DNA of 64,000 nucleotides from assembly GCA_026129405.1 (NCBI GenBank), contig JAHCID010000003.1:371257-435256 (forward strand). The letters are read 5' to 3'. Shown in pieces: positions 1-64,000 of the stretch. Under the pieces are notes generated by a model, which was given only the letters and a program-made list of their open reading frames with translations, did no database searches and was not told the DNA's origin. Position numbers and translations under genes: made by a program. Position 1 is the stretch's first letter. Each line of letters begins with the position of its first letter. The DNA comes from a bacterium (GTDB lineage Bacteria; Desulfobacterota; Binatia; DP-6).

Positions 1-143
1 CCAGGGCGTCGCGACCGTGGCGAGAACCCGGGCAGCACTGCCGCCGCCGGCAGCGGCTTCGGGCGGACCAGGTGGGGGCAGGTGAGGGCGGCCCGGCACG
101 CCGGCACCGACAGCGGGGAACGCGAGCGCACCGAAAGGTTCAC
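1..143. other. Leader upstream of the polysaccharide cluster
   Basis: This GC-rich stretch precedes the first gene. No upstream gene end, RNA gene or clear promoter could be recognised. A purine-rich GAAAGG at 133-138 is a plausible ribosome binding site for the ATG at 144. Confidence 0.3.
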
Positions 144-956
144 ATGACGATGAAAACGCTAGGAAACCGGGATCGTCGGCGCTATACGCCAACCTCGACG
201 GAATCCGCGATGTCCCCCCGTGTCTCCGCGCGAATGCTGCTCGTCGCTGCCGGCGTGGCCTGCCTCCTGGTCACCGGGTGCAGCTCCAAGCGCAGCTCGG
301 TTCCGCCCGGCGCGAACGTGGCCCCGGGCGACATCGCCGCTCTCGGTCCGGCGCCCGTTCCGGAGGTCGGCCCCGACTACCGCATCCAGGTCGGCGACGA
401 GCTCCACGTCCGCTTCCTGCACCACCCCGAGATGAACGAGCAGCTGCCGGTGCGTCCGGACGGGCGCATCTCCCTCGGCGCGACCGGCCAGATCGAGGTG
501 GTCGGTATGACGCCGGCGCAGCTCGAGACCGCCATCGTCGACAAGTCCTCCGACCGCTTGCGCAATCCGGTGGTCACGGTGGTCGTCACCAAGGTCGGTG
601 AGCAGCGCGTCTACATCGGCGGCGAGGTCGGCAAGCCTGGCTACGTCACCCTGCGCAACGACATGACGGTCCTCCAGGCGGTTCTCCAGGCGGGCGATTT
701 CCGCCGCACCGCCAAGCTCGACGGCGTCCTCCTCCTGACGCCGCAGGCGGGCGGCACGTTCAGCGCCGCGCGCGTCAACATGGAGCAGGTCGTGGACGAG
801 GGCGTGCCGGAGCGCGTGCGCCTGCGGCCCAACGACATCGTCTACGTGCCGCCGTCGACGGTCGGCGAGATGATCAACGTCGTCGACCTCTACGTGCGGG
901 GGCTCATCCCCGTCCTGCCCCGCGTCGGCGTGGGCTACTCCTTGTCGGGTAACTAG
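144..956 (+). CDS. Polysaccharide export lipoprotein (Wza/GumB-like)
   Basis: This is an outer-membrane polysaccharide export protein that would form the exit channel for the exopolysaccharide made by the following genes. A hydrophobic signal ends in the lipobox LVTGC, with the lipidated Cys at residue 46 from the chosen start. A Poly_export domain follows (starting near DYRIQVGDEL, with PDGRISL), then an SLBB domain (YIGGEVGKPGYV). The length of 270 aa is slightly short but normal for the minimal class. ATG 144 was chosen because GAAAGG lies 5 bases upstream. ATG 210 has a weaker ribosome site but would give a textbook 23-residue lipoprotein signal and may be the true start. It is the first gene of a long + strand cluster. 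Confidence 0.9.
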   Translation: MTMKTLGNRDRRRYTPTSTESAMSPRVSARMLLVAAGVACLLVTGCSSKRSSVPPGANVAPGDIAALGPAPVPEVGPDYRIQVGDELHVRFLHHPEMNEQLPVRPDGRISLGATGQIEVVGMTPAQLETAIVDKSSDRLRNPVVTVVVTKVGEQRVYIGGEVGKPGYVTLRNDMTVLQAVLQAGDFRRTAKLDGVLLLTPQAGGTFSAARVNMEQVVDEGVPERVRLRPNDIVYVPPSTVGEMINVVDLYVRGLIPVLPRVGVGYSLSGN

Positions 957-985
957 GCCCGCACACGCCAGGCAGAGGACCCCCC

Positions 986-2482
986 ATGGCCACCCTCCAG
1001 AACCTCCCCGCAGAGACGACCCTACTCCCGGCGAACCCGTCCGGGACGCCCGCCACCACGCTCGCCGCGCGCAGCTTCCTGTACGCCGTCTTCAAGCACC
1101 GGCGCCTCGTGCTCGGCGTCTTCGCGCTCGTCTTCATCGGCTCGACGATCGCCGCGTTCATGCGCCCGCGCGTATGGCTCGCGAGCTCGAAGGTGCTCGT
1201 GAAGCTGGGTGAGACGGTCCAGCTCGCACCGGCCGAAGCTCCGTCGCGCAGCATCAACCTCCCGCTCAACCAGGAGGTGGTGAAGACGGAAGCCGACATC
1301 GTGAAGAGCTACCAGGTCGTCGAGCAGGCCGTGCAGCAGCTCGGGGTGAAGCCGGAGGCGGGCGTCAGCATGGCGGAGCTGGTCGACGGGCTCCGCCGCG
1401 GGCTCGTGGTGTCGCAGACGCCGGGCACCAACATGCTCCAGATCAGCTTCATCGGGAAGAATCCCGAGCGGGCTGCGCGCATGGTGAACGCGATCACCGA
1501 CGTCTACATCAACCACCACAACAAGGTGTACCGTCGCGAGGGGCTGTACTCGTTCTACAACGAGCAGTTGCGCATCCTCGAAGTGCAGATGAAGGAGGCG
1601 CAGGAGAAGCTCCGCGCCTACCTCAAGAAGAACGACGTCGTCGATGTCGAGCAGGAGATCAAGCTGCTCTCGAACGACGCGGTTCAGCAGGAGAAGGGGT
1701 ACCGGGCCCACCGGGCCAAGATCAAGGCGATCGAGCGCAAGATGGAGCACGTCAAGGGAAACCTCGCCAAGACGCCGCCCCAGGTCGCGTTCTCGCAGGA
1801 GTTCACCTCGAACCCCACGGCCGTGGCGCTGAAGGGCGAGCTCACGAAGCTCGAGGTCGAGCGCTTCGATCTGCTGCAACGCTACCAGCCGGGCTCGCGG
1901 GAGGTGCAGGACGTCGAGGCCCGCATCGGCAGCCTGAAGAGCCGCATCCGGGGCGAGCAGAGCAGCATCCTCGGCAAGGAGACGGTGCGCAGCAACGACC
2001 TGCACACCGAGCTCCAGCGCAACCTCATGTCGCTCGAGACCCTCTACGCCGACGCGAGGGCACGCGAGCCCGCCATGCGCCGCCGCCTCGCGGCGACGCA
2101 GAAGCGGCTCCACAAGCTGCGGGATCGTCGCTTCGTGATCGCGAACCTCCAGCAGCAGGCCGAGCAGAAGAAGTACGCCTACGACCTCTATTGGAAGAAG
2201 CACGAGGAGGCCCGCATCACCGAGGCCATGACCGACCAGAGCATGGTCAACGTGAGCGTGGTCGAGCACGCCAATCCGCCCCTCGAACCGGAGAACGGCC
2301 TGCTGCTGCCGCTCCTCCTCGGTCTCGTGGGCGGTCTCGGTCTCGCCACCGCGATGGCGGTCGCCGTCGAGTACATGAACCGGCGCCTGCGCTTCGAGGA
2401 AGAGGTCGAGCGCTACCTCGAGCTCCCGGTGCTCGCCGTGATCCCCGATCTCGAGACCGCCCCCGATCTCGCGAGCGCCTGA
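986..2482 (+). CDS. Polysaccharide co-polymerase / chain-length determinant (Wzz-GumC family)
   Basis: This is an inner-membrane chain-length regulator of exopolysaccharide synthesis. It has a Wzz domain with a first membrane segment near residues 37-57, a long periplasmic coiled-coil part (about residues 190-390, rich in Glu, Lys, Gln and Leu), and a second membrane segment near 430-455. That second segment follows a Pro-rich stretch (NPPLEPENG) typical of the family. There is no fused kinase domain; the ATPase partner is the next gene. It begins 29 bases after the export lipoprotein gene, so the three genes form the usual Wza-Wzc export core. Confidence 0.9.
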   Translation: MATLQNLPAETTLLPANPSGTPATTLAARSFLYAVFKHRRLVLGVFALVFIGSTIAAFMRPRVWLASSKVLVKLGETVQLAPAEAPSRSINLPLNQEVVKTEADIVKSYQVVEQAVQQLGVKPEAGVSMAELVDGLRRGLVVSQTPGTNMLQISFIGKNPERAARMVNAITDVYINHHNKVYRREGLYSFYNEQLRILEVQMKEAQEKLRAYLKKNDVVDVEQEIKLLSNDAVQQEKGYRAHRAKIKAIERKMEHVKGNLAKTPPQVAFSQEFTSNPTAVALKGELTKLEVERFDLLQRYQPGSREVQDVEARIGSLKSRIRGEQSSILGKETVRSNDLHTELQRNLMSLETLYADARAREPAMRRRLAATQKRLHKLRDRRFVIANLQQQAEQKKYAYDLYWKKHEEARITEAMTDQSMVNVSVVEHANPPLEPENGLLLPLLLGLVGGLGLATAMAVAVEYMNRRLRFEEEVERYLELPVLAVIPDLETAPDLASA

Positions 2483-2499
2483 CACCGGAGGCCCCACAG

Positions 2500-3378
2500 A
2501 TGAGCAAGATCTACGAAGCCCTGAAGAAGCTCGAAGCCGAACGCCACGGCGCCACCGAGACCAACGGTCACGGGAACGGTCATGGCAACGGTAACGGCAA
2601 CGGGAATGGCAACGGCCATCACGCCAACGGCCACGGCAACGGCAAGCGCCGCGGCTGGCAGGATGCGATCCAGTGGCTGTTCCAGGGCAACGGACCTCGG
2701 CGCGGGCGCAACGGCGGGCCGGTGGTGAACTTCGAGCTCGCCCCCGATGCCGAGGAGGCCTACCAGCGCCTCGGCACCAACCTCCTCGTCGGCCCCGGCA
2801 TCGAGGTGGAGGCGCCGCCGAAGCTGCTGGGCATGGTCGCGTCGCGCCACGGCGAGGGCACCACGACGACGGCCGCGGTGCTGTCGTCCATCCTCGTGCG
2901 ACGTCGCGGCGGCCGCGTCGCGGTGGTCGAGGCGAACTTCCGTTCGCCGGGCTTCGAGACCGCGTTCGGCATCAAGCGCAACGGCGGGCTCGCCGAGCTC
3001 GTGCGCGGCGAGCACACGCTCGCCGAGGTCGCCCAGGCCACGCCGATCCCGCAGCTGTTCGCCATCGGGTGCGGACACAGTGACCAGTCGCCGTCGGCGA
3101 TCTTCGACGCCCCCGGCTTCGCGACCGCGCTCACGCAGCTGCGCGAGCACTTCGACTTCGTGATCTTCGATCTGCCGCCGGTGAACGTCTACGGCGACTC
3201 GCTCATCATCGGGCCGCGCCTCGACGCCGCCATCATCGTGATCGAGGCCGACGCCACGCGCATCCCCGAGGTGGAGCGCGCGCGACGCACGCTCGAGCGC
3301 TCCGGCGTGCGCTTCGTGGGCTCGGTGTTGAACCGGCGTCGCAACTACATCCCCGCCTTCCTCGAGGAGATGCTCTGA
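2500..3378 (+). CDS. CpsD/CapB-like tyrosine autokinase homologue with degenerate nucleotide site
   Basis: The 292-aa protein starts MSKIYEALKKLE, a motif common in tyrosine kinases of polysaccharide/PEP-CTERM loci. A His-Gly-Asn-rich linker follows (residues 23-48), then a P-loop ATPase fold. The Walker A segment reads SRHGEGTTTT (residues 116-124), so the lysine expected after GEG is Thr121. The A' motif reads VVEANFRSP where an Asp is usual. Walker B-like FDFVIFDLPP is kept. The C-terminus has one Tyr rather than a tyrosine cluster. ATP hydrolysis and autophosphorylation are therefore doubtful. It probably still docks on the co-polymerase encoded 17 bases upstream. ATG 2500 is preceded by a weak purine stretch (CCGGAGG). 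Confidence 0.8.
   Translation: MSKIYEALKKLEAERHGATETNGHGNGHGNGNGNGNGNGHHANGHGNGKRRGWQDAIQWLFQGNGPRRGRNGGPVVNFELAPDAEEAYQRLGTNLLVGPGIEVEAPPKLLGMVASRHGEGTTTTAAVLSSILVRRRGGRVAVVEANFRSPGFETAFGIKRNGGLAELVRGEHTLAEVAQATPIPQLFAIGCGHSDQSPSAIFDAPGFATALTQLREHFDFVIFDLPPVNVYGDSLIIGPRLDAAIIVIEADATRIPEVERARRTLERSGVRFVGSVLNRRRNYIPAFLEEML
2566..2643 (+). repeat. Low-complexity His-Gly-Asn codon repeat
   Basis: Repeated GGYAAYGG-type hexamers encode an alternating Gly-Asn/His-Gly-Asn stretch (kinase-homologue residues 23-48). It lies between the N-terminal helix and the ATPase domain and is likely a flexible, possibly metal-binding, linker. Confidence 0.6.
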
Positions 3379-3414
3379 GGCGCGCCGGCACCTCTGCCGG
3401 TGCCCGCCCATAGC

Positions 3415-4899
3415 ATGCCCGTGTCCGCCGCCGCTGGCCGCTCGCCCGCCGGCACGCCGGCGATCCTTCGTCTGATCGCTGCGCTGGCGTTCCCGTTGAT
3501 CGCCGCCATGACGGTGGCGGGCACTTATCTCAACAAAGAGGTCATCATCACGGCGGGCTGGCTCGCGCTGAGCCTCGCCGGCTTCCTCTTCGTCCGCCCG
3601 GTCGTGGGTATCGCGGTCATGACCGCGGCCTTCCTGCTCGCCGCCTATCCGACGCTGCTGCAGACCCTCGGCTTCCTCACGATCAACAACCTGCTCGGGC
3701 TGTGCTTCGTGGCCTTGCTCGGGCTGCGCATCCTCGAGACCCGCGATCTGTCGTTCCTCAAGGTCAAGCAGGTCCGCATCCTGCTGCTGATCGGGGCGCT
3801 GCTCATCATCGGCTACTTCGTCGCCGACTGGAACTTCCCGCTGCTGACGCAGACGCGCGGGCGCGGGAAGATCATCGATAAGACCAGCGACATGGGCCAC
3901 AACTTCGTCGCCCGCCTGGTCTTCCTGATCTTCTTCTGCGTGTTCGTGCGCAGCCGCTCCGACATCAAGGTCGTCTTCGTCGTCTTCATGCTCGCGCTCT
4001 TCGCGGCGGTGCCGTCGGCGCTCTTGAACTGGGCCAGCGGCAACCTGAACCGCGGCTTTCGCGCCGCGGCCAGCGTGACCGCGGGCGCCAATCCGAACCG
4101 CCTCGCCATGATCTGCCTCATGGAGGTCGCCTGCTGGTGGTTCTGGGCGCACTCCCGGCCCGGCTCGTTCCGCCGCATGCTTGCCGCGGCGGCCATGGGC
4201 GCCTCCGTCATGGTGCTCCTCGCGACCGGGTCCCGCAGCGGGCTGCTCGGGCTGGGCCTGCTCGGCGTGCTTCTGCAGACCGGGCCGCGCAGCTATCGCG
4301 TGCCGACGTTCCACATCGGCCTCCTCATTGCGGCGGGCGCCTTCGCCGTCGCCACGATGGTGCCCGCCGAGAGCTGGACGCGCATGACGACGTTCAATCC
4401 CGAGAAGGGCGAGATCGGCGCCTCGTCGAACAAGATGCGCGAGGAGACCCTCGAGCGCGCGTGGCAGATCTCGATGGACTATCCGCTCTTCGGGATCGGC
4501 CTCGGAAACTTCCGCGAGGTGTCACGCCAGGTGTACCTCGACAGCTATTTTCGCCCCCCGCACAACTCGTATCTCTGGGCCATGTCGGAGGGCGGCATCT
4601 TCGTACTGGCAGCCTACCTCTGGCTGTTCTGGGTGACCTGGAAAGACCTGCGCACCATCAAACGCCTCGCCCACCGCGATCAGGAGATCGCGGCGTGGGC
4701 GCAAGCGGTGCGGGTGCTCTTCATCTTGTACTTCTTCTTCTCGGGGTTCGCCGACTTGTGGCTGAACCCGATCACCTACGTGCTGCTCGGCCTCGTGATC
4801 ACGATGCGCCAGTACGTCGAGAGCCTGCCGGCGGTGCATGAGACGACCATCGTGCAGCGCCCCGGCCAGCGACGCATCGGCACGAGGGCCGTGGCGTGA
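3415..4899 (+). CDS. O-antigen ligase / Wzy polymerase-like membrane protein
   Basis: This polytopic inner-membrane protein of 494 aa has about a dozen predicted helices. It carries hallmarks of the O-antigen ligase/Wzy_C family: a GSRSGLLGLG segment near the middle, a FGIGLGNF motif at the start of the large periplasmic loop, and PHNSYLWAMSEGG after it. It should polymerise or ligate lipid-linked oligosaccharides on the periplasmic face. ATG 3415 was chosen; GTG 3400 is also in frame. The stop overlaps the next start (GTGA), which implies translational coupling. Whether it acts as polymerase or ligase cannot be told from sequence. Confidence 0.85.
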   Translation: MPVSAAAGRSPAGTPAILRLIAALAFPLIAAMTVAGTYLNKEVIITAGWLALSLAGFLFVRPVVGIAVMTAAFLLAAYPTLLQTLGFLTINNLLGLCFVALLGLRILETRDLSFLKVKQVRILLLIGALLIIGYFVADWNFPLLTQTRGRGKIIDKTSDMGHNFVARLVFLIFFCVFVRSRSDIKVVFVVFMLALFAAVPSALLNWASGNLNRGFRAAASVTAGANPNRLAMICLMEVACWWFWAHSRPGSFRRMLAAAAMGASVMVLLATGSRSGLLGLGLLGVLLQTGPRSYRVPTFHIGLLIAAGAFAVATMVPAESWTRMTTFNPEKGEIGASSNKMREETLERAWQISMDYPLFGIGLGNFREVSRQVYLDSYFRPPHNSYLWAMSEGGIFVLAAYLWLFWVTWKDLRTIKRLAHRDQEIAAWAQAVRVLFILYFFFSGFADLWLNPITYVLLGLVITMRQYVESLPAVHETTIVQRPGQRRIGTRAVA

Positions 4900-6038
4900 C
4901 CATCCGCATCGCCTTCTTCGCGCCGCTGCTCGCCACCGGCGGTACCCAGCGCCACCTCCAGCAGATCCTGGCGCTGCTCGACCGCCGGCGTTTCGAGCCC
5001 GTGGTGGTCACCCTGAAACCCGGCGGCGAGATCGAGGGCGAGCTGCGCGCCGCGGGCGTACCGGTGATGTGCCTCGGCATGGGCACCCGGCTCGGGGCGC
5101 CGAGCTCCGTGCGCGGCGTGCTGCGCGGCGCCCGGGCGCTGCGCCGCGCACGCGTCGACGTGGTGCACGGCTACCAGTGGCGGCCGGCGCTGATCGGGAC
5201 CGTCGTCGGACGGCTCGCGGGCGCGCGGCTCATGCTGGCGAGCAAGCGCAGCCTCACCGGCGACGACTCGCGCGCGCGCCACGCCTGGCGCCGCATCGCC
5301 CGGCGCGTCGACACCGTGATCGTGAACGCCGATGTGCTCCGCAACGAGGGCGAAGCGCAGGGCATGCGGGCGCGCTGGATGCTGCTCCAGAACGGCGTCG
5401 AGGTGGACCACTTCGACGTCGGCCCCCCGGACCCGGCCGCGCGCGCCGCGCTCGGCCTCGATCGCGAGCGACCGGTGGTGGCGACCGTCGGGCGGCTCGA
5501 AGGGCGCAAGGGGCAGGACGTCCTCGTCGCCGCCACGCGCCCACTGCTCGCGACGGCGGGGGAGCGGCCGCCGCAGATCCTCATCGTGGGCGACGGCCCG
5601 CTGCGCAACGCCCTCGCGGCACAGGCACGCGAGCTCGGCGTCGCCGCGAGCGTCCACTTCGCCGGCACGCTCGCCGACGTGCGCCCCGCGCTGGCGGCGA
5701 CCGACGTCTTCGTCCTCCCGTCGCGCGAGGAGGGGATGTCGAACGCGCTCATGGAGGCGATGGCGGCGGCACGCCCCGTCGTCGCCACCGCCGTCGGCGG
5801 CAATCCCGAGGTGCTCGCGGGCGGACGGTTGGGCCGGTTGGTGCCGCCCGACGACGCTCCGGCGCTGGCCGACGCGATCCGCGATCTGCTGGCCGATCCT
5901 GCCGCCGCCGGGGGGCTCGGCGCGGCGGCGCGCGCCCACGCCACCGCCCACTGGAGCGCCGCCGCCCAGGTGTCGCGGCTCGAAGCGCTCTACGCGGAGC
6001 GGCTCGCAGCACGGGGCGGACGCCGGAGGGCCGCATGA
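4896..6038 (+). CDS. Glycosyltransferase family 4 (GT-B fold)
   Basis: This is a 380-aa retaining sugar transferase for exopolysaccharide assembly. The N-terminal half has the GGTQRHL loop typical of GT4 acceptor domains. The C-terminal half has GRLEGRKGQD and the donor-binding EGMSNALMEAMA segment (E-x7-E pattern), followed by PVVAT. GTG 4896 overlaps the previous stop as GTGA, and its own stop overlaps the next gene as ATGA. The donor sugar is unknown. Confidence 0.88.
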   Translation: MTIRIAFFAPLLATGGTQRHLQQILALLDRRRFEPVVVTLKPGGEIEGELRAAGVPVMCLGMGTRLGAPSSVRGVLRGARALRRARVDVVHGYQWRPALIGTVVGRLAGARLMLASKRSLTGDDSRARHAWRRIARRVDTVIVNADVLRNEGEAQGMRARWMLLQNGVEVDHFDVGPPDPAARAALGLDRERPVVATVGRLEGRKGQDVLVAATRPLLATAGERPPQILIVGDGPLRNALAAQARELGVAASVHFAGTLADVRPALAATDVFVLPSREEGMSNALMEAMAAARPVVATAVGGNPEVLAGGRLGRLVPPDDAPALADAIRDLLADPAAAGGLGAAARAHATAHWSAAAQVSRLEALYAERLAARGGRRRAA

Positions 6039-6823
6039 GGCCGCGCGCCGCGGTGTTCTGCCTGCACGACATCGTGCCGGCCGAGCGCATCCCCGAGGTC
6101 CCGGTCACACACCGGCCGTACGCGCTGACGCCCGCCGAGTTCCGCGCCCTCCTCATGGCGACCATCGACGGCGGCCGGCGTGCGGTGCCGGTGTCGCAGG
6201 TGCCGGCCGAGCTCGGCGGCGGCTTCTTCGCGCTCACCTTCGACGACGGCTGCGCGAGCGACTACCGCGAGGCCTTCCCGGTGCTGTCCGAGCTCGGCAT
6301 GCGAGCCACGTTCTTCGTCGTGCCGACGCTGGTCGAGACCGCGGGCTACGTCACCTGGCGCGAGCTGCGCGAGATGGTCGCGGGCGGCATGGAGATCGGC
6401 AGCCATTCGATGACCCATCCGTTCCTGCACGACCTCGACGCCGCCGGCGTGCGGCGTGAGTTCGGCGACTCGAAACGGGCCATCGAGGATCGTCTCGGGC
6501 AGGCCGTGCGCTCCGCGTCGCTGCCGCGCGGCTGGGAGCCGCCGCAGTTCGAGGACGTGCTCGGCGAGCTCGGCTACCGCGTGTTCTGCACCAGCCGGGT
6601 GGGATGGTGGTATCCGGGCGCCCGGCCGCTGCGCATGCCGCGGGTCGCAGTCCGCCGCGGCATGGAGCCCGACGAGTTCACCGCCATCGTCAACGCCGAG
6701 CCGCGGTCGCTCTGGCGGATGCAGGCCATCGAGGCGGCGAAGAACGCCGCCAAGGCCTGCCTCGGCAACGGCGGCTGGCAGCGGCTGCGCGCACCGCTCC
6801 TGGCCCTGCGGGAGCGGGTCTGA
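6035..6823 (+). CDS. Polysaccharide deacetylase family protein (first of two)
   Basis: This 262-aa NodB-homology protein has the catalytic and metal-binding motif TFDDGCASDY and the second motif HSMTHPFL (H-x3-H). It likely removes N- or O-acetyl groups from a glycan intermediate. No signal peptide is evident, so it may act in the cytoplasm or at the membrane. It sits in a chain of four genes joined by ATGA or TGATG overlaps. Its C-terminus lacks the extended tail of the second deacetylase in this cluster. Confidence 0.85.
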   Translation: MRPRAAVFCLHDIVPAERIPEVPVTHRPYALTPAEFRALLMATIDGGRRAVPVSQVPAELGGGFFALTFDDGCASDYREAFPVLSELGMRATFFVVPTLVETAGYVTWRELREMVAGGMEIGSHSMTHPFLHDLDAAGVRREFGDSKRAIEDRLGQAVRSASLPRGWEPPQFEDVLGELGYRVFCTSRVGWWYPGARPLRMPRVAVRRGMEPDEFTAIVNAEPRSLWRMQAIEAAKNAAKACLGNGGWQRLRAPLLALRERV

Positions 6824-7962
6824 TGGCGACGGTCCTCTTCGTCGCGGCGCTGCTCACCATCGTGTGGGTCTACGCCGGCTATCCCGTGTTCCTCGGCCTC
6901 GTCGCCCGCTTGCGCCGCAAGCCCGTGGCGAAGGCGCCGATCGAGCCGATGGTCTCGCTCGTCATCTGCGCCTACAACGAGGAGCGCGACATCCGCCGCA
7001 AGCTGGAGGAGGTCACCGCCGCCGACTACCCGGCCGACCGCCTCGAGATCATCGTCGCCTCCGACGGCTCGACCGACGCCACCGACGACATCGTGCGCGA
7101 GTTCGCGCCGCGCGTGCGCCTGCTGCGGGTCGAGGGGCGTGGCGGCAAAACCGTGGCGCAGAACTTCGCGGTCACGCAGGCGGTCGGCGAGATCCTCGTC
7201 TTCTCCGACGTCACCACCGTCTACACGCCGACGACCATCCGGGCGATGGTCGAGAACTTCGCCGACCCGTGCGTCGGCTGCGTGGGCGGCGACCTGCACT
7301 ACGAGAAGGAGCCGCGCAACACGTCGGCCGAGGGGCGCGCGCTCTTCTGGTCCTACGAGCGGCAGCTGCGCATCTGGGAGAGCCAGGTGCACTCGATCAT
7401 CGGCGTCGCCGGGTGCGTCTACGCGATGCGGAAGTCGCTCTACGTCCCGCTCGACCGCGCCGCCATCAGCGACTTCATCCAACCCGGCAAGGTGACGGAG
7501 CGCGGCTGGCGGACCGTGCTCGAGCCCGAGGCGCTGGCCTTCGAGCCCGTAGAGTCGGTCAGCCTCGGCGAGGAGCTCAACCGCCGGGCGCGCATCATCA
7601 CCCGCGGCCTGCGCGGCGCCTTCCACATGCCGGCGCTGCTGAACCCGCTCCGGCATCCCTGGTTCGCGATCGAGCTGTGGTCCCACCGCGTGCTGCGCTG
7701 GCTGATCCCGGTGTTCCTGATCGTCCTCTTCCTCGCGAGCGCGGCGCTGGCGGGCGAGGGCGCGTCCTATCGGCTGGCGTTCCTCGGGCAGCTCGCCGTC
7801 TACGGCTCGGGGCTCCTCGGCTTCGCGCTCGAGCGCCTGCGCATCCGCGTCCCCGGGCTCTTCGTCCCGCTCTACTTCTGCGTCGTGAACCTTGCGCCGC
7901 TGATCGCGCTCACGCGCCTCGCGCGCGGCGAGCGCAACGTGGTCTGGGAAACGGGCCGATGA
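6823..7962 (+). CDS. Membrane glycosyltransferase family 2
   Basis: This 379-aa processive-type GT2 starts with one membrane helix, followed by the catalytic domain (VICAYNEERDI, ASDGSTDAT, FSDVTT as the DxD-like site). A C-terminal hydrophobic part has about three more helices. A RARIITRGLRG segment occupies the place of the QxxRW region. It resembles enzymes that extend polysaccharides at the inner membrane. The start ATG 6823 overlaps the stop of the deacetylase gene by one base, and the end overlaps the next gene as ATGA. Confidence 0.87.
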   Translation: MATVLFVAALLTIVWVYAGYPVFLGLVARLRRKPVAKAPIEPMVSLVICAYNEERDIRRKLEEVTAADYPADRLEIIVASDGSTDATDDIVREFAPRVRLLRVEGRGGKTVAQNFAVTQAVGEILVFSDVTTVYTPTTIRAMVENFADPCVGCVGGDLHYEKEPRNTSAEGRALFWSYERQLRIWESQVHSIIGVAGCVYAMRKSLYVPLDRAAISDFIQPGKVTERGWRTVLEPEALAFEPVESVSLGEELNRRARIITRGLRGAFHMPALLNPLRHPWFAIELWSHRVLRWLIPVFLIVLFLASAALAGEGASYRLAFLGQLAVYGSGLLGFALERLRIRVPGLFVPLYFCVVNLAPLIALTRLARGERNVVWETGR

Positions 7963-8963
7963 GCGGCCCCCTGGTGAAGCGCCTGCTGTGGCACTCGGGC
8001 CTGCTGTCGCTGGCCCGCCTGGCGCGGCAGCGGGTGCGCGGCGTCATCCTGCGCTACCACGCGCTGACGCCCGACGGGCGCGACGTGCCCTACGCGGCCC
8101 CCGACATCTGCCTCCCGGCGCCGCTGTTCCGCCTGCAGATGGGCTTCGTGAAGCGCGCGTACCGTGTCGTCACCCTCGACGAGATCGTCGCCGCCCTCGC
8201 CGCCGGCGGCAAGCTGCCGCCCCGAGCCCTCGCCATCACCTTCGACGACGGCTACGCCGACAACTACCACCTCGGGCTGCCGATCCTGCGCGAGCTCCGG
8301 CTGCCCGCCGCCGTGTACGTCGCGACCGGCGGCATCGACGACGGCGTGCCGTTCTGGGTAGGCGCGGTACGCGCCCTCGCGATCCGGGCCGAAGGTCCGG
8401 CCCTCGAGATGCCGGGACGCGAGCCGATCCCGTTGGGTGCGCCGTCGGAGCGGGGACCGGCCATCAAGGCGCTCACGCGCGCGCTGGTGCCGCTCACGGC
8501 GCCGGAGCGCGAGGCGTTGCTCGCGGCGACCGCGGCAGGTGCCGGCGTCGACCTCCGCCGGCTCCTCGCAGGCACCATGCTGACGCGCACGCAGATTCGT
8601 GAGCTGGCGGCCGCCGGCTGGACGATCGGCGCGCACACCGTGACGCACTCGAACGTCGCGCTCGCCGATCCCGCCGACGCCGAAGCGGACATCATGACGT
8701 CGCGCGACACGCTCGCAGCCATCACGGGCGCACAGGTGTGCCACTTCTGCTACCCGAACACCGGCGGCGCGCACCGCTACTTCGGCCCCGAGGTCGCGGC
8801 GATCCTCAAGCGGGGCGGGTTCAAATCCGCCACGACGTCGCGCCCCGGCGCGCTCCGCCCCGGCGCGGATCCGTTCTTGCTCCCGCGACTCGGCGTCTCT
8901 CCGCGGCTCGGCCCGGTGGTCGAGCTGGCCGCAGCCCTCGAGCGACAGCGACTCGCAGCCTAG
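7959..8963 (+). CDS. Polysaccharide deacetylase family protein (second)
   Basis: This 334-aa NodB-type deacetylase has ILRYHAL near the N-terminus, then TFDDGYADNY (catalytic Asp and metal Asp) and HTVTHSN (metal His pair). It is longer than its upstream neighbour and of the class often found beside exosortase-type polysaccharide clusters. Two deacetylases in one cluster suggest that two different glycan positions are deacetylated, or that one acts on the lipid-linked intermediate. It is coupled to the preceding GT2 by an ATGA overlap. Confidence 0.86.
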   Translation: MSGPLVKRLLWHSGLLSLARLARQRVRGVILRYHALTPDGRDVPYAAPDICLPAPLFRLQMGFVKRAYRVVTLDEIVAALAAGGKLPPRALAITFDDGYADNYHLGLPILRELRLPAAVYVATGGIDDGVPFWVGAVRALAIRAEGPALEMPGREPIPLGAPSERGPAIKALTRALVPLTAPEREALLAATAAGAGVDLRRLLAGTMLTRTQIRELAAAGWTIGAHTVTHSNVALADPADAEADIMTSRDTLAAITGAQVCHFCYPNTGGAHRYFGPEVAAILKRGGFKSATTSRPGALRPGADPFLLPRLGVSPRLGPVVELAAALERQRLAA

Positions 8964-8974
8964 GACCGCAGATC

Positions 8975-10897
8975 ATGTGTGGCATCGCAGGTGAGCTCAG
9001 ACTGACCCTCGGCGAGCGGCCCAGCCGCGAGCGGGTCCGCGCCATGAACGACGTCATGGTGCACCGCGGGCCGGACTCGTTCGGCGAGTACACGAACGCC
9101 GAGGTCGCGCTCGGCATGCGACGCCTCGCCATCATGGACGTCGCCGGCGGGCAGCAGCCGCTCGGCAACGAGGACGGCAGCGTGCAGGTCGTCTGCAACG
9201 GGGAGATCTACAACGCCCCGGCGCTCACCGCGGAGCTGCTCGCGCGCGGACACCACCTGAAGACGCGCTCGGACGTCGAGGTCATCGCCCACCTCTACGA
9301 GGAGAAGGGGCTCGACGTCGCGCAGCACCTCGACGGCATGTTCGCGTTCGCGATCTGGGACGCGAAGGCGCATCGGCTGATCCTCGGACGCGACCGCACG
9401 GGCATCAAGCCGCTGTACCTGACCCGCATCGGCGACCGTCTCGCCTGGGGCTCGGAGCTGAAGTGCCTCCTCGCCGGCGGGCTCGATCCGCGCCTCGACC
9501 ACCAGGCGCTGCACGACTACCTCACCCTCGGCTACGTCGCCGGGCCGACGAGCATCCTCGACGGCGTCTGGCAGCTCCCCGCCGGCTGCATCCTGATCGC
9601 CGAGCCCGGCAAGACCGACGCCGTGCGCACCGTCCCGTACTGGACGCTGGCCGGCCACGCCGCCGACGCGCAGCGCAGCGACGCCGACTGGGAGACCGAG
9701 CTCGAGGCGACGCTCGAGGGCGCGGTCCGGAGCCACCTCATGAGCGACGTGCCGCTCGGCGTGTTCCTCTCCGGCGGGCTCGATTCCGGCTCGATCGTCG
9801 CGCTCATGTCCGAGCTCGGCGTCAGCCCGATCCGCACCTTCACGATCGGCTTCGAGGAGAAGAGCTTCAGCGAGGCCGACACGGCGCGCGAGGTCGCCAC
9901 GCGCTACGGCACGCAGCACCACGAGCTGATCGTCCGCCCCGACGCCGTCAGCCTGCTGCCGAAGCTCGTGCAGCACTTCGACGAGCCCTTCGCCGATTCG
10001 TCGGCGATCCCGGTCTACCACGTCTCCGAGCTCGCCCGCCGTCACGTCACCGTCGTCCTCTCCGGCGAGGGGGGGGACGAGATGCTCGCCGGCTACGAAA
10101 CCTATCGCGCCTGGAAGATCGCCTCGGCCTACGCGCGCCTGCCGCGCTGGATCGGTGCGGGGCTGATCCCCGCCGCGGCGCGCCTGCTGCCGGTCTCGCA
10201 CGCAAAGGTCAGCTTCGACTACAAGGCCAAGCGCTTCACCACGGGCGCGTACCTGCCGCCGGCGAGCGCGCACCTGTGGTGGAAGACGATCCTCGACGAA
10301 GACATGAAGGCCGCTCTCTACGGCTCGCCCAAGCCCGGGATCACGCCCACCGCGCGCCTGTTCGAGTCGCTGTGGCGCGAGGACGCCGGCGACGGCCTCG
10401 ATCGTCTCCAGTACGTCGACACCGCGCTCTATCTCCCCGCGGACATCCTCGTGAAGGTCGATCGCATGAGCATGGCGCACTCGCTCGAGGCGCGCGTGCC
10501 GTTCCTCGACCGCAGCATGATGGAGCTCTCGCGCCGTCTGCCGTCGCGGCTGCGCATGAAGGGGCTCAACACGAAGTGGCTCCTGCGCCGCATCATGAAG
10601 GACCGCCTGCCGGCGTCGGTGCTCCAGGGCAAGAAGCGCGGCTTCAACGTGCCGATGCCGGCCTGGCTCGCGGGCAACCTGCGGGAGTTCACGCGCGACG
10701 TCCTCGGCGAGGACCGCGTGCGCCGTCAGGGCCTCTTCCAACCGGCCGCGGTGCAGCGGCTGATCGACGAGCACACCGGCCGCGTGCGCGACCACAGCCG
10801 CGCCATCTGGACGCTTCTCGTGCTCTCGGTGTGGCAGGACGAAGTGCTCGGCACCGGGACGGCAGCCGCCCGCCGCGCCGCCGCGGCATCCGCGTGA
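8975..10897 (+). CDS. asnB: Asparagine synthetase-like glutamine amidotransferase
   Basis: This 640-aa class II amidotransferase begins MCGIAGEL, so Cys2 is free as the glutaminase nucleophile. The synthetase half has the PP-loop SGGLDSGS, then SGEGGDE and RVPFLDR. It transfers ammonia from glutamine to an AMP-activated carboxylate. In polysaccharide clusters such AsnB homologues (including the exosortase-A-associated amidotransferase type) are thought to amidate uronic acids rather than make free asparagine. That role is inferred from context. It starts 11 bases after the deacetylase. Confidence 0.88.
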   Translation: MCGIAGELRLTLGERPSRERVRAMNDVMVHRGPDSFGEYTNAEVALGMRRLAIMDVAGGQQPLGNEDGSVQVVCNGEIYNAPALTAELLARGHHLKTRSDVEVIAHLYEEKGLDVAQHLDGMFAFAIWDAKAHRLILGRDRTGIKPLYLTRIGDRLAWGSELKCLLAGGLDPRLDHQALHDYLTLGYVAGPTSILDGVWQLPAGCILIAEPGKTDAVRTVPYWTLAGHAADAQRSDADWETELEATLEGAVRSHLMSDVPLGVFLSGGLDSGSIVALMSELGVSPIRTFTIGFEEKSFSEADTAREVATRYGTQHHELIVRPDAVSLLPKLVQHFDEPFADSSAIPVYHVSELARRHVTVVLSGEGGDEMLAGYETYRAWKIASAYARLPRWIGAGLIPAAARLLPVSHAKVSFDYKAKRFTTGAYLPPASAHLWWKTILDEDMKAALYGSPKPGITPTARLFESLWREDAGDGLDRLQYVDTALYLPADILVKVDRMSMAHSLEARVPFLDRSMMELSRRLPSRLRMKGLNTKWLLRRIMKDRLPASVLQGKKRGFNVPMPAWLAGNLREFTRDVLGEDRVRRQGLFQPAAVQRLIDEHTGRVRDHSRAIWTLLVLSVWQDEVLGTGTAAARRAAAASA

Positions 10898-12828
10898 ACG
10901 GACGTCAGATCAAGGGAACGGAGAACCAGCACGTGATCGCCCTCGAAGCCACGGAGATCAAGGTCGCGGAGCCCGCCGGGGCTCCCCGCGATCTCGGGCT
11001 CAAGCCCGATTCGAGCCTGAGCCGCTGGTGGCAGATCGCCCTGGCGGCGTTCGGGCTGCTGCTGACGCTTCCGGTCGCGCTCGCCATCGCGGCTGCGACC
11101 AAGCTCACGAGCCGCGGGCCGGTCCTCTACAAGGGAACCCGCATCGGGCGCGGCATGACGCCGTTCTCGATCTACAAGTTCCGCACGCTCCTGGTCGACG
11201 CCGAGCAGCGCATCGGCGCGCGCCTGCTGACCCCGGGCGACCCGCTCTACACGCCGGTCGGCCGCTTCCTCAAGAAGACCAAGCTCGACGAGATCCCGCA
11301 GCTCTGGAACGTGATCCGCGGCGACATGAACATGGTCGGTCCGCGTCCGATCCGTCCCGTGTTCCTCGCCACCTCGTTGCGCGAGATCCCGAGCTACTCG
11401 GCGCGCTTCACCGTGCGCCCCGGCATGACCGGCCTGGCGCAGCTGCGCGGCGGCTACTTCACGCACCCGCGCGACAAGCTGCGCTACGACATCCTCTACA
11501 TCCGCAACCGCAATCTGTGGCTCGACCTGAAGCTCATCGTCGGCACGTTCGTGAAGCTCGCGAACCGCTGGCTGACGCTCGGCCTCCTGCTCGCGCTGGT
11601 GTTCCTCTGCGCGTCCTTCGTGCCGGCGATCTTCCGCTCGCCGTTCGAGCTCGAGATCGGCGGCTTCCACCTCTCGCCCTTCGAGGCCCTCGGCCTGCTG
11701 GTCGCCGCGGCAGCGCTGGTGCAGCAGATCCCGGCGCACCGCCTCTATCTCTACCAGACCCCGACCAACCGGCCGATCGCCTGCTTCCTGCTCTTCTCGA
11801 TCCTCGCCGGCCTGGTCGGCGGCGACCTCGTCCCGCGCCTGCGCGACGTCGCCTACTTCAGTGCCTCGGGCTTCCTCCTGCTCCTGCTCGTGGTCAGCGG
11901 CGACATGAACGCGTCGTTCGCCCGCCGGGCCACGCGCCTCGTGGCGCTGGCCGCGGTCTCGGTCGCCCTCGTCGGCATCCTGCAGCTCGTCCTGCAGACG
12001 CACGGCAGTGAGGACGGCACGGGCGGCATCCCGCGCGTCGTGTCGACGCTGGGGAGCCCGGTCGTGCTCGCCGCATACCTGGTGCTGGGCCTGCCGCTGG
12101 TGCTCGTCGAGCTGGTCTCGGCCGAGCGGCGGGAGGAGCGCGACTTCTGGCTCATCTGCAGCACCCTCGTGCTGGTCGCGGTGATCCTCACCCAGACCCG
12201 CACCTCGCTCCTGGCGCTGTGGGTCACGGCGGCGCTGTTCACCTGGCGCGTCTCGCGGCGCTCGTTCCGCCTCGTCCTCGGTGCGGCGATCGGCTTTCTC
12301 GCCGTCCTCGTGGTGACGGGCGCGTTCCGCCTCTCGCCGACCGACGTCGGCGCCGAGCTCCAGCGCCGGGTGACCGTCACCGCGGCCACCGTCTCGGAGG
12401 AGGCGCGCTCGCTGCGCGGCTTCATCGGCACCGACCCGGGCAAGGGCGCCGTCGCCATGGTCAACGTGAACCGCGGCCCCGACGAGGAGCCCGAGGCGAT
12501 GCGCAACGAGAACATGCACCTGACGCTCGTGCTGCGCACCGGCTTCATCGGCTGGGCGCTCATGATGTGGGTCATCGGCGCGGCGCTCGCGGGCATCTAC
12601 CGCGGCAGCCGCATCGTGCGCGACGACCGTCTCTCGCTGGTCCTCTGGGCGATCTTCTCGTCCGGCGTGGGCTTCCTGCTGTCGATGAGCAACTTCAACG
12701 CCTTCTACAACCCCACGATCCAGATCCTCTTCTGGGGCCTCCTCGGCATCGGGCTCGCCATCGTCACCCACTTCGCGGGACGCCGCCCGACCTTCAACGT
12801 CATCTACCGCTTCGGGCAGGGGGACTGA
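10894..12828 (+). CDS. Fusion of initiating sugar transferase (WcaJ/WbaP type) and O-antigen ligase-like domain
   Basis: The single 644-aa reading frame joins two membrane enzymes. Residues about 45-225 form a bacterial sugar transferase (monotopic phosphoglycosyl transferase): an N-terminal hydrophobic hairpin, then GPVLYKG, YKFRTL, TKLDEIPQLWNV, MVGPRP and RPGMTGLAQLRG. Residues about 230-644 form a second polytopic domain with roughly ten helices and TQTRTSLLALW, typical of O-antigen ligase/Wzy proteins. The first half would load a sugar phosphate onto undecaprenyl phosphate; the second would polymerise or ligate the product. GTG 10894 overlaps the asnB stop (GTGA). GTG 10933, preceded by GGAACGGAG, is an alternative start. 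No internal stop separates the halves. Confidence 0.85.
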   Translation: MNGRQIKGTENQHVIALEATEIKVAEPAGAPRDLGLKPDSSLSRWWQIALAAFGLLLTLPVALAIAAATKLTSRGPVLYKGTRIGRGMTPFSIYKFRTLLVDAEQRIGARLLTPGDPLYTPVGRFLKKTKLDEIPQLWNVIRGDMNMVGPRPIRPVFLATSLREIPSYSARFTVRPGMTGLAQLRGGYFTHPRDKLRYDILYIRNRNLWLDLKLIVGTFVKLANRWLTLGLLLALVFLCASFVPAIFRSPFELEIGGFHLSPFEALGLLVAAAALVQQIPAHRLYLYQTPTNRPIACFLLFSILAGLVGGDLVPRLRDVAYFSASGFLLLLLVVSGDMNASFARRATRLVALAAVSVALVGILQLVLQTHGSEDGTGGIPRVVSTLGSPVVLAAYLVLGLPLVLVELVSAERREERDFWLICSTLVLVAVILTQTRTSLLALWVTAALFTWRVSRRSFRLVLGAAIGFLAVLVVTGAFRLSPTDVGAELQRRVTVTAATVSEEARSLRGFIGTDPGKGAVAMVNVNRGPDEEPEAMRNENMHLTLVLRTGFIGWALMMWVIGAALAGIYRGSRIVRDDRLSLVLWAIFSSGVGFLLSMSNFNAFYNPTIQILFWGLLGIGLAIVTHFAGRRPTFNVIYRFGQGD

Positions 12829-12829
12829 G

Positions 12830-14812
12830 ATGGACGTGCGACGCCATCTCGGCGGCGCCCTGCGGGGCGCGGCGCTCGGCCTCGTAGCCGGCGCGCTCTG
12901 GTTCACCATCGAAGCGGTCGCGGGCTGGGCGGCGGGCAGCTTCCTGCCCGCCGGCGTGATCCAGAAGCTCGCGCTGCTCGACCTCGGCCTCGGGGCCGCG
13001 GCCGGGCTCCTCGTCGGGCTCGCGCTGCCGGGGCTGCGGGGCGGGGCGCTCGCGCTCGGCATCGCCGCGTTCTACGGCCTGCTGCGCGTGTACGCGCCGC
13101 CGGGCTACGGCGCCGAAGCGGTGTACGTGGTCGCCGCCGTCGCCGCCTGCGCGGCCGGCATCCGTCTCCTCGGCAGCGGCGCAGGCGGGCTCCTCGGCTT
13201 CGTCCACGTGAGTCTCCTCGCCACCGCCGCGCTCGTCATCCTCGAGATCGGCAGCCAGGAGGTCCGCGCCGCGCTGCGCGGGATGCGGCTGCCGCTGGTG
13301 GTCGCGGCGGTCCCGGTGCTCGCCGTGCTCGTCGATCGGCTGCTCGCGTTCGGCCTGCGCTCGCGCGCGGCGCGGCTCGGCGTCGAGCTCACCGCGGGAC
13401 TGGTTGCGGCCTTCGTGCTCGGCCGTCCGCTCACGACGACGCCGCTCGAGCAGACGCTCGTGACGGCGGTGCCGCCCCCGGCCGGGACGCCCGACGTCTT
13501 CCTCGTCTCGTTCGACACCACCCGCGCCGATCACCTCTCGCTCTACGGCTACGAGCGCGAGACCTCGCCGCGGCTCACCGAGTTCGCCAAGGACGCCCTC
13601 GTCTTCACGCAGGCGCGCTCCACCGCCGGCTGGACGCTGCCCGGCCACGCCTCGATGCTGACGGGCCTCTACCCGAACAAGCACGGCGCGCACCTCGCCG
13701 GCGGCTGGCTCGGCGGGCAGTCGATCGACGGGCGCCGCAACGTCGCCTACCCGCTGAAGCCCGACAAGACCACCGTCACCGAGCTGCTGCGCGACCGCGG
13801 CTACAGCACCGGGGCGTTCATCGCCAACTTCTCCTACCTCTACCGCGATTTCGGCCTCTCGCAGGGCTTCCAGCACTACGACGACGCCCCCGGGCTGCTG
13901 CTGCGCTTCGAGCCCGCCGCGATCCGCTTCGCCCGCCGCTTCGCCCCGGGCTTCTGCCTGAAGCCCTTCCGCTCGGCGCGCCAGATCAACGCCGCCGCGC
14001 TCGAGTGGCTCGACGTCGCCCCGAAGGGCCGCCCGGCCTTCATGTTCCTCAACTACATGGAGCCGCATCAGCCCTGGCTCGCGCCGGCGCCGCACGACAA
14101 GTGGGTGTGGGGGCTGCCCGAGGCCCACGAGCTGGCGCAGCGCAACCTCTATACGCACGAGGTGAAGGACTTCACGGCGGACGAGATCGGCTTCATCACC
14201 GCCAACTACGACGGCCAGGTCGCGGCCATGGACGAGGCCTTCGCCGAGCTCATCGAGGCCCTGCGCGCCCGCGGCCGCCTCGACAACGCCCTCATCATCG
14301 TCACCTCCGATCACGGCGAGCTGCTCGGCGACCACGGCCAGGTCGGCCACATGGGACGCATGCTCTACGAGGGCCTGCTGCACATCCCGATGATCGTCCG
14401 CTTCCCCGGCGCCGATCGCCCGATGGGCACCACCGATCGCCACGTCCAGAACCTCGACGTGACTCCCACCGTCCTCGAGATCGCCGGCGTGCCGGTGCCC
14501 GAGGACGTGCAGGGCCGCGACGTCCGCACCGTCGAGCGTCCCAGCTTCGCGGAAGAGGACATCAACCCGTTCCTCGTCGCCGAGTACGGCGAGTTCTACG
14601 ACCGCGCCACCCGCGTCCTGTTCGAGGGCAGCTGGAAGCTCATCACGACGTCGCGCGGCGAGAAGAAGCTCTTCGACCTCGCCCGCGATCCGGGCGAGAC
14701 GCGCGATCTCGGCGCCGAGGAGCCGGACCGCCTGGCCGCGATGTCCCGTCGCCTCGAGGCGGCCATGCCGACGCGCGTGGCGGCCGCCAACCCCGACCAG
14801 CAGGTGAACTGA
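12830..14812 (+). CDS. Membrane sulfatase-superfamily hydrolase/transferase with Thr at the nucleophile position
   Basis: The 660-aa protein has an N-terminal part of about 200 residues with several membrane helices. An alkaline-phosphatase-superfamily domain follows (SFDTTRADHLSLYGY, later TSDHGELLGDHG for metal binding). In true sulfatases the segment before the conserved MLTGLYP reads C/S-x-P-x-R and Cys/Ser becomes formylglycine. Here it is WTLPGHASMLTG, with Thr269 in place of Cys and His in place of Arg. That favours a phospho- or sulfo-group transfer enzyme using Thr, as in LtaS/EptA-type phosphotransferases. It may decorate the polysaccharide. It starts one base after the fusion gene ends. 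Confidence 0.78.
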   Translation: MDVRRHLGGALRGAALGLVAGALWFTIEAVAGWAAGSFLPAGVIQKLALLDLGLGAAAGLLVGLALPGLRGGALALGIAAFYGLLRVYAPPGYGAEAVYVVAAVAACAAGIRLLGSGAGGLLGFVHVSLLATAALVILEIGSQEVRAALRGMRLPLVVAAVPVLAVLVDRLLAFGLRSRAARLGVELTAGLVAAFVLGRPLTTTPLEQTLVTAVPPPAGTPDVFLVSFDTTRADHLSLYGYERETSPRLTEFAKDALVFTQARSTAGWTLPGHASMLTGLYPNKHGAHLAGGWLGGQSIDGRRNVAYPLKPDKTTVTELLRDRGYSTGAFIANFSYLYRDFGLSQGFQHYDDAPGLLLRFEPAAIRFARRFAPGFCLKPFRSARQINAAALEWLDVAPKGRPAFMFLNYMEPHQPWLAPAPHDKWVWGLPEAHELAQRNLYTHEVKDFTADEIGFITANYDGQVAAMDEAFAELIEALRARGRLDNALIIVTSDHGELLGDHGQVGHMGRMLYEGLLHIPMIVRFPGADRPMGTTDRHVQNLDVTPTVLEIAGVPVPEDVQGRDVRTVERPSFAEEDINPFLVAEYGEFYDRATRVLFEGSWKLITTSRGEKKLFDLARDPGETRDLGAEEPDRLAAMSRRLEAAMPTRVAAANPDQQVN

Positions 14813-14815
14813 TCC

Positions 14816-15910
14816 ATGGCTTCCAACGGACACGCCAACGCATCCCAGCCCGCCAACGGCGGCGGCCGCGTCACCAGCATCGCCCGCTGGCTGTCGCGCA
14901 AGAAGCAGCCGCAGGCGCAGCCGGCCCCGAAGGTGTCGGTCGTGATGCCGGTCTACAACGCCGAGTCGACGCTGGCGGAGTGCCTCACGCGGCTGCACCA
15001 GTCGAGCTTCGGCGACTTCGAGACCATCATGGTCGACGACGGCTCCACCGACGGCTCGCGCGCCATCGCCGCGGGCTTCCCGGTGAAGATCGTCCCCTCG
15101 TCGGGACGCGTCGGCCCGGCCGCGGCGCGCAACCTCGGCGCGCGCGTGGCCACCGGCGACATCCTCTTCTTCATCGACTCCGACGTCATGGTCCGTCCCG
15201 ACACGCTCGATCTCCTCGCCCGCGGCTTCGAGGGCGGCGAGATCGACGGCTTCTGCGGCGTGCAGGCGGCGGAGATGCGCCACCGCAACCTCCCGAGCCA
15301 GTACAAGAACATCTGGATGCGCTGGACGTACCTGCGCAAGACCGGCGACGTGCCGCTGTTCTACACCACCGCCGCTGCGATCCGCCGCGAGACCTTCCTG
15401 CGCGTCGGCGGATTCGACGCCGCCTACGGTACGCCGAGCGTCGAGGACACCGCCTTCGGCCAGAAGCTCGCCCGGCTCGGCGTCCGGGTGCGCGTGCATC
15501 CCGAGCTCGAGGTCGAGCACGTGAAGCGGTACTCGCTCTGGGGCCTGCTGAAGGTCGACTTCATGCGCGCGGCGTCGATGGTGCGCCTGAAGCTGCGCCA
15601 TCCGAACGACCTCGGGCAGAACAACAGCTCGGTCCCGGGCGGCTTCATCGCCAGCATCCCGCTCACCGGGATCGCGGCGCTGCTGCTCGTCGCCGGGGCG
15701 ATCTTCGGCTCGTGGATCGTCGCCGGCCTCGGCGCGCTCGCGGCGCTCGGCGTCGTGGCCCTCAACACCGGCTTCCTCGGGGCGATCCGCGAGTCGGACG
15801 GCCTCGTGCGCGCCATCGCCTCGATCCCGCTGCTCTGGCTCGAGCTGCTGGTCTCGGGCCTCGGCGCGGCCGTGGGCTTCGCCACCTATCCCTTCGGCCG
15901 CCGCTACTGA
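14816..15910 (+). CDS. Glycosyltransferase family 2 with C-terminal membrane helices
   Basis: This 364-aa protein has an N-terminal Asn/Gln-rich stretch, then a GT-A catalytic domain (VVMPVYNAEST, VDDGSTDGS, FIDSDVMV as the DxD site, SVEDTAFG). Two or three hydrophobic segments lie at the C-terminus. It is probably an inverting transferase acting on a lipid-linked acceptor during repeat-unit assembly. It begins 3 bases after the sulfatase-like gene and is likely in the same transcript. Confidence 0.86.
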   Translation: MASNGHANASQPANGGGRVTSIARWLSRKKQPQAQPAPKVSVVMPVYNAESTLAECLTRLHQSSFGDFETIMVDDGSTDGSRAIAAGFPVKIVPSSGRVGPAAARNLGARVATGDILFFIDSDVMVRPDTLDLLARGFEGGEIDGFCGVQAAEMRHRNLPSQYKNIWMRWTYLRKTGDVPLFYTTAAAIRRETFLRVGGFDAAYGTPSVEDTAFGQKLARLGVRVRVHPELEVEHVKRYSLWGLLKVDFMRAASMVRLKLRHPNDLGQNNSSVPGGFIASIPLTGIAALLLVAGAIFGSWIVAGLGALAALGVVALNTGFLGAIRESDGLVRAIASIPLLWLELLVSGLGAAVGFATYPFGRRY

Positions 15911-15935
15911 GACGAATCGCTTCAAGGAGATCGCG

Positions 15936-17189
15936 ATGGGTTACCTCGACTACCTGCAGCACGGGAAGAAGATGTTCCGCAAGAAGGGCGAGCTTCCCGT
16001 GTACCTGGTGCAGTTCATCACCGACGCCTGCAACGCGAAGTGCAAGCACTGCCTGCTGGCGGACGGCGCCCACCCGGGGTGGGAAGAGCCGTCGATGACG
16101 TACCGCAAGCAGGAGCTGTCGCTCGAGGAGCTCGAGAAGATCACCGCCAGCTACGGCAAGGGCAGCCTGATGTTCCTCTTGCCGACGGGGGGCGAGCCGT
16201 TCCTGCGCAAGGACATCGGCGAGATCGTCAAGATTTGGCACAAGAACACCGGGGTGCGGAACGTCGGCATCCCGTCGAACGGCTCGACCACGGCGCGCAC
16301 GGTGGCGATCGTGAAGGACCTGGTGGAGAGCTGCCCGGACCTCGACCTGCACATCGACATCTCGCTCGACGGGGTGGGCGAGCTGCACGACGAGATCCGC
16401 GTCTTCCCGGGCCTCTTCAAGCGCTCGATCGAGACCTACAAGGCGCTGCGCGAGCTCGAGAAGCACTACAAGAACTTCTCGGTGCAGGTGGAGACGACGG
16501 TCTCCAAGCACAACGAGGACGTGCTGATCGAGAACTACGAGTGGTTCCGCACGCACCTCGACGTCGACACGGTCTTCACGCTGCTCACGCGCGGGTCGCC
16601 GAAGGAGCCGCTGGCGAAGTTCTTCGACGTCGAGAAGTACCAGGCGTACGCGGACCACATGGAGCGGGAGTACAAGTCGGGGTCACTGAGCGGCTACGAC
16701 CACTTCCCGTTCGCGGACTTCATCAACGCGAAGCGGATCGTGCGGCACAATCTGATTGCGAAGATCGCGCGCGAGAACACGTACCAGATTCCGTGCTACG
16801 CCGGGAACCTCGGCGGGGCGCTGTTCGCGAACGGCGACGTGTATCCGTGCGAGCTGCTGATCGACCGCAAGCTCGGGAACGTGCGCGAGGCGGACTACGA
16901 CTTCAAGCGGATCTGGTTCAGCCCCGCGGCGGACGCGACGCGGAAGTTCATCCGCGAGTCGAAGTGCTTCTGCACGTACGAGTGCTTCCTCACGGTGAAC
17001 ATCCTGTTCAACCCGCTGATGATGCCGGCGGTGCTGAAGGAGTGGTCGAGCCTCAAGATGCGCAAGATGTGGCGCAAGCTCACCGGCCACCAGCCCGTGC
17101 CCCGGGCGCAGCTCGGCACCTGCGGAACCGGAGCACCGGACGCCGCTTCCACCAACCCGGCGCCGGCACCGGCTCGCGCCAACGCCTGA
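15936..17189 (+). CDS. Radical SAM protein with C-terminal SPASM-like cysteines
   Basis: This 417-aa radical S-adenosylmethionine enzyme has the 4Fe-4S ligands Cys32-x3-Cys36-x2-Cys39 (ACNAKCKHC). A GGEPFL-like loop (PTGGEPFLRKD) binds SAM. Further cysteines near the C-terminus (PCYAGN, VYPCELL, KCFCTYECF) resemble a SPASM auxiliary-cluster domain. A strong ribosome site, AAGGAGA, precedes ATG 15936. Such enzymes modify peptides or sugars, or epimerise substrates. Here the position between two GT2 genes suggests sugar or lipid-carrier modification, but the substrate is unknown. Confidence 0.82.
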   Translation: MGYLDYLQHGKKMFRKKGELPVYLVQFITDACNAKCKHCLLADGAHPGWEEPSMTYRKQELSLEELEKITASYGKGSLMFLLPTGGEPFLRKDIGEIVKIWHKNTGVRNVGIPSNGSTTARTVAIVKDLVESCPDLDLHIDISLDGVGELHDEIRVFPGLFKRSIETYKALRELEKHYKNFSVQVETTVSKHNEDVLIENYEWFRTHLDVDTVFTLLTRGSPKEPLAKFFDVEKYQAYADHMEREYKSGSLSGYDHFPFADFINAKRIVRHNLIAKIARENTYQIPCYAGNLGGALFANGDVYPCELLIDRKLGNVREADYDFKRIWFSPAADATRKFIRESKCFCTYECFLTVNILFNPLMMPAVLKEWSSLKMRKMWRKLTGHQPVPRAQLGTCGTGAPDAASTNPAPAPARANA

Positions 17190-17219
17190 CGTTTCGCACC
17201 ACCCACCAGGAGGCTCCCC

Positions 17220-17990
17220 ATGTTCCGCGGCAAGCGCATCACCGTCGTCATCCCCTGCTACAACGAAGAAGAGGGCGTCCGCACCGTCATCGAGCAGATG
17301 CCCCCGATCGTCGACGAGATCCTCGTCGTCGACAACGCCTCGACCGACCGCACCGCCGAGGTCGCCCGCGAGCTCGGCGCCCGCGTCGTCCACGAGAGCC
17401 GCAAGGGCTACGGCCGCGCCTACCGCACCGGCTTCGAGAAGGCGCGCGGCGACATCATCGTCACCATGGACGGCGACGGCACCTACCCGCCGAACTCGAT
17501 CCCGCTGCTCCTCACCGTGCTGCTCGAGGAGAAGGTCGACTTCATGACCGCGCGCCGCTGGCGGTCGAAGAACGACAACTCGAAGAGCCCGCTGCGTCTC
17601 CTCGGCAACGCGATCCTCTCCAGCGTCACCATGGTCCTCTACCGCCGCTTCCTCATCGACTCGCAGTCGGGGATGTGGGTCTTCCGCCGCGACATCCTGC
17701 AGAAGATCGACCCGCAGTCGGACGGCATGGCGCTCTCGCAGGAGCTCAAGATCCTCGCCTTCACCCACCCGGACATCGTCTGCCTCGAGATGCCGATCTA
17801 CTACGGCGAGCGCGTCGGCGAGTCGAAGCTGAACCTCTGGCGCGACGGCTTCGGCAACCTCTGGCACCTCTTCAGCATGCGCTTCACGCTGCGCAGCCGG
17901 CAGCGCGCGATGACCCAGATCACGCCGCTGACGCCGGTGGCGCGCGAGGAGGAGTCGGTCGAGGAGCCGCGGGCGCGTCAGGCACCCTGA
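17220..17990 (+). CDS. Dolichyl-phosphate mannose synthase-like glycosyltransferase family 2
   Basis: This 256-aa GT-A enzyme of the DPM1/DPG type has VVIPCYNEEEGV near the N-terminus, VDNASTDRT, and TMDGDGTYPP (metal-binding DxD). It lacks long C-terminal membrane helices. It likely transfers a sugar from a nucleotide donor to polyprenyl phosphate, supplying the periplasmic steps of this cluster. CAGGAGG lies just upstream of ATG 17220. It is the last gene of the polysaccharide cluster. Confidence 0.86.
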   Translation: MFRGKRITVVIPCYNEEEGVRTVIEQMPPIVDEILVVDNASTDRTAEVARELGARVVHESRKGYGRAYRTGFEKARGDIIVTMDGDGTYPPNSIPLLLTVLLEEKVDFMTARRWRSKNDNSKSPLRLLGNAILSSVTMVLYRRFLIDSQSGMWVFRRDILQKIDPQSDGMALSQELKILAFTHPDIVCLEMPIYYGERVGESKLNLWRDGFGNLWHLFSMRFTLRSRQRAMTQITPLTPVAREEESVEEPRARQAP

Positions 17991-18029
17991 TCGGGGCGCC
18001 GCGTCGCGGTCGGTGGCGGCGAACACGGT

Positions 18030-18049
18030 CGGCCGGTGCCCACCGGCCG
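18030..18049 (+). terminator. Hairpin after the polysaccharide cluster
   Basis: A perfect 9-bp inverted repeat (CGGCCGGTG / CACCGGCCG) with a 2-base centre lies 40 bases after the last cluster gene. No T-run follows, so it is only a possible transcription end signal. Confidence 0.3.
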
Positions 18050-18079
18050 GCCACGGCCGTGCTCTCAGCCGCCCGCCGC

Positions 18080-18345
18080 CCGCGCTTCCACACCGTAGCG
18101 AGCGACGCTCTCGGCCGCGGCGGGCTCGCGCCATGCGAGCCCGCTTCCCCGTCGCACGTCCGTTCCGAGGTCGGCGAGAACGCCCTCGCTCGCTCGGCCG
18201 AGGTCGCCGATGTGGTCTCGCACCTCGTGGTGCTGAAGACGTCGCTACCGCGATTGGTGCCGGCGTCCAAGAGATCGTCGGCAGCGCTCACAAACGCGAA
18301 GCGGCGCCCATCGCTCGACACCGTTGCGTGGTAGCTGCAGCCGAG
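18080..18345 (-). pseudogene. Remnant of a TolB/PD40-type beta-propeller protein
   Basis: Read on the minus strand, this stretch shows a degenerate propeller blade: ATVSSDGRRFAFVS, then DDLLDAGTNRGSDVF, matching the family pattern SxDGRxVAFxSxAxxLVxGDTNGxxDVF. After DVF the similarity fades into Ser/Thr/Glu-rich sequence and stops. No start codon, signal peptide or second intact blade is present. It is most likely a decayed gene fragment left at the edge of the accessory block. The gap from 17991 to 18550 holds this remnant, its partner on the plus strand and a hairpin, and no intact gene. Confidence 0.5.
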
Positions 18346-18364
18346 GCCCGGGCCCCCCCGGGAG

Positions 18365-18470
18365 ATGACCCGAGCAAGCCACCGAGCCGTCTCCGAGGAC
18401 GGCAGATTCGTCACGTTCGCCGATCCGTCGGGGAGCGCCCCGTCCAGGCCTCGAGACATCCGCGTCGGAA
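18365..18470 (+). pseudogene. Second beta-propeller blade remnant, opposite orientation
   Basis: On the plus strand, residues encoded from 18365 read MTRASHRAVSEDGRFVTFAD, which matches the start of a PD40-like blade (the SxDGRFVxFA core). It diverges from the minus-strand remnant only about 20 bases away, so two half-blades face outward from a common centre. This looks like an inversion or inverted duplication of a decayed propeller gene. It could also be partly coincidental because the match is short. Confidence 0.35.
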
Positions 18471-18550
18471 GCGTCGAGCGTCGGATCGACGCTCGGCCGA
18501 TGCGCCTGGCCCGGCGTGACCTGGGCAGTCACACGAGATCACGTGCAACC

Positions 18551-19117
18551 TCAGGCGAGCACGACCCGGGCTTCCGCACCGCGGCGCCCGGCGATCGCCT
18601 CCTCGGCGATGTCGAGCCACGCGAGCTCGCTGCGCAGCCGCATCTCCGTGCGGTCCAGCAGCAGGCGGGTGACGAATCCCGCGTCCGCGAGTCGCGCGCG
18701 GCGCTTGCCCAGGCGCGAGAGCCGCTGAAGATGCAGGGCGCGCTGCGCGCGGAGCACTCCCAGGAGTACCTGCGTCCGTTCGTCGGTGAGGAGGAGTAGC
18801 TTCACCGAGAGATCGTCGTTCAAGGGCGGCGGCCGATCCGTCGGCGGGCTCAGCATCCAACGCACGAGGGTGCGCTCGCCGCGCGCGGTGATCTTGAAGA
18901 CCCTCCGGTTGGGGCGCCCGGTTTGAGCCTGATCGAAGCCCTCGATCATGCGACGCGTCCTCAGGCGCTCGAGGGCGCGGTAGACCTGCCCAGGAGTCAG
19001 CGCCCAAAGGTCACGGTAGCACCCACCGAGCTCGCTCGTGATCCGATAGCCATGGATGCCGTCGGCGTTCGCCGCGATCAGTCCGAGCACTGCATGGTCC
19101 ACCGCGTCCCTCGCCAT
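18551..19117 (-). CDS. PadR family transcriptional regulator
   Basis: This 188-aa protein has the N-terminal PadR winged helix: VLGLIAANADGIHGYRIT, then a recognition region with LTPGQVYRALERL, and a wing ending FKITARGERTL. A helical C-terminal dimerisation part contains long Leu/Arg-rich helices. It probably binds an effector and represses the divergent genes. AGGAG lies 8 bases upstream of the ATG at 19117. The gene diverges from a second PadR gene across a 253-base control region. Confidence 0.88.
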   Translation of the reverse strand: MARDAVDHAVLGLIAANADGIHGYRITSELGGCYRDLWALTPGQVYRALERLRTRRMIEGFDQAQTGRPNRRVFKITARGERTLVRWMLSPPTDRPPPLNDDLSVKLLLLTDERTQVLLGVLRAQRALHLQRLSRLGKRRARLADAGFVTRLLLDRTEMRLRSELAWLDIAEEAIAGRRGAEARVVLA

Positions 19118-19153
19118 GCGTTCGCTCCTCTCACGTCCTGCGTTCGTGTTCGC

Positions 19154-19182
19154 CGGGTACGCCGGTCGGGCGCACCGGTCAA
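19154..19182 (-). promoter_or_regulatory. Predicted promoter of the minus-strand padR gene
   Basis: On the minus strand TTGACC (19182-19177) is separated by 17 bases from TACCCG (19159-19154). The -10 match is weak, but the spacing and position, some 40 bases before the ATG, fit. Confidence 0.35.
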
Positions 19183-19215
19183 TGGCGGCTCGCGCTGCAC
19201 GGCTTGCACCGAGCG

Positions 19216-19238
19216 TGTATCTAGATGCTCGAGATACA
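19216..19238. promoter_or_regulatory. Palindromic operator candidate between divergent padR genes
   Basis: A perfect 7-bp inverted repeat, TGTATCT-N9-AGATACA, stands out as an A/T-rich patch in GC-rich DNA midway between the two PadR genes. PadR proteins commonly bind dyads with outer ATGT/ACAT-like or GTAT/ATAC-like arms. The location suggests that one or both PadR proteins bind it and control both transcripts. Confidence 0.55.
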
Positions 19239-19302
19239 TGTCATCCGATGCCCGACGGAGCAGGTCCGTCGGCATGGTCAGGGCCGTGGTGCGCCGTCGG
19301 GC

Positions 19303-19332
19303 TTGACGCCTGCGGATCCGCCGCGGTAGCGA
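19303..19332 (+). promoter_or_regulatory. Predicted promoter of the padR-PKS-transporter operon
   Basis: TTGACG (19303-19308) and TAGCGA (19327-19332) are 18 bases apart. They lie about 40 bases before the second padR start, which has GAGGAGGG as its ribosome site. Confidence 0.4.
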
Positions 19333-19370
19333 GACCCACGGTCCCCAGACGCTCGTGAGGAGGGTCTCGG

Positions 19371-19967
19371 ATGCTCGCGCACCTGATTCTTGGGCTGTTG
19401 CGGAACGGCGAGCCGCGGCACGGCTACGAGCTCGTCACACACCATCGCGCGCTGACCGGAGCGACGCTCAGTACCGGGAACGTCTACCGCGAGCTGTCAC
19501 GGCTGGCGGCCAGGGAGCTGGTGCGCGCGCGTGCGGACGACTCGCGTGGCGATGGGAGGCGGATTCCCTATCAGATCACCGAGCAGGGTACGGAGCTATT
19601 CGACCAGTGGCTGCTCGCCCCGGCGAAGTACGGGGACGAGCTCGCATCGTGGCTCATCTTCATGGACCGCGTCCCGCGCGACGTTCGCGACCGTACTCTC
19701 GAGCGGGCGCGCGACATGCTCTGGTCGCAGACCAAGGCGCTCGAGCGCGCACGAGAGGACGCGTTGTCGAGGCAGCACGCGACGCGCGGACCGTACCATC
19801 CGCTGGCGGTCCTACTCTCACGACGCCTCCGGCAGGTGACGGCGGACCTCGAGTTCCTGAACGAGCTACGGGCCGACCTTGCCACCGAGAGTACGACCGC
19901 CGAGCCATCGCTCCCCGCGGCACGATCGGAACGCGCGGGGCGCGCCACCAAGGGCGCAACGCGGTAG
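19371..19967 (+). CDS. PadR family transcriptional regulator, first gene of the PKS-transporter operon
   Basis: This 198-aa PadR-like winged-helix protein reads LILGLLRNGEPRHGYEL, then STGNVYRELSRL and YQITEQGTEL. A helical C-terminal domain of about 100 residues is followed by a low-complexity tail. It differs clearly from the PadR encoded divergently at 18551-19117, so this is not a simple tandem copy. It lies 57 bases upstream of the ferritin-like gene and likely senses a substrate of the encoded transporter. GAGGAGGG precedes ATG 19371. Confidence 0.85.
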   Translation: MLAHLILGLLRNGEPRHGYELVTHHRALTGATLSTGNVYRELSRLAARELVRARADDSRGDGRRIPYQITEQGTELFDQWLLAPAKYGDELASWLIFMDRVPRDVRDRTLERARDMLWSQTKALERAREDALSRQHATRGPYHPLAVLLSRRLRQVTADLEFLNELRADLATESTTAEPSLPAARSERAGRATKGATR

Positions 19968-20024
19968 GCGGACTGGAATGCGACGGCTCAGCGGAAGACT
20001 CCGGTCGCCGGGCGGGAGGGGGAC

Positions 20025-20630
20025 GTGACGATCGATCCGCCGCTGCTGACCCTGCTCAGCTACTATCGGGATGCGGAGCTACGGGGGGCGGGATTGCTGC
20101 TACGGCTCATCGCCCTCATGCCGGACGACCCTGAGGCGCAGGTCGAGCTGACGCGACACGTGGCCGAGGAAACCCGCCATGCCTGGCTCTGGACGAAGCG
20201 CATCGTCGATCTTGGGGCCGCACCGGCTCCGATCCCGGCTGGCTATCAGAGCCGGATCGGGTTGCGAACGATCCCGCGGAGCCTCGCCGATCTCCTGGCG
20301 CTCACGATCGTCGTCGAGGAGCGTGCGCTCGCCCGCTACCAGGAGCACGCAGCCCGCCACGACGTGGATGTCGCCACGCGCAAGGTGCTCGCGGCGGTCG
20401 CGAAGGACGAGCAGTGGCACGTCGCGTGGATTCGCCGGAAGCTCACCGAGCTGACCGCGCACGACGCCACGCTCGGCGAACGGGCGGACGGCATGATGGA
20501 GCGCTACCGGCAGATCGATCGAGAGGTGTACGCCGAGCTCAGACGGGAGGAAGATATCGCCTTTGGTCGAAGTGGCCCTCCAGACGGCTACGCTGGTGGC
20601 CGGACATCCCAGCCGCGCGGAGGTGCCTGA
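20025..20630 (+). CDS. Ferritin-like diiron protein
   Basis: The 201-aa, mostly helical protein shows the ferritin-like four-helix ligand pattern: Glu18, Glu49-x2-His52 (EETRH), Glu98 or Glu99 (VVEERAL), and Glu129-x2-His132 (DEQWH). That is a complete E...ExxH...E...ExxH set for a carboxylate-bridged diiron centre. The family includes oxidases, desaturases, N-oxygenases and hydroxylases. Its place between a regulator and a transporter/PKS pair suggests a redox tailoring step rather than iron storage. GTG 20025 follows GGGAGGGGGAC. Its stop overlaps the permease start by one base. Confidence 0.75.
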   Translation: MTIDPPLLTLLSYYRDAELRGAGLLLRLIALMPDDPEAQVELTRHVAEETRHAWLWTKRIVDLGAAPAPIPAGYQSRIGLRTIPRSLADLLALTIVVEERALARYQEHAARHDVDVATRKVLAAVAKDEQWHVAWIRRKLTELTAHDATLGERADGMMERYRQIDREVYAELRREEDIAFGRSGPPDGYAGGRTSQPRGGA

Positions 20631-23206
20631 TGGCCCACGCATCGCTTCACATTCCGCTGCGCTTCCTGCGTGGGCATTACGGACGGACGACGCTCACCGT
20701 GATCGCGGTGGCGCTCGGCGTCGGGCTGGTGTGTGCGCTCGATCTCGTGACTCGCTCGATGCAACGCGCGTTCGACGAGGTCATCGACAACCTGGCCGGT
20801 CGCACGGCGCTGGAGGTGTCGGCCGGCGAATCGGGCGTCGTGCCGGAGACACTCGCATCGCAACTCCAGCGGCTGCCCGGCGTGGACATCGCCGTACCCA
20901 TCGTGCACGGGACCGCGTTCCTCGCGGACGGGAGCGGCGAGGCCCTCACCGTCCATGGGGTCGACGTCCTGAACGAGGATGCGCTGCGCGTATACGAAGC
21001 ACGCGAGCCTGGGGGGCAGACGGTCGACGATCCCGTCCGCTTCATGGCGGACCCGCGCTCGGTCATTCTCACCCGAGCCTTCGCGGCGCGCCGGGGTCTC
21101 GACGAAAACGACACGCTCGAGCTCGATACGCCCCGAGGACGCCGGCGTTTTCGGATACTTCGGCTTCTCGAGCCGACAGGCGTCGGGCGGGTCCATGGCG
21201 GCAACCTGATCGTGATGGACGTCGCCGCAGCGCAGGAGCTGTTCACCGAGCCCGAGTTCGTGAGCCGCATCGACGTCGTCGTCGATCGGTCCACCGACGT
21301 AGCCTCCGTGCGGGCGGCGATCGAGCGAACCCTTCCCCCCGGCCTCGTCGTCAGCACACCCGCGCAGCGGAAGCTCGATCTCCATGCCGTGATGCGCTCG
21401 TTCGGGACACTGCTACGCGCCATTGGACTCCTCGGAGTGCTCATCGCGTATCTGATCGCATTCAACGCGTTGTCCTCGGGTTTCGAGCGCCGCAGGTGGC
21501 AACTCGGAGTCCTGGCAGCGATTGGCGCGCCACCGCGCGCCATCTGGCTGTCCCAGATGCAAGAAGCACTGCTGCTGGCGGGTGTAAGCGTGGGTCTCGG
21601 TCTCGGCGTGGGAATGCTTCTCGCGTGGATACTCCTACCCATCATCGCCGCGACGACCGCCTTGAACTTCAATCTGGTCGCGCCACAGACGAGCCTCGTG
21701 CCGAGCCCGATCTCGTTCGCCCTCGCGACCACGCTCGGAGTCGGCGTGACGCTCCTGGCTGCGTGGCTGCCTGCAGCACGGGCGGTCCGCGCGGGCGTCG
21801 CCATGACCATTCGGGGGCGGGGTCGCGAGGCCGATCGCACCGAACTGCGCCCCGGGTGGGCCATGGCCGCGGGCCTGTGGTCAGCCGCAGGCGCCGCCGT
21901 GGTCCTGCAATCGCTCGCGGGCGAGGTGGGATTCGGTTTGCTCGCGACGGCCCTGATCGCGGCCGCGATCGCGGCGTCCGCACCGCCGTTGATCCCATTC
22001 GCCGCACGCGTCGCGCTGCCAGCTCTGGTCGCCTCAGCTGGCAGCAGCGGACGGCTTGCGGCGATGGGGCTGCGCGACCACGGCCGACGGGTCGGAATCA
22101 CCACCGCGATGCTCGCCGTCGGTCTGGGTGTCGTGGTCTGGCTAGGGGTGCTGGCCCGCAGCTTCGAAACCTCCGTGGTCGATACGCTCGGACGGGCCAT
22201 CCGGGCGGACGTCGTCGTGACGTCCGCCAACATCGGATCGGGGTTCCTCGAGGCACCGCTCGACGGGGAGCTCGTGGCCGCCGTGCGCGGCATGCCGGGG
22301 ATCGAGGACGCCGCGGGCTGGCGGGCGTTGGAGTGGCCGTACGGCGGCGAGGCGATCGGGTTGAGCGCCTACGATCCACAGTACTTCCGGAATCGACGCT
22401 TCGGTGAATGGCCGCTCGAAGAGGCAGCGGCGGGGAACGTGTGGGAGGAGGTGGCGCTCGGGCGAGGCGTCGTCGTCTCGACGAGCTTCGTCGCGTCGTT
22501 CGGACGCGGGGTCGGAACCCGAATGGTGCTCGACACGCCGACCGGACCGCTCAAGGTACCGATCGTCGGCGTGACGGTCGACTTCGTCTCCCCGAAGGGC
22601 ACGGTCGAGCTCAGTCGAGAGCTGTTCATCGAGCGCTGGCGGGACCGCACCATCACGAGGATCTTCGCCCTGAAGCGCCCCGACACGGAGACGGCCGACC
22701 TGCGACGCCGTATCGCCAGCGAGATCGGCGCCACGTACCGCCTCCGCATCCTGTCGGCGCGCGAGCTGCTCGACTACTTCGTGATCCAGGTCCGGCGCGC
22801 GTTCTCGGTTATCCCCGTATTCGCCGCGGCCATCTATGTGGTGATCCTGATCGGACTCGCCAGCTCGTTGATCACGTCCGTCCTCGATCGCCAGCGCGAG
22901 CTGGCGATCGTGCAGGTCATCGGGTTGCGGCGGCGGCTGGCCCGGCGGGTGGTGGTCCTCGAAAGCCTCGTCGTCGGTGTCGTCGGGCTCGTGCTCGCCG
23001 CCGTGGGCGGGCTCGCGCTCTCGGCTCTCTGGGTCGGACGCACCTTTCAGCTCCTCCTTGGGTGGACGCTCCATCTCAGCGTGCCCGCGGCGCATCTCGC
23101 TCTGGTCGCGGGCGCGGGCGTTCTGGTGTGTGTCGTCGCCTCGGTGATCCCGGCGCGGCGCGTGGGGCACCTCGGGGTATCCGAGGCGCTCCGCCATGAA
23201 TCGTGA
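20630..23206 (+). CDS. FtsX/MacB-type ABC transporter permease
   Basis: The 858-aa permease has one N-terminal helix, a periplasmic MacB_PCD-like domain, and a first FtsX module with three helices (about residues 265-400). An internal pair of helices, a second periplasmic domain and a second FtsX module (about 720-850) follow. The cytoplasmic coupling segments ERRRWQLGVLAAIGA and RQRELAIVQVIGLRR are diagnostic of this class. Such permeases use ATP from a LolD/MacB-like subunit to move or release lipids, lipoproteins or small molecules rather than to pump across a pore. The ATPase is encoded two genes downstream with the polyketide synthase in between. Confidence 0.88.
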   Translation: MAHASLHIPLRFLRGHYGRTTLTVIAVALGVGLVCALDLVTRSMQRAFDEVIDNLAGRTALEVSAGESGVVPETLASQLQRLPGVDIAVPIVHGTAFLADGSGEALTVHGVDVLNEDALRVYEAREPGGQTVDDPVRFMADPRSVILTRAFAARRGLDENDTLELDTPRGRRRFRILRLLEPTGVGRVHGGNLIVMDVAAAQELFTEPEFVSRIDVVVDRSTDVASVRAAIERTLPPGLVVSTPAQRKLDLHAVMRSFGTLLRAIGLLGVLIAYLIAFNALSSGFERRRWQLGVLAAIGAPPRAIWLSQMQEALLLAGVSVGLGLGVGMLLAWILLPIIAATTALNFNLVAPQTSLVPSPISFALATTLGVGVTLLAAWLPAARAVRAGVAMTIRGRGREADRTELRPGWAMAAGLWSAAGAAVVLQSLAGEVGFGLLATALIAAAIAASAPPLIPFAARVALPALVASAGSSGRLAAMGLRDHGRRVGITTAMLAVGLGVVVWLGVLARSFETSVVDTLGRAIRADVVVTSANIGSGFLEAPLDGELVAAVRGMPGIEDAAGWRALEWPYGGEAIGLSAYDPQYFRNRRFGEWPLEEAAAGNVWEEVALGRGVVVSTSFVASFGRGVGTRMVLDTPTGPLKVPIVGVTVDFVSPKGTVELSRELFIERWRDRTITRIFALKRPDTETADLRRRIASEIGATYRLRILSARELLDYFVIQVRRAFSVIPVFAAAIYVVILIGLASSLITSVLDRQRELAIVQVIGLRRRLARRVVVLESLVVGVVGLVLAAVGGLALSALWVGRTFQLLLGWTLHLSVPAAHLALVAGAGVLVCVVASVIPARRVGHLGVSEALRHES

Positions 23207-23235
23207 CGACATTCGCGATGCGAAGGGAGGCCAGG

Positions 23236-24309
23236 ATGGTCCGTATCGGCTGCGTATCGTCGGTGGTGGCCGGGCACGAGGTGCGCATCGACGCCATGCG
23301 CGAGTTCCTCGCAGCGCAGACGGGATCGGCGACTGGTACGCGTGTGCGCCGCGCCCTCGCGGCGGCCGGAAGCCCCACGCGCTTCAGCGTCCTACCCCTG
23401 GACGAGCTTGCCCGGCTCGGCGACGCCGGTGAGCGGAGCGAGCTCTATCGAAGACATGCCATCGCGCTGGCCGAGCGCGCGGTGGCTGGCATCGTAGACC
23501 TGGATGCGCTACGCCCCGAGACCGTCTCGACGCTCGTCTTCGTGTCGAGCACGGGTTGGAGCGCGCCGTCTATCGACGCCCACCTGGTACGTCGCTTCGG
23601 CATCGCCCCCCATTGCCGGCGTATCCCGCTGGCTCAGCTCGGATGCGGCGGCGGGGTTGCGGCGCTCTCGCTTGCCGCAGAGATCGTCCGTCGTGATCCG
23701 ACGGAACGGGTCCTGGTGGTGAGCGCGGAGGTGCCGTCCCTCCAGCTGCAGCTCGCGGAGCCGTCCTATCCGGAGCTGCTCGCTGCCGCCCAGTTCGGGG
23801 ATGGAGCCGGTGCGGCGGTCGTTTCCCGCGACGAGGGCGGCTGCGAGGTGCTCGGCACGCGCAGCGTCCTTCTCGCCGAGCACGAGGAGGGGGGGCGCAT
23901 CGTTCCTTCTGCGACCGGCCTCCGGCTGGTTCCGTCCGCCGGACTCCCGCGGGTCATCCGCTCCCGGGTACGGCGGCTCGTCGCCGACTGCGCTCGAGCC
24001 AGCGACGTCGACGAAGCCGCGCCGGCATTCGTCATCGCCCATCCCCGAGGGGCCGCGGTGCTGCAGGCGGTGGCATCCGGGCTGGATGTGGAGCGAAACG
24101 CCATGGGCGCCTCCTGGGCGGCCTGGGAGGCCTCCGGCAACATGGTATCCGCCAGCGTCTTTAGAGCGCTGGCCGAGGTCGACCGCACGGGAACGGCGAG
24201 GGAGGGCGACGTCGGGATGATGCTGGCATTCGGCACCGGAGTGGCCTGCGAGCTGGCGGCGATCCGTTGGCATTCCCCCCTGCGCGTAGCGGAGTCGCAG
24301 TGCGGATGA
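23236..24309 (+). CDS. Type III polyketide synthase (chalcone/stilbene synthase-like)
   Basis: The 357-aa ketosynthase has the full type III triad: Cys137 in QLGCGGG, His269 in IAHPRG and Asn302 in SGNMVSAS. The His-Asn spacing of 33 equals that of plant chalcone synthase. The TGWSAPSIDAHLVRRF segment is typical of the family. The C-terminal GFGPG loop is altered to AFGTGVACE. It should condense an acyl-CoA starter with malonyl-CoA to a small pyrone, resorcinol or alkyl-phenol. Starter choice cannot be read here. ATG 23236 was chosen for GGGAGG just upstream; GTG 23203 overlaps the permease stop. It is unusual to find it between the two subunit genes of an ABC transporter. Confidence 0.85.
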   Translation: MVRIGCVSSVVAGHEVRIDAMREFLAAQTGSATGTRVRRALAAAGSPTRFSVLPLDELARLGDAGERSELYRRHAIALAERAVAGIVDLDALRPETVSTLVFVSSTGWSAPSIDAHLVRRFGIAPHCRRIPLAQLGCGGGVAALSLAAEIVRRDPTERVLVVSAEVPSLQLQLAEPSYPELLAAAQFGDGAGAAVVSRDEGGCEVLGTRSVLLAEHEEGGRIVPSATGLRLVPSAGLPRVIRSRVRRLVADCARASDVDEAAPAFVIAHPRGAAVLQAVASGLDVERNAMGASWAAWEASGNMVSASVFRALAEVDRTGTAREGDVGMMLAFGTGVACELAAIRWHSPLRVAESQCG

Positions 24310-25040
24310 CCGACCCGATCGTTCTCGTCGACGGCGTCACCAAACGCCACGGTGAGGGTCATCGCGCCATCGAGGCCCTGCGGGGCGTATCCTTCAGCGT
24401 CGAGCGGGGGCGGTTCGTGTCGGTTACGGGACCGAGCGGGTGCGGCAAGACCACGCTCTTGCACATCCTCGCTGGCATCGATCAGCCGACGACCGGGCGC
24501 GTCACGGTGGCGGGCCACGACCTCGGCACGCTCGGCGCCGATGCGCGGAGCGATCTTCGGCTGCGACAGATCGGCTTCGTCTTTCAGGCTTCGAACCTGT
24601 TGCCCAGCTTCACGGCTCTCGAGAACGTCGCCGTCCCGCTGGAGTTCCAGGGTGTACGCTGGCGGGAAGCACGGCAGCGCGCCGCGGCCGTGCTGGAAAG
24701 CGTCGGAATTCCGGTCCCCGCGCACGCGCGCCTTCCCTCCGACCTGTCCGGAGGCGAGCAGCAGCGAGTGGCGATCGCGCGCGCGATCATCGGCCGCCCC
24801 GCGCTCCTGCTCGCGGACGAGCCGACCGGCAATCTCGACTCGGTCACGGGGCGCCGGATCCTGGATCTGCTGAGCGAGCTGAACCGGTCGGAGGGCGTGA
24901 CCATCATCATGGTGACCCACAGCGTGCTCGCCGGCAGCTATGGCGACCGGACCCTCGTGCTGGAGGACGGCCGGGTCGTCCGCGACGTCAGCGCGCCGTC
25001 GCCGACCCACCTGCGCAGCGTAGCGGCGGACGAGAGCTGA
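24306..25040 (+). CDS. ABC transporter ATP-binding protein (LolD/MacB type)
   Basis: This 244-aa ATPase has Walker A GPSGCGKTT, Q-loop VFQASNLLP, signature LSGGEQQRVAIARA, Walker B LLLADEPTGNLD and switch His in VTHS. NLLPSFTALENV is typical of the MacB/LolD/FtsE branch. It partners the FtsX-like permease at 20630-23206. ATG 24306 overlaps the PKS stop (ATGA), which ties its synthesis to that of the polyketide synthase. It is the last gene of the operon. Confidence 0.92.
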   Translation: MTDPIVLVDGVTKRHGEGHRAIEALRGVSFSVERGRFVSVTGPSGCGKTTLLHILAGIDQPTTGRVTVAGHDLGTLGADARSDLRLRQIGFVFQASNLLPSFTALENVAVPLEFQGVRWREARQRAAAVLESVGIPVPAHARLPSDLSGGEQQRVAIARAIIGRPALLLADEPTGNLDSVTGRRILDLLSELNRSEGVTIIMVTHSVLAGSYGDRTLVLEDGRVVRDVSAPSPTHLRSVAADES

Positions 25041-25061
25041 CGATCGGCCGCCGCGGCGCCG

Positions 25062-25075
25062 GGGGCCGTAGCCCC
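25062..25075 (+). terminator. Short GC hairpin after the PKS-transporter operon
   Basis: GGGGC-cgta-GCCCC forms a 5-bp stem with a 4-base loop some 20 bases after the operon. No T-tract follows, so termination is uncertain. Confidence 0.25.
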
Positions 25076-25134
25076 GACGCGGCGGCGGCGACCCCCACCG
25101 CTCGACTGGGACAGGGCCCGCGATCCGCGGTCGG

Positions 25135-25164
25135 TTGTGCGGGCCGGAAGCCCATGTGTAGAGT
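25135..25164 (+). promoter_or_regulatory. Predicted promoter of the MoxR-VWA operon
   Basis: TTGTGC and TAGAGT are separated by 18 bases. Transcription would start near 25171, leaving GCGGAGGGG as the ribosome site for GTG 25189. Confidence 0.45.
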
Positions 25165-25188
25165 CCCCCCGCGGAGGGGCCAGAGATC

Positions 25189-26595
25189 GTGCGAGACTCC
25201 AACCGGCCGGGCACGCTCGGCGAGCTTAGGGCCTCCGGCTACGTCGTCCGGCCGGTGCGCGAGGAGATGCGGCGCAACCTGCTCGCCAAGCTCCAGAGCG
25301 GCGAGCGCTTCCTGCCCGGGATCGTCGGCTACGACGACAGCGTCATCCCGGAGATCGAGAACGCCATCCTCGCCGGCCACCACATCGTGTTCCTGGGCGA
25401 GCGCGGGCAGGGGAAGAGCCGCATCATCCGCGGGCTCGTCGGGTTGCTCGACGAGGCGGTGCCCGCCATCGCCGGGTGCGCGATCCAGGACGACCCGACG
25501 GCGCCCATCTGCGCGGCGTGCAAGCGGCGTGCGGCCGACGAGGGCGACGCGCTGCCGATCGCGTGGACCCCGCGCCACCAGCGCTACGGCGAGAAGCTCG
25601 CAACGCCCGACGTCTCCATGGCCGACCTCATCGGCGAGATCGATCCGGTGAAGGTGGCCGAGGGGCGCTATCTCGCCGACGAGGAGACGATCCACTACGG
25701 CATCATCCCGCGCACGAATCGCGGGCTCTTCGCCATCAACGAGCTGCCCGACCTGACGGAGAAGGTCCAGGTCGGGCTGTTCAACCTGATGGAGGAGAAG
25801 GACGTCCAGATCAAAGGCTTCAAGATCCGCCTGCCGCTCGACGTCGTCATCGTCGCCAGCGCGAACCCCGAGGACTACACCAGCCGCGGGCGCATCATCA
25901 CGCCGCTGAAGGACCGCTTCGACGTGCAGGTGCGCACGCACTACCCGCGCACGCTCGAGGACGAGATCGCGATCATGGAGCAGGAGGTCGCGGTCGGGGA
26001 GCGCGTCGGGCGCGAGGTCCGCGTGCCGCCGTTCATGCGCGAGATCGTGGCCCAGCTCACCTTCGAGGCGCGGCAGTCGAACGAGATCAACCAGGCGTCG
26101 GGCGTCAGCGTGCGCGTCAGCATCAACAACTACGAGACGCTGCTCGCGAACGCCGAGAAGCGCGCGGTGCGGACGGGCGAGCGCGAGATCGTGCCGCGGC
26201 CGACCGACCTGCCGGCGGTCGTCGCGTCGACGGCGGGCAAGATCGAGCTCGAGTACGGCGGCGAGGACAAGCGCGAGGAGGACCTCCTCGATCGGCTCGT
26301 GAACCGCGCCGTGCTCAAGGTGTGGGACGGCTACCTCGGCACCGAGGCGTGCGGGCGCGTCATCGAGCACTTCGAGTCGGGGTGGGGCGTCGAGGTGTCC
26401 GACCGCATGGCGTCGGAGGACTACCGCGAGGGCGTGCAGAAGATCCCGGGCCTGCGCGAGGCCGTCGAGCGGCTCGGGCCGTTCGAGAGCCCGGGGCTCA
26501 CCGCCGCGGCGATCGAGTTCGTGCTCGAGGGCCTGCACCTCCACCAGAAGCTCAACAAGGACCGCCAGGGCGGCCGGTGGTCGTATCGCGCCTGA
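25189..26595 (+). CDS. MoxR/magnesium-chelatase-like AAA+ ATPase
   Basis: This 468-aa AAA+ protein has Walker A GERGQGKS (residues 70-77). The Walker B region reads GLFAINELPDL, with Asn where the usual Asp stands before Glu; related proteins share the NELPDL form, so it may still bind ATP. A short Cys pair motif (ICAACKRR) near residue 105 could bind metal. The C-terminal lid and a helical extension follow. The partner gene 3 bases downstream encodes a VWA protein, the classic MoxR-VWA pairing used as a chaperone that inserts cofactors or remodels complexes. The target is not evident. Confidence 0.82.
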   Translation: MRDSNRPGTLGELRASGYVVRPVREEMRRNLLAKLQSGERFLPGIVGYDDSVIPEIENAILAGHHIVFLGERGQGKSRIIRGLVGLLDEAVPAIAGCAIQDDPTAPICAACKRRAADEGDALPIAWTPRHQRYGEKLATPDVSMADLIGEIDPVKVAEGRYLADEETIHYGIIPRTNRGLFAINELPDLTEKVQVGLFNLMEEKDVQIKGFKIRLPLDVVIVASANPEDYTSRGRIITPLKDRFDVQVRTHYPRTLEDEIAIMEQEVAVGERVGREVRVPPFMREIVAQLTFEARQSNEINQASGVSVRVSINNYETLLANAEKRAVRTGEREIVPRPTDLPAVVASTAGKIELEYGGEDKREEDLLDRLVNRAVLKVWDGYLGTEACGRVIEHFESGWGVEVSDRMASEDYREGVQKIPGLREAVERLGPFESPGLTAAAIEFVLEGLHLHQKLNKDRQGGRWSYRA

Positions 26596-26598
26596 GCG

Positions 26599-28188
26599 AT
26601 GCACGTCGTTCGCTACACCGCCTGGGACGGCACGCAGCAGGTCCGGCTGACGGCCGAGCAGGTCTTCGACAAGCTCGCCGAGTACCTCTCCTTCACCGAC
26701 GACGTGCAGCAGGCCCTCGACTGGCTGCTGCATCAGGGCCTCGACTGGGAGGGCGTCCGCGTCCTCGGCCTCGACGACTTCCTGGAGCGGCTGCGCGAGG
26801 CCATGCGCAGCCGCTACCGCGAGGTCAACGTCCGCGACGCCCTCTCGGGTCTCGAAGAGAAGCTCGACGAGCTGCTCGACCTGGAGCGCGAGGCGCTCGA
26901 CGGCCAGGGCGACGCCGACCGGGCCGCCGCGCAGAAGGCGCGTCTCGACCGGCTGCCGCCGCGGCTCTCCGAGGGGCTCGAGCGTCTCGCCGACTACGAC
27001 TTCACCGACCCCGACGCCCGCGCCGCCTACGAGGAGCTGCGCGACGAGCTGGACCAGATCAGGAAGCTCGAGGACTTCCAGCGCCGCTACGGCGACCTCT
27101 TCCACGGCCCGCGCTCGCTCGACTTCGAGGAGGCGCTCGAGCTGATGGAGGAGATGGAGCGCTGGAAGGCGCTCGAGGAGCAGCTGCTGTCGGGCGAGCT
27201 CGGCGGCGTCGACATGGACGCGCTCGCGGCGCTCCTCGGCCAGGACGCGTTGCGCAGCTTCCAGCTCCTGCGCGACGTCATGGAGACGATCGCGAAGTCG
27301 GGCTACGTCGTGCAGCGCGAGGGCAAGGCGCAGCTCTCGCCGCGCGGCGTGCGCAAGCTGGGACAGCTCGCGCTGCGCGACATCTACCAGGGGCTCCTGC
27401 GCGACAAGCCCGGCGGGCATGCGACCGACCACCGCGGCGCCGTCCTGCCGCGGCCCGACGAGACGCGCCCGTACCGCACCGGCGAGCCGCTCGACCTGCA
27501 CCTCATGGGCACGCTCAAGAACGCGCTCCGCCGCGCGCCGCGGACGCCGCTCGAGCTGGTGCCGTCGGACTTCGAGGTGCACGCCACCGACCAGACGGCG
27601 TCGAGCTCCACGGTGCTGCTCCTCGACATGAGCTGGTCGATGTCGTGGGAGGGCCGCTTCGCGGCGGCGAAGCGCGTGGCGCTGGCGCTGGAGAGCCTCA
27701 TCCGCTCGAAGTACCCGCGCGACTACTTCGCCATCGTCGGGTTCTTCACGCGCGCCGTCGAGCTGAAGCTGCGCGACCTGCCCGAAGCCAGCTGGAACAT
27801 GGGCGACCCGTTCACGAACCTGCAGGACGGGCTGCGCCTCGCCGCGGAGCTGCTGTCGCGGCATCCGAGCAACAACCAGCACGTGATCGTCATCACCGAC
27901 GGGCAGCCCACGGCCTACTTCCTGAAGGGGCGGCTCTACTGCGAGTGGCCGCTGTCGTTCGGCGGCATCAGCATGCGCGCGGCGCAGGAGACGCTGAAGG
28001 AGGTCGAGCGCGTCACCCGGCGCGGCATCACCATCAACACCTTCATGCTCGACGACAGCCCGAGCCTGCGCGCCTTCGTCGAGCGCATGACGCGCATCAA
28101 CAAGGGCCGCGCCCTCTACACGCGGCCGGACCGGCTGGGGCAGTACCTGCTCGTCGACTACCTCGCCAAAAAGAAGAAGCGGGTATGA
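26599..28188 (+). CDS. VWA domain protein paired with the MoxR-type ATPase
   Basis: The 529-aa cytoplasmic protein has a long, charged, helical N-terminal half (Glu/Arg/Leu-rich, about residues 1-320). A von Willebrand A domain follows with a complete MIDAS: DMSWSMSW (D-x-S-x-S), a Thr in PFTNLQDG and VITDGQPT. There is no signal peptide or membrane segment. It would bind the AAA+ partner through its VWA domain and recruit the client through the N-terminal half. It is probably translated from the same mRNA as the ATPase gene. Confidence 0.82.
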   Translation: MHVVRYTAWDGTQQVRLTAEQVFDKLAEYLSFTDDVQQALDWLLHQGLDWEGVRVLGLDDFLERLREAMRSRYREVNVRDALSGLEEKLDELLDLEREALDGQGDADRAAAQKARLDRLPPRLSEGLERLADYDFTDPDARAAYEELRDELDQIRKLEDFQRRYGDLFHGPRSLDFEEALELMEEMERWKALEEQLLSGELGGVDMDALAALLGQDALRSFQLLRDVMETIAKSGYVVQREGKAQLSPRGVRKLGQLALRDIYQGLLRDKPGGHATDHRGAVLPRPDETRPYRTGEPLDLHLMGTLKNALRRAPRTPLELVPSDFEVHATDQTASSSTVLLLDMSWSMSWEGRFAAAKRVALALESLIRSKYPRDYFAIVGFFTRAVELKLRDLPEASWNMGDPFTNLQDGLRLAAELLSRHPSNNQHVIVITDGQPTAYFLKGRLYCEWPLSFGGISMRAAQETLKEVERVTRRGITINTFMLDDSPSLRAFVERMTRINKGRALYTRPDRLGQYLLVDYLAKKKKRV

Positions 28189-28219
28189 GTGACGTGGTGG
28201 CGGCGGGGCGCGCCCGGTA

Positions 28220-30742
28220 GTGCGAGGCAACCTTCTCGCCCAGTACCTCCGGGTCAAGGCGCAGCACCAGGCCGCGATCCTGCTCTTCCGCCTCGGGGAC
28301 TTCTACGAGATGTTCTTCGAGGACGCGAAGGTCGCGTCCGCCGTCTGCGACCTGACGCTCACGGCGCGGAACCGCGGCGAGCCCGACGAGGTCCCGCTCT
28401 GCGGCTTCCCTGCGCACGCGGCGCAGCCGTACGTCGCCCGCCTGCTGGCCGCGGGACACGCGGTCGCGATCAGCGAGCAGGTCGAGACCAAGGGGCGCGG
28501 CATCATGGAGCGCGAGGTCGTGCGCGTCATCACGCCGGGCACGATCCTCGAGGAGGAGAACCTCGACCCCGGTACGCCGAGCCTGCTCGTCGCGCTGGTG
28601 GGCGAGGGCGACGAGCGCTTCGCGCTCGCCGTCGTCGACTTCGCGACCGGCACGTTCCGCGTCGCCGAGATCGCCGGGTGGCCGGCGACGCGCGAGGAGC
28701 TCGGCCGGCTGGCGCCCCGCGAGCTGCTGCTCGGTCCCGACCTGCCGGCGGCGGTGGCGGCGTGGTGCGGTCCGCCGCGGCCGTGGGCCACCGCGGTGCT
28801 GCCCGAGCCGGTGCCGGTCGCGGCGCCGCTGCCGCCGCTCGCGACGCGCGCGGCGGGGGGCGTCCTTGCCTATCTCGATGCCGTCTACCGGCGCCGCCCG
28901 GCGCATCTGCGGCCGCCGGAGCTCTACGCCCTGGCCGGCTTCCTCGGCCTCGACGCCTCCACCTGCCGCAACCTCGAGCTGCTCCAGACGCTCGGCGGCG
29001 AGCGCCGCGGCTCGCTCTTGTGGGTGCTCGACGCCACGCGCACGCCGATGGGGGCGCGGCGACTGCGCGAGTGGGTGCTGTACCCGCTGCTCGACGCGGC
29101 CGCGATCGGCGAGCGGCTCGACGCGGTCGAAGTCCTCGTCGAGGGGCTCGAGATGCGCGCCGCGCTGCGCGAGGCGCTGGCCGGGGTCGGCGATCTCGAG
29201 CGCCTCGCCGGCCGCATCGGCGCGCGCAGCGCCGGCCCGCGCGACGTCGCCCAGCTCGCCGCGGCCCTCGACCGCGTCGGCACCGCCCGCGCGACGCTCG
29301 GTGGCGCCGGCGCAACGCTGCTCGCGAGCCTCGCCGCCGCCCTCGACGCGCTCCCGGACACGGCGCAGCTGATCCGCACCACGCTGGTCGACGCCCCGCC
29401 GCCGCACACCCGCCTGCCGGGCTACATCCGCACCGGCCACCACCCCGAGGTCGACGCGCTCCGCGAGGCGTCGAGCGACGGCAAGGGCTGGCTCGCCCGC
29501 TTCGAGACGGCGGAGCGCGAGCGCACCGGCATCCCGTCGCTCAAGGTCCGCTACAACAAGGTGTTCGGCTACTACGTCGAGATCACGAAGCCGAACCTGC
29601 CGCTCGTGCCGCCGGACTACGAGCGCAAGCAGACGCTGGTCTCGGCCGAGCGCTTCGTCACGCCGGCGCTGAAGGAGCACGAGGCGCGCGTCCTCGGCGC
29701 CGAGGAGCGGCTGCGCACGCTGGAGCAGCACTGCTTCCAGGAGCTGCTCGACGCGGTCGCGAACCATCACCCGACGCTCGTGCGCACGGCCGACGCGCTG
29801 GCCGCGCTCGACGTCACGGCCGGGCTGGCGGAGACGGCGCACCGCCGCGGCTGGGTGCGGGCCCGCATCACGCGCGAGCCGGTGATCCGCGTGCGCGCCG
29901 GGCGCCATCCCGTGGTCGAGGCGGTGGCGTCGGAGCCGTTCGTGCCGAACGACGTGCTGCTCGACGCCGAAGCCGAGCAGCTGCTCCTCCTCACCGGTCC
30001 CAACATGGGCGGCAAGTCGACCTACCTGCGGCAGGTGGCGCTGCTGACGCTGCTCGCCCAGATGGGCAGCTTCGTGCCGGCCACCGAGGCCGAGATCGGG
30101 CTCGCCGACCGCATCTTCACGCGCGTCGGCGCCAGCGACAACCTCGTCGGCGGCGAGTCGACGTTCATGGTCGAGATGCGCGAGACGGCGCAGATCCTCG
30201 CCGGCCTCACGGCGCGGAGCCTCGTCGTGCTCGACGAGATCGGGCGCGGCACGAGCACCTTCGACGGCATCTCGATCGCCTGGGCGGTCGCCGAGCACCT
30301 GCACGACGCCGCCGAGCGGCCACGCACGCTGTTCGCCACCCACTACCACGAACTCACGGCGCTCGCGGCCGAGCGGCCGCGCATCCGCAACCTGTCGGTG
30401 GCCGTCGCCGAATGGAACGGTCAGGTGGTGTTCCTGCGCCAGATCGTCCCAGGCCCCGCGCCGCGCAGCTACGGCGTCGAGGTCGCGGCCCTGGCAGGGG
30501 TGCCGCCGGCCCTGGTGACGCGCGCCCGCGAGATCCTCGCCCGCCTGGAGGCGGGGCAGGAGGCCGGCCGCGAGCCGCGGGCGCGGCGGCTCGGGACGAC
30601 GCCGGGGCAGCTATCGTTGTTTGCGCCCCCGGACGCGCGGCTGCGCCAGGAGCTCGCGGCGCTCGAGCCGGAGCGTCTGAGCCCCCTCGACGCCCTCGTC
30701 ACGCTCACGCGCATCGTCGAGCGGGCGCGCCAGCCGCCTTGA
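28220..30742 (+). CDS. mutS: DNA mismatch repair protein MutS
   Basis: The 840-aa protein matches MutS throughout. The N-terminal mismatch-recognition domain has GDFYEMFFEDA (Phe-x-Glu), followed by core and clamp domains. The ATPase domain has Walker A GPNMGGKSTYLRQ, then STFMVEM and Walker B LVVLDEIGRGTSTFDG, and a C-terminal helix-turn-helix dimer part. It recognises base mismatches and small loops. GTG 28220 directly follows a short overlapping frame; the N-terminus LLAQYLRVKAQH aligns with the usual MutS start. Confidence 0.95.
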   Translation: MRGNLLAQYLRVKAQHQAAILLFRLGDFYEMFFEDAKVASAVCDLTLTARNRGEPDEVPLCGFPAHAAQPYVARLLAAGHAVAISEQVETKGRGIMEREVVRVITPGTILEEENLDPGTPSLLVALVGEGDERFALAVVDFATGTFRVAEIAGWPATREELGRLAPRELLLGPDLPAAVAAWCGPPRPWATAVLPEPVPVAAPLPPLATRAAGGVLAYLDAVYRRRPAHLRPPELYALAGFLGLDASTCRNLELLQTLGGERRGSLLWVLDATRTPMGARRLREWVLYPLLDAAAIGERLDAVEVLVEGLEMRAALREALAGVGDLERLAGRIGARSAGPRDVAQLAAALDRVGTARATLGGAGATLLASLAAALDALPDTAQLIRTTLVDAPPPHTRLPGYIRTGHHPEVDALREASSDGKGWLARFETAERERTGIPSLKVRYNKVFGYYVEITKPNLPLVPPDYERKQTLVSAERFVTPALKEHEARVLGAEERLRTLEQHCFQELLDAVANHHPTLVRTADALAALDVTAGLAETAHRRGWVRARITREPVIRVRAGRHPVVEAVASEPFVPNDVLLDAEAEQLLLLTGPNMGGKSTYLRQVALLTLLAQMGSFVPATEAEIGLADRIFTRVGASDNLVGGESTFMVEMRETAQILAGLTARSLVVLDEIGRGTSTFDGISIAWAVAEHLHDAAERPRTLFATHYHELTALAAERPRIRNLSVAVAEWNGQVVFLRQIVPGPAPRSYGVEVAALAGVPPALVTRAREILARLEAGQEAGREPRARRLGTTPGQLSLFAPPDARLRQELAALEPERLSPLDALVTLTRIVERARQPP

Positions 30743-30789
30743 TTCGCAGGGGGCCGGTCGCCTATCTTCCGCGCCTGGTGGGCTCGAGG

Positions 30790-32056
30790 ATGCGGTGGGT
30801 AGGGGCGGTGGTGGGTCTCCTCGCCCTGCTCGGGATCGTGGCGCACGCGGCTGCCGGCGCGCCGCTCGATCTCCGCGGCCTCGCCGTGAAGCCGGTCGCC
30901 GGCGGGCAGGCGCTGGTGCTCGAGCTCTCTCAGCCGGGCAGCGTCACCGTATCGCCGGTGCGCGGCGCCGATCGGGGACTCGTGCGGCTGTACGTCGACC
31001 TGCCGGCGGGCGCGCGGCTCGCACCGGGCGTGCGGCGCGCGCTGCACGCCGCGGCGCCGGTGCGTAGCGCCCGCATCGGGCAGACCGACGCCGGCCAGGT
31101 GCGCGTCGTCGTCGACGTCGACGGCGGCGACGCGTATCGCGTACAGCGCGAGCGCGGCGGTCGCGTGATCGCGGTGACGGTCACCGGCAGCGGCAAGCGC
31201 AAGGCCGCGGGCGTGGTCGCACCGCGGGAGACGCGGACCGCCCGCGGCACGCCGGCGCCCGCGGCCATGCCGCGCGCCGTACCGCCGCCACCGCGCATCG
31301 CCGCCGCCCGCGGTCGCCGCGGCTCGCCCGCCGGCAACGCCCGCGCGGCCGGCAGCGGCACGGCAGCCGCTGCGCAAGATCGTCATCGACCCCGGCCACG
31401 GCGGCGACGACCCCGGCGCGATGGGCTTCGCGATCGAGAAGCAGGTGACGCTGGCGATCGCGACCCGCGTCGCGGCGCTGCTGCGCGAGCGGCTCGGCAG
31501 CGAGGTCGTGCTGACGCGCGACGACGACCGCACGCTGACGCTGCCCGCGCGCACGGCGCGCGCCAACACCGAGGACGCCGACCTCTTCGTCTCCATCCAC
31601 GCCAACGCCAACCCGACCGGCAAGCTGCGCGGCATCGAGACCTACTACCTCGACAACACCGACGACCACGCGACCCTGCGCCTCGCCTCGCTCGAGAACG
31701 GTCTCGACATGGTGCGGCCGGGGGACAGCACCGACCTGCGCTACATCCTGAGCGACCTCCTCCAGGTGGGGAAGCTCGAGGAGTCGGTGCAGCTGGCGCG
31801 CGCGATCCAGGGCGCGCTCGTGACCCGGCTCCAGTCGAGCTACGACGGCATCGTCGACCTCGGCGTGAAGCGCGGCCCGTTCTACGTCCTCGTCGGAGCC
31901 CACATGCCCTGCGTCCTGGTCGAGACCTCGTTCGTCTCGCATCCGGTGGAGGGGCCGCGCCTGGCCACGGACGCCTACCAGGAGACCGTGGCCGAAGGCA
32001 TCTACGACGGCATCGCCCGCTTCCTGGCCGACGACGGCCGGCCGAGGACGCTGTGA
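30790..32056 (+). pseudogene. N-acetylmuramoyl-L-alanine amidase (AmiC-like), split by a frameshift
   Basis: The first part (ATG 30790 onward) encodes a signal peptide and an AMIN domain ending near VIAVTVTGSG and an Ala/Pro/Arg linker. The zinc amidase_3 domain, with ligands and catalytic residues in DPGHGG, IEKQVT, SIHANA and VETSFVSHP, lies in the next reading frame and ends at 32056. The catalytic frame has no usable start upstream of its first zinc ligand; the ATG at 31421 is too late. A one-base shift within the GC-rich linker (about 31200-31370) would restore one protein of about 420 aa. It is either a real disruption or a sequence error. The intact enzyme would cleave peptidoglycan side chains in the periplasm. 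Confidence 0.75.
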
Positions 32057-32076
32057 TCCCCGCCGCACCGGGGAGC

Positions 32077-32103
32077 CGCGCCGGGTCGGGCGCGAGGCTT
32101 TTT
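32077..32103 (+). terminator. Intrinsic terminator after the amidase gene
   Basis: A 6-bp GC stem (CGCGCC / GGCGCG, loop GGGTCG) is followed four bases later by TTTTT. It lies 20 bases after the amidase stop and before glnD. Confidence 0.5.
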
Positions 32104-32174
32104 CCCGCCGGGTGCCCCGGGTATCCTCGGCCTCGGCGCGCGGGCCTTCGGGTCGCCGGGCGTCGCGCACACCG

Positions 32175-34922
32175 ATGATCCTCGCCACGTCGCCGCCGGT
32201 CGAGCCGCTCGCGAGCCTGGCCACGCTGCCCGAGCCCTCGGGCGACCTCGAAGCCGCCCAGGCGCTCGCGCGCGACTTCCTCGGCCGCGTGCGCGCGGAG
32301 CTGGCCGCGCGGCACGACGCGGGCGCCGGCGGGCTGGCGCTCGTCGCCGCCTACACCGACGCGATGGACCGCTTCCTCGCCTTGCTCTTCGCCAACGCGC
32401 AGCTGCGCTACCAGGCACGCAATCCGTTCATCAATCAGCGCTGCGCGATCGTCGCGATCGGCGGCTACGGCCGGGGCGAGCTGAACCCGGCGTCGGACAT
32501 CGATCTCCTCGTGCTCTACCCGTGGAAGGTCAACCCGTACGTCGAGACCGTCACCGAGGCGATCCTCTATCCGCTCTGGGACGCGGGCATCCACGTCGGC
32601 CACGCCATGCGCAACCCGCGCGAATGCGCCCGCCTCGCGGCCTCGGACCTGAAGGTGAAGACCGCGGTGCTCGATGCGCGCTTCGTCTGCGGCGACGCGG
32701 GGCTCTACGCCGAGTTCGACGCCCGCATGCTGGACGAGGTGTGGGCGACCAACCCGACCAAGTTCTGGAAGGAGAAGCTGGCCGAGAACACCGAGCGCCA
32801 CGCGCGCGCCGGACACAGCGTCTACCTGCTCCAGCCCGACCTGAAGGAGGGGCAGGGCGGGCTGCGCGACCTCCACACCGCGATGTGGATGGCGAAGATC
32901 AAGTACAAGGTGCGCCGCATGCGCGACCTGGTCGCGCTCGGCGTGCTCTCCGAGCAGGACGTCGCCGACCTCGACGGCGCGCTCGACTTCCTCTGGCGCG
33001 TGCGCAACGCGATGCACCTCCTCACCGGCTCGCACACGGACCGCCTCACGTTCGAGCTCCAGGAGCAGCTGGCGCCGAGCCTCGGCTTCGGCGAGGGCCG
33101 CGCCGGCACCGAGCGCTTCATGCGCACCTACTACGGCAACGCCGCCACGCTGCACCGCCTGGGCGAGCTCGTGATCCAGCGCTCGACGCAGGTCGCGGAG
33201 CCGTACCGGCGGACTCCCGTCCCGGTCCGCGTCATCCGCGAGGGCATGCGCATCCAGGGCACCGTCCTGTCGGTGACCGGACGCGAGGTGTTCGAGCGCG
33301 ATCCCGCGGCGGTGCTCGGCGTGTTCGTCGAGGCGCAGCGCCACGGCGCCACGCTCGCGCCGGCGACGCGCGATCTGGTGCGCGGCGCGCTGCCGCTACT
33401 CGCCGCCGTGCGCGACGATCCCGCCGTCGGCCAGCGCTTCGTCGGCATCCTGCGGGCGCGCTCGCAGGTGGCCGACACGCTCTTCGAGATGCACCGCCTC
33501 GGCGTCCTCGCGACGCTGCTGCCCGAGTTCGGCCATCTCGAGTGCCTGATCGCCCACGACCCGTTCCACGTCTACACGGTCGATCACCACTCGCTGATGG
33601 GGGTGCGCGAGATCGAGCGGCTGCGCGGCGGCGAGTTCGCGGAGACGCTGCCGCACCTGACCCAGGTCGTGCGCGAGCTGCACCAGCCGGAGCTGCTGAT
33701 GCTCGGCATGCTCTTCCACGACATCGGCAAGGGGCACGGCAAGGACCATTCGGGCCGCGGCGCCGACATGACGCGGACCATCGCGCAGCGGCTCGGCCTC
33801 AACGAGGACGAGACCGCGGCCGTCGTCTTCCTCGTGCAGCACCACCTCCTGATGTCGCACCTCGCGCAGCGGCGCGACGTCAACGACGACCGCCTCGTCA
33901 TCGACTTCAGCGGCACCGTCGGCAGCCTGCAGAACCTGCATCGGCTCTTCGTCCTCACCTACGCCGACATGCGCGCCGTCGGCCCGGGGGTGTGGAACAA
34001 CTGGCGGGGGACCCTCGTCACCGAGCTCTACTGCCGCGCGCGCGACTTCTTCGAGCGCGACGTCCTCGCCATGGGGGACCGCGCCGCGCGCGCCGCGCGC
34101 GTGCGCCGCCGCGTCGGCGACGCGGTCGCGCCGGGGCGACGCGCCCAGGTCGACGCGTTCATGGCCTCCATGGCCGAGGGCTACGTGCTCTCGACCCCGG
34201 AGGACGCCATCCCGGCGCACGCCGACCTGCGCCGGCGCTTCGAGGAGCGCGAGGCGGCCGGCGAGCGGCCGGCCGTGACGACGGCGCTGACGGCCTACCC
34301 CGACCGCGGCATCACCGCCTTCGCGGTGTGCACACGCGACCGCCCGGGCCTCTTCGCCATGCTGTCCGGCGTGCTGGCGGCGCACGGGCTCAACATCCTC
34401 GCCGCCCGCATCGACACCAGCAGCGACGGCGTCGCGCTCGACGTGTTCGACGTCTCGCACGACGGCTCGGACCTGCGCATCGACCACGAGCGCTGGGAGC
34501 GGGTGGAGCGCACGCTGCGCGGCGTCCTCGGCGGCGAGATCGACGTCCAGGAGCTGGTGCGGCGCAGCCATCGCTCGCCGCTGCTCGCCAAGCGCCGCCG
34601 CCCGGTGCCGACGCGGGTCGAGATCGACAACCGGGTGTCGGCCGAGCGCACCGTGCTCGACATCTACACCGGCGACCGCGTCGGCCTGCTCTTCGGCATC
34701 ACCAACTGCCTCTACCACCTCTGGCTCGAGATCCATCTCGCCAAGATCACCACGATGGCGAACCAGGTGCTCGACGTCTTCTACGTGACCGATCACGAGG
34801 GCCGGAAGATCGAGGAGCCGGAGCGCCTCGAGATCATCCGCGGCGAGCTGGTGCGGGCCCTGACGAGCGAAGGCGCCGAGGCCGGCGCGCCGGCCCCGCC
34901 GAGCGGAGCCCGCGTGGCGTGA
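32175..34922 (+). CDS. glnD: Bifunctional [protein-PII] uridylyltransferase/uridylyl-removing enzyme
   Basis: This 915-aa nitrogen-status sensor has a nucleotidyltransferase domain with GGYGRGELNPASDIDLL, an HD phosphohydrolase domain with LFHDIGKGHGKDHS, and two C-terminal ACT domains (AVCTRDRPGLFAML and DIYTGDRVGLLFGI) that bind glutamine. It adds or removes UMP on PII proteins. Length and domain order are normal. The GTGA overlap at its end leads into the xerC-like frame. Confidence 0.95.
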   Translation: MILATSPPVEPLASLATLPEPSGDLEAAQALARDFLGRVRAELAARHDAGAGGLALVAAYTDAMDRFLALLFANAQLRYQARNPFINQRCAIVAIGGYGRGELNPASDIDLLVLYPWKVNPYVETVTEAILYPLWDAGIHVGHAMRNPRECARLAASDLKVKTAVLDARFVCGDAGLYAEFDARMLDEVWATNPTKFWKEKLAENTERHARAGHSVYLLQPDLKEGQGGLRDLHTAMWMAKIKYKVRRMRDLVALGVLSEQDVADLDGALDFLWRVRNAMHLLTGSHTDRLTFELQEQLAPSLGFGEGRAGTERFMRTYYGNAATLHRLGELVIQRSTQVAEPYRRTPVPVRVIREGMRIQGTVLSVTGREVFERDPAAVLGVFVEAQRHGATLAPATRDLVRGALPLLAAVRDDPAVGQRFVGILRARSQVADTLFEMHRLGVLATLLPEFGHLECLIAHDPFHVYTVDHHSLMGVREIERLRGGEFAETLPHLTQVVRELHQPELLMLGMLFHDIGKGHGKDHSGRGADMTRTIAQRLGLNEDETAAVVFLVQHHLLMSHLAQRRDVNDDRLVIDFSGTVGSLQNLHRLFVLTYADMRAVGPGVWNNWRGTLVTELYCRARDFFERDVLAMGDRAARAARVRRRVGDAVAPGRRAQVDAFMASMAEGYVLSTPEDAIPAHADLRRRFEEREAAGERPAVTTALTAYPDRGITAFAVCTRDRPGLFAMLSGVLAAHGLNILAARIDTSSDGVALDVFDVSHDGSDLRIDHERWERVERTLRGVLGGEIDVQELVRRSHRSPLLAKRRRPVPTRVEIDNRVSAERTVLDIYTGDRVGLLFGITNCLYHLWLEIHLAKITTMANQVLDVFYVTDHEGRKIEEPERLEIIRGELVRALTSEGAEAGAPAPPSGARVA

Positions 34923-35872
34923 GCGCACGCGGCGGCGGGGCGGGGCGGGCGCGCGGGCGCGCGGGCGGCGTCGGCGACGGCGGCTGCGCCGGCAGGTGGA
35001 GGCGTGGCTCGACCACTGCGCCGTCGAGGCGCGGCCTCGCGCGTCGCTCCGTCGAGGCCTACGCGCGCGACCTCGCCGCCTTCGCCCGCACCTGCGCCGG
35101 ACGCCGCGTGCAGCGGGCGCGGGACCTCGGGCCGGGCGAGGTGCGGGCGCATCTCGCCGCCCTCGACGCGGCCGGGCTCGGCCCGCGCAGCCGCGCCCGT
35201 GCCCTCGCCGCCGTCCGCGGCTTCACGCGCTGGCTGGTCGCCGAGGGGACGCTGCGCGACGATCCCGCCGCCGACACGGCGGTGCGCCGCCCGCCGGGAC
35301 GTCTGCCGCGCGTGCTCGGCGTCGACCAGGCCGCGCAGCTCGTCACGGTGAGCGTACCGGGCGGCCGGCGCCCGGCTCGCGACCGGGCGTTCCTCGAGCT
35401 GCTCTACGCCTGCGGGCTGCGGGTGTCGGAGGCGGCCGGGCTGCGCACCGCGCAGATCGATCTCGAGGCCGGCTGGCTGCGCGTGGTGGGGAAGGGCGGC
35501 AAGGAGCGCGTCGTGCCGATCGGACAGGCCGCGCGAGACGCCATCGTCGCCTACCTCGGCGGCGAGCGCGCCGCGATGCTGAAGGGGCGCACGAGCCCGT
35601 TCCTGTTCGTGGGGCCGGGGGGACGGCCGCTGTCGCGCCAGGCGCTGTGGAAGCTCACCAAGAAGCGCGCCCGGGCGGCGGGCGTCGACCCCGCCGTGTC
35701 GCCCCACACGCTGCGGCACTCGTTCGCGACCCATCTGCTCGGCGGCGGCGCCGATCTGCGCGTCGTGCAGACGCTGCTCGGCCACGCCGACGTGGGCACG
35801 ACGCAGATCTACACCCACGTCGCCCCGGAGCGTCTGCGCACCGTGCACCGGCGCCATCATCCGCGCGCCTGA
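34919..35872 (+). CDS. Tyrosine recombinase XerC/XerD-like, with a probable N-terminal frameshift
   Basis: The 317-aa frame from GTG 34919 (overlapping the glnD stop) contains the whole catalytic set: Arg in CGLRVSEAAG, Lys in GKGGKERVV, HTLRH, LLGHADVGTT and nucleophile Tyr in QIYTHV. Its first 35 residues are Gly/Arg-rich and unlike Xer. In the neighbouring frame, GTG 34996 starts VEAWLDHCAVE, which looks like the genuine core-binding helix. Removing one G near 35032 would join it to RGLARRSVEAYARDL. Xer proteins resolve chromosome dimers. The frameshift may be a sequence error or a real lesion. Confidence 0.8.
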   Translation: MSARGGGAGRARGRAGGVGDGGCAGRWRRGSTTAPSRRGLARRSVEAYARDLAAFARTCAGRRVQRARDLGPGEVRAHLAALDAAGLGPRSRARALAAVRGFTRWLVAEGTLRDDPAADTAVRRPPGRLPRVLGVDQAAQLVTVSVPGGRRPARDRAFLELLYACGLRVSEAAGLRTAQIDLEAGWLRVVGKGGKERVVPIGQAARDAIVAYLGGERAAMLKGRTSPFLFVGPGGRPLSRQALWKLTKKRARAAGVDPAVSPHTLRHSFATHLLGGGADLRVVQTLLGHADVGTTQIYTHVAPERLRTVHRRHHPRA

Positions 35873-35886
35873 AGTCCGCGGACTTC
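35871..35886. promoter_or_regulatory. Perfect 16-base palindrome at the xerC stop
   Basis: GAAGTCCGCGGACTTC reads identically on both strands. It overlaps the xerC stop codon and immediately precedes the predicted trpS promoter. It could be a regulator site or an RNA hairpin that ends xerC transcription. Confidence 0.4.
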
Positions 35887-35887
35887 C

Positions 35888-35916
35888 TTGCGCCGCCGGG
35901 ACCCGGTGGATAGACT
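35888..35916 (+). promoter_or_regulatory. Predicted promoter of trpS-scpA-scpB-rluB
   Basis: TTGCGC and TAGACT are separated by exactly 17 bases. Transcription would start near 35923, about 50 bases before the trpS start. Confidence 0.45.
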
Positions 35917-35975
35917 CGCCCGCCGATGGAGGCCAGCACGAGCGCCGCGACCCACGGGGCGCCGGTGCCGGCGAC

Positions 35976-36977
35976 GTGAGCGGAGCGGACGTGGCGGCGG
36001 AGCGGGTGATCGTCAGCGGCGCGCGGCCCACCGGGCGCCTGCACCTCGGCAACTACCACGGCGCGATCGAGAACTGGGTCCGCCTCCAGGACGAGGCGCG
36101 CTGCTACTTCTTCGTCGCCGACTGGCACGCGCTGACCACCGCCTGGGACGAGCCCGGCGGCATCCCCGAGGCGACCATCGAGATGGTGCTCGACTGGCTG
36201 GCGGTCGGGCTCGATCCCGCGCGCTGCACCATGTTCCAGCAGTCGGCGGTGAAGGAGCATGCCGAGCTCTACGTGATCCTCGGCATGCTGACACCGGTGC
36301 CGTGGCTGGAGCGCAATCCCACCTACAAGGAGCAGCGCGAGCAGCTGACCGACCGCGACCTCTCGACCTTTGGCTTCCTCGGCTACCCGGTGCTCCAGGC
36401 CGCCGACGTGCTCATGTACAAGGCCACCGCGGTGCCGGTCGGCGTCGATCAGGTGCCGCACATCGAGCTGGCGCGAGAGATCGCGCGCCGTTTCAACGCC
36501 ACCTTCCGCGAGGTCTTCCCCGAGCCGCAGAGCCTGCTGACGGCCACCCCGAAGATCCTCGGCACCGATGGCCGCAAGATGAGCAAGAGCTACGGCAACG
36601 CGATCTACCTGACGGAGCCCGCGGCCGACGTCGACAAGAAGCTCTCGCGCATGGTGACCGACCCGCGCCGCGCGCGGCGCACCGATCCGGGCGATCCGGC
36701 CGATTGCCCGGCGTTCCAGTCGTTCCACCGTACCTACTGCACCGACGACGAGCTGCGCTGGGCGACCGCGGGCTGCACCACCGCCGGCATCGGCTGTCTC
36801 GAGTGCAAGAAGGTGGCGATCAAGCACGTGCTCGCCGAGCTGGAGCCGTTCCGCGAGCGCCGGGCGCAGCTGCGCCGTGACGACGCTCTGGCGGCGCTCG
36901 CCGCCGGCAACGCGGTGGCGCGCGCGCAGGCGGAGCGCACGATGGCCGAGGTCCGCGACGCACTGGGGGTACGATGA
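35976..36977 (+). CDS. trpS: Tryptophanyl-tRNA synthetase with a predicted 4Fe-4S motif
   Basis: This 333-aa class I synthetase has the HIGH-type motif PTGRLHLGNYHG and KMSKS in GRKMSKSYGN. It charges tRNA-Trp. Near the C-terminus the cysteines Cys244, Cys267, Cys274 and Cys277 form C-x22-C-x6-C-x2-C, the arrangement described for the iron-sulfur TrpRS of Thermotoga maritima that recognises the anticodon region. GTG 35976 is the chosen start. The stop overlaps the scpA start (ATG within CGATGA). Confidence 0.94.
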   Translation: MSGADVAAERVIVSGARPTGRLHLGNYHGAIENWVRLQDEARCYFFVADWHALTTAWDEPGGIPEATIEMVLDWLAVGLDPARCTMFQQSAVKEHAELYVILGMLTPVPWLERNPTYKEQREQLTDRDLSTFGFLGYPVLQAADVLMYKATAVPVGVDQVPHIELAREIARRFNATFREVFPEPQSLLTATPKILGTDGRKMSKSYGNAIYLTEPAADVDKKLSRMVTDPRRARRTDPGDPADCPAFQSFHRTYCTDDELRWATAGCTTAGIGCLECKKVAIKHVLAELEPFRERRAQLRRDDALAALAAGNAVARAQAERTMAEVRDALGVR

Positions 36978-37804
36978 CGACCGCCGTGGCACCGTGCACC
37001 GTCAAGCTCGCCGTCTTCGAGGGTCCGCTCGACCTCCTGCTGCACCTCATCAAGAAGAACGACATCGCGATCACCGACATCCCGATCGCGACCATCACCG
37101 ATCAGTACCTGGCGCTGCTCGAGGAGATTCCCGAGCTCAACCTGGACGGCGCCGGCGAGTACCTCGTCATGGCGGCGACGCTGACCTACCTGAAGAGCCG
37201 CATGCTCCTGCCGGAGGCCGAGGGCGCCGAGGAGGAGGGCGAGGAGGATCCGCGCGCGCAGCTCGTGCAGCAGCTGCTCGAGTATCAGCGCTACCGCGAG
37301 GCCTCCGCGCGCCTCGCCGAGCGCGCGCTGCTCGAGCGCGACGTCTTCGCGCCGCCGGGCGAGCCGCTGCCGAAGGACGTGCCGCTCGAAGGCCCCACCG
37401 TCCGCGCCGCCAGCCTCGGCGATCTGCTCGATGCGCTGCGCGGCGTGCTGGCGCGCGTGAAGAAGCCGGCGCCGCATCGCATCTTCCGTCCCGGGATCAC
37501 CGTCGGCGAGTGCGTGCAGCGCATCCTGGCGCGCTTCACGCTCGGCCGCCGCATCGAGTTCGGGACGCTCTTCACCGACCACACGGATCGCACCGAGGTG
37601 ATCGTCACCTTCCTTGCGCTCCTCGAGCTGATTCGGCTTAAGGTGGTCCGGGCCGCGCAGGACGAGCGCTTCGGCCCGATCGAGCTCGATCTCAGGGTGG
37701 CCGACCTCTCCGAGGCGGCGGACCTCGTCCGGGACGTGGGTGTGCAGGACACCTGGCGGGGATGGGAGGACACGGATGGACGGGGACCTGGCGATCAGTA
37801 CTGA
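36974..37804 (+). CDS. scpA: Segregation and condensation protein A
   Basis: This 276-aa kleisin subunit of the SMC complex has an N-terminal VFEGPLDLLLHLIKK motif that contacts SMC, a variable acidic middle (EGAEEEGEED), and a C-terminal winged helix ending near IELDLRVADL. It closes the SMC ring and works with ScpB in chromosome condensation. It overlaps trpS by 4 bases and scpB by 29 bases. Confidence 0.93.
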   Translation: MTTAVAPCTVKLAVFEGPLDLLLHLIKKNDIAITDIPIATITDQYLALLEEIPELNLDGAGEYLVMAATLTYLKSRMLLPEAEGAEEEGEEDPRAQLVQQLLEYQRYREASARLAERALLERDVFAPPGEPLPKDVPLEGPTVRAASLGDLLDALRGVLARVKKPAPHRIFRPGITVGECVQRILARFTLGRRIEFGTLFTDHTDRTEVIVTFLALLELIRLKVVRAAQDERFGPIELDLRVADLSEAADLVRDVGVQDTWRGWEDTDGRGPGDQY

Positions 37805-38813
37805 CGGCTACGGCGACGCGATCCTGAACGAGGAGCCGCCCGTCGCCGCCGAGCGCATCGCCCCCGAAGCGTGCGCGGACGTCCCCGCGCCGGAGGCGGT
37901 GGCCGATGCCGCGCACGAAGTCGCCGCGGTCGACCCCGATCGGTCGGAGGTCGTCGCCCAGGCCGACGGCGCCGGCGACGTCACGATGCCGGACGGCGAC
38001 GCACCCGCCGCCGACGGCGTCCCCGCCATCGTCTTCGCCCCCGTCGCCAGCGCCGCGGACCTCGCACGGCCGGAAGGCGCCGGCGAGCTCGCGCTCGCCG
38101 CGGCGCCCGCGATCGACGTCGACTCCGAGCCGGCCGTCGACCTCGTCCGTCTGGAGAGCCTGCTCGAGAGCCTGCTGCTCGCCGCCGGCGCCCCGGTGCC
38201 GCTGCCGCGCCTCGTCGAGGTGCTCGACGGGCCGGCGCGCCGCGACGTGGTCGCGGCGCTGAAAGGCCTCGGCGAACGCTACGAGCGGGAAGGGCGCGGG
38301 CTGCGCCTCGTGCACGTGGCCGGCGGCTGGCAGCTGCGCAGCGCCCCGGAGCACGGTCCGCTCGTGCGCAAGCTCCTCGGCGGGCGTCCGCCGCGCCTGT
38401 CGCGCGCCATGCTGGAGACGCTCGCGATCGTCGCCTATCGCCAGCCGTGCACCAAGCCCGAGATCGAGGCCATCCGCGGCGTCGACGCCGACGCCACGCT
38501 GAACACGCTGCTCGAGCGCCGCATGGTGAAGATCACCGGGCGCAAGGACGCGCCGGGGCGGCCGCTGCTCTACGCCACCACGCGCGAGTTCCTCGAGGTC
38601 TTCGGCCTGCCCGACCTGAACGCGCTGCCGCCGCTCGCCGAGCTGGGGACCGGCGCGGAGCTGCTCGCGGCGCCGGACCTCACCATCGGTCCGGGCGGCG
38701 TGCAGGCGACGCCGACGCCCGCCGCGGCGCTCGGCTTCACGAACGGCGTGCAGCCGGTCGAGCCGAGCGCTGAGAGCGAGGCGGCGGCGCCCGGCGACGA
38801 GGCGGCAGGCTGA
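37776..38813 (+). CDS. scpB: Segregation and condensation protein B with a long acidic N-terminal extension
   Basis: The 345-aa protein contains the usual ScpB tandem winged helices from about residue 125 to 285 (LESLLLAAGAPVPLPRL, then LSRAMLETLAIVAYRQP and GRKDAPGRPLLYATT). About 120 Ala/Asp/Glu/Pro-rich residues precede them, and a low-complexity tail of about 60 residues follows. Bacterial ScpB proteins are usually 180-260 aa. GGGAGGA lies just before ATG 37776. The stop is shared with the following CTG start (CTGA). Confidence 0.9.
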   Translation: MDGDLAISTDGYGDAILNEEPPVAAERIAPEACADVPAPEAVADAAHEVAAVDPDRSEVVAQADGAGDVTMPDGDAPAADGVPAIVFAPVASAADLARPEGAGELALAAAPAIDVDSEPAVDLVRLESLLESLLLAAGAPVPLPRLVEVLDGPARRDVVAALKGLGERYEREGRGLRLVHVAGGWQLRSAPEHGPLVRKLLGGRPPRLSRAMLETLAIVAYRQPCTKPEIEAIRGVDADATLNTLLERRMVKITGRKDAPGRPLLYATTREFLEVFGLPDLNALPPLAELGTGAELLAAPDLTIGPGGVQATPTPAAALGFTNGVQPVEPSAESEAAAPGDEAAG

Positions 38814-39712
38814 GCGAGCGGCTCCAGAAGCTGCTGAGCGCCGCCGGGCTCGCGTCCCGCCGGCACGCCGAGGAGCTGATCCGCGAGGGGCGCGTCACCG
38901 TCAACGGTGTCGTCGTCACCGAGCTGGGGGTGCGCGCCGATCCAGCGACGGACGTGGTCGCGCTCGACGGCGAGCGCATCGCCACCGGCGGCCCGCGGCA
39001 CACGGTGATGCTGCACAAGCCGCGCCTCGTGGTCAGCACCATGTCGGATCCGGAGAACCGGCCGACGGTGCGCGAGTACCTGCCCCCCGGGCTGGGACGC
39101 CTCTATCCGGTCGGGCGGCTCGACTTCCAGTCGACCGGCCTCCTCCTCCTCACCAACGACGGGGCGCTCGCCGAGCGGCTGCTGCACCCGCGCGGCGGCA
39201 TCGAGCGCCTGTACCAGGTGAAGGTCGACGGCAGCGTCGACGGGCGTCTCCTCGGACGCTTGCGCCGCGGCGCGCGCCTCGAGGACGGGCGCGTGACGCC
39301 CACTCGCGTCGACCGGGTCTCGGCGCTGCCGACGAAGACCTGGCTCGAGGTCGCCGTCACCGAGGGCCGCCAGCACCTCGTGCGCCGCCTGTGCGCCGCC
39401 CACGGCCTGAAGGTCGACAAGCTCGTGCGCGTGGGGCTCGGGCCGCTGACGCTCGGCGAGCTGCCGCGGGGCGCGTGGCGGGAGATCACCGGCCGCGAGC
39501 TGGCGCAGCTCTATGCGGCGGTGAAGCTCACGCCGCCGCGCGGCGGCGGCGCAGCCGGGGCACCGGCACCCCGAGCACCCGGCACGCGACCCAGAACGCC
39601 CCCACGGACACCGGAATCGCCACCGCCACGCGGGCGGCGTGGCGCGCCGTCCCGGCCGCGGGCCAGTACGGGGCGCACACCGCGTCGAGCAGGACCGAAA
39701 CCGCGGTCATGA
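38810..39712 (+). CDS. Pseudouridine synthase of the RsuA/RluB family, likely CTG start
   Basis: The frame holds an S4 RNA-binding domain beginning SERLQKLLSAAGLASRRHA, then the catalytic core with GRLDFQSTGLLLLTNDG (catalytic Asp) and LEVAVTEGRQHLVRR. It would modify a uridine in rRNA. The first in-frame ATG/GTG/TTG is GTG 38930, inside the domain and too late. The codon CTG 38810 stands exactly where RluB proteins start and overlaps the scpB stop as CTGA, like the other overlapping pairs here. The Pro/Arg-rich C-terminal tail of about 60 residues runs antisense into the end of murJ. Confidence 0.85.
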   Translation: MSERLQKLLSAAGLASRRHAEELIREGRVTVNGVVVTELGVRADPATDVVALDGERIATGGPRHTVMLHKPRLVVSTMSDPENRPTVREYLPPGLGRLYPVGRLDFQSTGLLLLTNDGALAERLLHPRGGIERLYQVKVDGSVDGRLLGRLRRGARLEDGRVTPTRVDRVSALPTKTWLEVAVTEGRQHLVRRLCAAHGLKVDKLVRVGLGPLTLGELPRGAWREITGRELAQLYAAVKLTPPRGGGAAGAPAPRAPGTRPRTPPRTPESPPPRGRRGAPSRPRASTGRTPRRAGPKPRS

Positions 39713-41174
39713 CCGCGGCGGCGAGCGCGATGCGTCCGACCGCCGTGCCGAGCCCCGCTCCCAGGGAGCCGATGCGCCGCCGCAGCACCCAGAGCAGGAC
39801 GGCGCAGTTGCCGATCGCCACCGCGGAAGTCGACAGCGCGAGCCCGACCGTCCCCCAGCCGAGGACGCGCACGAACAGCCAGTTGAGGCCGAGGTTCGTC
39901 GCGATCGACAGCAGGCTCACGCGCGCCGGCGTGCGCGCATCGTCGAGCGCGTAGAAAGCCGGCGCGACGACCTTGATGCCGGCGTAGCCGGCGAGCCCGA
40001 TCGCATACCCGGCGAGCGCCTGTGCCGCGTGGGTGGTGTCGTGGGCATCGAAGCGGCCGTGCTCGTAGATGAGACCGATGATGGGCTCGCCGAACACCGC
40101 CAGCCCGACGGCCGCAGGCAGGCACAGGAGCACCGTCATCTCGAGCGCCTGGCGCAGCGAGGTGCGCATCGCCGCGTGGTCGCCGCGCGCCGCGTGGCGT
40201 GAGACGAGCGGCAACGTCACCGTCCCGATGGCGACGCCGAAGAGCCCGATCGGCAGCTGCATGAAGCGAAAGGCGACGTTGAGCCAGGAGACCGCGCCGT
40301 CCCCGAGGTAGGAGGCGAAGTTGTTGTTGACGAAGACGTTCACCTGCACGGCCGCGGCGCCGATCGTCGCCGGCGCCATCAGCGCCAACACCTGGCGCAG
40401 CGCCGGGTCGCGCCACGCCAGCACGGGACGCCAGCGGAAGCCGACGGCGAACAGCGACGGCAGCTGCACGGCCAGCTGGAGCACCCCGCCGATCATGGTC
40501 CCGATCGCCATGCCGGTGATCGCCCGTGCCGCCAGATCGGGATCGAACGCGGCGACGGCGCCGCCGCGCAGCTCCGCCCACACCGCCCCGAGGTAGCCGG
40601 GCGCCATCCAGTGCACGCAGGCGAGCCCACCCACGACCGAGCCGAGGTTGAAGAACGTCGACGCCGACGCCGGGACGCCGAAGTGGTTGCGCGTGTTGAG
40701 GATGCCCATGACCACCGCCGCCAGCGCCACGAGCAGCAGGAACGGGAACATGATGCGCGTCAGCGAGACGGTGAGCTCGAGCTTGCCCGGCACCGCCGCG
40801 AACCCCGGTGCCATGGCGTGCGACAGCGCCGGCGCCGCCCAGATGCCGAGCAGGCAGAGCGCCCCGACCACGATCGCGAGCACGTTGAGGACGAGGCTCG
40901 CGAGCCGCCACGCGGCGCGCTCGCCGTCACGCTCGAGCGTCTGGCTGAACGTGGTCACGAAGGCGGCGGAGAGGGCGCCCTCCGCGAAGAGGTCGCGCAG
41001 GAGGTTCGGGATGCGGAAGGCGGTGACGAACGCGTCGAGGGAGCGGCCCGCGCCGAAGGCGACCGCGAACACCTGCTCGCGCACCAGGCCGAGGACGCGG
41101 CTCGAGAGCACCGCCGCGCTCACGACGCCGGCCCGCCTCGCCAGCTGTGCGCGGCTTCCCGCCTCCCCGCTCAT
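39528..41174 (-). CDS. murJ: Lipid II flippase MurJ
   Basis: This 548-aa polytopic membrane protein has about 14 helices. The start region (SSRVLGLVREQVFAVAFG), IPNLLRDLFAEGALSAAFV and VNNNFASYL are typical of MurJ/MviN. It moves undecaprenyl-PP-MurNAc-pentapeptide-GlcNAc to the periplasmic side for peptidoglycan synthesis. It lies downstream of lnt on the same strand, with a gap of 52 bases, and its 3' end overlaps the convergent rluB tail by 185 bases. Confidence 0.93.
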   Translation of the reverse strand: MSGEAGSRAQLARRAGVVSAAVLSSRVLGLVREQVFAVAFGAGRSLDAFVTAFRIPNLLRDLFAEGALSAAFVTTFSQTLERDGERAAWRLASLVLNVLAIVVGALCLLGIWAAPALSHAMAPGFAAVPGKLELTVSLTRIMFPFLLLVALAAVVMGILNTRNHFGVPASASTFFNLGSVVGGLACVHWMAPGYLGAVWAELRGGAVAAFDPDLAARAITGMAIGTMIGGVLQLAVQLPSLFAVGFRWRPVLAWRDPALRQVLALMAPATIGAAAVQVNVFVNNNFASYLGDGAVSWLNVAFRFMQLPIGLFGVAIGTVTLPLVSRHAARGDHAAMRTSLRQALEMTVLLCLPAAVGLAVFGEPIIGLIYEHGRFDAHDTTHAAQALAGYAIGLAGYAGIKVVAPAFYALDDARTPARVSLLSIATNLGLNWLFVRVLGWGTVGLALSTSAVAIGNCAVLLWVLRRRIGSLGAGLGTAVGRIALAAAVMTAVSVLLDAVCAPYWPAAGTARHAARVAVAIPVSVGAFWVACRVLGVPVPRLRRRRAAA

Positions 41175-41226
41175 CGTCCGCGGCCGGTGGTATGCGAGCC
41201 GCGGGAGGGGCGCAAGGCGCGGCGGC

Positions 41227-42771
41227 CTACACCGGCACCGGCTCCGGCTGCCGCACCCGGTCGGCCGCGGCGGGTGCGCCGAGCGCTCGTGCCAACGCCA
41301 CCAGCGCCCAGGCGAGGCAGGCGAAGGCGAACCAGTCCCCGAACCGTACGTACGGCGTCAGCGCCGTCTCCGGGACGACCTGCGCGCTGGCGATCGTGGC
41401 GAGGCCCGTCGGCGCCGCCGTCACCGTGCGCCCGAACGGATCGACGACCGCCGAGACGCCGGTCGTGGCCGCGCGGACGAGGAAGCGCTGAGCCTCGACC
41501 GCGCGCACCTTCGCCATCGCGAAGTGCTGCCGGCTGCCGATCCCGTGGCCGGCGTCGAGCCAGCCGTCGTTGGCGACGTTGACGAGCACCGTGGCACCGG
41601 CGGCGACGGCGTCGTGGACGACGTCCGGGTAGAGCAGCTCGTGGCAGATCGACACCCCGAGGCGCGTGAAGCCGGCGAGCAGCCCGGGATCGGTGCCGGG
41701 CGAGAACGCCCGCGGCGATTCCAGGGGTCCGGCCTCGGACGGCACGGCGAGCGGCGGGCTCTCGGCAAAGGGAACGAGCCGCCGCTTGTCGTAGTGGCCG
41801 CCGGCGGTGCCGTCGGGCCGGACGAGCCGGACGCTGTTGTAGGTGCGCCCGGCGGCCCAGCGCGGACCGCCGATGAGGAGATCCGCGTCGAGGCGGGCGG
41901 CGAGCCGCGCGAGCGTCCGCGCGACGAACGGCTCGTGCTCGAGGTAGAGCGTGACGGCGTTCTCCGGCCACACGACCAGCGCGGGACGCGTCGCCTGCGC
42001 GATCGTCTCGGTGAGGCGGACGTTGGCGAGGAACTGCGCCTCGGCGAAGGCGCGCGTCCAGTGGAACGCCGGGGGCACGTTGCTCTGCACGACGACGACC
42101 GCGCGCGCGCCCGCAGCCGGGGCGAGCCCGCGCGCGACGCGGATCTCGCCCGCGAGCGCGACGCCGATCACGACCGCGGCCGGTCCGGCGAGCCGGCGCA
42201 GGGCGGCGCGCCGGCCCGGGCCGCGCAGGGCCGCGAGCGCGTCGGCGATCCCGACGCTGCCGAGCGCGACCACGAACGACAGCCCGTAGATGCCGGTCGC
42301 CGCCGTCAGCTGGAGGAGCGGCGTGACGTCGTGCTGGGTGTAGCCGAGCAGCGCCCACGGCTGGCCGAAGACGCGACCGCGCACCAGCTCGCACGCGACC
42401 CACAGTGCGGCGATCGCGATCTGGGTGGGAAAGCCGCCGCCGTGGCGCATGAGCACCGCGGCGCCCGCGGCGAAGGCGCCGAAGGTGGCGCCGATGGCCA
42501 CGAGGTAGGCCGCCGACATCGCGACGGCCCCGGCGACGATGCCGGCCGCGAAGTAGCTCGCGACCGCCCCCGTCAGCCACCAGGTGACGGCCCACCCGCA
42601 CGCGAAGCCGTACAGCGCCCCGAAGCCCCCCGCCGCGAGCGGCCGCCGCCGGCGCACGACGAGGAGCAGCGGGACGAGCGTCAGCCAGCCCGCGATCGGG
42701 TGATCGAAGGGCGGCAGTGCCGCCGCATAGCAGCCGGCCCCGGCGAGGACCGCGAGGACTCGGCGCACCAT
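41227..42771 (-). CDS. lnt: Apolipoprotein N-acyltransferase
   Basis: This 514-aa inner-membrane enzyme adds the third acyl chain to lipoproteins. Seven or so N-terminal helices precede a nitrilase-like domain. The catalytic triad is visible as Glu in VVWPENAV, Lys in YDKRRLVPF and Cys in SICHELLYP. Length is normal. The gene lies 3 bases after the exported-protein gene and before murJ. Its presence fits the lipobox proteins and two-membrane envelope. Confidence 0.92.
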   Translation of the reverse strand: MVRRVLAVLAGAGCYAAALPPFDHPIAGWLTLVPLLLVVRRRRPLAAGGFGALYGFACGWAVTWWLTGAVASYFAAGIVAGAVAMSAAYLVAIGATFGAFAAGAAVLMRHGGGFPTQIAIAALWVACELVRGRVFGQPWALLGYTQHDVTPLLQLTAATGIYGLSFVVALGSVGIADALAALRGPGRRAALRRLAGPAAVVIGVALAGEIRVARGLAPAAGARAVVVVQSNVPPAFHWTRAFAEAQFLANVRLTETIAQATRPALVVWPENAVTLYLEHEPFVARTLARLAARLDADLLIGGPRWAAGRTYNSVRLVRPDGTAGGHYDKRRLVPFAESPPLAVPSEAGPLESPRAFSPGTDPGLLAGFTRLGVSICHELLYPDVVHDAVAAGATVLVNVANDGWLDAGHGIGSRQHFAMAKVRAVEAQRFLVRAATTGVSAVVDPFGRTVTAAPTGLATIASAQVVPETALTPYVRFGDWFAFACLAWALVALARALGAPAAADRVRQPEPVPV

Positions 42772-42774
42772 GCG

Positions 42775-43683
42775 TCAGCTGCCGGGCGTTCCCTCGGGCT
42801 CGGCGGTGACGACCAGCTGGAAGGGCGGGGTCGCGCCCGGGGGCAAGGTGAGGCCGTTGGCCAGCTGCCCGCGCACGGCGACGACGATCACGTCGTGGTC
42901 GACGTGCCGGGTCCCGGTGACGTGCCACTCGCCGTCGGCGTCGTCGACGAGGAAGTGCTCGCTGCGGAAGTGCTCGGTCTTCCAGGTGACGAATTCGTGA
43001 CGCCAGTAGGCCAGCGTGGTGCTCGTCGACTGGTCGCCCGCATAGAGCTCGAAGAGGCCCGGGACCGACGGGTCGAGCAGCTGCATCAGATAGCCCTGGG
43101 GATTGTACATGGCCACGTTCGACGCCTGGAACTGTATCGGCAGATCCAGCGCGGTTCCCCAGAAGCGGGTGGCACGCGAGATGCGGCTGACGTCGACCGG
43201 GATGTAGATGGTGCCGTCGAAGCCGACGGCGGCCCGATAGGCAGGGCGCACCACCGACCCGGCGGTGTCGAGCGTGAGGGGCCTAGGGGCGACCGTGAAC
43301 AGCTGGTGGCTCACGGCGAACACCAGGCTGTTGTTGCGGTAGACGTTGATCCGCGTCGGCCCGAGCGCGACCTCGGGCACGCGCACGCGCAGGTGCACGC
43401 GGTTCTGGCCGTCGGCGATGTCCCGCTTGCGGCGAGCCTTGCCCTGGCTCCAGGCGCCGACACCGGTGCCGGCGCCGCCGGTCTCGAAGAAGACGTCGTA
43501 TCGCTTGCCGTCGTCGAGGGTGTTGTCGAACACGGTGACGGTCTGGTCACCCGAGGCGACGAAGGGCCGTACGCTTGCCCGTGGTGGGGGGGGTTTGTCG
43601 CAGCCGCAGCCGGCGTGGGCGGGGGCAGCCGTGAGGGCCATGCCGATGGCCAGCAATCCGATCGCGACGGTCGTGGTGCGCAT
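42775..43683 (-). CDS. Exported protein of unknown function
   Basis: The 302-aa protein has a clear signal peptide (MRTTTVAIGLLAIGMAL, with cleavage after AHA) and then GCGCDKPPPP. The mature part is predicted to be beta-rich, with several VRV/FEL/YIP-type strands and no catalytic motif that I recognise. ATG 43683 was chosen because AAGAGGAG lies 8 bases upstream; an in-frame ATG at 43701 lacks one. It sits between the sensor kinase gene and lnt on the same strand. The function is unknown; a cell-surface or periplasmic binding role is possible. Confidence 0.75.
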   Translation of the reverse strand: MRTTTVAIGLLAIGMALTAAPAHAGCGCDKPPPPRASVRPFVASGDQTVTVFDNTLDDGKRYDVFFETGGAGTGVGAWSQGKARRKRDIADGQNRVHLRVRVPEVALGPTRINVYRNNSLVFAVSHQLFTVAPRPLTLDTAGSVVRPAYRAAVGFDGTIYIPVDVSRISRATRFWGTALDLPIQFQASNVAMYNPQGYLMQLLDPSVPGLFELYAGDQSTSTTLAYWRHEFVTWKTEHFRSEHFLVDDADGEWHVTGTRHVDHDVIVVAVRGQLANGLTLPPGATPPFQLVVTAEPEGTPGS

Positions 43684-43735
43684 CCGTGTGCTCCTCTTCA
43701 TGGACGGGACGTGGACGGGACGGGATCGGGCCGCG

Positions 43736-44860
43736 TCAGGCGGCCCGGCTCGCCGCGGCGCGCGCCGCGGGCAGGGTGACGCGGAACCGGGCGCCGGTGC
43801 CGGGCCGGCTCTCCACGTCGAGGTCGCCGCGCATCAGGCGCGCGAAGCGACGGGCGAGGGCGAGGCCGAGGCCGATCCCCTTGCGCTCGCCATCGTGGGG
43901 CTGCAGCTGATGGAAGGCATCGAAGATGCGCTCCTGCGCCTCGGGCGGGATACCCGGGCCGGTGTCGGCGACGGTCATCCACACGGTGCCACCCGCCAGC
44001 CCGGCGCTCAGCCGGATCTCCCCCGCGTCGGTGAACTTGGCGGCGTTGGCGAGCAGATTCTGCACCACGACCTTGAGCTTCGCGCCGTCGACCTCGACGA
44101 GCGGGAGCGTCGGCGGCAGGTCGGCCACGAAGGCGACCGGCTTCGCGCGCACGAGCAGGGCGAACGCTTCGCCCAGCTCGCGCAGGAGCGGCAGGAGATC
44201 GATCGCCTCGTTGCGCAGACGCAGCGCGCCGGCCTCGAGCTGCGAGAGGTCGAGGAACTCTTCGACGAGGTCGAGCAGATGCCCCGCGTTGCCGCGCACC
44301 TTCTCGAGGACGCCGCTGGCCTCCGGTGCACAGGAGCCGAACGTCCCCTCGCGCAGCAGATCGAGATAGCCGACGATGATGTTGAGCGGCGTGCGGAACT
44401 CGTGCGAGACGTTGGCGAGCAGCTCGGTCTTGACGCGCTCGGCCCCGTGCAGGGACGAGAGCTGGTCCCATGCCTTGAGCGCGACGTCGACCCAGAGCAG
44501 GAGGCGTTCGGGATCCTCGCTCTTGTCGTGGTAGCCCTGGATCGCGAGGCTGCGCAGCAGCTCGCGCGGCGGCGTCGCGCCGGCGTAGCCGGTCTGGAGA
44601 ACGATCTGGAGCAGGGTGTCGCGCGCGCGGGCCTGCGCGATCACCTGCTCGCCGCTCATCTCCGGCATCACCCAGTCGACGAGCAGCAGCTGCACCGTCT
44701 CGCGCGCGAGGAGCTCCAGAGCCTCCTCGCCACGCGACGCCGTCAGCACGCGATGTCCCTCGCGCTCGAGCAGCATGCGCACCGACGAGAGCGTGTCGTG
44801 CTGGTCGTCGACGACCAGGATGGTGCGCCCGCTCGCCGGCACCACGCGGCGCAGGCTCAT
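43736..44860 (-). CDS. Hybrid response regulator-histidine kinase
   Basis: The 374-aa protein has an N-terminal receiver domain (VVDDQHD acidic pair, phospho-Asp in LLVDWVMPEMSG, Thr in VLQTGYAG, Lys in YHDK). A HisKA domain follows with His in NVSHEFRTPLN, then a HATPase_c domain (NLLANAAKFT, DTGPGIPP, GIGLGLALA). It has no membrane segment. Such receiver-first kinases relay a signal received from another kinase. ATG 44860 has GGAG 8 bases upstream; the open frame extends further but without family similarity. Confidence 0.9.
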   Translation of the reverse strand: MSLRRVVPASGRTILVVDDQHDTLSSVRMLLEREGHRVLTASRGEEALELLARETVQLLLVDWVMPEMSGEQVIAQARARDTLLQIVLQTGYAGATPPRELLRSLAIQGYHDKSEDPERLLLWVDVALKAWDQLSSLHGAERVKTELLANVSHEFRTPLNIIVGYLDLLREGTFGSCAPEASGVLEKVRGNAGHLLDLVEEFLDLSQLEAGALRLRNEAIDLLPLLRELGEAFALLVRAKPVAFVADLPPTLPLVEVDGAKLKVVVQNLLANAAKFTDAGEIRLSAGLAGGTVWMTVADTGPGIPPEAQERIFDAFHQLQPHDGERKGIGLGLALARRFARLMRGDLDVESRPGTGARFRVTLPAARAAASRAA

Positions 44861-45139
44861 CGCGCGGGCTCCGGGCGCGGCGCGCGTCGGCGTGCGCCGC
44901 ACGCTGTGCGGGGGGCTCTGCTTTCTGTCATGTCGGTCCTCGATGCAGCGAGGGTCGCGGACGGGGATGCGTGCACACGACTGCACGAACCGGACCGCGG
45001 CGCGGCGCACGCAATCGTCGAGCGTTCTCGGGCGCCGCTCATCGGCGTGTGCCAATCCGGCACGCGGCGCGGCACACGCGTGGCACGCGGGTGTGTCGCG
45101 CGTGGCACGCGCAAACGGCCCGCGTTGGGCCGCCTCGCC
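44861..45139. other. Intergenic control region with two 13-base direct repeats
   Basis: This gap between the kinase gene and tRNA-fMet contains CGCGTGGCACGCG twice (45077-45089 and 45099-45111). The repeats start 22 bases apart, about two helical turns, and each is nearly palindromic. No gene is evident. The repeats may be a protein-binding site upstream of the tRNA promoter. Confidence 0.4.
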
Positions 45140-45168
45140 TTGACAACCCCTACTGCCCCGGATAACCC
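45140..45168 (+). promoter_or_regulatory. Predicted promoter of tRNA-fMet
   Basis: A perfect TTGACA -35 box is followed after 17 bases by TAACCC. The mature tRNA 5' end lies 7 bases after the -10 box, so the transcript would have almost no leader. Confidence 0.6.
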
Positions 45169-45174
45169 CACCGT

Positions 45175-45248
45175 CGCGGGGTGGAGCAGTCAGGCAGCTC
45201 GCGAGGCTCATAACCTCGAGGTCGGTGGTTCAAATCCACCCCCCGCAA
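45175..45248 (+). tRNA. tRNA-fMet (initiator), anticodon CAT
   Basis: A full cloverleaf of 74 bases can be drawn. The acceptor stem CGCGGGG / CCCCGCA has the C1:A72 mismatch diagnostic of bacterial initiators, and the D stem has the A11:U24 pair. Anticodon CAT is at 45209-45211, and the T arm is GGTGG-TTCAAAT-CCACC. The anticodon stem reads CGAGG / CCTCG, so the usual three G:C pairs are A29:U41, G30:C40 and G31:C39. CCA is not encoded. Confidence 0.95.
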
Positions 45249-45347
45249 CTCCGCAGCAACGCCCACGGGCTCGGCGTGCCTCCAGCGCGCCGGGCCCGTG
45301 CTGCATTCGGGGCCGCGCGTGGCGCGAGCGGGCCGCGACGCCGGCTC

Positions 45348-46649
45348 TCAGGCCGCGCGGCCGGTGCTGCGATCGTCGCGGCGCGCCTCCGCGCGCGTCG
45401 ACGCGCCGAGGATCGCGCGCAGGCCGCGGTCGTACGTGAGGTAGTTCCAGGCCCAGTTGACCAGCACCACGGCGCGATTGCGGAACCCGATCAGCATGAC
45501 GACGTGGAGGACGAGCCACGCCCACCACGCGAGCGGGCCGGTGAGCTTCACGCGACCGATCTCGGCGACGGCACGGCTGCGGCCGATCGTCGCCATGGCG
45601 CCCTTGTCGTCGTAGACGAAGGCCTCGAGCGGCTGGCCGGCGATCGCCCGCAGGACGTTGCGCGCGGCGTGCGTGCCGCCCTGCATGGCGACCTGCGCGA
45701 CCTGCGGCAGGCGCTCCGCGCCGTCGACGAGCGCGACGTCGCCCGCGACGAAGACGGCCGCGCTCCCGAGGGACTGCAGGGCGGGCGTGGTGCGCAGCCG
45801 GCCGCTGCGGCCGGTGGGGAGCCCGAGCCCTGCGGTGATGCCGCCGGCGCGGATGCCGGCCGCCCAGACGACGGTACGTGCCGCGATCGTCTCGCCGCCG
45901 GCGAGGTGGACGCCCTCCGGGCTCACGGCATCGACGCGGGTGTCGAGCCGCACTTCGACGCCGAAGCCGGCGAGGTCGCGGCGGGCACGCGCGCGCAGGC
46001 GCTCGTCGAAGGCGAGCAGGACGTCGCCCGCGGCCTCCAGCAGCACGATGCGCAGCGCCGCCGGCGGGATCGACGGATAGTCCGACGGCACCACGTGACG
46101 GCGCAGCTCCGCGAGCGCGCCGGCGGTCTCGACGCCGGTCGGCCCGGCGCCGACGATGACGAACGTCAGCCGCCCGCTGCGGTCCGGGCCGTCGGGCTCG
46201 ACGGCCGCGTACTCGAGCTGCGTCAGCACGCGGTTGCGCAGCAGGCGCGCGTCGTCGACATCGTAGAGCGCGCAGGCATGCTCGCGCACGCCCGGGATGC
46301 CGAAGTCCTCCGCAGCCCCGCCGGTGGCGACGATCAGCCAGTCGTAGCCGATCTCTTCGCCCGCGTCGGTGCGGAGCACGCGGCGCTCGGGGTCGCCGCC
46401 TGCGATGCGCGCCATGCGGAATTGGACGCCGGGCAGACGGCGCAGAAAGCTGCGCGTCGGATAGACGATGGCCTGCGGCTCGAGCCCCGCGGTCGCGACC
46501 TGATAGAGGAGCGGCAGGAACGTGTGATAGTTGCGCGCGTCGAGCCAGACGACGTCGGCCGGGCCGCCTGCGAGCTGGCGGACCGCGCGCAGGCCGGCGA
46601 AGCCCGCCCCGAGGACCACGACCCGCGGCCGCCCGCTCGCCGACGACAT
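45348..46649 (-). CDS. ndh: Type II NADH dehydrogenase
   Basis: This 433-aa FAD-dependent quinone reductase has the dinucleotide motif VVVLGAGFAGLRA (FAD), NYHTFLPLLYQVATAGL, a second VIVGAGPTGVETAGAL motif (NADH) and FVAGDVAL. The C-terminus has a hydrophobic membrane anchor helix (WAWLVLHVVMLIGF). It passes electrons from NADH to quinone without pumping protons. ATG 46649 was chosen because it fits the FAD motif; an upstream GTG at 46712 adds 21 unrelated residues. Confidence 0.92.
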   Translation of the reverse strand: MSSASGRPRVVVLGAGFAGLRAVRQLAGGPADVVWLDARNYHTFLPLLYQVATAGLEPQAIVYPTRSFLRRLPGVQFRMARIAGGDPERRVLRTDAGEEIGYDWLIVATGGAAEDFGIPGVREHACALYDVDDARLLRNRVLTQLEYAAVEPDGPDRSGRLTFVIVGAGPTGVETAGALAELRRHVVPSDYPSIPPAALRIVLLEAAGDVLLAFDERLRARARRDLAGFGVEVRLDTRVDAVSPEGVHLAGGETIAARTVVWAAGIRAGGITAGLGLPTGRSGRLRTTPALQSLGSAAVFVAGDVALVDGAERLPQVAQVAMQGGTHAARNVLRAIAGQPLEAFVYDDKGAMATIGRSRAVAEIGRVKLTGPLAWWAWLVLHVVMLIGFRNRAVVLVNWAWNYLTYDRGLRAILGASTRAEARRDDRSTGRAA

Positions 46650-46670
46650 CACGTCGGACCCTAGCACGCG

Positions 46671-46700
46671 TTGACGCCCACGGAAGCCGTCCTCTACTGT
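46671..46700 (+). promoter_or_regulatory. Predicted promoter upstream of the small membrane peptide gene
   Basis: TTGACG and TACTGT are separated by 18 bases. A 33-codon frame, GTG 46707 to TGA 46808, follows and overlaps ATG 46805 as ATGA, so a leader peptide is possible but unproven. Confidence 0.35.
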
Positions 46701-46804
46701 GCGCCCGTGCACCGGATCGTCGCGCGCTCGCAGCCCGCCATGATCGTCGCCGACGTGCGTGGCCGCGGCGGCGGCGAGCTCGCGGCGCCGAGAGCGAGCG
46801 CGGC

Positions 46805-47038
46805 ATGAGCGTGCGCGCCGCCTTCGTCCTCGGCGTGTTCCTCGTGCTGGCTGCGCTCGCGCACGGCGGCTTCTACGCGGCGGGGCACGACTTCGTGGTC
46901 AACCGCTTCACCGGCCAGTTCGAGTTCGTGCCGGGCGACGACGAGGACGGCGATGCCGCGACGCCGACGCACCGCTGTCGTGCCTTGACCTCCCCGGGGG
47001 GCGCCGCTAGGGTCGGCTTCCTTCCGCGCCGGAGGTGA
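46805..47038 (+). CDS. Small hydrophobic/secreted protein
   Basis: The 77-aa frame starts MSVRAAFVLGVFLVLAALAHG, a single membrane anchor or signal peptide. GHDFVVNRFTGQFEFVPGDD follows, which looks like a real folded stretch. The last 25 residues are less convincing. I recall short conserved proteins with a similar VNRFTG segment but cannot assign a function. The start has only a weak ribosome site (CCGAGAGCGAG). Confidence 0.5.
   Translation: MSVRAAFVLGVFLVLAALAHGGFYAAGHDFVVNRFTGQFEFVPGDDEDGDAATPTHRCRALTSPGGAARVGFLPRRR
46985..47013 (+). promoter_or_regulatory. Predicted promoter of the 54-codon gene
   Basis: TTGACC and TAGGGT are separated by 17 bases. Transcription would start near 47020, 11 bases before a strong GGAGG ribosome site. 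Confidence 0.55.
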
Positions 47039-47042
47039 CGCC

Positions 47043-47207
47043 ATGGCTGGAGGACGGGCCTTCAAGAGCAACGTCCGAGAGCGCCGCGAGGCCGAGCGCC
47101 GCATGAAGGCGCTGGAGAAACGGCAGAAGAAGGAAGAGAAGAAGAAGCTCGAGCAGCCCGGCGACGCGACCGCCGGCGGCGTGCCCGGAACCGGCACGCA
47201 GAGCTGA
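47043..47207 (+). CDS. Small highly charged coiled-coil protein (54 aa)
   Basis: The frame begins MAGGRAFKSNVRERREAERR, and about half of its residues are Lys, Arg or Glu in a heptad-like helix, ending in a Gly/Pro tail. GGAGGTGA sits 7 bases before the ATG, the best ribosome site in the window, and a good promoter precedes it. It is therefore very likely expressed. It may bind nucleic acid or ribosomes; no family is recognised. Confidence 0.65.
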   Translation: MAGGRAFKSNVRERREAERRMKALEKRQKKEEKKKLEQPGDATAGGVPGTGTQS

Positions 47208-47215
47208 TCGACTGC

Positions 47216-47244
47216 TGGACACCCGGAGACCAGGCGCGTAATCG
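47216..47244 (+). promoter_or_regulatory. Predicted promoter of tRNA-Cys
   Basis: TGGACA, one base off the consensus -35, is followed after 17 bases by TAATCG. The tRNA starts 11 bases after the -10 box. Confidence 0.5.
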
Positions 47245-47254
47245 TTCGAGGCAG

Positions 47255-47327
47255 GGCGGCGTACCCAAGTGGCTAAGGGAGAGGTCTGCAAAACCTCCAT
47301 TCACCGGTTCGAATCCGGTCGCCGCCT
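47255..47327 (+). tRNA. tRNA-Cys, anticodon GCA
   Basis: A complete cloverleaf of 73 bases has acceptor stem GGCGGCG / CGCCGCC with discriminator T, as expected for Cys. Anticodon GCA is at 47288-47290, and the T arm is ACCGG-TTCGAAT-CCGGT. CCA is not encoded. Confidence 0.95.
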
Positions 47328-47370
47328 CTCCACTTCCTCTCCTCTGCCGAGTCGCCCGGCCTGATCGGCG

Positions 47371-47979
47371 TCAGGCCGGGAAGCCGGCGACCAGCTCCCG
47401 CAGCCGCGCGTTCGCGTTCGACAGGATCGGCGCCCCGTCGCCGAGGAGCAGCACGTCGAGGTCCAGCTCGAGCAGGGCGCGTACGCTGGCGCGCAGGCGG
47501 GCGGGATCGTCGAGCACCTTCTCGCGCAGGAGCGCGAGCTGCCCCGGCGGCTTGCCGACGACGGCGTCGCCGACGATCAGTAGCCGCCGCGCCGGCCAAT
47601 GGAACGCCACCTCGCCCGGCGATTTTCCCGGCACCGGCGTGACGACGAGCGGCCCGAGCTGCTCGCCGGGCAGCAGCGTCGCGTCGACCGGCGTCCCCTG
47701 GTCGCGCGCGTATGCGGCGTCGCCGTCGTGGATCGCGATCGACGCGCCGGTGCGCTCCTTCACGCGCGCCGCCGCACGGCTGTGGTTACGGTTCGTGAGC
47801 AGGATGCGGGCGACGCCCAGCTCGGCGAGCTGCTCCAGCCCCTCGGCGCCAGGATCGACGGGATCGATGCAGAGGCTGCCGCCCGCGTCCTGCACGAGCC
47901 AGCCGTTCCAGTCGTAGCCGTGCGGCTCCGAGAAGACGCTCCAGCCGAGAATGCCCGGCACCACCTCGCGCAGCATCAC
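47371..47979 (-). CDS. Metallo-beta-lactamase-fold protein with degenerate metal motif
   Basis: The 202-aa protein follows the MBL pattern (YDWNGWLV, CIDPVDPG, then PGKSPGEVAFHWP and LLIVGDAVVGKP). At the HxHxDH position it reads LLTNRNHSRAA, so the usual His/Asp ligands are mostly gone. One Asp remains in GDAVVG. It may bind a ligand without being a zinc hydrolase, or belong to a subgroup with another site. It overlaps the pterin dehydratase gene by 4 bases (ATGA). Confidence 0.78.
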   Translation of the reverse strand: MMLREVVPGILGWSVFSEPHGYDWNGWLVQDAGGSLCIDPVDPGAEGLEQLAELGVARILLTNRNHSRAAARVKERTGASIAIHDGDAAYARDQGTPVDATLLPGEQLGPLVVTPVPGKSPGEVAFHWPARRLLIVGDAVVGKPPGQLALLREKVLDDPARLRASVRALLELDLDVLLLGDGAPILSNANARLRELVAGFPA

Positions 47980-48302
47980 GCCGTCTCCAGGGCGTCGATC
48001 CTAGCGGCGAGGATGAAATCGTTCTCGGAGAGACCGCCGATCGTGTGCGTCCAGATGGTGACCTGGACCTCGCGGTAGTGGACGGTGAAATCCGGGTGAT
48101 GGCCTTCGGCTTCGGCGAGGTCGGCCATGCGGTTCACGAAGCGCATCGCGGTGGCGAAGTCGCGAAAGGCGAAGGTGCGGTGCAGCTTCGCGTCGCGGAC
48201 GACCCAGTCGGGGATCTCGCCGGCGAGGCGGGCGACGTCGTCCGCGTCGAGCTTCGGGACGCCGCCCTCGCAGGACACGCAGTGCTTCGCGCGCAGGCTC
48301 AT
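47976..48302 (-). CDS. phhB: 4a-hydroxytetrahydrobiopterin dehydratase (pterin carbinolamine dehydratase)
   Basis: This 108-aa enzyme carries the signature EGHHPDFTVHY followed by VTIWTHTIGGLSENDF. It recycles the pterin cofactor after aromatic amino acid hydroxylation, and homologues also act as transcription cofactors. The N-terminal Cys pair (HCVSCEGG) is common in the family. No phenylalanine hydroxylase is encoded nearby, so its role here may differ. Confidence 0.93.
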   Translation of the reverse strand: MSLRAKHCVSCEGGVPKLDADDVARLAGEIPDWVVRDAKLHRTFAFRDFATAMRFVNRMADLAEAEGHHPDFTVHYREVQVTIWTHTIGGLSENDFILAARIDALETA

Positions 48303-48345
48303 GCGCGCGAGCAGAGCACTTCGCGCGCGGGTTGGCCAGTCCCGT

Positions 48346-48651
48346 TCAGCGGGGGAACGGGCGTGCCGCGAGGAGGGCGCGCAGGAGCTCCTTGGCGATC
48401 TTGTAGCCGACCAGGCAGAGGAGCGCGTCGCGCACCGATACGACGCGGAGAGCGTCGCTCACGTCGAGGAGCCGCACGGCGGCCAGCTGCTCGAGCACGT
48501 TCCAGGCGACGGACACGCAGTAGCCCAGCAGGACGAGCAGGCCGACGGTGGTGGCGACACGTGCCGCCGCCCGCCACGGACGGCGTTCGAGGCGTTCGCG
48601 ATGGAGCGAGAACTCCGCGGCGGGCGGCGACACGTCGGCGAAGGCCCACAT
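48346..48651 (-). CDS. Small membrane protein of unknown function
   Basis: The 101-aa frame has an Arg-rich N-terminal part, one clear membrane helix (ATTVGLLVLLGYCVSVAW) and an amphipathic C-terminal helix ending in PFPR. ATG 48651 was chosen; GTG 48681 would add ten residues. No family is recognised and the ribosome site is weak. Confidence 0.45.
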   Translation of the reverse strand: MWAFADVSPPAAEFSLHRERLERRPWRAAARVATTVGLLVLLGYCVSVAWNVLEQLAAVRLLDVSDALRVVSVRDALLCLVGYKIAKELLRALLAARPFPR

Positions 48652-48833
48652 GCCGTTGCGGCGATGCAACGCCGGTGCCACCGGATGGCAACGCGTCGGC
48701 GCGGGGCAGGTCGTCCGTCACCGTCACGCGCGTGACGGTGCGACGGCCGGGCGCGCGGTGTCCCCGGCCTCGTCCGCGACGCCGTCACCGAAGGTTCATC
48801 TACTCGGGTTCCGCGGCACGCTAGGGTGCCCGC

Positions 48834-49022
48834 ATGGAGCACGACAATCAGGCGCGCCGCGCCCAGACCTGCGCCCAGCTCCGCCGAGCCGCCGAGCACC
48901 TCGAGACGATGCCCATCGAGCACGCCAAGGAAGCCATGGAGGAGCTCGCCGCCGCCCTCGACGAGCTGGGTCGCTGGTCCGAGCGGGCGGGCTTGATGGC
49001 GGCCACCGGCGAGGAGCCGTAA
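48834..49022 (+). CDS. Small helical protein (62 aa)
   Basis: The frame starts MEHDNQARRAQTCAQLRRAA and is acidic/basic and helical throughout, with a hairpin-like pattern ending RAGLMAATGEEP. Composition is unlike the surrounding out-of-frame Arg-rich translations. GCACGCTAGGGTG upstream gives a TAGGGT -10-like box but no good ribosome site. The function is unknown. Confidence 0.4.
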   Translation: MEHDNQARRAQTCAQLRRAAEHLETMPIEHAKEAMEELAAALDELGRWSERAGLMAATGEEP

Positions 49023-49211
49023 GCCGCCGATCGCCGGGGTCGGGCTCCCAGCCTCGGCGCGCGGCCCCGAGGCGACGCGGCGGACATGGTGCCGTCCGGC
49101 GGAGCGTCGCTGGGAGGGGGGCGCGGTGCAGGAGCAGCACGGCGCGTCGGCTCAGCGGGAAGCTGCTCATCGGGGAATCTAGTGTGCTTGCTCCCGGCGC
49201 GTGGGACACGA

Positions 49212-49297
49212 TGCCGGGAGGGGGACTCGAACCCCCACATGCATCGCTGCATCGCGGGTTTTAAGCCCGCCGCGTCTGCCAGTTTCGCCATCCCGGC
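49212..49297 (-). tRNA. tRNA-Leu, anticodon TAA
   Basis: Read on the minus strand, an 86-base class II tRNA is formed: acceptor GCCGGGA / TCCCGGC with discriminator A, anticodon TAA (plus-strand 49261-49263), a long variable arm (GATGCAGCGATGCAT) and T arm GGGGG-TTCGAGT-CCCCC. CCA is not encoded. Confidence 0.95.
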
Positions 49298-49607
49298 GGC
49301 TCTCCGCTCATACCCGACGCCGATGCAGACTGCGATGCTCGGGGCACGTCTCGTTGCCCCGCGCCTTGGTCGGCGGCGTCGGGGGGGGTCCGACGGAGCG
49401 CGGACTCGGCGCTGCGGGCCGCCGTGCGTTGCGCCTCGTCATGCGCGCGGTCGGCGACGCGTGTCCGTGAGTGCGCGACGACACGGCGCTTGCGCAAAGT
49501 TACGACGCCTTGTTGCCGGCGCGTCGCAAATACGACGATGTCGCCGTGTCGACGCGTTGAATTTCCGCGGGCGCGCGAGGGCACGGGCGTTGCTCCGGTA
49601 GCGCACC
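49298..49607. other. Intergenic region with a 10-base inverted repeat
   Basis: This 310-base gap between tRNA-Leu and the next small frame contains CGACACGGCG (49479-49488) and its complement CGCCGTGTCG (49542-49551) around a 53-base, relatively A/T-rich centre. TACGACG occurs twice in that centre, 30 bases apart. No gene or RNA family is recognised. It may be a control region or a structured transcript. Confidence 0.35.
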
Positions 49608-49742
49608 ATGCTCCAGCTCTCGCTCGCACTCCTGGTCGGTACCTGGGCTCTCGCGCTCTACCGCCTCGCGCGCACCTGGCGCGATCAGCCGGCGGTGCCG
49701 CTCGAGGAGCCGGTGACGCCGATCACGCGTCTCGCGGCCTGA
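49608..49742 (+). CDS. Possible 44-aa single-helix membrane peptide
   Basis: The frame starts MLQLSLALLVGTWALALYRL, a hydrophobic helix, followed by a positively charged turn and a Pro/Glu-rich tail. Charge distribution fits an inner-membrane peptide. The ribosome site is poor and there is no family match, so it may be spurious. Confidence 0.3.
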   Translation: MLQLSLALLVGTWALALYRLARTWRDQPAVPLEEPVTPITRLAA

Positions 49743-49786
49743 CGCGACACCGGCCCTGGATGAGGTCGCGCCACACCGCGTCGCGG

Positions 49787-49815
49787 TTGTGGCGTCCGGC
49801 GCACGTCGCTAATCT
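49787..49815 (+). promoter_or_regulatory. Predicted promoter of the second glycan locus
   Basis: TTGTGG and TAATCT are separated by 17 bases. Transcription would start near 49822, leaving about 14 bases before ATG 49836 and no Shine-Dalgarno sequence. Confidence 0.5.
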
Positions 49816-49835
49816 CCGCGCGTCGCGCCCCCACC

Positions 49836-52445
49836 ATGATCCAGGCCACCCTGCGCCCGCTTCCCGAGCGGGCCCCGACCCCGTTCCTCGACGGGGTGCC
49901 ACCCACCGTCGCCGGCAAGTTCTTCTTCGTCGGCGACCGCAAGCTCTACCTCCGCGGCGTCTCCTACGGCCCCTTCGGGCCGGCCAGCCACGGCTTCCCG
50001 TTCCCGGAGGAGGACGTCCTCGAGCGGGACTTCGCGCTCGCGGCGGAGATGGGCGCGAATTGCCTGCGCACCTTCACGGTGCCGCCGCGCTGGCTGCTCG
50101 ACCGCGCCGCCCGCCATGGCCTGCGGGTCATGGTGACGATCCCCTGGGCCGAGCACATCACCTTCCTCGACCGCCACGAGGTCGAGAACGAGATCGTCGG
50201 CACCGTGCGCGCCGCCGCCGAGAACCTCGGCGGCCATCCGGCGCTGTTCGCGCTCCTCGTCGGCAACGAGATCCCGCCCGACATGGTGCGCTGGTATGGG
50301 CCCGAGCGAGTGCAGGCGTTCCTGCGCCGCCTCGCCGAGGAGATCCGCGAGCGGGCGCCGGGGACGCTCGTAAGCTACGCCAACTTCCCCTCGACCGAGT
50401 ACCTCGACGTCACCGAGTTCGTCGACTTCGTCTCCTTCAACGTCTACCTGCATCGCGAGCCGGATTTCCGCCGCTATCTGTCGCGGCTCCAGAACCTCGC
50501 CGAGGACAAGCCGCTCGTCCTCACCGAGTTCGGCGTCGACTCGATCCGCGAGGGCAACGACCACCAGGCCGAGCTGCTGTCCTGGATGATCCGCGCCGGC
50601 TACGAGTCGGGCGCGGCCGGCTGCTTCGTCTTCTCCTGGACCGACGACTGGTTCACGGGTGGGGCGCAGATCGCCGACTGGGCCTTCGGCGTCGTCGACG
50701 CCCGGCGCGCGAAGAAGCCCGCCTTCCACGCCGTCCAGCAGCGCTACCAGGCGCCGCTGCCGCCGGCCCTCGAGCGCGCACCGCGCGTGTCGGTCGTCGT
50801 GTGCGCCTACAACGCCGAGCGGACGATGGAGGCGTGCCTCGAGTCGCTGCGCCACCTCAACTACCCCGACTACGAGGTCGTGGTCGTGAACGACGGCTCG
50901 ACCGACCGCACCCTCGCGATCAGCGAGGACTTCGCGCGCCGGTATGCTGCCGACGCCAGCGGACCGCGCTTCGTCCTCATCAGCCAGGCGAACGAGGGCC
51001 TGTCGATCGCCCGCAACGTGGGCGCCGAGGCGGCGACGGGCGAGATCGTCGCCTACACCGACTCGGACTGCGTGCCCGACCCGGACTGGCTCTACTTCCT
51101 CGTCTACAAGTTCGTGCGCCACGGCTTCGTCGCCGTCGGCGGGCCGAACTTCCCGCCGCCCGAGCCGAGTCTGGTGCCCGCGGCCGTCGCGGTCTCTCCG
51201 GGCGGCCCCACGCACGTGCTGCTCGACGACGAGGTCGCCGAGCACATCCCCGGCTGCAACATGGCCTTCACCAAGCAGGCCATCGCCGAGGTGCACGGCT
51301 TCGAAGCGATCTTCGCCGCCGCGGGCGACGACGTCGACTTCTGCTGGCGCCTGCAGAACCGCGGCCACGCGGTGGGCTTCAGCCCGGCGGCGACGGTGTG
51401 GCACTACCGCCGCAACACCGTGAAGGCCTATCTCAAGCAGCAGATGGGCTACGGCAAGGCGGAGGCGCTGCTCTACTTCAAGCATCCATACCGCTTCAAC
51501 ATGCTCGGGCAGTCGCGCTGGCTCGGCCGCATCTACGGCGAGCTCACGACGGCGGTGCTGTCGCGCCGCCCGGTGATCTACTTCGGCGCCTTCGGCCGCG
51601 GCCTCTTCCAGTCGATGTACGAGGCGCCGTCCTCGCTCCTCAGCTACCTGCCGTTCACGCTCGAGTGGAATCTGATCGGCATCATCCTGTTCCTCGCCGG
51701 GCTGGTCTCGCCGCGCATCATGCCGGTCGCGATCCTGCCCCTGGCGGTGTCCATCGCCTGGGCCGTCGGCACGGCCGTCAACGCCCGCGTCGACCCGCGC
51801 TTCGGCGGCTTCCGGGCCCGCGCGCTGATCGCCGTGCTCACCTACCTCGGCCCGCTCGCGCGCGGCGTGCAGCGCTACCTCTGGCGCATGCGCGGCATGG
51901 CCGAGATCGAGCCCGTGACCATGCCCGGGCGCCACACGCCCGCCCGCGTCGACCTCCCGACGCGGTCCTACACCCTGCGCTACTGGAGCGAGCAGTCGCA
52001 CGAGAAGGAGAACCTCCTCGGCGCGCTCATGGAGTTCCTGATCCCGCGCAAGTACCTGATCGCCGTCGATCCCGGCTGGAATCGCTGGGACGTGGAGATC
52101 TACCGCGGCATCTGGGCGAAGGCGCGCATCGCCGTCGCGACCGAGAACCACGGCGGCACCAAGCGGCTGCTCAACCTGCGCTGCGAGATCCGCCCGACGC
52201 GGGTCTCGCAGCTCTCCCTCGTCGGCTTCGCCCTGGCGGTGATCGCGGGGGTCGTCTTCGGTGTGCCCGAGATCACGGCGGTCGGCGGCGCGCTCGGGCT
52301 CGTCAACCTCGCCGTCATCGTCGGCGAGAACGTCCGCCTCGGCCGCATCCTGCACGACAGCTGCGACATCGTGGCGAGCGCCCTCGGCCTGGCGCCCGTC
52401 GACGGCAACGGCGAGCGCCCGGCGCCGGCGCGCGCGGCAGCCTAG
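49836..52445 (+). CDS. Glycoside hydrolase-glycosyltransferase fusion protein
   Basis: The 869-aa protein joins opposing activities. Residues about 25-310 form a TIM-barrel glycosidase of the GH2/GH5 type: LRGVSYGPFG, acid/base Glu145 in LLVGNEIP and nucleophile Glu231 in VLTEFGVDS. Residues about 320-560 form a GT2 domain (VVVCAYNAERT, VNDGSTDRT, YTDSDCVPD, GDDVDFCWRLQ). Hydrophobic helices and a further domain of unknown type (residues about 590-860, with another membrane pair) follow. It may build and trim or transfer one glycan. It is the first gene of a unit with the ABC exporter and a CgeB-like transferase. Confidence 0.85.
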   Translation: MIQATLRPLPERAPTPFLDGVPPTVAGKFFFVGDRKLYLRGVSYGPFGPASHGFPFPEEDVLERDFALAAEMGANCLRTFTVPPRWLLDRAARHGLRVMVTIPWAEHITFLDRHEVENEIVGTVRAAAENLGGHPALFALLVGNEIPPDMVRWYGPERVQAFLRRLAEEIRERAPGTLVSYANFPSTEYLDVTEFVDFVSFNVYLHREPDFRRYLSRLQNLAEDKPLVLTEFGVDSIREGNDHQAELLSWMIRAGYESGAAGCFVFSWTDDWFTGGAQIADWAFGVVDARRAKKPAFHAVQQRYQAPLPPALERAPRVSVVVCAYNAERTMEACLESLRHLNYPDYEVVVVNDGSTDRTLAISEDFARRYAADASGPRFVLISQANEGLSIARNVGAEAATGEIVAYTDSDCVPDPDWLYFLVYKFVRHGFVAVGGPNFPPPEPSLVPAAVAVSPGGPTHVLLDDEVAEHIPGCNMAFTKQAIAEVHGFEAIFAAAGDDVDFCWRLQNRGHAVGFSPAATVWHYRRNTVKAYLKQQMGYGKAEALLYFKHPYRFNMLGQSRWLGRIYGELTTAVLSRRPVIYFGAFGRGLFQSMYEAPSSLLSYLPFTLEWNLIGIILFLAGLVSPRIMPVAILPLAVSIAWAVGTAVNARVDPRFGGFRARALIAVLTYLGPLARGVQRYLWRMRGMAEIEPVTMPGRHTPARVDLPTRSYTLRYWSEQSHEKENLLGALMEFLIPRKYLIAVDPGWNRWDVEIYRGIWAKARIAVATENHGGTKRLLNLRCEIRPTRVSQLSLVGFALAVIAGVVFGVPEITAVGGALGLVNLAVIVGENVRLGRILHDSCDIVASALGLAPVDGNGERPAPARAAA

Positions 52446-52448
52446 GCC

Positions 52449-54245
52449 ATGGGCGGCACGCTTCGCGTCGTGGCGAAGGTGCTGCGCCGGCTGCGGCCGT
52501 ACCGCGTGCTCTTCGGGCTCGCGGTGCTCCAGGTCGTCCTGATGGCGGCCTTCGAGCTGGCCAAGCCGTGGCCGCTGAAGGTCGTGGTCGACGCCGTCGT
52601 CGGCGGCAAGCCCGCCGGCATCGCCGCGCTCGACGGGCTCGAGCGCCGCGCGCTGCTCGCGGCGGCCTGCGCGGGGCTGGTCCTCGTCTACCTGGTCCTC
52701 GGGCTGCTCAGCGTCACCAGCAACTACACGACCATCCGCGTCGGCCAGCAGATGGTGAACGACTTCCGCAGCGAGCTGTACGCGCATCTGGCCCGTCTGT
52801 CGCTCGCCTTCCACAGCCGCCGCCAGGTCGGCGATCTCCTCTACCGCCTCACCGCCGACACCTTCGCCATCCAGACGCTCACCATGAACGGGTTCTTCCC
52901 CATCCTGACCTCCGTCGTGCTGCTGCTCGGCATGGTGGTCGTGATGGTACGGATGGACTGGCAGCTGACGCTGCTCGCGCTGGCCGTCGTGCCGGCGCTG
53001 CTGGTCGCCATCGTGCGCATGTCGACGCAGATCACCACGCTCTCGACCGACGCGCGGGTGAAGGAGAGCGCGCTCTACGGGGTCGCGCAGCGGACCATGG
53101 GCGCGATGCGCGTCATCCAGGCGTTCACCACCGAAGAGGAGGAGCACCGCCGCTTCGTGGGCTCGAGCACCGCGAGCCTCGCGGCCAACCTGCGGCTGTA
53201 CACGTTCCAGACCGGCTACTCGGCGTTCGTGAACGTGCTGATCGCCGTCGGCACCGCGGCGGTGCTCTGGCTCGGCGCGACGCACGTCCTCGACGGCACG
53301 CTCGAGGTCGGCGAGCTGCTCGTGTTCACCGCCTATCTCGCGTCGCTCTACGCGCCGATCAACACGTTGACGCAGACGTGGGGCCTCATCCAGGGCGCCA
53401 AGGTGGGGGCGGAGCGCGTGTTCGAGATCCTCGACACGCAGCCGGACCTCGCCGACGGGCCGCGGGCGCTCGCCCACGGCGCCGCCCGCGGCGACGTCGT
53501 CTTCGACGACGTCCACTTCGCCTACGAGGGCGGCCGCGAGGTGCTGCGCGGCGTGACCTTGCACGCCGCGCCGGGTGCGCTGGTGGCGATCGTGGGTGCG
53601 ACGGGCGCGGGCAAGACGACCCTGGTCTCCCTGGTACCACGCTTCTACGACCCGCAGCGGGGCCGCGTGCTGCTCGACGGCGTCGACGTCCGCGAGTACC
53701 GCCTGCGGCCGCTGCGCCAGCAGGTGGCGATGGTGCTGCAGCCCGCGATCGTGTTCCCCACGACCGTGCGCGACAACATCGCCTACGGCAGCCCCGACGC
53801 CACCCCCGAGCGCATCGCCGCCGCTGCGCACGCGGCACAGCTCGACGACTTCCTCGCTCGTCTCCCGCAGGGCCTCGACACGCCGGTCGGGGAGGGCGGC
53901 GCGACCCTCTCGGCAGGCGAGCAGCTGCGTGTCACCATCGCCCGCGCCGTGCTACGCGACGCCCCGATCCTGATCCTCGACGAGCCGACGTCGGCCCTCG
54001 ACGTCGGCACCGAGGCGCGGGTCATGGCCGCGCTGGAGCGGCTCATGGCCGGCCGCACCACGTTCGTCATCGCACACCGCCTCTCGACGGTGCGCCGCGC
54101 CGACACGATCCTCGTCCTCGAGGACGGGCACATCGTGGAGCAGGGACCGTACCGGGAGCTGGTCGCACGCGGCGGGGTGTTCGCACGGCTCCATCACACG
54201 CAGTTCGCGGACGAGGAGGAGGATGGGCGTGCCGCATCCCGATAG
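52449..54245 (+). CDS. ABC exporter, fused permease-ATPase (MsbA-like)
   Basis: The 598-aa half-transporter has six N-terminal membrane helices and a C-terminal ATPase: Walker A GATGAGKTTLV, Q-loop VLQPAIVFP, signature LSAGEQLRVTIARA (Ala for the usual first Gly), Walker B ILILDEPTSALD and switch IAHRLSTV. It probably works as a homodimer exporting a lipid-linked glycan made by its neighbours. It starts 3 bases after the fusion gene and overlaps the next gene by 23 bases. Confidence 0.9.
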   Translation: MGGTLRVVAKVLRRLRPYRVLFGLAVLQVVLMAAFELAKPWPLKVVVDAVVGGKPAGIAALDGLERRALLAAACAGLVLVYLVLGLLSVTSNYTTIRVGQQMVNDFRSELYAHLARLSLAFHSRRQVGDLLYRLTADTFAIQTLTMNGFFPILTSVVLLLGMVVVMVRMDWQLTLLALAVVPALLVAIVRMSTQITTLSTDARVKESALYGVAQRTMGAMRVIQAFTTEEEEHRRFVGSSTASLAANLRLYTFQTGYSAFVNVLIAVGTAAVLWLGATHVLDGTLEVGELLVFTAYLASLYAPINTLTQTWGLIQGAKVGAERVFEILDTQPDLADGPRALAHGAARGDVVFDDVHFAYEGGREVLRGVTLHAAPGALVAIVGATGAGKTTLVSLVPRFYDPQRGRVLLDGVDVREYRLRPLRQQVAMVLQPAIVFPTTVRDNIAYGSPDATPERIAAAAHAAQLDDFLARLPQGLDTPVGEGGATLSAGEQLRVTIARAVLRDAPILILDEPTSALDVGTEARVMAALERLMAGRTTFVIAHRLSTVRRADTILVLEDGHIVEQGPYRELVARGGVFARLHHTQFADEEEDGRAASR

Positions 54246-55398
54246 GACGCTTCTGGTGCTGCACATCGTGGGGCAGTACCCGATGGCCGGCGTCGCCTGG
54301 CAGGCGCTCCACTATCTGCTCGGCTTCAAGGCGCTCGGCTGGGACGTCTGGTACGTCGAGGACTCGGGCGCGGCGCCGTACGACCCGATCGCCGGCGGCG
54401 TGACGGGCGAGACGAGCTACGCCGTGCGCTACGTCGCCGACGTCATGAGCCGCTTCGGGCTCGGCGACCGCTGGGCGTACCTCGACATGATGCAGAACCA
54501 GGTGCACGGCATCTCGCGCACGCAGCTCGACGCCCTGTACGAGCGCGCCGCCGGCATCGTGAACCTGTGCGGCGCGACCGCGCCGCGCGAGGAGCACCGC
54601 CGCGGCGGCCGCCTCATCTACGTCGAGACGGATCCCGTCTACGAGCAGCTCCGCACCGCCAGCGGCGACACGTCGTCCCTGGCGTTCCTGCGCGCCCACG
54701 ACGTGCTCTTCACCTACGGCGAGAACCTCGGCGAGCCGGACTGCCCGGTGCCGATGGGCGGCTTCGCGTGGAAGAAGACGCGGCCCCCGGTGGTGATGTA
54801 CTGCTGGAGCGGGCGGCCCGATGCGGCGGCGCGCTACTTCACGACCGTCGCGTCGTTCGCGAACAAGGGCAAGGACGTCACCTGGCAGGGCGAGACGTAC
54901 CGCTGGTCGAAGGACGAGAACTTCCTGCGCTTCCTCGACCTGCCGCAGCGTACGCCGCAGCCGTTCCGCGCCGCGATGCGTCCCGCGGATGCGGCCATCG
55001 AGGCACGCGTGCGCGCCGCCGGCTGGGAGCTCGTCGACCCGGGCGACACCTCGCGCGACGTCGACGGCTACCGCGACTTCATCCGCGGCTCGCGCGGCGA
55101 GTTCACGGTCGCCAAGGACATCTACGTCCGCCCGCGCAGCGGCTGGTTCAGCGACCGCAGCGTCTGCTACCTGGCGGCCGGGCGTCCGGTGATCACGCAG
55201 GACACCGGCTTCGGCAAGTACGTGCCGACGGGCGAGGGGCTGTTCGCCTTCTCCACGATGGACGAGGCCGTCGACGCCATCGCGCGCGTCAACGCCGACT
55301 ACCCGCGCCACGCGGCGGCGGCACGCCGCGTGGCCGCCGAGGCGTTCGGCGCCGGGCCGGTGCTGCGCCGCTTCCTCGTCGATGCCGGCCTCGGCTGA
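54223..55398 (+). CDS. CgeB-like glycosyltransferase family protein
   Basis: The 391-aa protein starts LLVLHIVGQYPMAGVAWQALH and continues with a GT-B-like pattern. Near the C-terminus CYLAAGRPVITQDTGFGKY and GLFAFSTMDEAVDAI match the CgeB/GT1-type C-terminal donor half. It is likely a sugar transferase for the glycan exported by the adjacent ABC protein. Acceptor and sugar are unknown. A truncated relative follows directly at 55405. Confidence 0.75.
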   Translation: MGVPHPDRTLLVLHIVGQYPMAGVAWQALHYLLGFKALGWDVWYVEDSGAAPYDPIAGGVTGETSYAVRYVADVMSRFGLGDRWAYLDMMQNQVHGISRTQLDALYERAAGIVNLCGATAPREEHRRGGRLIYVETDPVYEQLRTASGDTSSLAFLRAHDVLFTYGENLGEPDCPVPMGGFAWKKTRPPVVMYCWSGRPDAAARYFTTVASFANKGKDVTWQGETYRWSKDENFLRFLDLPQRTPQPFRAAMRPADAAIEARVRAAGWELVDPGDTSRDVDGYRDFIRGSRGEFTVAKDIYVRPRSGWFSDRSVCYLAAGRPVITQDTGFGKYVPTGEGLFAFSTMDEAVDAIARVNADYPRHAAAARRVAAEAFGAGPVLRRFLVDAGLG

Positions 55399-55404
55399 GG
55401 GGCC

Positions 55405-55475
55405 ATGCGCGTCGTCGTCACGGGGCTGGTCGCGACCTACCCCTGGGCAGGGTCGCGTGGCGATGCTCGAGGCGG
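55405..55475 (+). pseudogene. Truncated start of a second CgeB-like gene
   Basis: After a GAGGGG ribosome-like site, ATG 55405 encodes MRVVVTGLVATYPWAG, which closely parallels the start of the preceding gene (HIVGQYPMAGVAW). One frame over, the similarity continues for VAW and then ends. The frame then runs antisense into the acyl-CoA dehydrogenase gene. This looks like the first 20 or so codons of a paralogue cut off by a rearrangement and frameshifted. Confidence 0.55.
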
Positions 55476-56645
55476 TCAGACGCGGTGCCGGGCGAGCAGC
55501 CCCTTGGCGATCACCAGGCGCTGGATCTCGTTCGTGCCTTCGCCGATGATCATGAGGGGCGCGTCCCGGTAGAAGCGCTCGACCGGGAACTCCTTGGTGT
55601 AGCCGTAGCCGCCGAGGATGCGCATCGCCTCGAGCGACACCTCCTGGCAGGTCTCGGACGCGAAGTACTTGGCCATGCCGGCCTCGAGGTCGCAGCGCTC
55701 GCCGCGATCCTTCATGGCAGCGGCGTTGCGCACGAGCAGCGTGGCGGCCTCGATCTTGGTCGCCATCTCGGCGAGCTTCAGCTGGATCGCCTGGTGCTCG
55801 CAGATGGGCTTGCCGAAGGTGGTGCGCTGCTGGCTGTACTTGATCGCCGCCTCGAAGGCGGCGCGCGCGACGCCGACCGCGCGCGCCGCGATGTTGATGC
55901 GACCGACCTCGAGGCCCGACAGCACCGTCTGGAGGCCGCGCCCCTCCTCGCCGCCGATGAGGTTCGCGACCGGGACGCGGTGGTCCTCGAAGATCACCTC
56001 GCAGGTCTCGATCCCTTTGTACCCGAGCTTGTCGATGTCGCGGCTGACGGTCAGGCCCGGGCCGCGCTCGGCGCACAGCAGGCTGATGCCCTTGTGCGGC
56101 GGGCTGGCGGTGGGGTCGGTCTTGCAGACGGTCGAGTAGAGCGTCGCCGTGCGCGCGTTGGTGATGAACATCTTCGAGCCGTTCACCACGTAGTGGTCGC
56201 CGTCGCGGCGGGCGACGGTGCGGATCTGCTGCGTGTCGCTGCCCGCGTGCGCCTCGGTGAGGCAGAGCGCGGCGCGGTGCTCGCCGCGCGCCATCGCCGG
56301 GAGCCAGCGCTGCTGCTGCTCGGCGGTACCGAAGTGCTGCAGCACGTAGGCGAACATGAGGTGCGTGTTGAGCACGCCCGAGAGGCTCATCCAGCCGCGG
56401 CAGATCTCCTCGACGACGCGCGCGTAGGTCGAGTAGTCGAGCCCCATACCGCCCCACTCGGGCGCGATCGTGGCGCCGAACAGTCCGAGCTCCTTCATGC
56501 GCTCGACGAGCGGGGTCGGGTACTCGTTCTCGTGCTCGTATCGGCTCGCGACCGGGAGCACCTCGCGCTCGACGAAGCGGCGGACCGTTGCCAGAACCTG
56601 CGCGGCGACCTCGGGATCGGTGGCGGGGGCGGGGCGGGCGGACAT
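55476..56645 (-). CDS. Acyl-CoA dehydrogenase
   Basis: This 389-aa flavoenzyme oxidises an acyl-CoA to the 2-enoyl-CoA. Family motifs are present: CLTEAHAGSDT, GSKMFITNA, QRTTFGKPICEHQ, ILGGYGYTKEFPVER and the C-terminal IIGEGTNEIQRLVIA, with the catalytic Glu in the GEGT segment. ATG 56645 was chosen because upstream sequence is unlike the family. It diverges from the 7TM gene and has no clear operon partner, so the chain length or branching of its substrate cannot be said. Confidence 0.92.
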   Translation of the reverse strand: MSARPAPATDPEVAAQVLATVRRFVEREVLPVASRYEHENEYPTPLVERMKELGLFGATIAPEWGGMGLDYSTYARVVEEICRGWMSLSGVLNTHLMFAYVLQHFGTAEQQQRWLPAMARGEHRAALCLTEAHAGSDTQQIRTVARRDGDHYVVNGSKMFITNARTATLYSTVCKTDPTASPPHKGISLLCAERGPGLTVSRDIDKLGYKGIETCEVIFEDHRVPVANLIGGEEGRGLQTVLSGLEVGRINIAARAVGVARAAFEAAIKYSQQRTTFGKPICEHQAIQLKLAEMATKIEAATLLVRNAAAMKDRGERCDLEAGMAKYFASETCQEVSLEAMRILGGYGYTKEFPVERFYRDAPLMIIGEGTNEIQRLVIAKGLLARHRV

Positions 56646-56691
56646 GGGTGGAGGATCACCACGTTCGTCCCCTGAGTTCAACCAAACTCCC

Positions 56692-56720
56692 TTGCAACCG
56701 CGGACGCCCCTCAGTAGCGT
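56692..56720 (+). promoter_or_regulatory. Predicted promoter of the 7TM/ATP-grasp pair
   Basis: TTGCAA and TAGCGT are separated by 17 bases. Transcription would start near 56727, next to GTG 56728, so the mRNA may be leaderless. Confidence 0.5.
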
Positions 56721-56727
56721 GCGCCCC

Positions 56728-58986
56728 GTGCGCGCTGCGGTGCGGGCCGCCTGTATCCTGCTGGTGTTCGGGCTGGGCGTCGGGGTGGAACACAGTGCAG
56801 GGGCACCGGCGCCGGCACGATCCGACACCGAGGTGTTCAGCGGGGCGGAGGAGACGACGCCTGCGCGCGCCCAGCGTCCGCCGGCCGTCGGCTACTGGCG
56901 CGTGCGCACCGAGATCACGGTCGGTGCCGCGACGGAGCCGAGCCGCGTGGCGATGCTCGTGCCGCTCTCGGACGGCCGGCAGGACGTCCTCGTGCGGCGC
57001 ATGGCGGCGCCCGGCTTCCGCGTCGCCGAGCGGCAGGAGCCGCCCAACCTCCAGGTGGAGTGGACCGCGGAGCGCCTGAAGGCGCCGACGACGATCGTCT
57101 ACGACGTCGCGGTACGGGTCTCGGAGGTGCGCGACCGCGTCCCCGAGACGCCCATCCATGAGGTCGCCATCGGACCCGAGGCGCAGCCGTGGCTGGCGCC
57201 GTCCCCGGACGCGCCCGCCGACGCCCCATTGGTACGCGAGCGGGCGCGGGCGATCGTCGGCAAGGCGACGCGGCTCGACGAGGTGGTGTGGTCGCTCTTC
57301 CAGTACGTCGCCGCGTTCCCGCCGCCGGGTGAGGCCGGGGCGCCGCAGGAGGCGCTGCCGGCGCTCGAGCGTCGGCTCGGCACCGGCCTCGGCCGCGCCC
57401 GCGCCCTCGTCGCGCTCCTGCGGGCGCGAGGGGTGCCGGCGCGCGTCGTCGGCGGCATCCGCCTGGAGAACGCCGCCCAGAAGCGCGGGACGGCGTCGTG
57501 GGTGGAGGCCTGGACGGGAGCGCGGTGGGTGCCGCTCGATCCGGTCGGCGGACACTACGCGGCGCTGCCGAACACCTACCTCGCCGTCTACCGCGGCGAC
57601 CGCCCGCTGCTGGTCCACACGCGCGGCCTCGGCTTCTCCTACGGCTTCACCGTGCGGCAGACGACGCGGCGCGCGGTCGAGGAGAGCGCCGCGGCCGACG
57701 CCACCGAGACCGCCGACGCGCCGACGGCGCGGGCGGCCGGCAGCGACGGCGTGCAGACGCACACCGCCTACGTGCCCGCGCCGGTGGCGGCGGTCGTGCT
57801 CATCGCCGATCAGAGCGTGCCCGCGGCGGCGACGGACCGCATCCTCGCCGAGGCGCGTGAGGCGTCGATCGACTGCGTGCTCCTCACCGCCCGCTTCGCG
57901 TCGCGCTACTTCCGCGAGCGCTACCTCGAGCGCCTGGTGTCGACCAACCTGCCGCTCATCCGCCAGGCGAACCTCGTCCTGGTCGCGACCGCCGACAGCG
58001 CCGGCGTCTATGCGTTGCTCGCGCTCGCCGAGCGCGGCGTGCGGCTCCCCGACAGCCGCATCATCGTCTCCGGCGCGATGAGCGAACCGTCGGCGCTCAT
58101 GCTGGGCTCGCTGCTCTACAATCTCGTGCGGCCGGGCGAGGTGGCGCTGGTCCGGCGCCCGGCCGACATCCTGCCGCTCTGGGAGATGGCGCGGGCGAAC
58201 CTGATCGACGGTGCGCCGCTGCGGGAGGAGGCGCAGCGCTGGAACATCGACGCGCTCGTTCTCGGCGAGGCCGGGACGCGCCTGCCCAGCTGGCGGCGGC
58301 CGTTGCTGCACGCGTGGGCCCAGATCGTGCGCGCCGGGGTGCCGCTGCCGGCGCTGACGCTGATCCTCGTCCTCCCGATCATCGCCTCGGTGGTGGTGTT
58401 CGCGCGGCTCGTCGTCGGCGTGCCGACCTTCGGCACCTTCGGGCCGGTGATCGTGTCGCTCGCCTTCATCACCACCGGCCTGTGGTGGGGAACGCTGACC
58501 TTCGCGGTCATCGTCGGGCTCGGCATCCTCCTGCGGGCGGCGCTGCAACGGCTCCGCCTCCAGGCGGTCGCCCGTGTGGCGATCCTGATCACGCTCGTCT
58601 CCGTCGTGATGGGCGGGCTCACGCTGCTCGGGGCCCGCCTCGGGATCGGGCCGCTCCTCCATCTGAGCGTGTTCCCGATGCTCATCATGGCCAACGTCGT
58701 GGAGAGCTTCGCGTCGGCGCAGATCGAGCTGGGCACGCGTACCGCCGTCCGCCAGACCATCTGGACGCTCCTCGTCTCGATGGCCTGCTACCTGCTCGTC
58801 GATCGGGCAGGCCTCCAGGGGCTGGTCGTCGCCTTCCCGGAGATCCTGATCCTGCCGGTGGTCGTGAACGTCGCGCTCGGCAAATGGCGTGGCATGCGGC
58901 TCCTCGAGTACGTGCGTTTCCGCAGCCTCGCGACGGCGCCGAGCGGCGCGCCGCCCGCGCGCACCGACCGCGAGCGGGCCGCATGA
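56728..58986 (+). CDS. Inactive transglutaminase fused to seven transmembrane helices (UUP1-like)
   Basis: The 752-aa protein has an N-terminal signal anchor, a periplasmic domain and a transglutaminase-fold segment (about residues 170-290). There the expected Cys and His are missing: GLGRARALVALLRARGVPARVVGG and TASWVEAW instead of C and H, though the Asp in PLDPVGG is kept. A C-terminal block of seven helices begins near WAQIVRAGVPLPALTLIL, with VPTFGTFGPVIVSLAF. This architecture with an adjacent ATP-grasp gene is a described but biochemically unexplored system. GTG 56728 is one of three close GTGs (56719, 56728, 56740). Confidence 0.82.
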   Translation: MRAAVRAACILLVFGLGVGVEHSAGAPAPARSDTEVFSGAEETTPARAQRPPAVGYWRVRTEITVGAATEPSRVAMLVPLSDGRQDVLVRRMAAPGFRVAERQEPPNLQVEWTAERLKAPTTIVYDVAVRVSEVRDRVPETPIHEVAIGPEAQPWLAPSPDAPADAPLVRERARAIVGKATRLDEVVWSLFQYVAAFPPPGEAGAPQEALPALERRLGTGLGRARALVALLRARGVPARVVGGIRLENAAQKRGTASWVEAWTGARWVPLDPVGGHYAALPNTYLAVYRGDRPLLVHTRGLGFSYGFTVRQTTRRAVEESAAADATETADAPTARAAGSDGVQTHTAYVPAPVAAVVLIADQSVPAAATDRILAEAREASIDCVLLTARFASRYFRERYLERLVSTNLPLIRQANLVLVATADSAGVYALLALAERGVRLPDSRIIVSGAMSEPSALMLGSLLYNLVRPGEVALVRRPADILPLWEMARANLIDGAPLREEAQRWNIDALVLGEAGTRLPSWRRPLLHAWAQIVRAGVPLPALTLILVLPIIASVVVFARLVVGVPTFGTFGPVIVSLAFITTGLWWGTLTFAVIVGLGILLRAALQRLRLQAVARVAILITLVSVVMGGLTLLGARLGIGPLLHLSVFPMLIMANVVESFASAQIELGTRTAVRQTIWTLLVSMACYLLVDRAGLQGLVVAFPEILILPVVVNVALGKWRGMRLLEYVRFRSLATAPSGAPPARTDRERAA

Positions 58987-59918
58987 TCGCTGCCCTGGCG
59001 CGGCTGCCGGACCTCGTGCTCGGCATCAACCGGCGCAACCACGACTACCTCTTCCGCTTCAACCGCCGCGACCGCTTCGCCCTGGTCGACGACAAGATCG
59101 CCACCAAGGAGCGTCTCGCCGCGCACGACGTGCCCCATCCGCCGGCGCTCGAGGTGTGCGACGCGCCCTGGCGGCTGCGTGAGCTCGCGCCTCGCCTGCG
59201 TGCGCACGGCGCCTTCGCGATGAAGCCGGCGTGCGGGGCGGGCGGCGGCGGCATCGTCGTCGTCGTGGGACTGCGCGACGGGCGCTTCGAGACGGCGGGC
59301 GGGCGGACGCTCGACTGGCGCGAGCTGGCCGCGCACGCGGCCGACGTGCTCGCGGGCGTCTACTCGATGGCCGGCCGCGAGGACCGCGTGCTCGTCGAGG
59401 GGCTCGTGGTCGGCGACCCGGAGCTCGCCCGGCTGTCGTACCGCGGCGTGCCCGACCTGCGCGTCGTCGTCCTGCGCGGCGTGCCCCTGTTGGCGATGCT
59501 GCGGCTGCCGACGCGGCGCTCGGACGGGCGCGCGAACCTCCATCTCGGCGGCCTCGGCGTCGGCATCGATCTCGCGAGCGGCCGCACCACGACGGCCATC
59601 AGCGGCCGGCGGGAGGTCACGATGCATCCGGATCTCGGCGTGCCGCTCGCCGGCACCGTGATCCCGGGATGGGACCAGGCGCTGCGCACGGCGGTGCGGG
59701 CGGCGGACGCGATCGGGCTCGGCTTCGTCGGCGTCGACCTCGTGCTCGACGCCGCCCACGGCCCCCTCGTGCTCGAGCTGAACGCGCGGCCCGGGCTGGC
59801 GATCCAGCTGGCGAACCGGCGTGGGATGCGCCCGCTGCTCGAGCGCGTCGCCCAGGCTGCGGTGCCACCGTCGCCGGAGGCGCGCATCGCGCTCGGCCGC
59901 GCGCTCGTGGCGGAGTGA
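58983..59918 (+). CDS. ATP-grasp alpha-L-glutamate ligase-like protein
   Basis: The 311-aa ligase has the N-terminal MIAALARLPDLVLGINRRN region, then DDKIATKERL, a glycine-rich ATP loop (KPACGAGGGGIVVV), LNLGG-like NLHLGGLGVG, and VLELNARPGL with the metal-binding Asn. It matches the sugar-transfer/glutamate-ligase ATP-grasp that pairs with the 7TM transglutaminase family. It would form an amide or peptide bond on a small substrate at the cytoplasmic face. Start and stop overlap (ATGA) with the 7TM gene. Confidence 0.88.
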   Translation: MIAALARLPDLVLGINRRNHDYLFRFNRRDRFALVDDKIATKERLAAHDVPHPPALEVCDAPWRLRELAPRLRAHGAFAMKPACGAGGGGIVVVVGLRDGRFETAGGRTLDWRELAAHAADVLAGVYSMAGREDRVLVEGLVVGDPELARLSYRGVPDLRVVVLRGVPLLAMLRLPTRRSDGRANLHLGGLGVGIDLASGRTTTAISGRREVTMHPDLGVPLAGTVIPGWDQALRTAVRAADAIGLGFVGVDLVLDAAHGPLVLELNARPGLAIQLANRRGMRPLLERVAQAAVPPSPEARIALGRALVAE

Positions 59919-59925
59919 GCGGCCC

Positions 59926-61989
59926 TCAGCGCGGGCGGGCCGGCGTCGGCGCCATCTCGTACTGGAAGGCCGCGATGCGCGGGCGGCCGTCGCGCCGCTC
60001 GATCGTCCACGTGGCCGTGCCGCGCATCTCGCCCTGCGTGCCGTCGCGATTGCGGTAGGTCACCACGAAGGGGCCGCGCGCGGTCACCCGCACGTCGCGC
60101 GTCGTGAGCCGCAGGTCCGGCAGCGTGTACTGGACGTCGTCGATGTCGAGGAACGCCTTGCGATAGGCCTCCGCGATCTGCGTGAGCCCGGCGCGGCCGT
60201 TCTCGGTGGCGTCGCGCGCGAAGAGCGCCATCAGGCGGTCGACGTCGCGATCCTCGTAGGCGAGCCGGAAGTCCTGCACCAGCGTGCGGGCCTCGGCGAG
60301 GGTAGGCGGCCCGACGGTGAGCTCGGTGTCCGGCGGCGCCTGCTGCGGCGCCTCCTGCGGCGCCGCCGCCGCGGCGTCCGCCGGCGCCGCGGCGACGGCG
60401 TCGGCGTTCGCGGCGGTCTCCGAGGCGGGGACCGGATCGCGGGCGTCGGCCGGCTCCGCCGCGGCCTCGGCCGGCGGGCTCTCCGCCGCGGGGCCGGACG
60501 CCGGCTCCCGGGCGGAACGGCGTCCGGAGCTGCGACCGGTGGGGCCGGAGCCGGGGACTCGGGCACGGCCGCCGGCGCGGGCGCGACCGACGGTGATCGT
60601 CCTCCGAGCCGCTCGAGGAGCGGCGCGACGAGCGGCGCCACGAGGTCGGGACGCATCATCCCGATCGCAACCGCACCGCCGAGCGCCACGAGCACGGCGA
60701 GGGCGAGGAGCAGCCGCCCGATCCCGTCGGAGGCCGCCGCCGGCGGCGGAGCGGGGCGGCGCCGCAGCCAGGCGGGGACCGCGCGGCGCGGGATCGGCCT
60801 GCGTCGCGAGCGCGGCCTGGGCCGCGGCGGCGGTCTGGGCCGACGCCCCCATCGCCGCGCGCGGTGCCGCGAAGCGCGGCCCCTGCTCGGCGGCGACCGG
60901 CGCCGGCGTGGGCACGACGGCGAGCGGGCCGGCATGCACGGCGGTCGGTGCACTCCGCGGCGGGGGCGTCGCCATCGGCGCGGGCGCCAGCGTCAGGGGG
61001 CGGCGACCGGCATCGGCGCAGACGGCCTCGACTCCACCGGCGGCGCGAGGGGCCGCGGGCTCGGGCGGGGTCGTGGCGGGTGCCGGGGCCGCCGCGACGG
61101 GAGTCGGCGACGCCGCGACCGGCGCGGTGGCTGCCGTGGCGGGTGCCGGGGCCGCCGCCTGTGCCGCCGGATCCTCGGGGGGGAGCAGGCGCGCGTAGTC
61201 GGCCCACGCCTCGTCGACGACGTCGGCGGTGATCTTTCGCTGCCCCGCGGCGAATCCGCTGACCAGGCTGGCGTCGCAGAGCACGTTGACGATGCGCGGG
61301 ATGCCGCCGGTGACCGCGTGGATGCGCGCGACCGCCTCGGGCGTGAAGAGCTCGAGGTCCGGCGCACCGACCTGCTCCAGGCGCCGGCGCATGTAGGCGG
61401 CCAGCTCGTCCGGGCCGAGCGCCCGCAGGCGCACGTGCATGGCGATGCGCTGGCGGAGCTGACGCAGGCTCCCCTGGGCGAGCTTCTGCTCCAGCTCCGG
61501 CTGCCCGGCGAGGAGGATCTGGAGGATCTTCTCGCTGCCGGTCTCCAGGTTCGAGAGCAGCCGCAGCTCCTCCAGCACGCGCGCGTCGAGGTCCTGGGCC
61601 TCGTCGATGAGGAGCACGACGTTGCCGCCGGCGCGCGTGTGCTCGAGCAGGAACTCGTTCAGGCGCTGGAGCAGGACGAGCTTGCGACCGCCGTCGACGG
61701 GAATGCCGAGCTCGGTGAGGATGTACTCGAGGATCTCGTCGAACGAGACCGTGGGGTGCAGCAGGAGCACCGTGCGCGTGCTCGGGTTGATGGAGTCGAG
61801 CAGGTAGCGCAGCAGCGTCGTCTTGCCGGTGCCGGCCTCGCCGACCAGGGAGAGGAAGCCCTTGCGTTGATCGATGCCGTAGACGAGGGCGGCGCAGGCC
61901 TCGTCGTAGCACGGGTTCCGATAGAGGAAGCGCGGGTCGGGCGTGACCCGGAACGGAGCCTCACGGAAGCCGTAGAACGCCTCGTACAT
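59926..61989 (-). CDS. ExeA-like AAA ATPase with C-terminal NTF2-like domain and an out-of-frame middle
   Basis: The 687-aa frame begins MYEAFYGFREAPFRVTPDP, typical of ExeA/GspA, followed by Walker A GEAGTGKTTLL and Walker B VVLLIDEAQDL (residues about 45-130). An Ala/Pro linker leads to a C-terminal NTF2-like domain (about 560-685). From about 60795 down to 60510 the frame turns Arg-rich. In the next frame the same DNA encodes a clean helix, GRLLLALAVLVALGGAVAIG, and a natural Pro/Ala linker. Two compensating indels therefore appear to hide the membrane helix. ExeA proteins help assemble secretion or glycan-export machinery through peptidoglycan. Confidence 0.8.
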   Translation of the reverse strand: MYEAFYGFREAPFRVTPDPRFLYRNPCYDEACAALVYGIDQRKGFLSLVGEAGTGKTTLLRYLLDSINPSTRTVLLLHPTVSFDEILEYILTELGIPVDGGRKLVLLQRLNEFLLEHTRAGGNVVLLIDEAQDLDARVLEELRLLSNLETGSEKILQILLAGQPELEQKLAQGSLRQLRQRIAMHVRLRALGPDELAAYMRRRLEQVGAPDLELFTPEAVARIHAVTGGIPRIVNVLCDASLVSGFAAGQRKITADVVDEAWADYARLLPPEDPAAQAAAPAPATAATAPVAASPTPVAAAPAPATTPPEPAAPRAAGGVEAVCADAGRRPLTLAPAPMATPPPRSAPTAVHAGPLAVVPTPAPVAAEQGPRFAAPRAAMGASAQTAAAAQAALATQADPAPRGPRLAAAPPRSAAGGGLRRDRAAAPRPRRARGARRCGCDRDDASRPRGAARRAAPRAARRTITVGRARAGGRARVPGSGPTGRSSGRRSAREPASGPAAESPPAEAAAEPADARDPVPASETAANADAVAAAPADAAAAAPQEAPQQAPPDTELTVGPPTLAEARTLVQDFRLAYEDRDVDRLMALFARDATENGRAGLTQIAEAYRKAFLDIDDVQYTLPDLRLTTRDVRVTARGPFVVTYRNRDGTQGEMRGTATWTIERRDGRPRIAAFQYEMAPTPARPR

Positions 61990-62001
61990 CCCGGACTCCG
62001 G

Positions 62002-62030
62002 ATGCTACGCGAGGTGCCGGTGAGGTGAAA
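62002..62030 (-). promoter_or_regulatory. Predicted promoter of the ExeA-like gene
   Basis: On the minus strand TTTCAC (62030-62025) and TAGCAT (62007-62002) are separated by 17 bases, 13 bases before the ATG at 61989. Confidence 0.45.
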
Positions 62031-62071
62031 GCCGCGGGCCGTATGGCACGCGGCATGGGGAGCGCGACGGC

Positions 62072-62833
62072 TCAGCGGAAGAGGTCGAGCTCGGGCCTGC
62101 GGACGAGGCTGCGGGCCCCCGTCGTCCCCGGCGTCCAACGCACGCCGCGCACGATCGCCGCGGCGACGCCGCTGTCCTTCTCCATGACGAGCCCCGCCGC
62201 GGCGGCCACCTCGTCGGCGAGCGCCACCACCGTGTGGTGCAGCTCGTGGCCGTGGAGGTCGCCGCGCCCGCGCAGGTCGAGCTGCGGATCCATGCCCGCG
62301 CACCCGAGCGCCACCTCGACGAGCCCCTCGCGCCAGGGCCGCCCGAAGGTGTCCGTGACCACCACCGCGACCTCGACCGCGAAGCGCGCCGCCAGCGCCG
62401 CGCGCAGCCGCTCCGCCGAGGCGTCGGGGTCGCGCGGCAGCAGCGTCAGGACGCCCGGCCCGACCCCGTTCGACTCGTCCACGCCCGCGTTGGCGCACAC
62501 CCAGCCGTGCCGGGTCTCGACGATCAGATGGCCGCGGTCCATGCGCACGATGCGCCGCGCCTCACGCAGCACGACCTCGACCGCGCGCGGGTCCTTGGTG
62601 CCGCTGCCCTGCGCGGCGATCTCGCGCGCGAAGGCCGACGGCTCGACGTCGGCGAGCGCGACCACCGCGCCCTCGGCCTTCGACACCACCTTCTGGCAGA
62701 CGACCACCACGTCGCCGGTGACGAGCCCGACCGCGGCCACCGCGTCGCACAGCAGCGCCGCGAGGTCCGCTCCCGGCTCGATCATCGGAAGCCCGGGAAC
62801 GGGAAGGACGACGACCGGCGCGGCCCTACTCAT
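62072..62833 (-). CDS. cofE: Coenzyme F420-0:L-glutamate ligase
   Basis: This 253-aa enzyme adds glutamate residues to F420-0 with GTP. Family features include VPGLPMIEPGADLA near the N-terminus, VVVCQKVVSKAEG, ANAGVDESN, VVVTDTFGRPWREG and GCAGMDPQLDLRG. The start overlaps the cofD stop by 4 bases (ATGA on the minus strand). There is no C-terminal nitroreductase domain, unlike actinobacterial FbiB. Confidence 0.93.
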   Translation of the reverse strand: MSRAAPVVVLPVPGLPMIEPGADLAALLCDAVAAVGLVTGDVVVVCQKVVSKAEGAVVALADVEPSAFAREIAAQGSGTKDPRAVEVVLREARRIVRMDRGHLIVETRHGWVCANAGVDESNGVGPGVLTLLPRDPDASAERLRAALAARFAVEVAVVVTDTFGRPWREGLVEVALGCAGMDPQLDLRGRGDLHGHELHHTVVALADEVAAAAGLVMEKDSGVAAAIVRGVRWTPGTTGARSLVRRPELDLFR

Positions 62834-63774
62834 GGGCGCGCACCTAGCGCCCGCAGCACCGCCGTCGCAAGCCGGGCCGCGTGCGCCGGCGTCTGCATGA
62901 CCGTGTCGGTGACGAGAACCTTGAAGCCCAGCGCCGCGATGCGCCCGGTCCAGGCCGCGTCCGCACCGTCGAGCACGAACCAGTCGACGAGGCCGCGGTA
63001 GAGCGCCGCCACCCCGCGCGGCGACACCTCGTGCCCGAGCCCGCGCAGCATGCGGTGCAACGGCCCCTTCAGCGGCCGGCCGCCGACGAGGGGACAGATC
63101 GCCGCCGCCGGAGCGCGCCGGCGCTCGAGCGCCCGGCGCAGCGCGGGAACCGCGAGCATGGGGCCGATCGACACCAGCGGGTTCGACGGCGCGACCACGA
63201 TCGCCGCCGCCGTGCGCAGCGCGGCGACGACGCCCGGCGCCGGCCGTGCCCCGGCGGCGCCGGCGATCTCGATCCGGCGCACGCGGCCGCGCGCCCGCCC
63301 GCGTACAAGGTAGTCCTGGAAGGCGAGGCGGCCGCGCTCGGTGTGGACGAACGTGCGCACCCGGTCGTTCGTCATCGGCAGCAGCGTGGCGCGGAGCCCG
63401 TATGCCGCCGCCAGCGACGCCGTGACCCGCGACAGCCTCCACCCCGCGCGCAGCCGCGCCGTGCGCACGATGTGCGTCGCGAGGTCGCGATCGCCGAGCC
63501 GGAACCATGCGGGCTCGCCCAGCGTCTCCAGCGCGCCCAGACACGCGAACGTCTCACCACGCAGCCCCCAGCCGCGGACGGGATCGCCGCGGCCCGTCAG
63601 CGTGTAGAGGACCGTGTCGAGGTCGGGCGCGACATGGAGTCCGTGGAACTCCTCGTCGTCGCCGGTATTGCCGATGACCGTGAGGCCGGTCGGGTCAGTG
63701 CGTCGCTGGAGTCCCGCAAGGAACCGCGCGCCGCCCACGCCACCCGCCAGCACCGTGATCCGCGTCGCCGGCAC
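62830..63774 (-). CDS. cofD: 2-phospho-L-lactate (or phosphoenolpyruvate) transferase, F420 synthesis
   Basis: This 314-aa enzyme joins the activated lactyl or enolpyruvyl moiety to Fo. It begins ITVLAGGVGGARFLAGL, then VIGNTGDDEEFHGLHV and APDLDTVLYTL, and later VVAPSNPLVSIGPML. These are standard CofD segments. It lies between cofH upstream (about 80 bases overlap) and cofE downstream (4 bases overlap), so these are one F420 operon. Confidence 0.93.
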   Translation of the reverse strand: MPATRITVLAGGVGGARFLAGLQRRTDPTGLTVIGNTGDDEEFHGLHVAPDLDTVLYTLTGRGDPVRGWGLRGETFACLGALETLGEPAWFRLGDRDLATHIVRTARLRAGWRLSRVTASLAAAYGLRATLLPMTNDRVRTFVHTERGRLAFQDYLVRGRARGRVRRIEIAGAAGARPAPGVVAALRTAAAIVVAPSNPLVSIGPMLAVPALRRALERRRAPAAAICPLVGGRPLKGPLHRMLRGLGHEVSPRGVAALYRGLVDWFVLDGADAAWTGRIAALGFKVLVTDTVMQTPAHAARLATAVLRALGARP

Positions 63775-64000
63775 CGTCCGCTCCGATCCGACCGTAGAGC
63801 GTGGTGCGCTGGACGGGCGTGCGGCCCATGGCGCGCACCAGCGCCTCGATCTCTTCCACCGACGTGTACTCGCCCGCGTCGGCGCCCGCTTCGCGCGAGA
63901 TGCTCTCTTCCATGAGGGTGCCGCCGAAGTCGTTGCAGCCGGCGCGCAGCGTGTACTGCGACAGCCGGTGGCCGAGCTTCACCCACGAGGTCTGGAGGTT
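63695..64000 (-). CDS. cofH: Fo synthase subunit CofH, C-terminal part (cut by the window edge)
   Basis: Only the last 101 codons are inside the window; the start lies beyond position 64000. The visible residues (NLQTSWVKLGHRLSQ, AGCNDFGGTLMEESISREAG, TSVEEIEALVRAMGRTP) match the C-terminus of CofH, the radical SAM subunit that makes the deazaflavin Fo with CofG. The last 35 residues are not conserved and overlap the start of cofD. Confidence 0.88.
   Translation of the reverse strand, partial: NLQTSWVKLGHRLSQYTLRAGCNDFGGTLMEESISREAGADAGEYTSVEEIEALVRAMGRTPVQRTTLYGRIGADGAGDADHGAGGWRGRRAVPCGTPATH

Follow-up and report, generated by a model that had tools for sequence, protein, structure and literature searches.

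The window analysed here, a stretch of 64,000 nucleotides, belongs to a 5.6-Mb genome of the uncultured class Binatia, which is represented in this work by a class-wide sample of 148 genomes. Between positions 19371 and 25040, and all on the forward strand, it carries the genes for a PadR-family regulator, a diiron protein, a permease, a type III polyketide synthase (PKS) and an ABC ATPase (Table 1). This order and the assignment of the five families, proposed in an earlier note made from the DNA alone, are borne out by the open reading frames, by Pfam and NCBIfam searches and by the DNA itself. The PKS gene lies between the genes for the two transporter subunits, as that note also stated, and the same placement is found in five loci altogether, in one of them with the PKS on the opposite strand.

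Table 1. Features of the PKS-transporter operon and its upstream region (positions in the window)
Feature	Position	Strand	Evidence or remark
Second PadR-family gene, divergent from the operon	18551..19117	-	PF03551 53.1 bits; Vir_act_alpha_C 31.3 bits
Candidate operator TGTATCT-N9-AGATACA	19216..19238		Sits between both PadR genes
PadR-family regulator, first gene of the operon	19371..19967	+	Pfam PF03551 49.6 bits
Ferritin-like diiron protein	20025..20630	+	Ferritin PF00210 slightly below cut-off
Double-FtsX permease, 858 aa	20630..23206	+	Two MacB_PCD and two FtsX domains (Pfam); YbbP-like predicted fold
Type III PKS	23203..24309 (probable true start 23236)	+	PF00195 66.5 bits
ABC ATPase, LolD/YbbA-like	24306..25040	+	PF00005 122 bits

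The genes were also said to be joined by 1- and 4-base overlaps, which is correct for the diiron and permease genes (1 base, TGATG) and for the PKS and ATPase genes (4 bases, ATGA), while the permease and PKS genes overlap only if the PKS starts at the GTG at 23203. The ATG at 23236 is preceded by a good ribosome site, AAGGGAGG, and agrees with the start in relatives. It is probably the true start, and it leaves a 29-base gap behind the permease gene. Just downstream of the operon, at 25189-28188, lie genes for an AAA ATPase (Mg-chelatase-like) and a VWA-domain protein, a usual MoxR/VWA-type pair without link to the PKS-transporter finding.

Distribution of the PKS-transporter pairing in Binatia

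When the window PKS was used as a query against 98 related genomes, 37 gave matches, the best-scoring of which adjoin homologs of the window permease and ATPase. The same permease family adjoins ten PKS loci in nine genomes from five families (f1, f6, f7, f11 and f15), and a contig split in genome G056 (loci L051 and L061) is consistent with one further paired locus. Placed by tblastn, the genes run PadR-permease-PKS-ATPase in L034, L035 and L041, permease-PKS in L038, where an ATPase gene was not found in 17 kb, and permease-PKS-ATPase with the PKS on the other strand in L039. The permease and ATPase genes are followed by the PKS in L036, by a convergent PKS in L037 and L062, and by a Fic gene and then a PKS on the opposite strand in L040. 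In the PKS tree (35 sequences, 34 from Binatia), the ten transporter-linked sequences form one clade (support 100/100), a clustering equalled in 0 of 500 label shuffles.

Broader searches returned little else. Across the 148 genomes of the class, nothing further scored above the known paired loci; a phylum-wide PKS search, with shallow scoring per genome, gave matches only in Binatia and in one distant genome; and a profile search of genome contigs with three close sequences recovered two loci, both already known. Because the pairing recurs in nine genomes and its PKSs form one clade, it is more than chance, and the link between PKS and transporter extends beyond the window locus.

Close permease homologs without a PKS are common, including those of L055-L058 and of L064, which is accompanied by PadR and lies in the window's own genome, so the transporter is not dependent on the PKS. 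The permease tree does not separate a single origin of the PKS association from its repeated loss. These PKS-free permeases, together with the variable order and strand of the PKS and the intervening Fic gene in L040, are what would be expected if the PKS were a passenger gene, adjacent to the transporter without a function in it. This explanation is largely refuted by the recurrence in nine genomes, five families and one PKS clade, and we find it barely conceivable.

Other arrangements of PKS and transporter genes are also present in the class. In Binatia family f5 (L046, L047, L048 and L052), a separate PKS clade is found in clusters where the PKS gene is followed by those for an ICMT methyltransferase, a single FtsX permease and an ATPase; here a type III PKS is paired a second time with a type VII transporter. 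A third kind of cluster, in L045 (7577-11974), comprises genes for a PKS, an FAD monooxygenase-like protein, an ABC ATPase and an ABC-2 permease. Locus L068 (4262-12232) is a PadR-permease-ATPase-permease array, with both permease genes split across several frames.

The polyketide synthase

The window PKS scores above the Pfam cut-offs for both PF00195 and PF02797. Its triad, C148/H280/N313 when numbered from 23203 and Cys137/His269/Asn302 when counted from the ATG at 23236, occupies columns that are invariant or nearly so in the alignment of the 35 PKSs. The predicted structure (pLDDT 92) has a regular type III PKS fold, with 4jao as the best match. By sequence, the nearest solved type III PKS is PKS11 of Mycobacterium tuberculosis (130 bits, with an identity of ~29%), whose fold is also the nearest to the model (TM 0.86-0.90), and PKS18 of the same species is also among the nearest folds. 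PKS11 is an alkylpyrone synthase, as is PKS18, and we know of no pairing of either with a type VII transporter. The window genome has one clear type III PKS, two other matches falling below the family cut-off, and plasmid-borne PKS homologs are <35% identical among the matches listed. A DpgA identity was rejected at 89.2 of 425 bits, below the NCBIfam equivalog cut-off.

Two features depart from the family pattern. The GFGPG loop reads GTG in the window PKS and GAG in L034 and L035, against GPG in the remaining rows of the alignment, and the position mapped here to CHS Thr197 is Gln in the window PKS and Gln, Trp, Cys or Gly across the transporter-linked clade, where the other PKSs, with one exception, have Thr. 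The earlier statement that all catalytic residues are intact therefore stands for Cys, His and Asn but not for the loop or the mapped Thr197. As the domains, the fold and the triad are all those of a type III PKS, we treat the loop change as probable divergence within the family.

How far this divergence has gone bears on what the protein does. Of 64 class-conserved positions, defined on the 25 other PKSs, 38-48% are altered in the members that share an operon with the permease, compared with 23-30% in the rest of the transporter-linked clade, and the sequences of the window, L034 and L035 sit on a long branch of the PKS tree. In two relatives within the clade, L038 (7870-8949) and L041 (6969-8027), His280 is replaced by Asn. 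The dN/dS of the PKS is 0.23 between L034 and L035, where neighbouring genes give 0.13-0.15; the gene remains under purifying selection. The divergence of the operon-type members, the GTG/GAG loop and the loss of His in L038 and L041 keep repurposing alive as a rival explanation, in which the former synthase, where it shares an operon with the permease, would no longer be a normal synthase and would now load or gate the ABC machine, be it by binding acyl-CoA, as an acyltransferase or as a sensor. The long branch leading to the window, L034 and L035 would also fit. However, the window copy retains Cys, His and Asn as well as a confident PKS fold, and the divergence may also mean a new substrate; we consider such repurposing unlikely. 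A more specific proposal, that the operon-type PKS fold serves as a new sort of partner of the type VII ABC transporter in the cytoplasm, handing its product straight to the permease or gating it, with one branch having moved past normal condensation after losing the catalytic His, appears to us doubtful, a little more so than repurposing in general.

The transporter, its regulator and its neighbours

The AlphaFold model of the permease (pLDDT 79) has its best fold match in Escherichia coli YbbP (9ge6_A; Foldseek E 1.7e-21; Z 24.6 over 720 residues at 5.6 A). The fold additionally matches MacB and BceAB; in the VIA-align list, most rows span just the N-terminal half of the permease, YbbP and BceAB being the full-length matches. 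Sequence homology between the permease and YbbP is undetectable, the best blastp E being 0.4 and the hhalign probability 0.5%. For the ATPase, identity to E. coli YbbA is 46%, and Walker A, LSGGE and Walker B are all present, so that the ABC motifs are intact, as first noted. In NCBIfam, the permease reaches 65.9 of 362 bits for lolCE, and the LolD score likewise lies below its cut-off.

The function of this transporter family is suggested chiefly by its neighbours. A LolA_like gene precedes the permease in L056, L057 and L063, LolA_like and DUF1302 genes lie just upstream in L034 and L035, and a DUF1302-like gene lies just downstream in L041. In four loci from other classes of the phylum (L127, L128, L131 and L132), the genes are collinear in the order ATPase, permease, LolA_like and DUF1302-like, with PadR in L127 and L131; the DUF1302 assignment in several of the loci comes from BLAST alone. 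This sister-class operon looks like an uncharacterised Lol-like, inner-to-outer-membrane route for hydrophobic molecules, and it is mainly on account of such neighbours that we read the transporter family as a route for hydrophobic compounds or lipids to the outer membrane. The window operon differs in that Pfam found neither a LolA_like nor a DUF1302 gene beside it (18551 to 28188), and the LolA_like matches of the window genome, among the matches listed, all lie outside the window.

In L034, L035, L037, L040 and L041, as well as in the PKS-free L058, the permease operon begins with a PadR homolog, and PadR is common to these transporters with or without a PKS. In L037, a PadR that is 28% identical to the second PadR of the window is divergent from the PKS; the second window PadR, on which the earlier note is silent, is a possible co-regulator. 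The palindrome between the two padR genes is a unique site within the window and was not matched upstream of the padR genes of relatives; as a putative PadR operator, it is a lead only.

PadR control of PKS-free transporters and the fold matches to MacB and BceAB would fit efflux or self-protection, in which PadR would induce the removal of a bioactive small polyketide made by the PKS (a signal or antibiotic) or the protection of the membrane from it, without outer-membrane delivery. This seems improbable to us, as neither a MacA nor a TolC gene was identified in the window operon and the LolA_like/DUF1302 company, though compatible with efflux, points to passage into or across the outer membrane.

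The diiron protein

In the translation of the diiron gene, a complete ligand set (E, ExxH, E, ExxH; assignment made here) is present, and the earlier reading of intact ExxH pairs is confirmed. AurF and COQ7 identities were rejected, both falling below cut-off. The gene is absent from every other PKS-transporter locus examined. Its homologs are found in 100 of the 148 Binatia genomes, mostly at 45-67% identity, and none of the 20 neighbourhoods examined contains this PKS or the permease. In many of these, the gene adjoins lipid A acyltransferase genes or has them on both sides, with a DAHP-synthase-family gene (taken to be KdsA) and an SIS/CBS gene (taken to be KdsD) upstream of it; L080-L086 and L089 illustrate this class-wide setting amid lipid A acyltransferase, KdsA-like and KdsD-like genes. 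The family perhaps functions in the modification of lipid A or of acyl chains. In the window genome, the three acyltransferase loci that were read have no diiron gene, and the simplest reading is that an LPS-linked diiron gene was relocated into the window operon.

The diiron gene is thus physically in the operon but outside the conserved system. A conserved co-occurrence of all five families, as first envisaged, reduces to a PKS kept beside the transporter, the diiron gene not being kept. The 1-base overlap with the permease gene and the complete ligand set would favour the full pathway originally imagined, in which oxidation of the PKS product by the diiron enzyme would be a constant step ahead of transport. 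Its absence from the other PKS-transporter loci, and the frequent location of its orthologs in LPS clusters, among Kdo and lipid A acyltransferase genes, speak against the diiron enzyme as a pathway step, and we judge the full pathway very unlikely.

A proposed mechanism

The reading we prefer, and to which we give an even chance, is a PadR-controlled type VII ABC system whose own PKS makes a membrane-soluble polyketide lipid, which the transporter extracts toward the outer membrane. In the cytoplasm, the type III PKS would extend an acyl-CoA starter with malonyl units, and the product would be a membrane-partitioning lipid of the alkyl-pyrone or alkyl-resorcinol type. The type VII ABC machine, with its YbbP-like predicted fold, would then extract this lipid, presumably toward the outer membrane and with the help of a carrier, none being encoded beside the operon. 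PadR would control the operon in response to a putative ligand, and the diiron protein, locally recruited, may tailor the lipid while being dispensable for the core. The original model of a transporter coupled to a PKS-made lipid gains from the conserved pairing, the YbbP fold, the likeness to PKS11 and the LolA_like/DUF1302 company, and loses its diiron step. The second PKS-transporter pairing in family f5 and the purifying selection on the PKS also favour the preferred reading; the eroded motifs of the operon-type PKSs, the His lost in L038 and L041, the many PKS-free permeases and the missing LolA_like and DUF1302 genes beside the window operon weigh against it. The product is probably an alkyl-pyrone or phenolic lipid.

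Comparison with described systems

E. coli YbbAP has been proposed to extract hydrophobic molecules (PMC12646458), a principle that the window system probably shares. Both combine a fused double permease with a separate ATPase, the permease matches YbbP best in fold, and the ATPase is close to YbbA. In contrast to YbbAP-TesA, however, the enzyme here is a PKS that shows no evident signal peptide, where TesA is a periplasmic hydrolase, and no TesA homolog was found in the searched relatives' loci at E 1e-3 or, by Pfam, among the genes of the window operon. Given this and the lack of detectable sequence homology to YbbP, the system is not classed as YbbAP-TesA. With LolCDE-LolA it has in common a type VII ABC transporter, a LolD-like ATPase and LolA-like carriers near members of the permease family, but it has one fused permease in place of LolC and LolE, and its LolCE and LolD scores are far under the cut-offs. 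The monoterpene exporter AmeABCD includes an outer-membrane protein of the DUF1302 kind and a periplasmic one of the LolA superfamily (PMC6394551), a combination that recalls the loci of the relatives described here; its inner-membrane pump is an HAE3 RND protein, whereas here it is an ABC transporter.

Among type III PKS operons, the srs cluster is presumably comparable and probably lipid-making. The hid and planctomycete alkylresorcinol operons carry methyltransferase and oxidoreductase genes (PMC10896814). Like all of these, the window operon is a type III PKS operon, probably for a lipid; unlike them, it includes a type VII transporter and, by Pfam, neither a methyltransferase nor an oxidoreductase, the diiron protein being its sole candidate oxidoreductase. 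Published type III PKS clusters have methyltransferase and oxidoreductase neighbours and RND, MFS or ABC transporters, and the main text of the Binatota genome paper (PMC8262859) is silent on polyketides. Within the literature searched, whose coverage was incomplete, a type III PKS paired with a type VII transporter was not found, and the earlier impression that no system of such composition has been described still holds there.

Implications for lipid export

Type VII ABC transporters are known to work with periplasmic or membrane partners, including LolA, EnvC, MacA, TesA and BceS. With a cytoplasmic enzyme for lipid synthesis as the conserved partner, production of a polyketide lipid would be tied to its extraction from the membrane. 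The constant position of this PKS clade beside the transporter genes, and often between them, suggests a lipid whose synthesis and export belong together as a unit. To our knowledge, there is no established machine for the passage of alkylpyrones or alkylresorcinols to the outer membrane, and the pairing would bear on how these compounds reach it. A Lol-like route for non-protein lipids has a concrete candidate in the ATPase-permease-LolA_like-DUF1302 operon of the sister classes.
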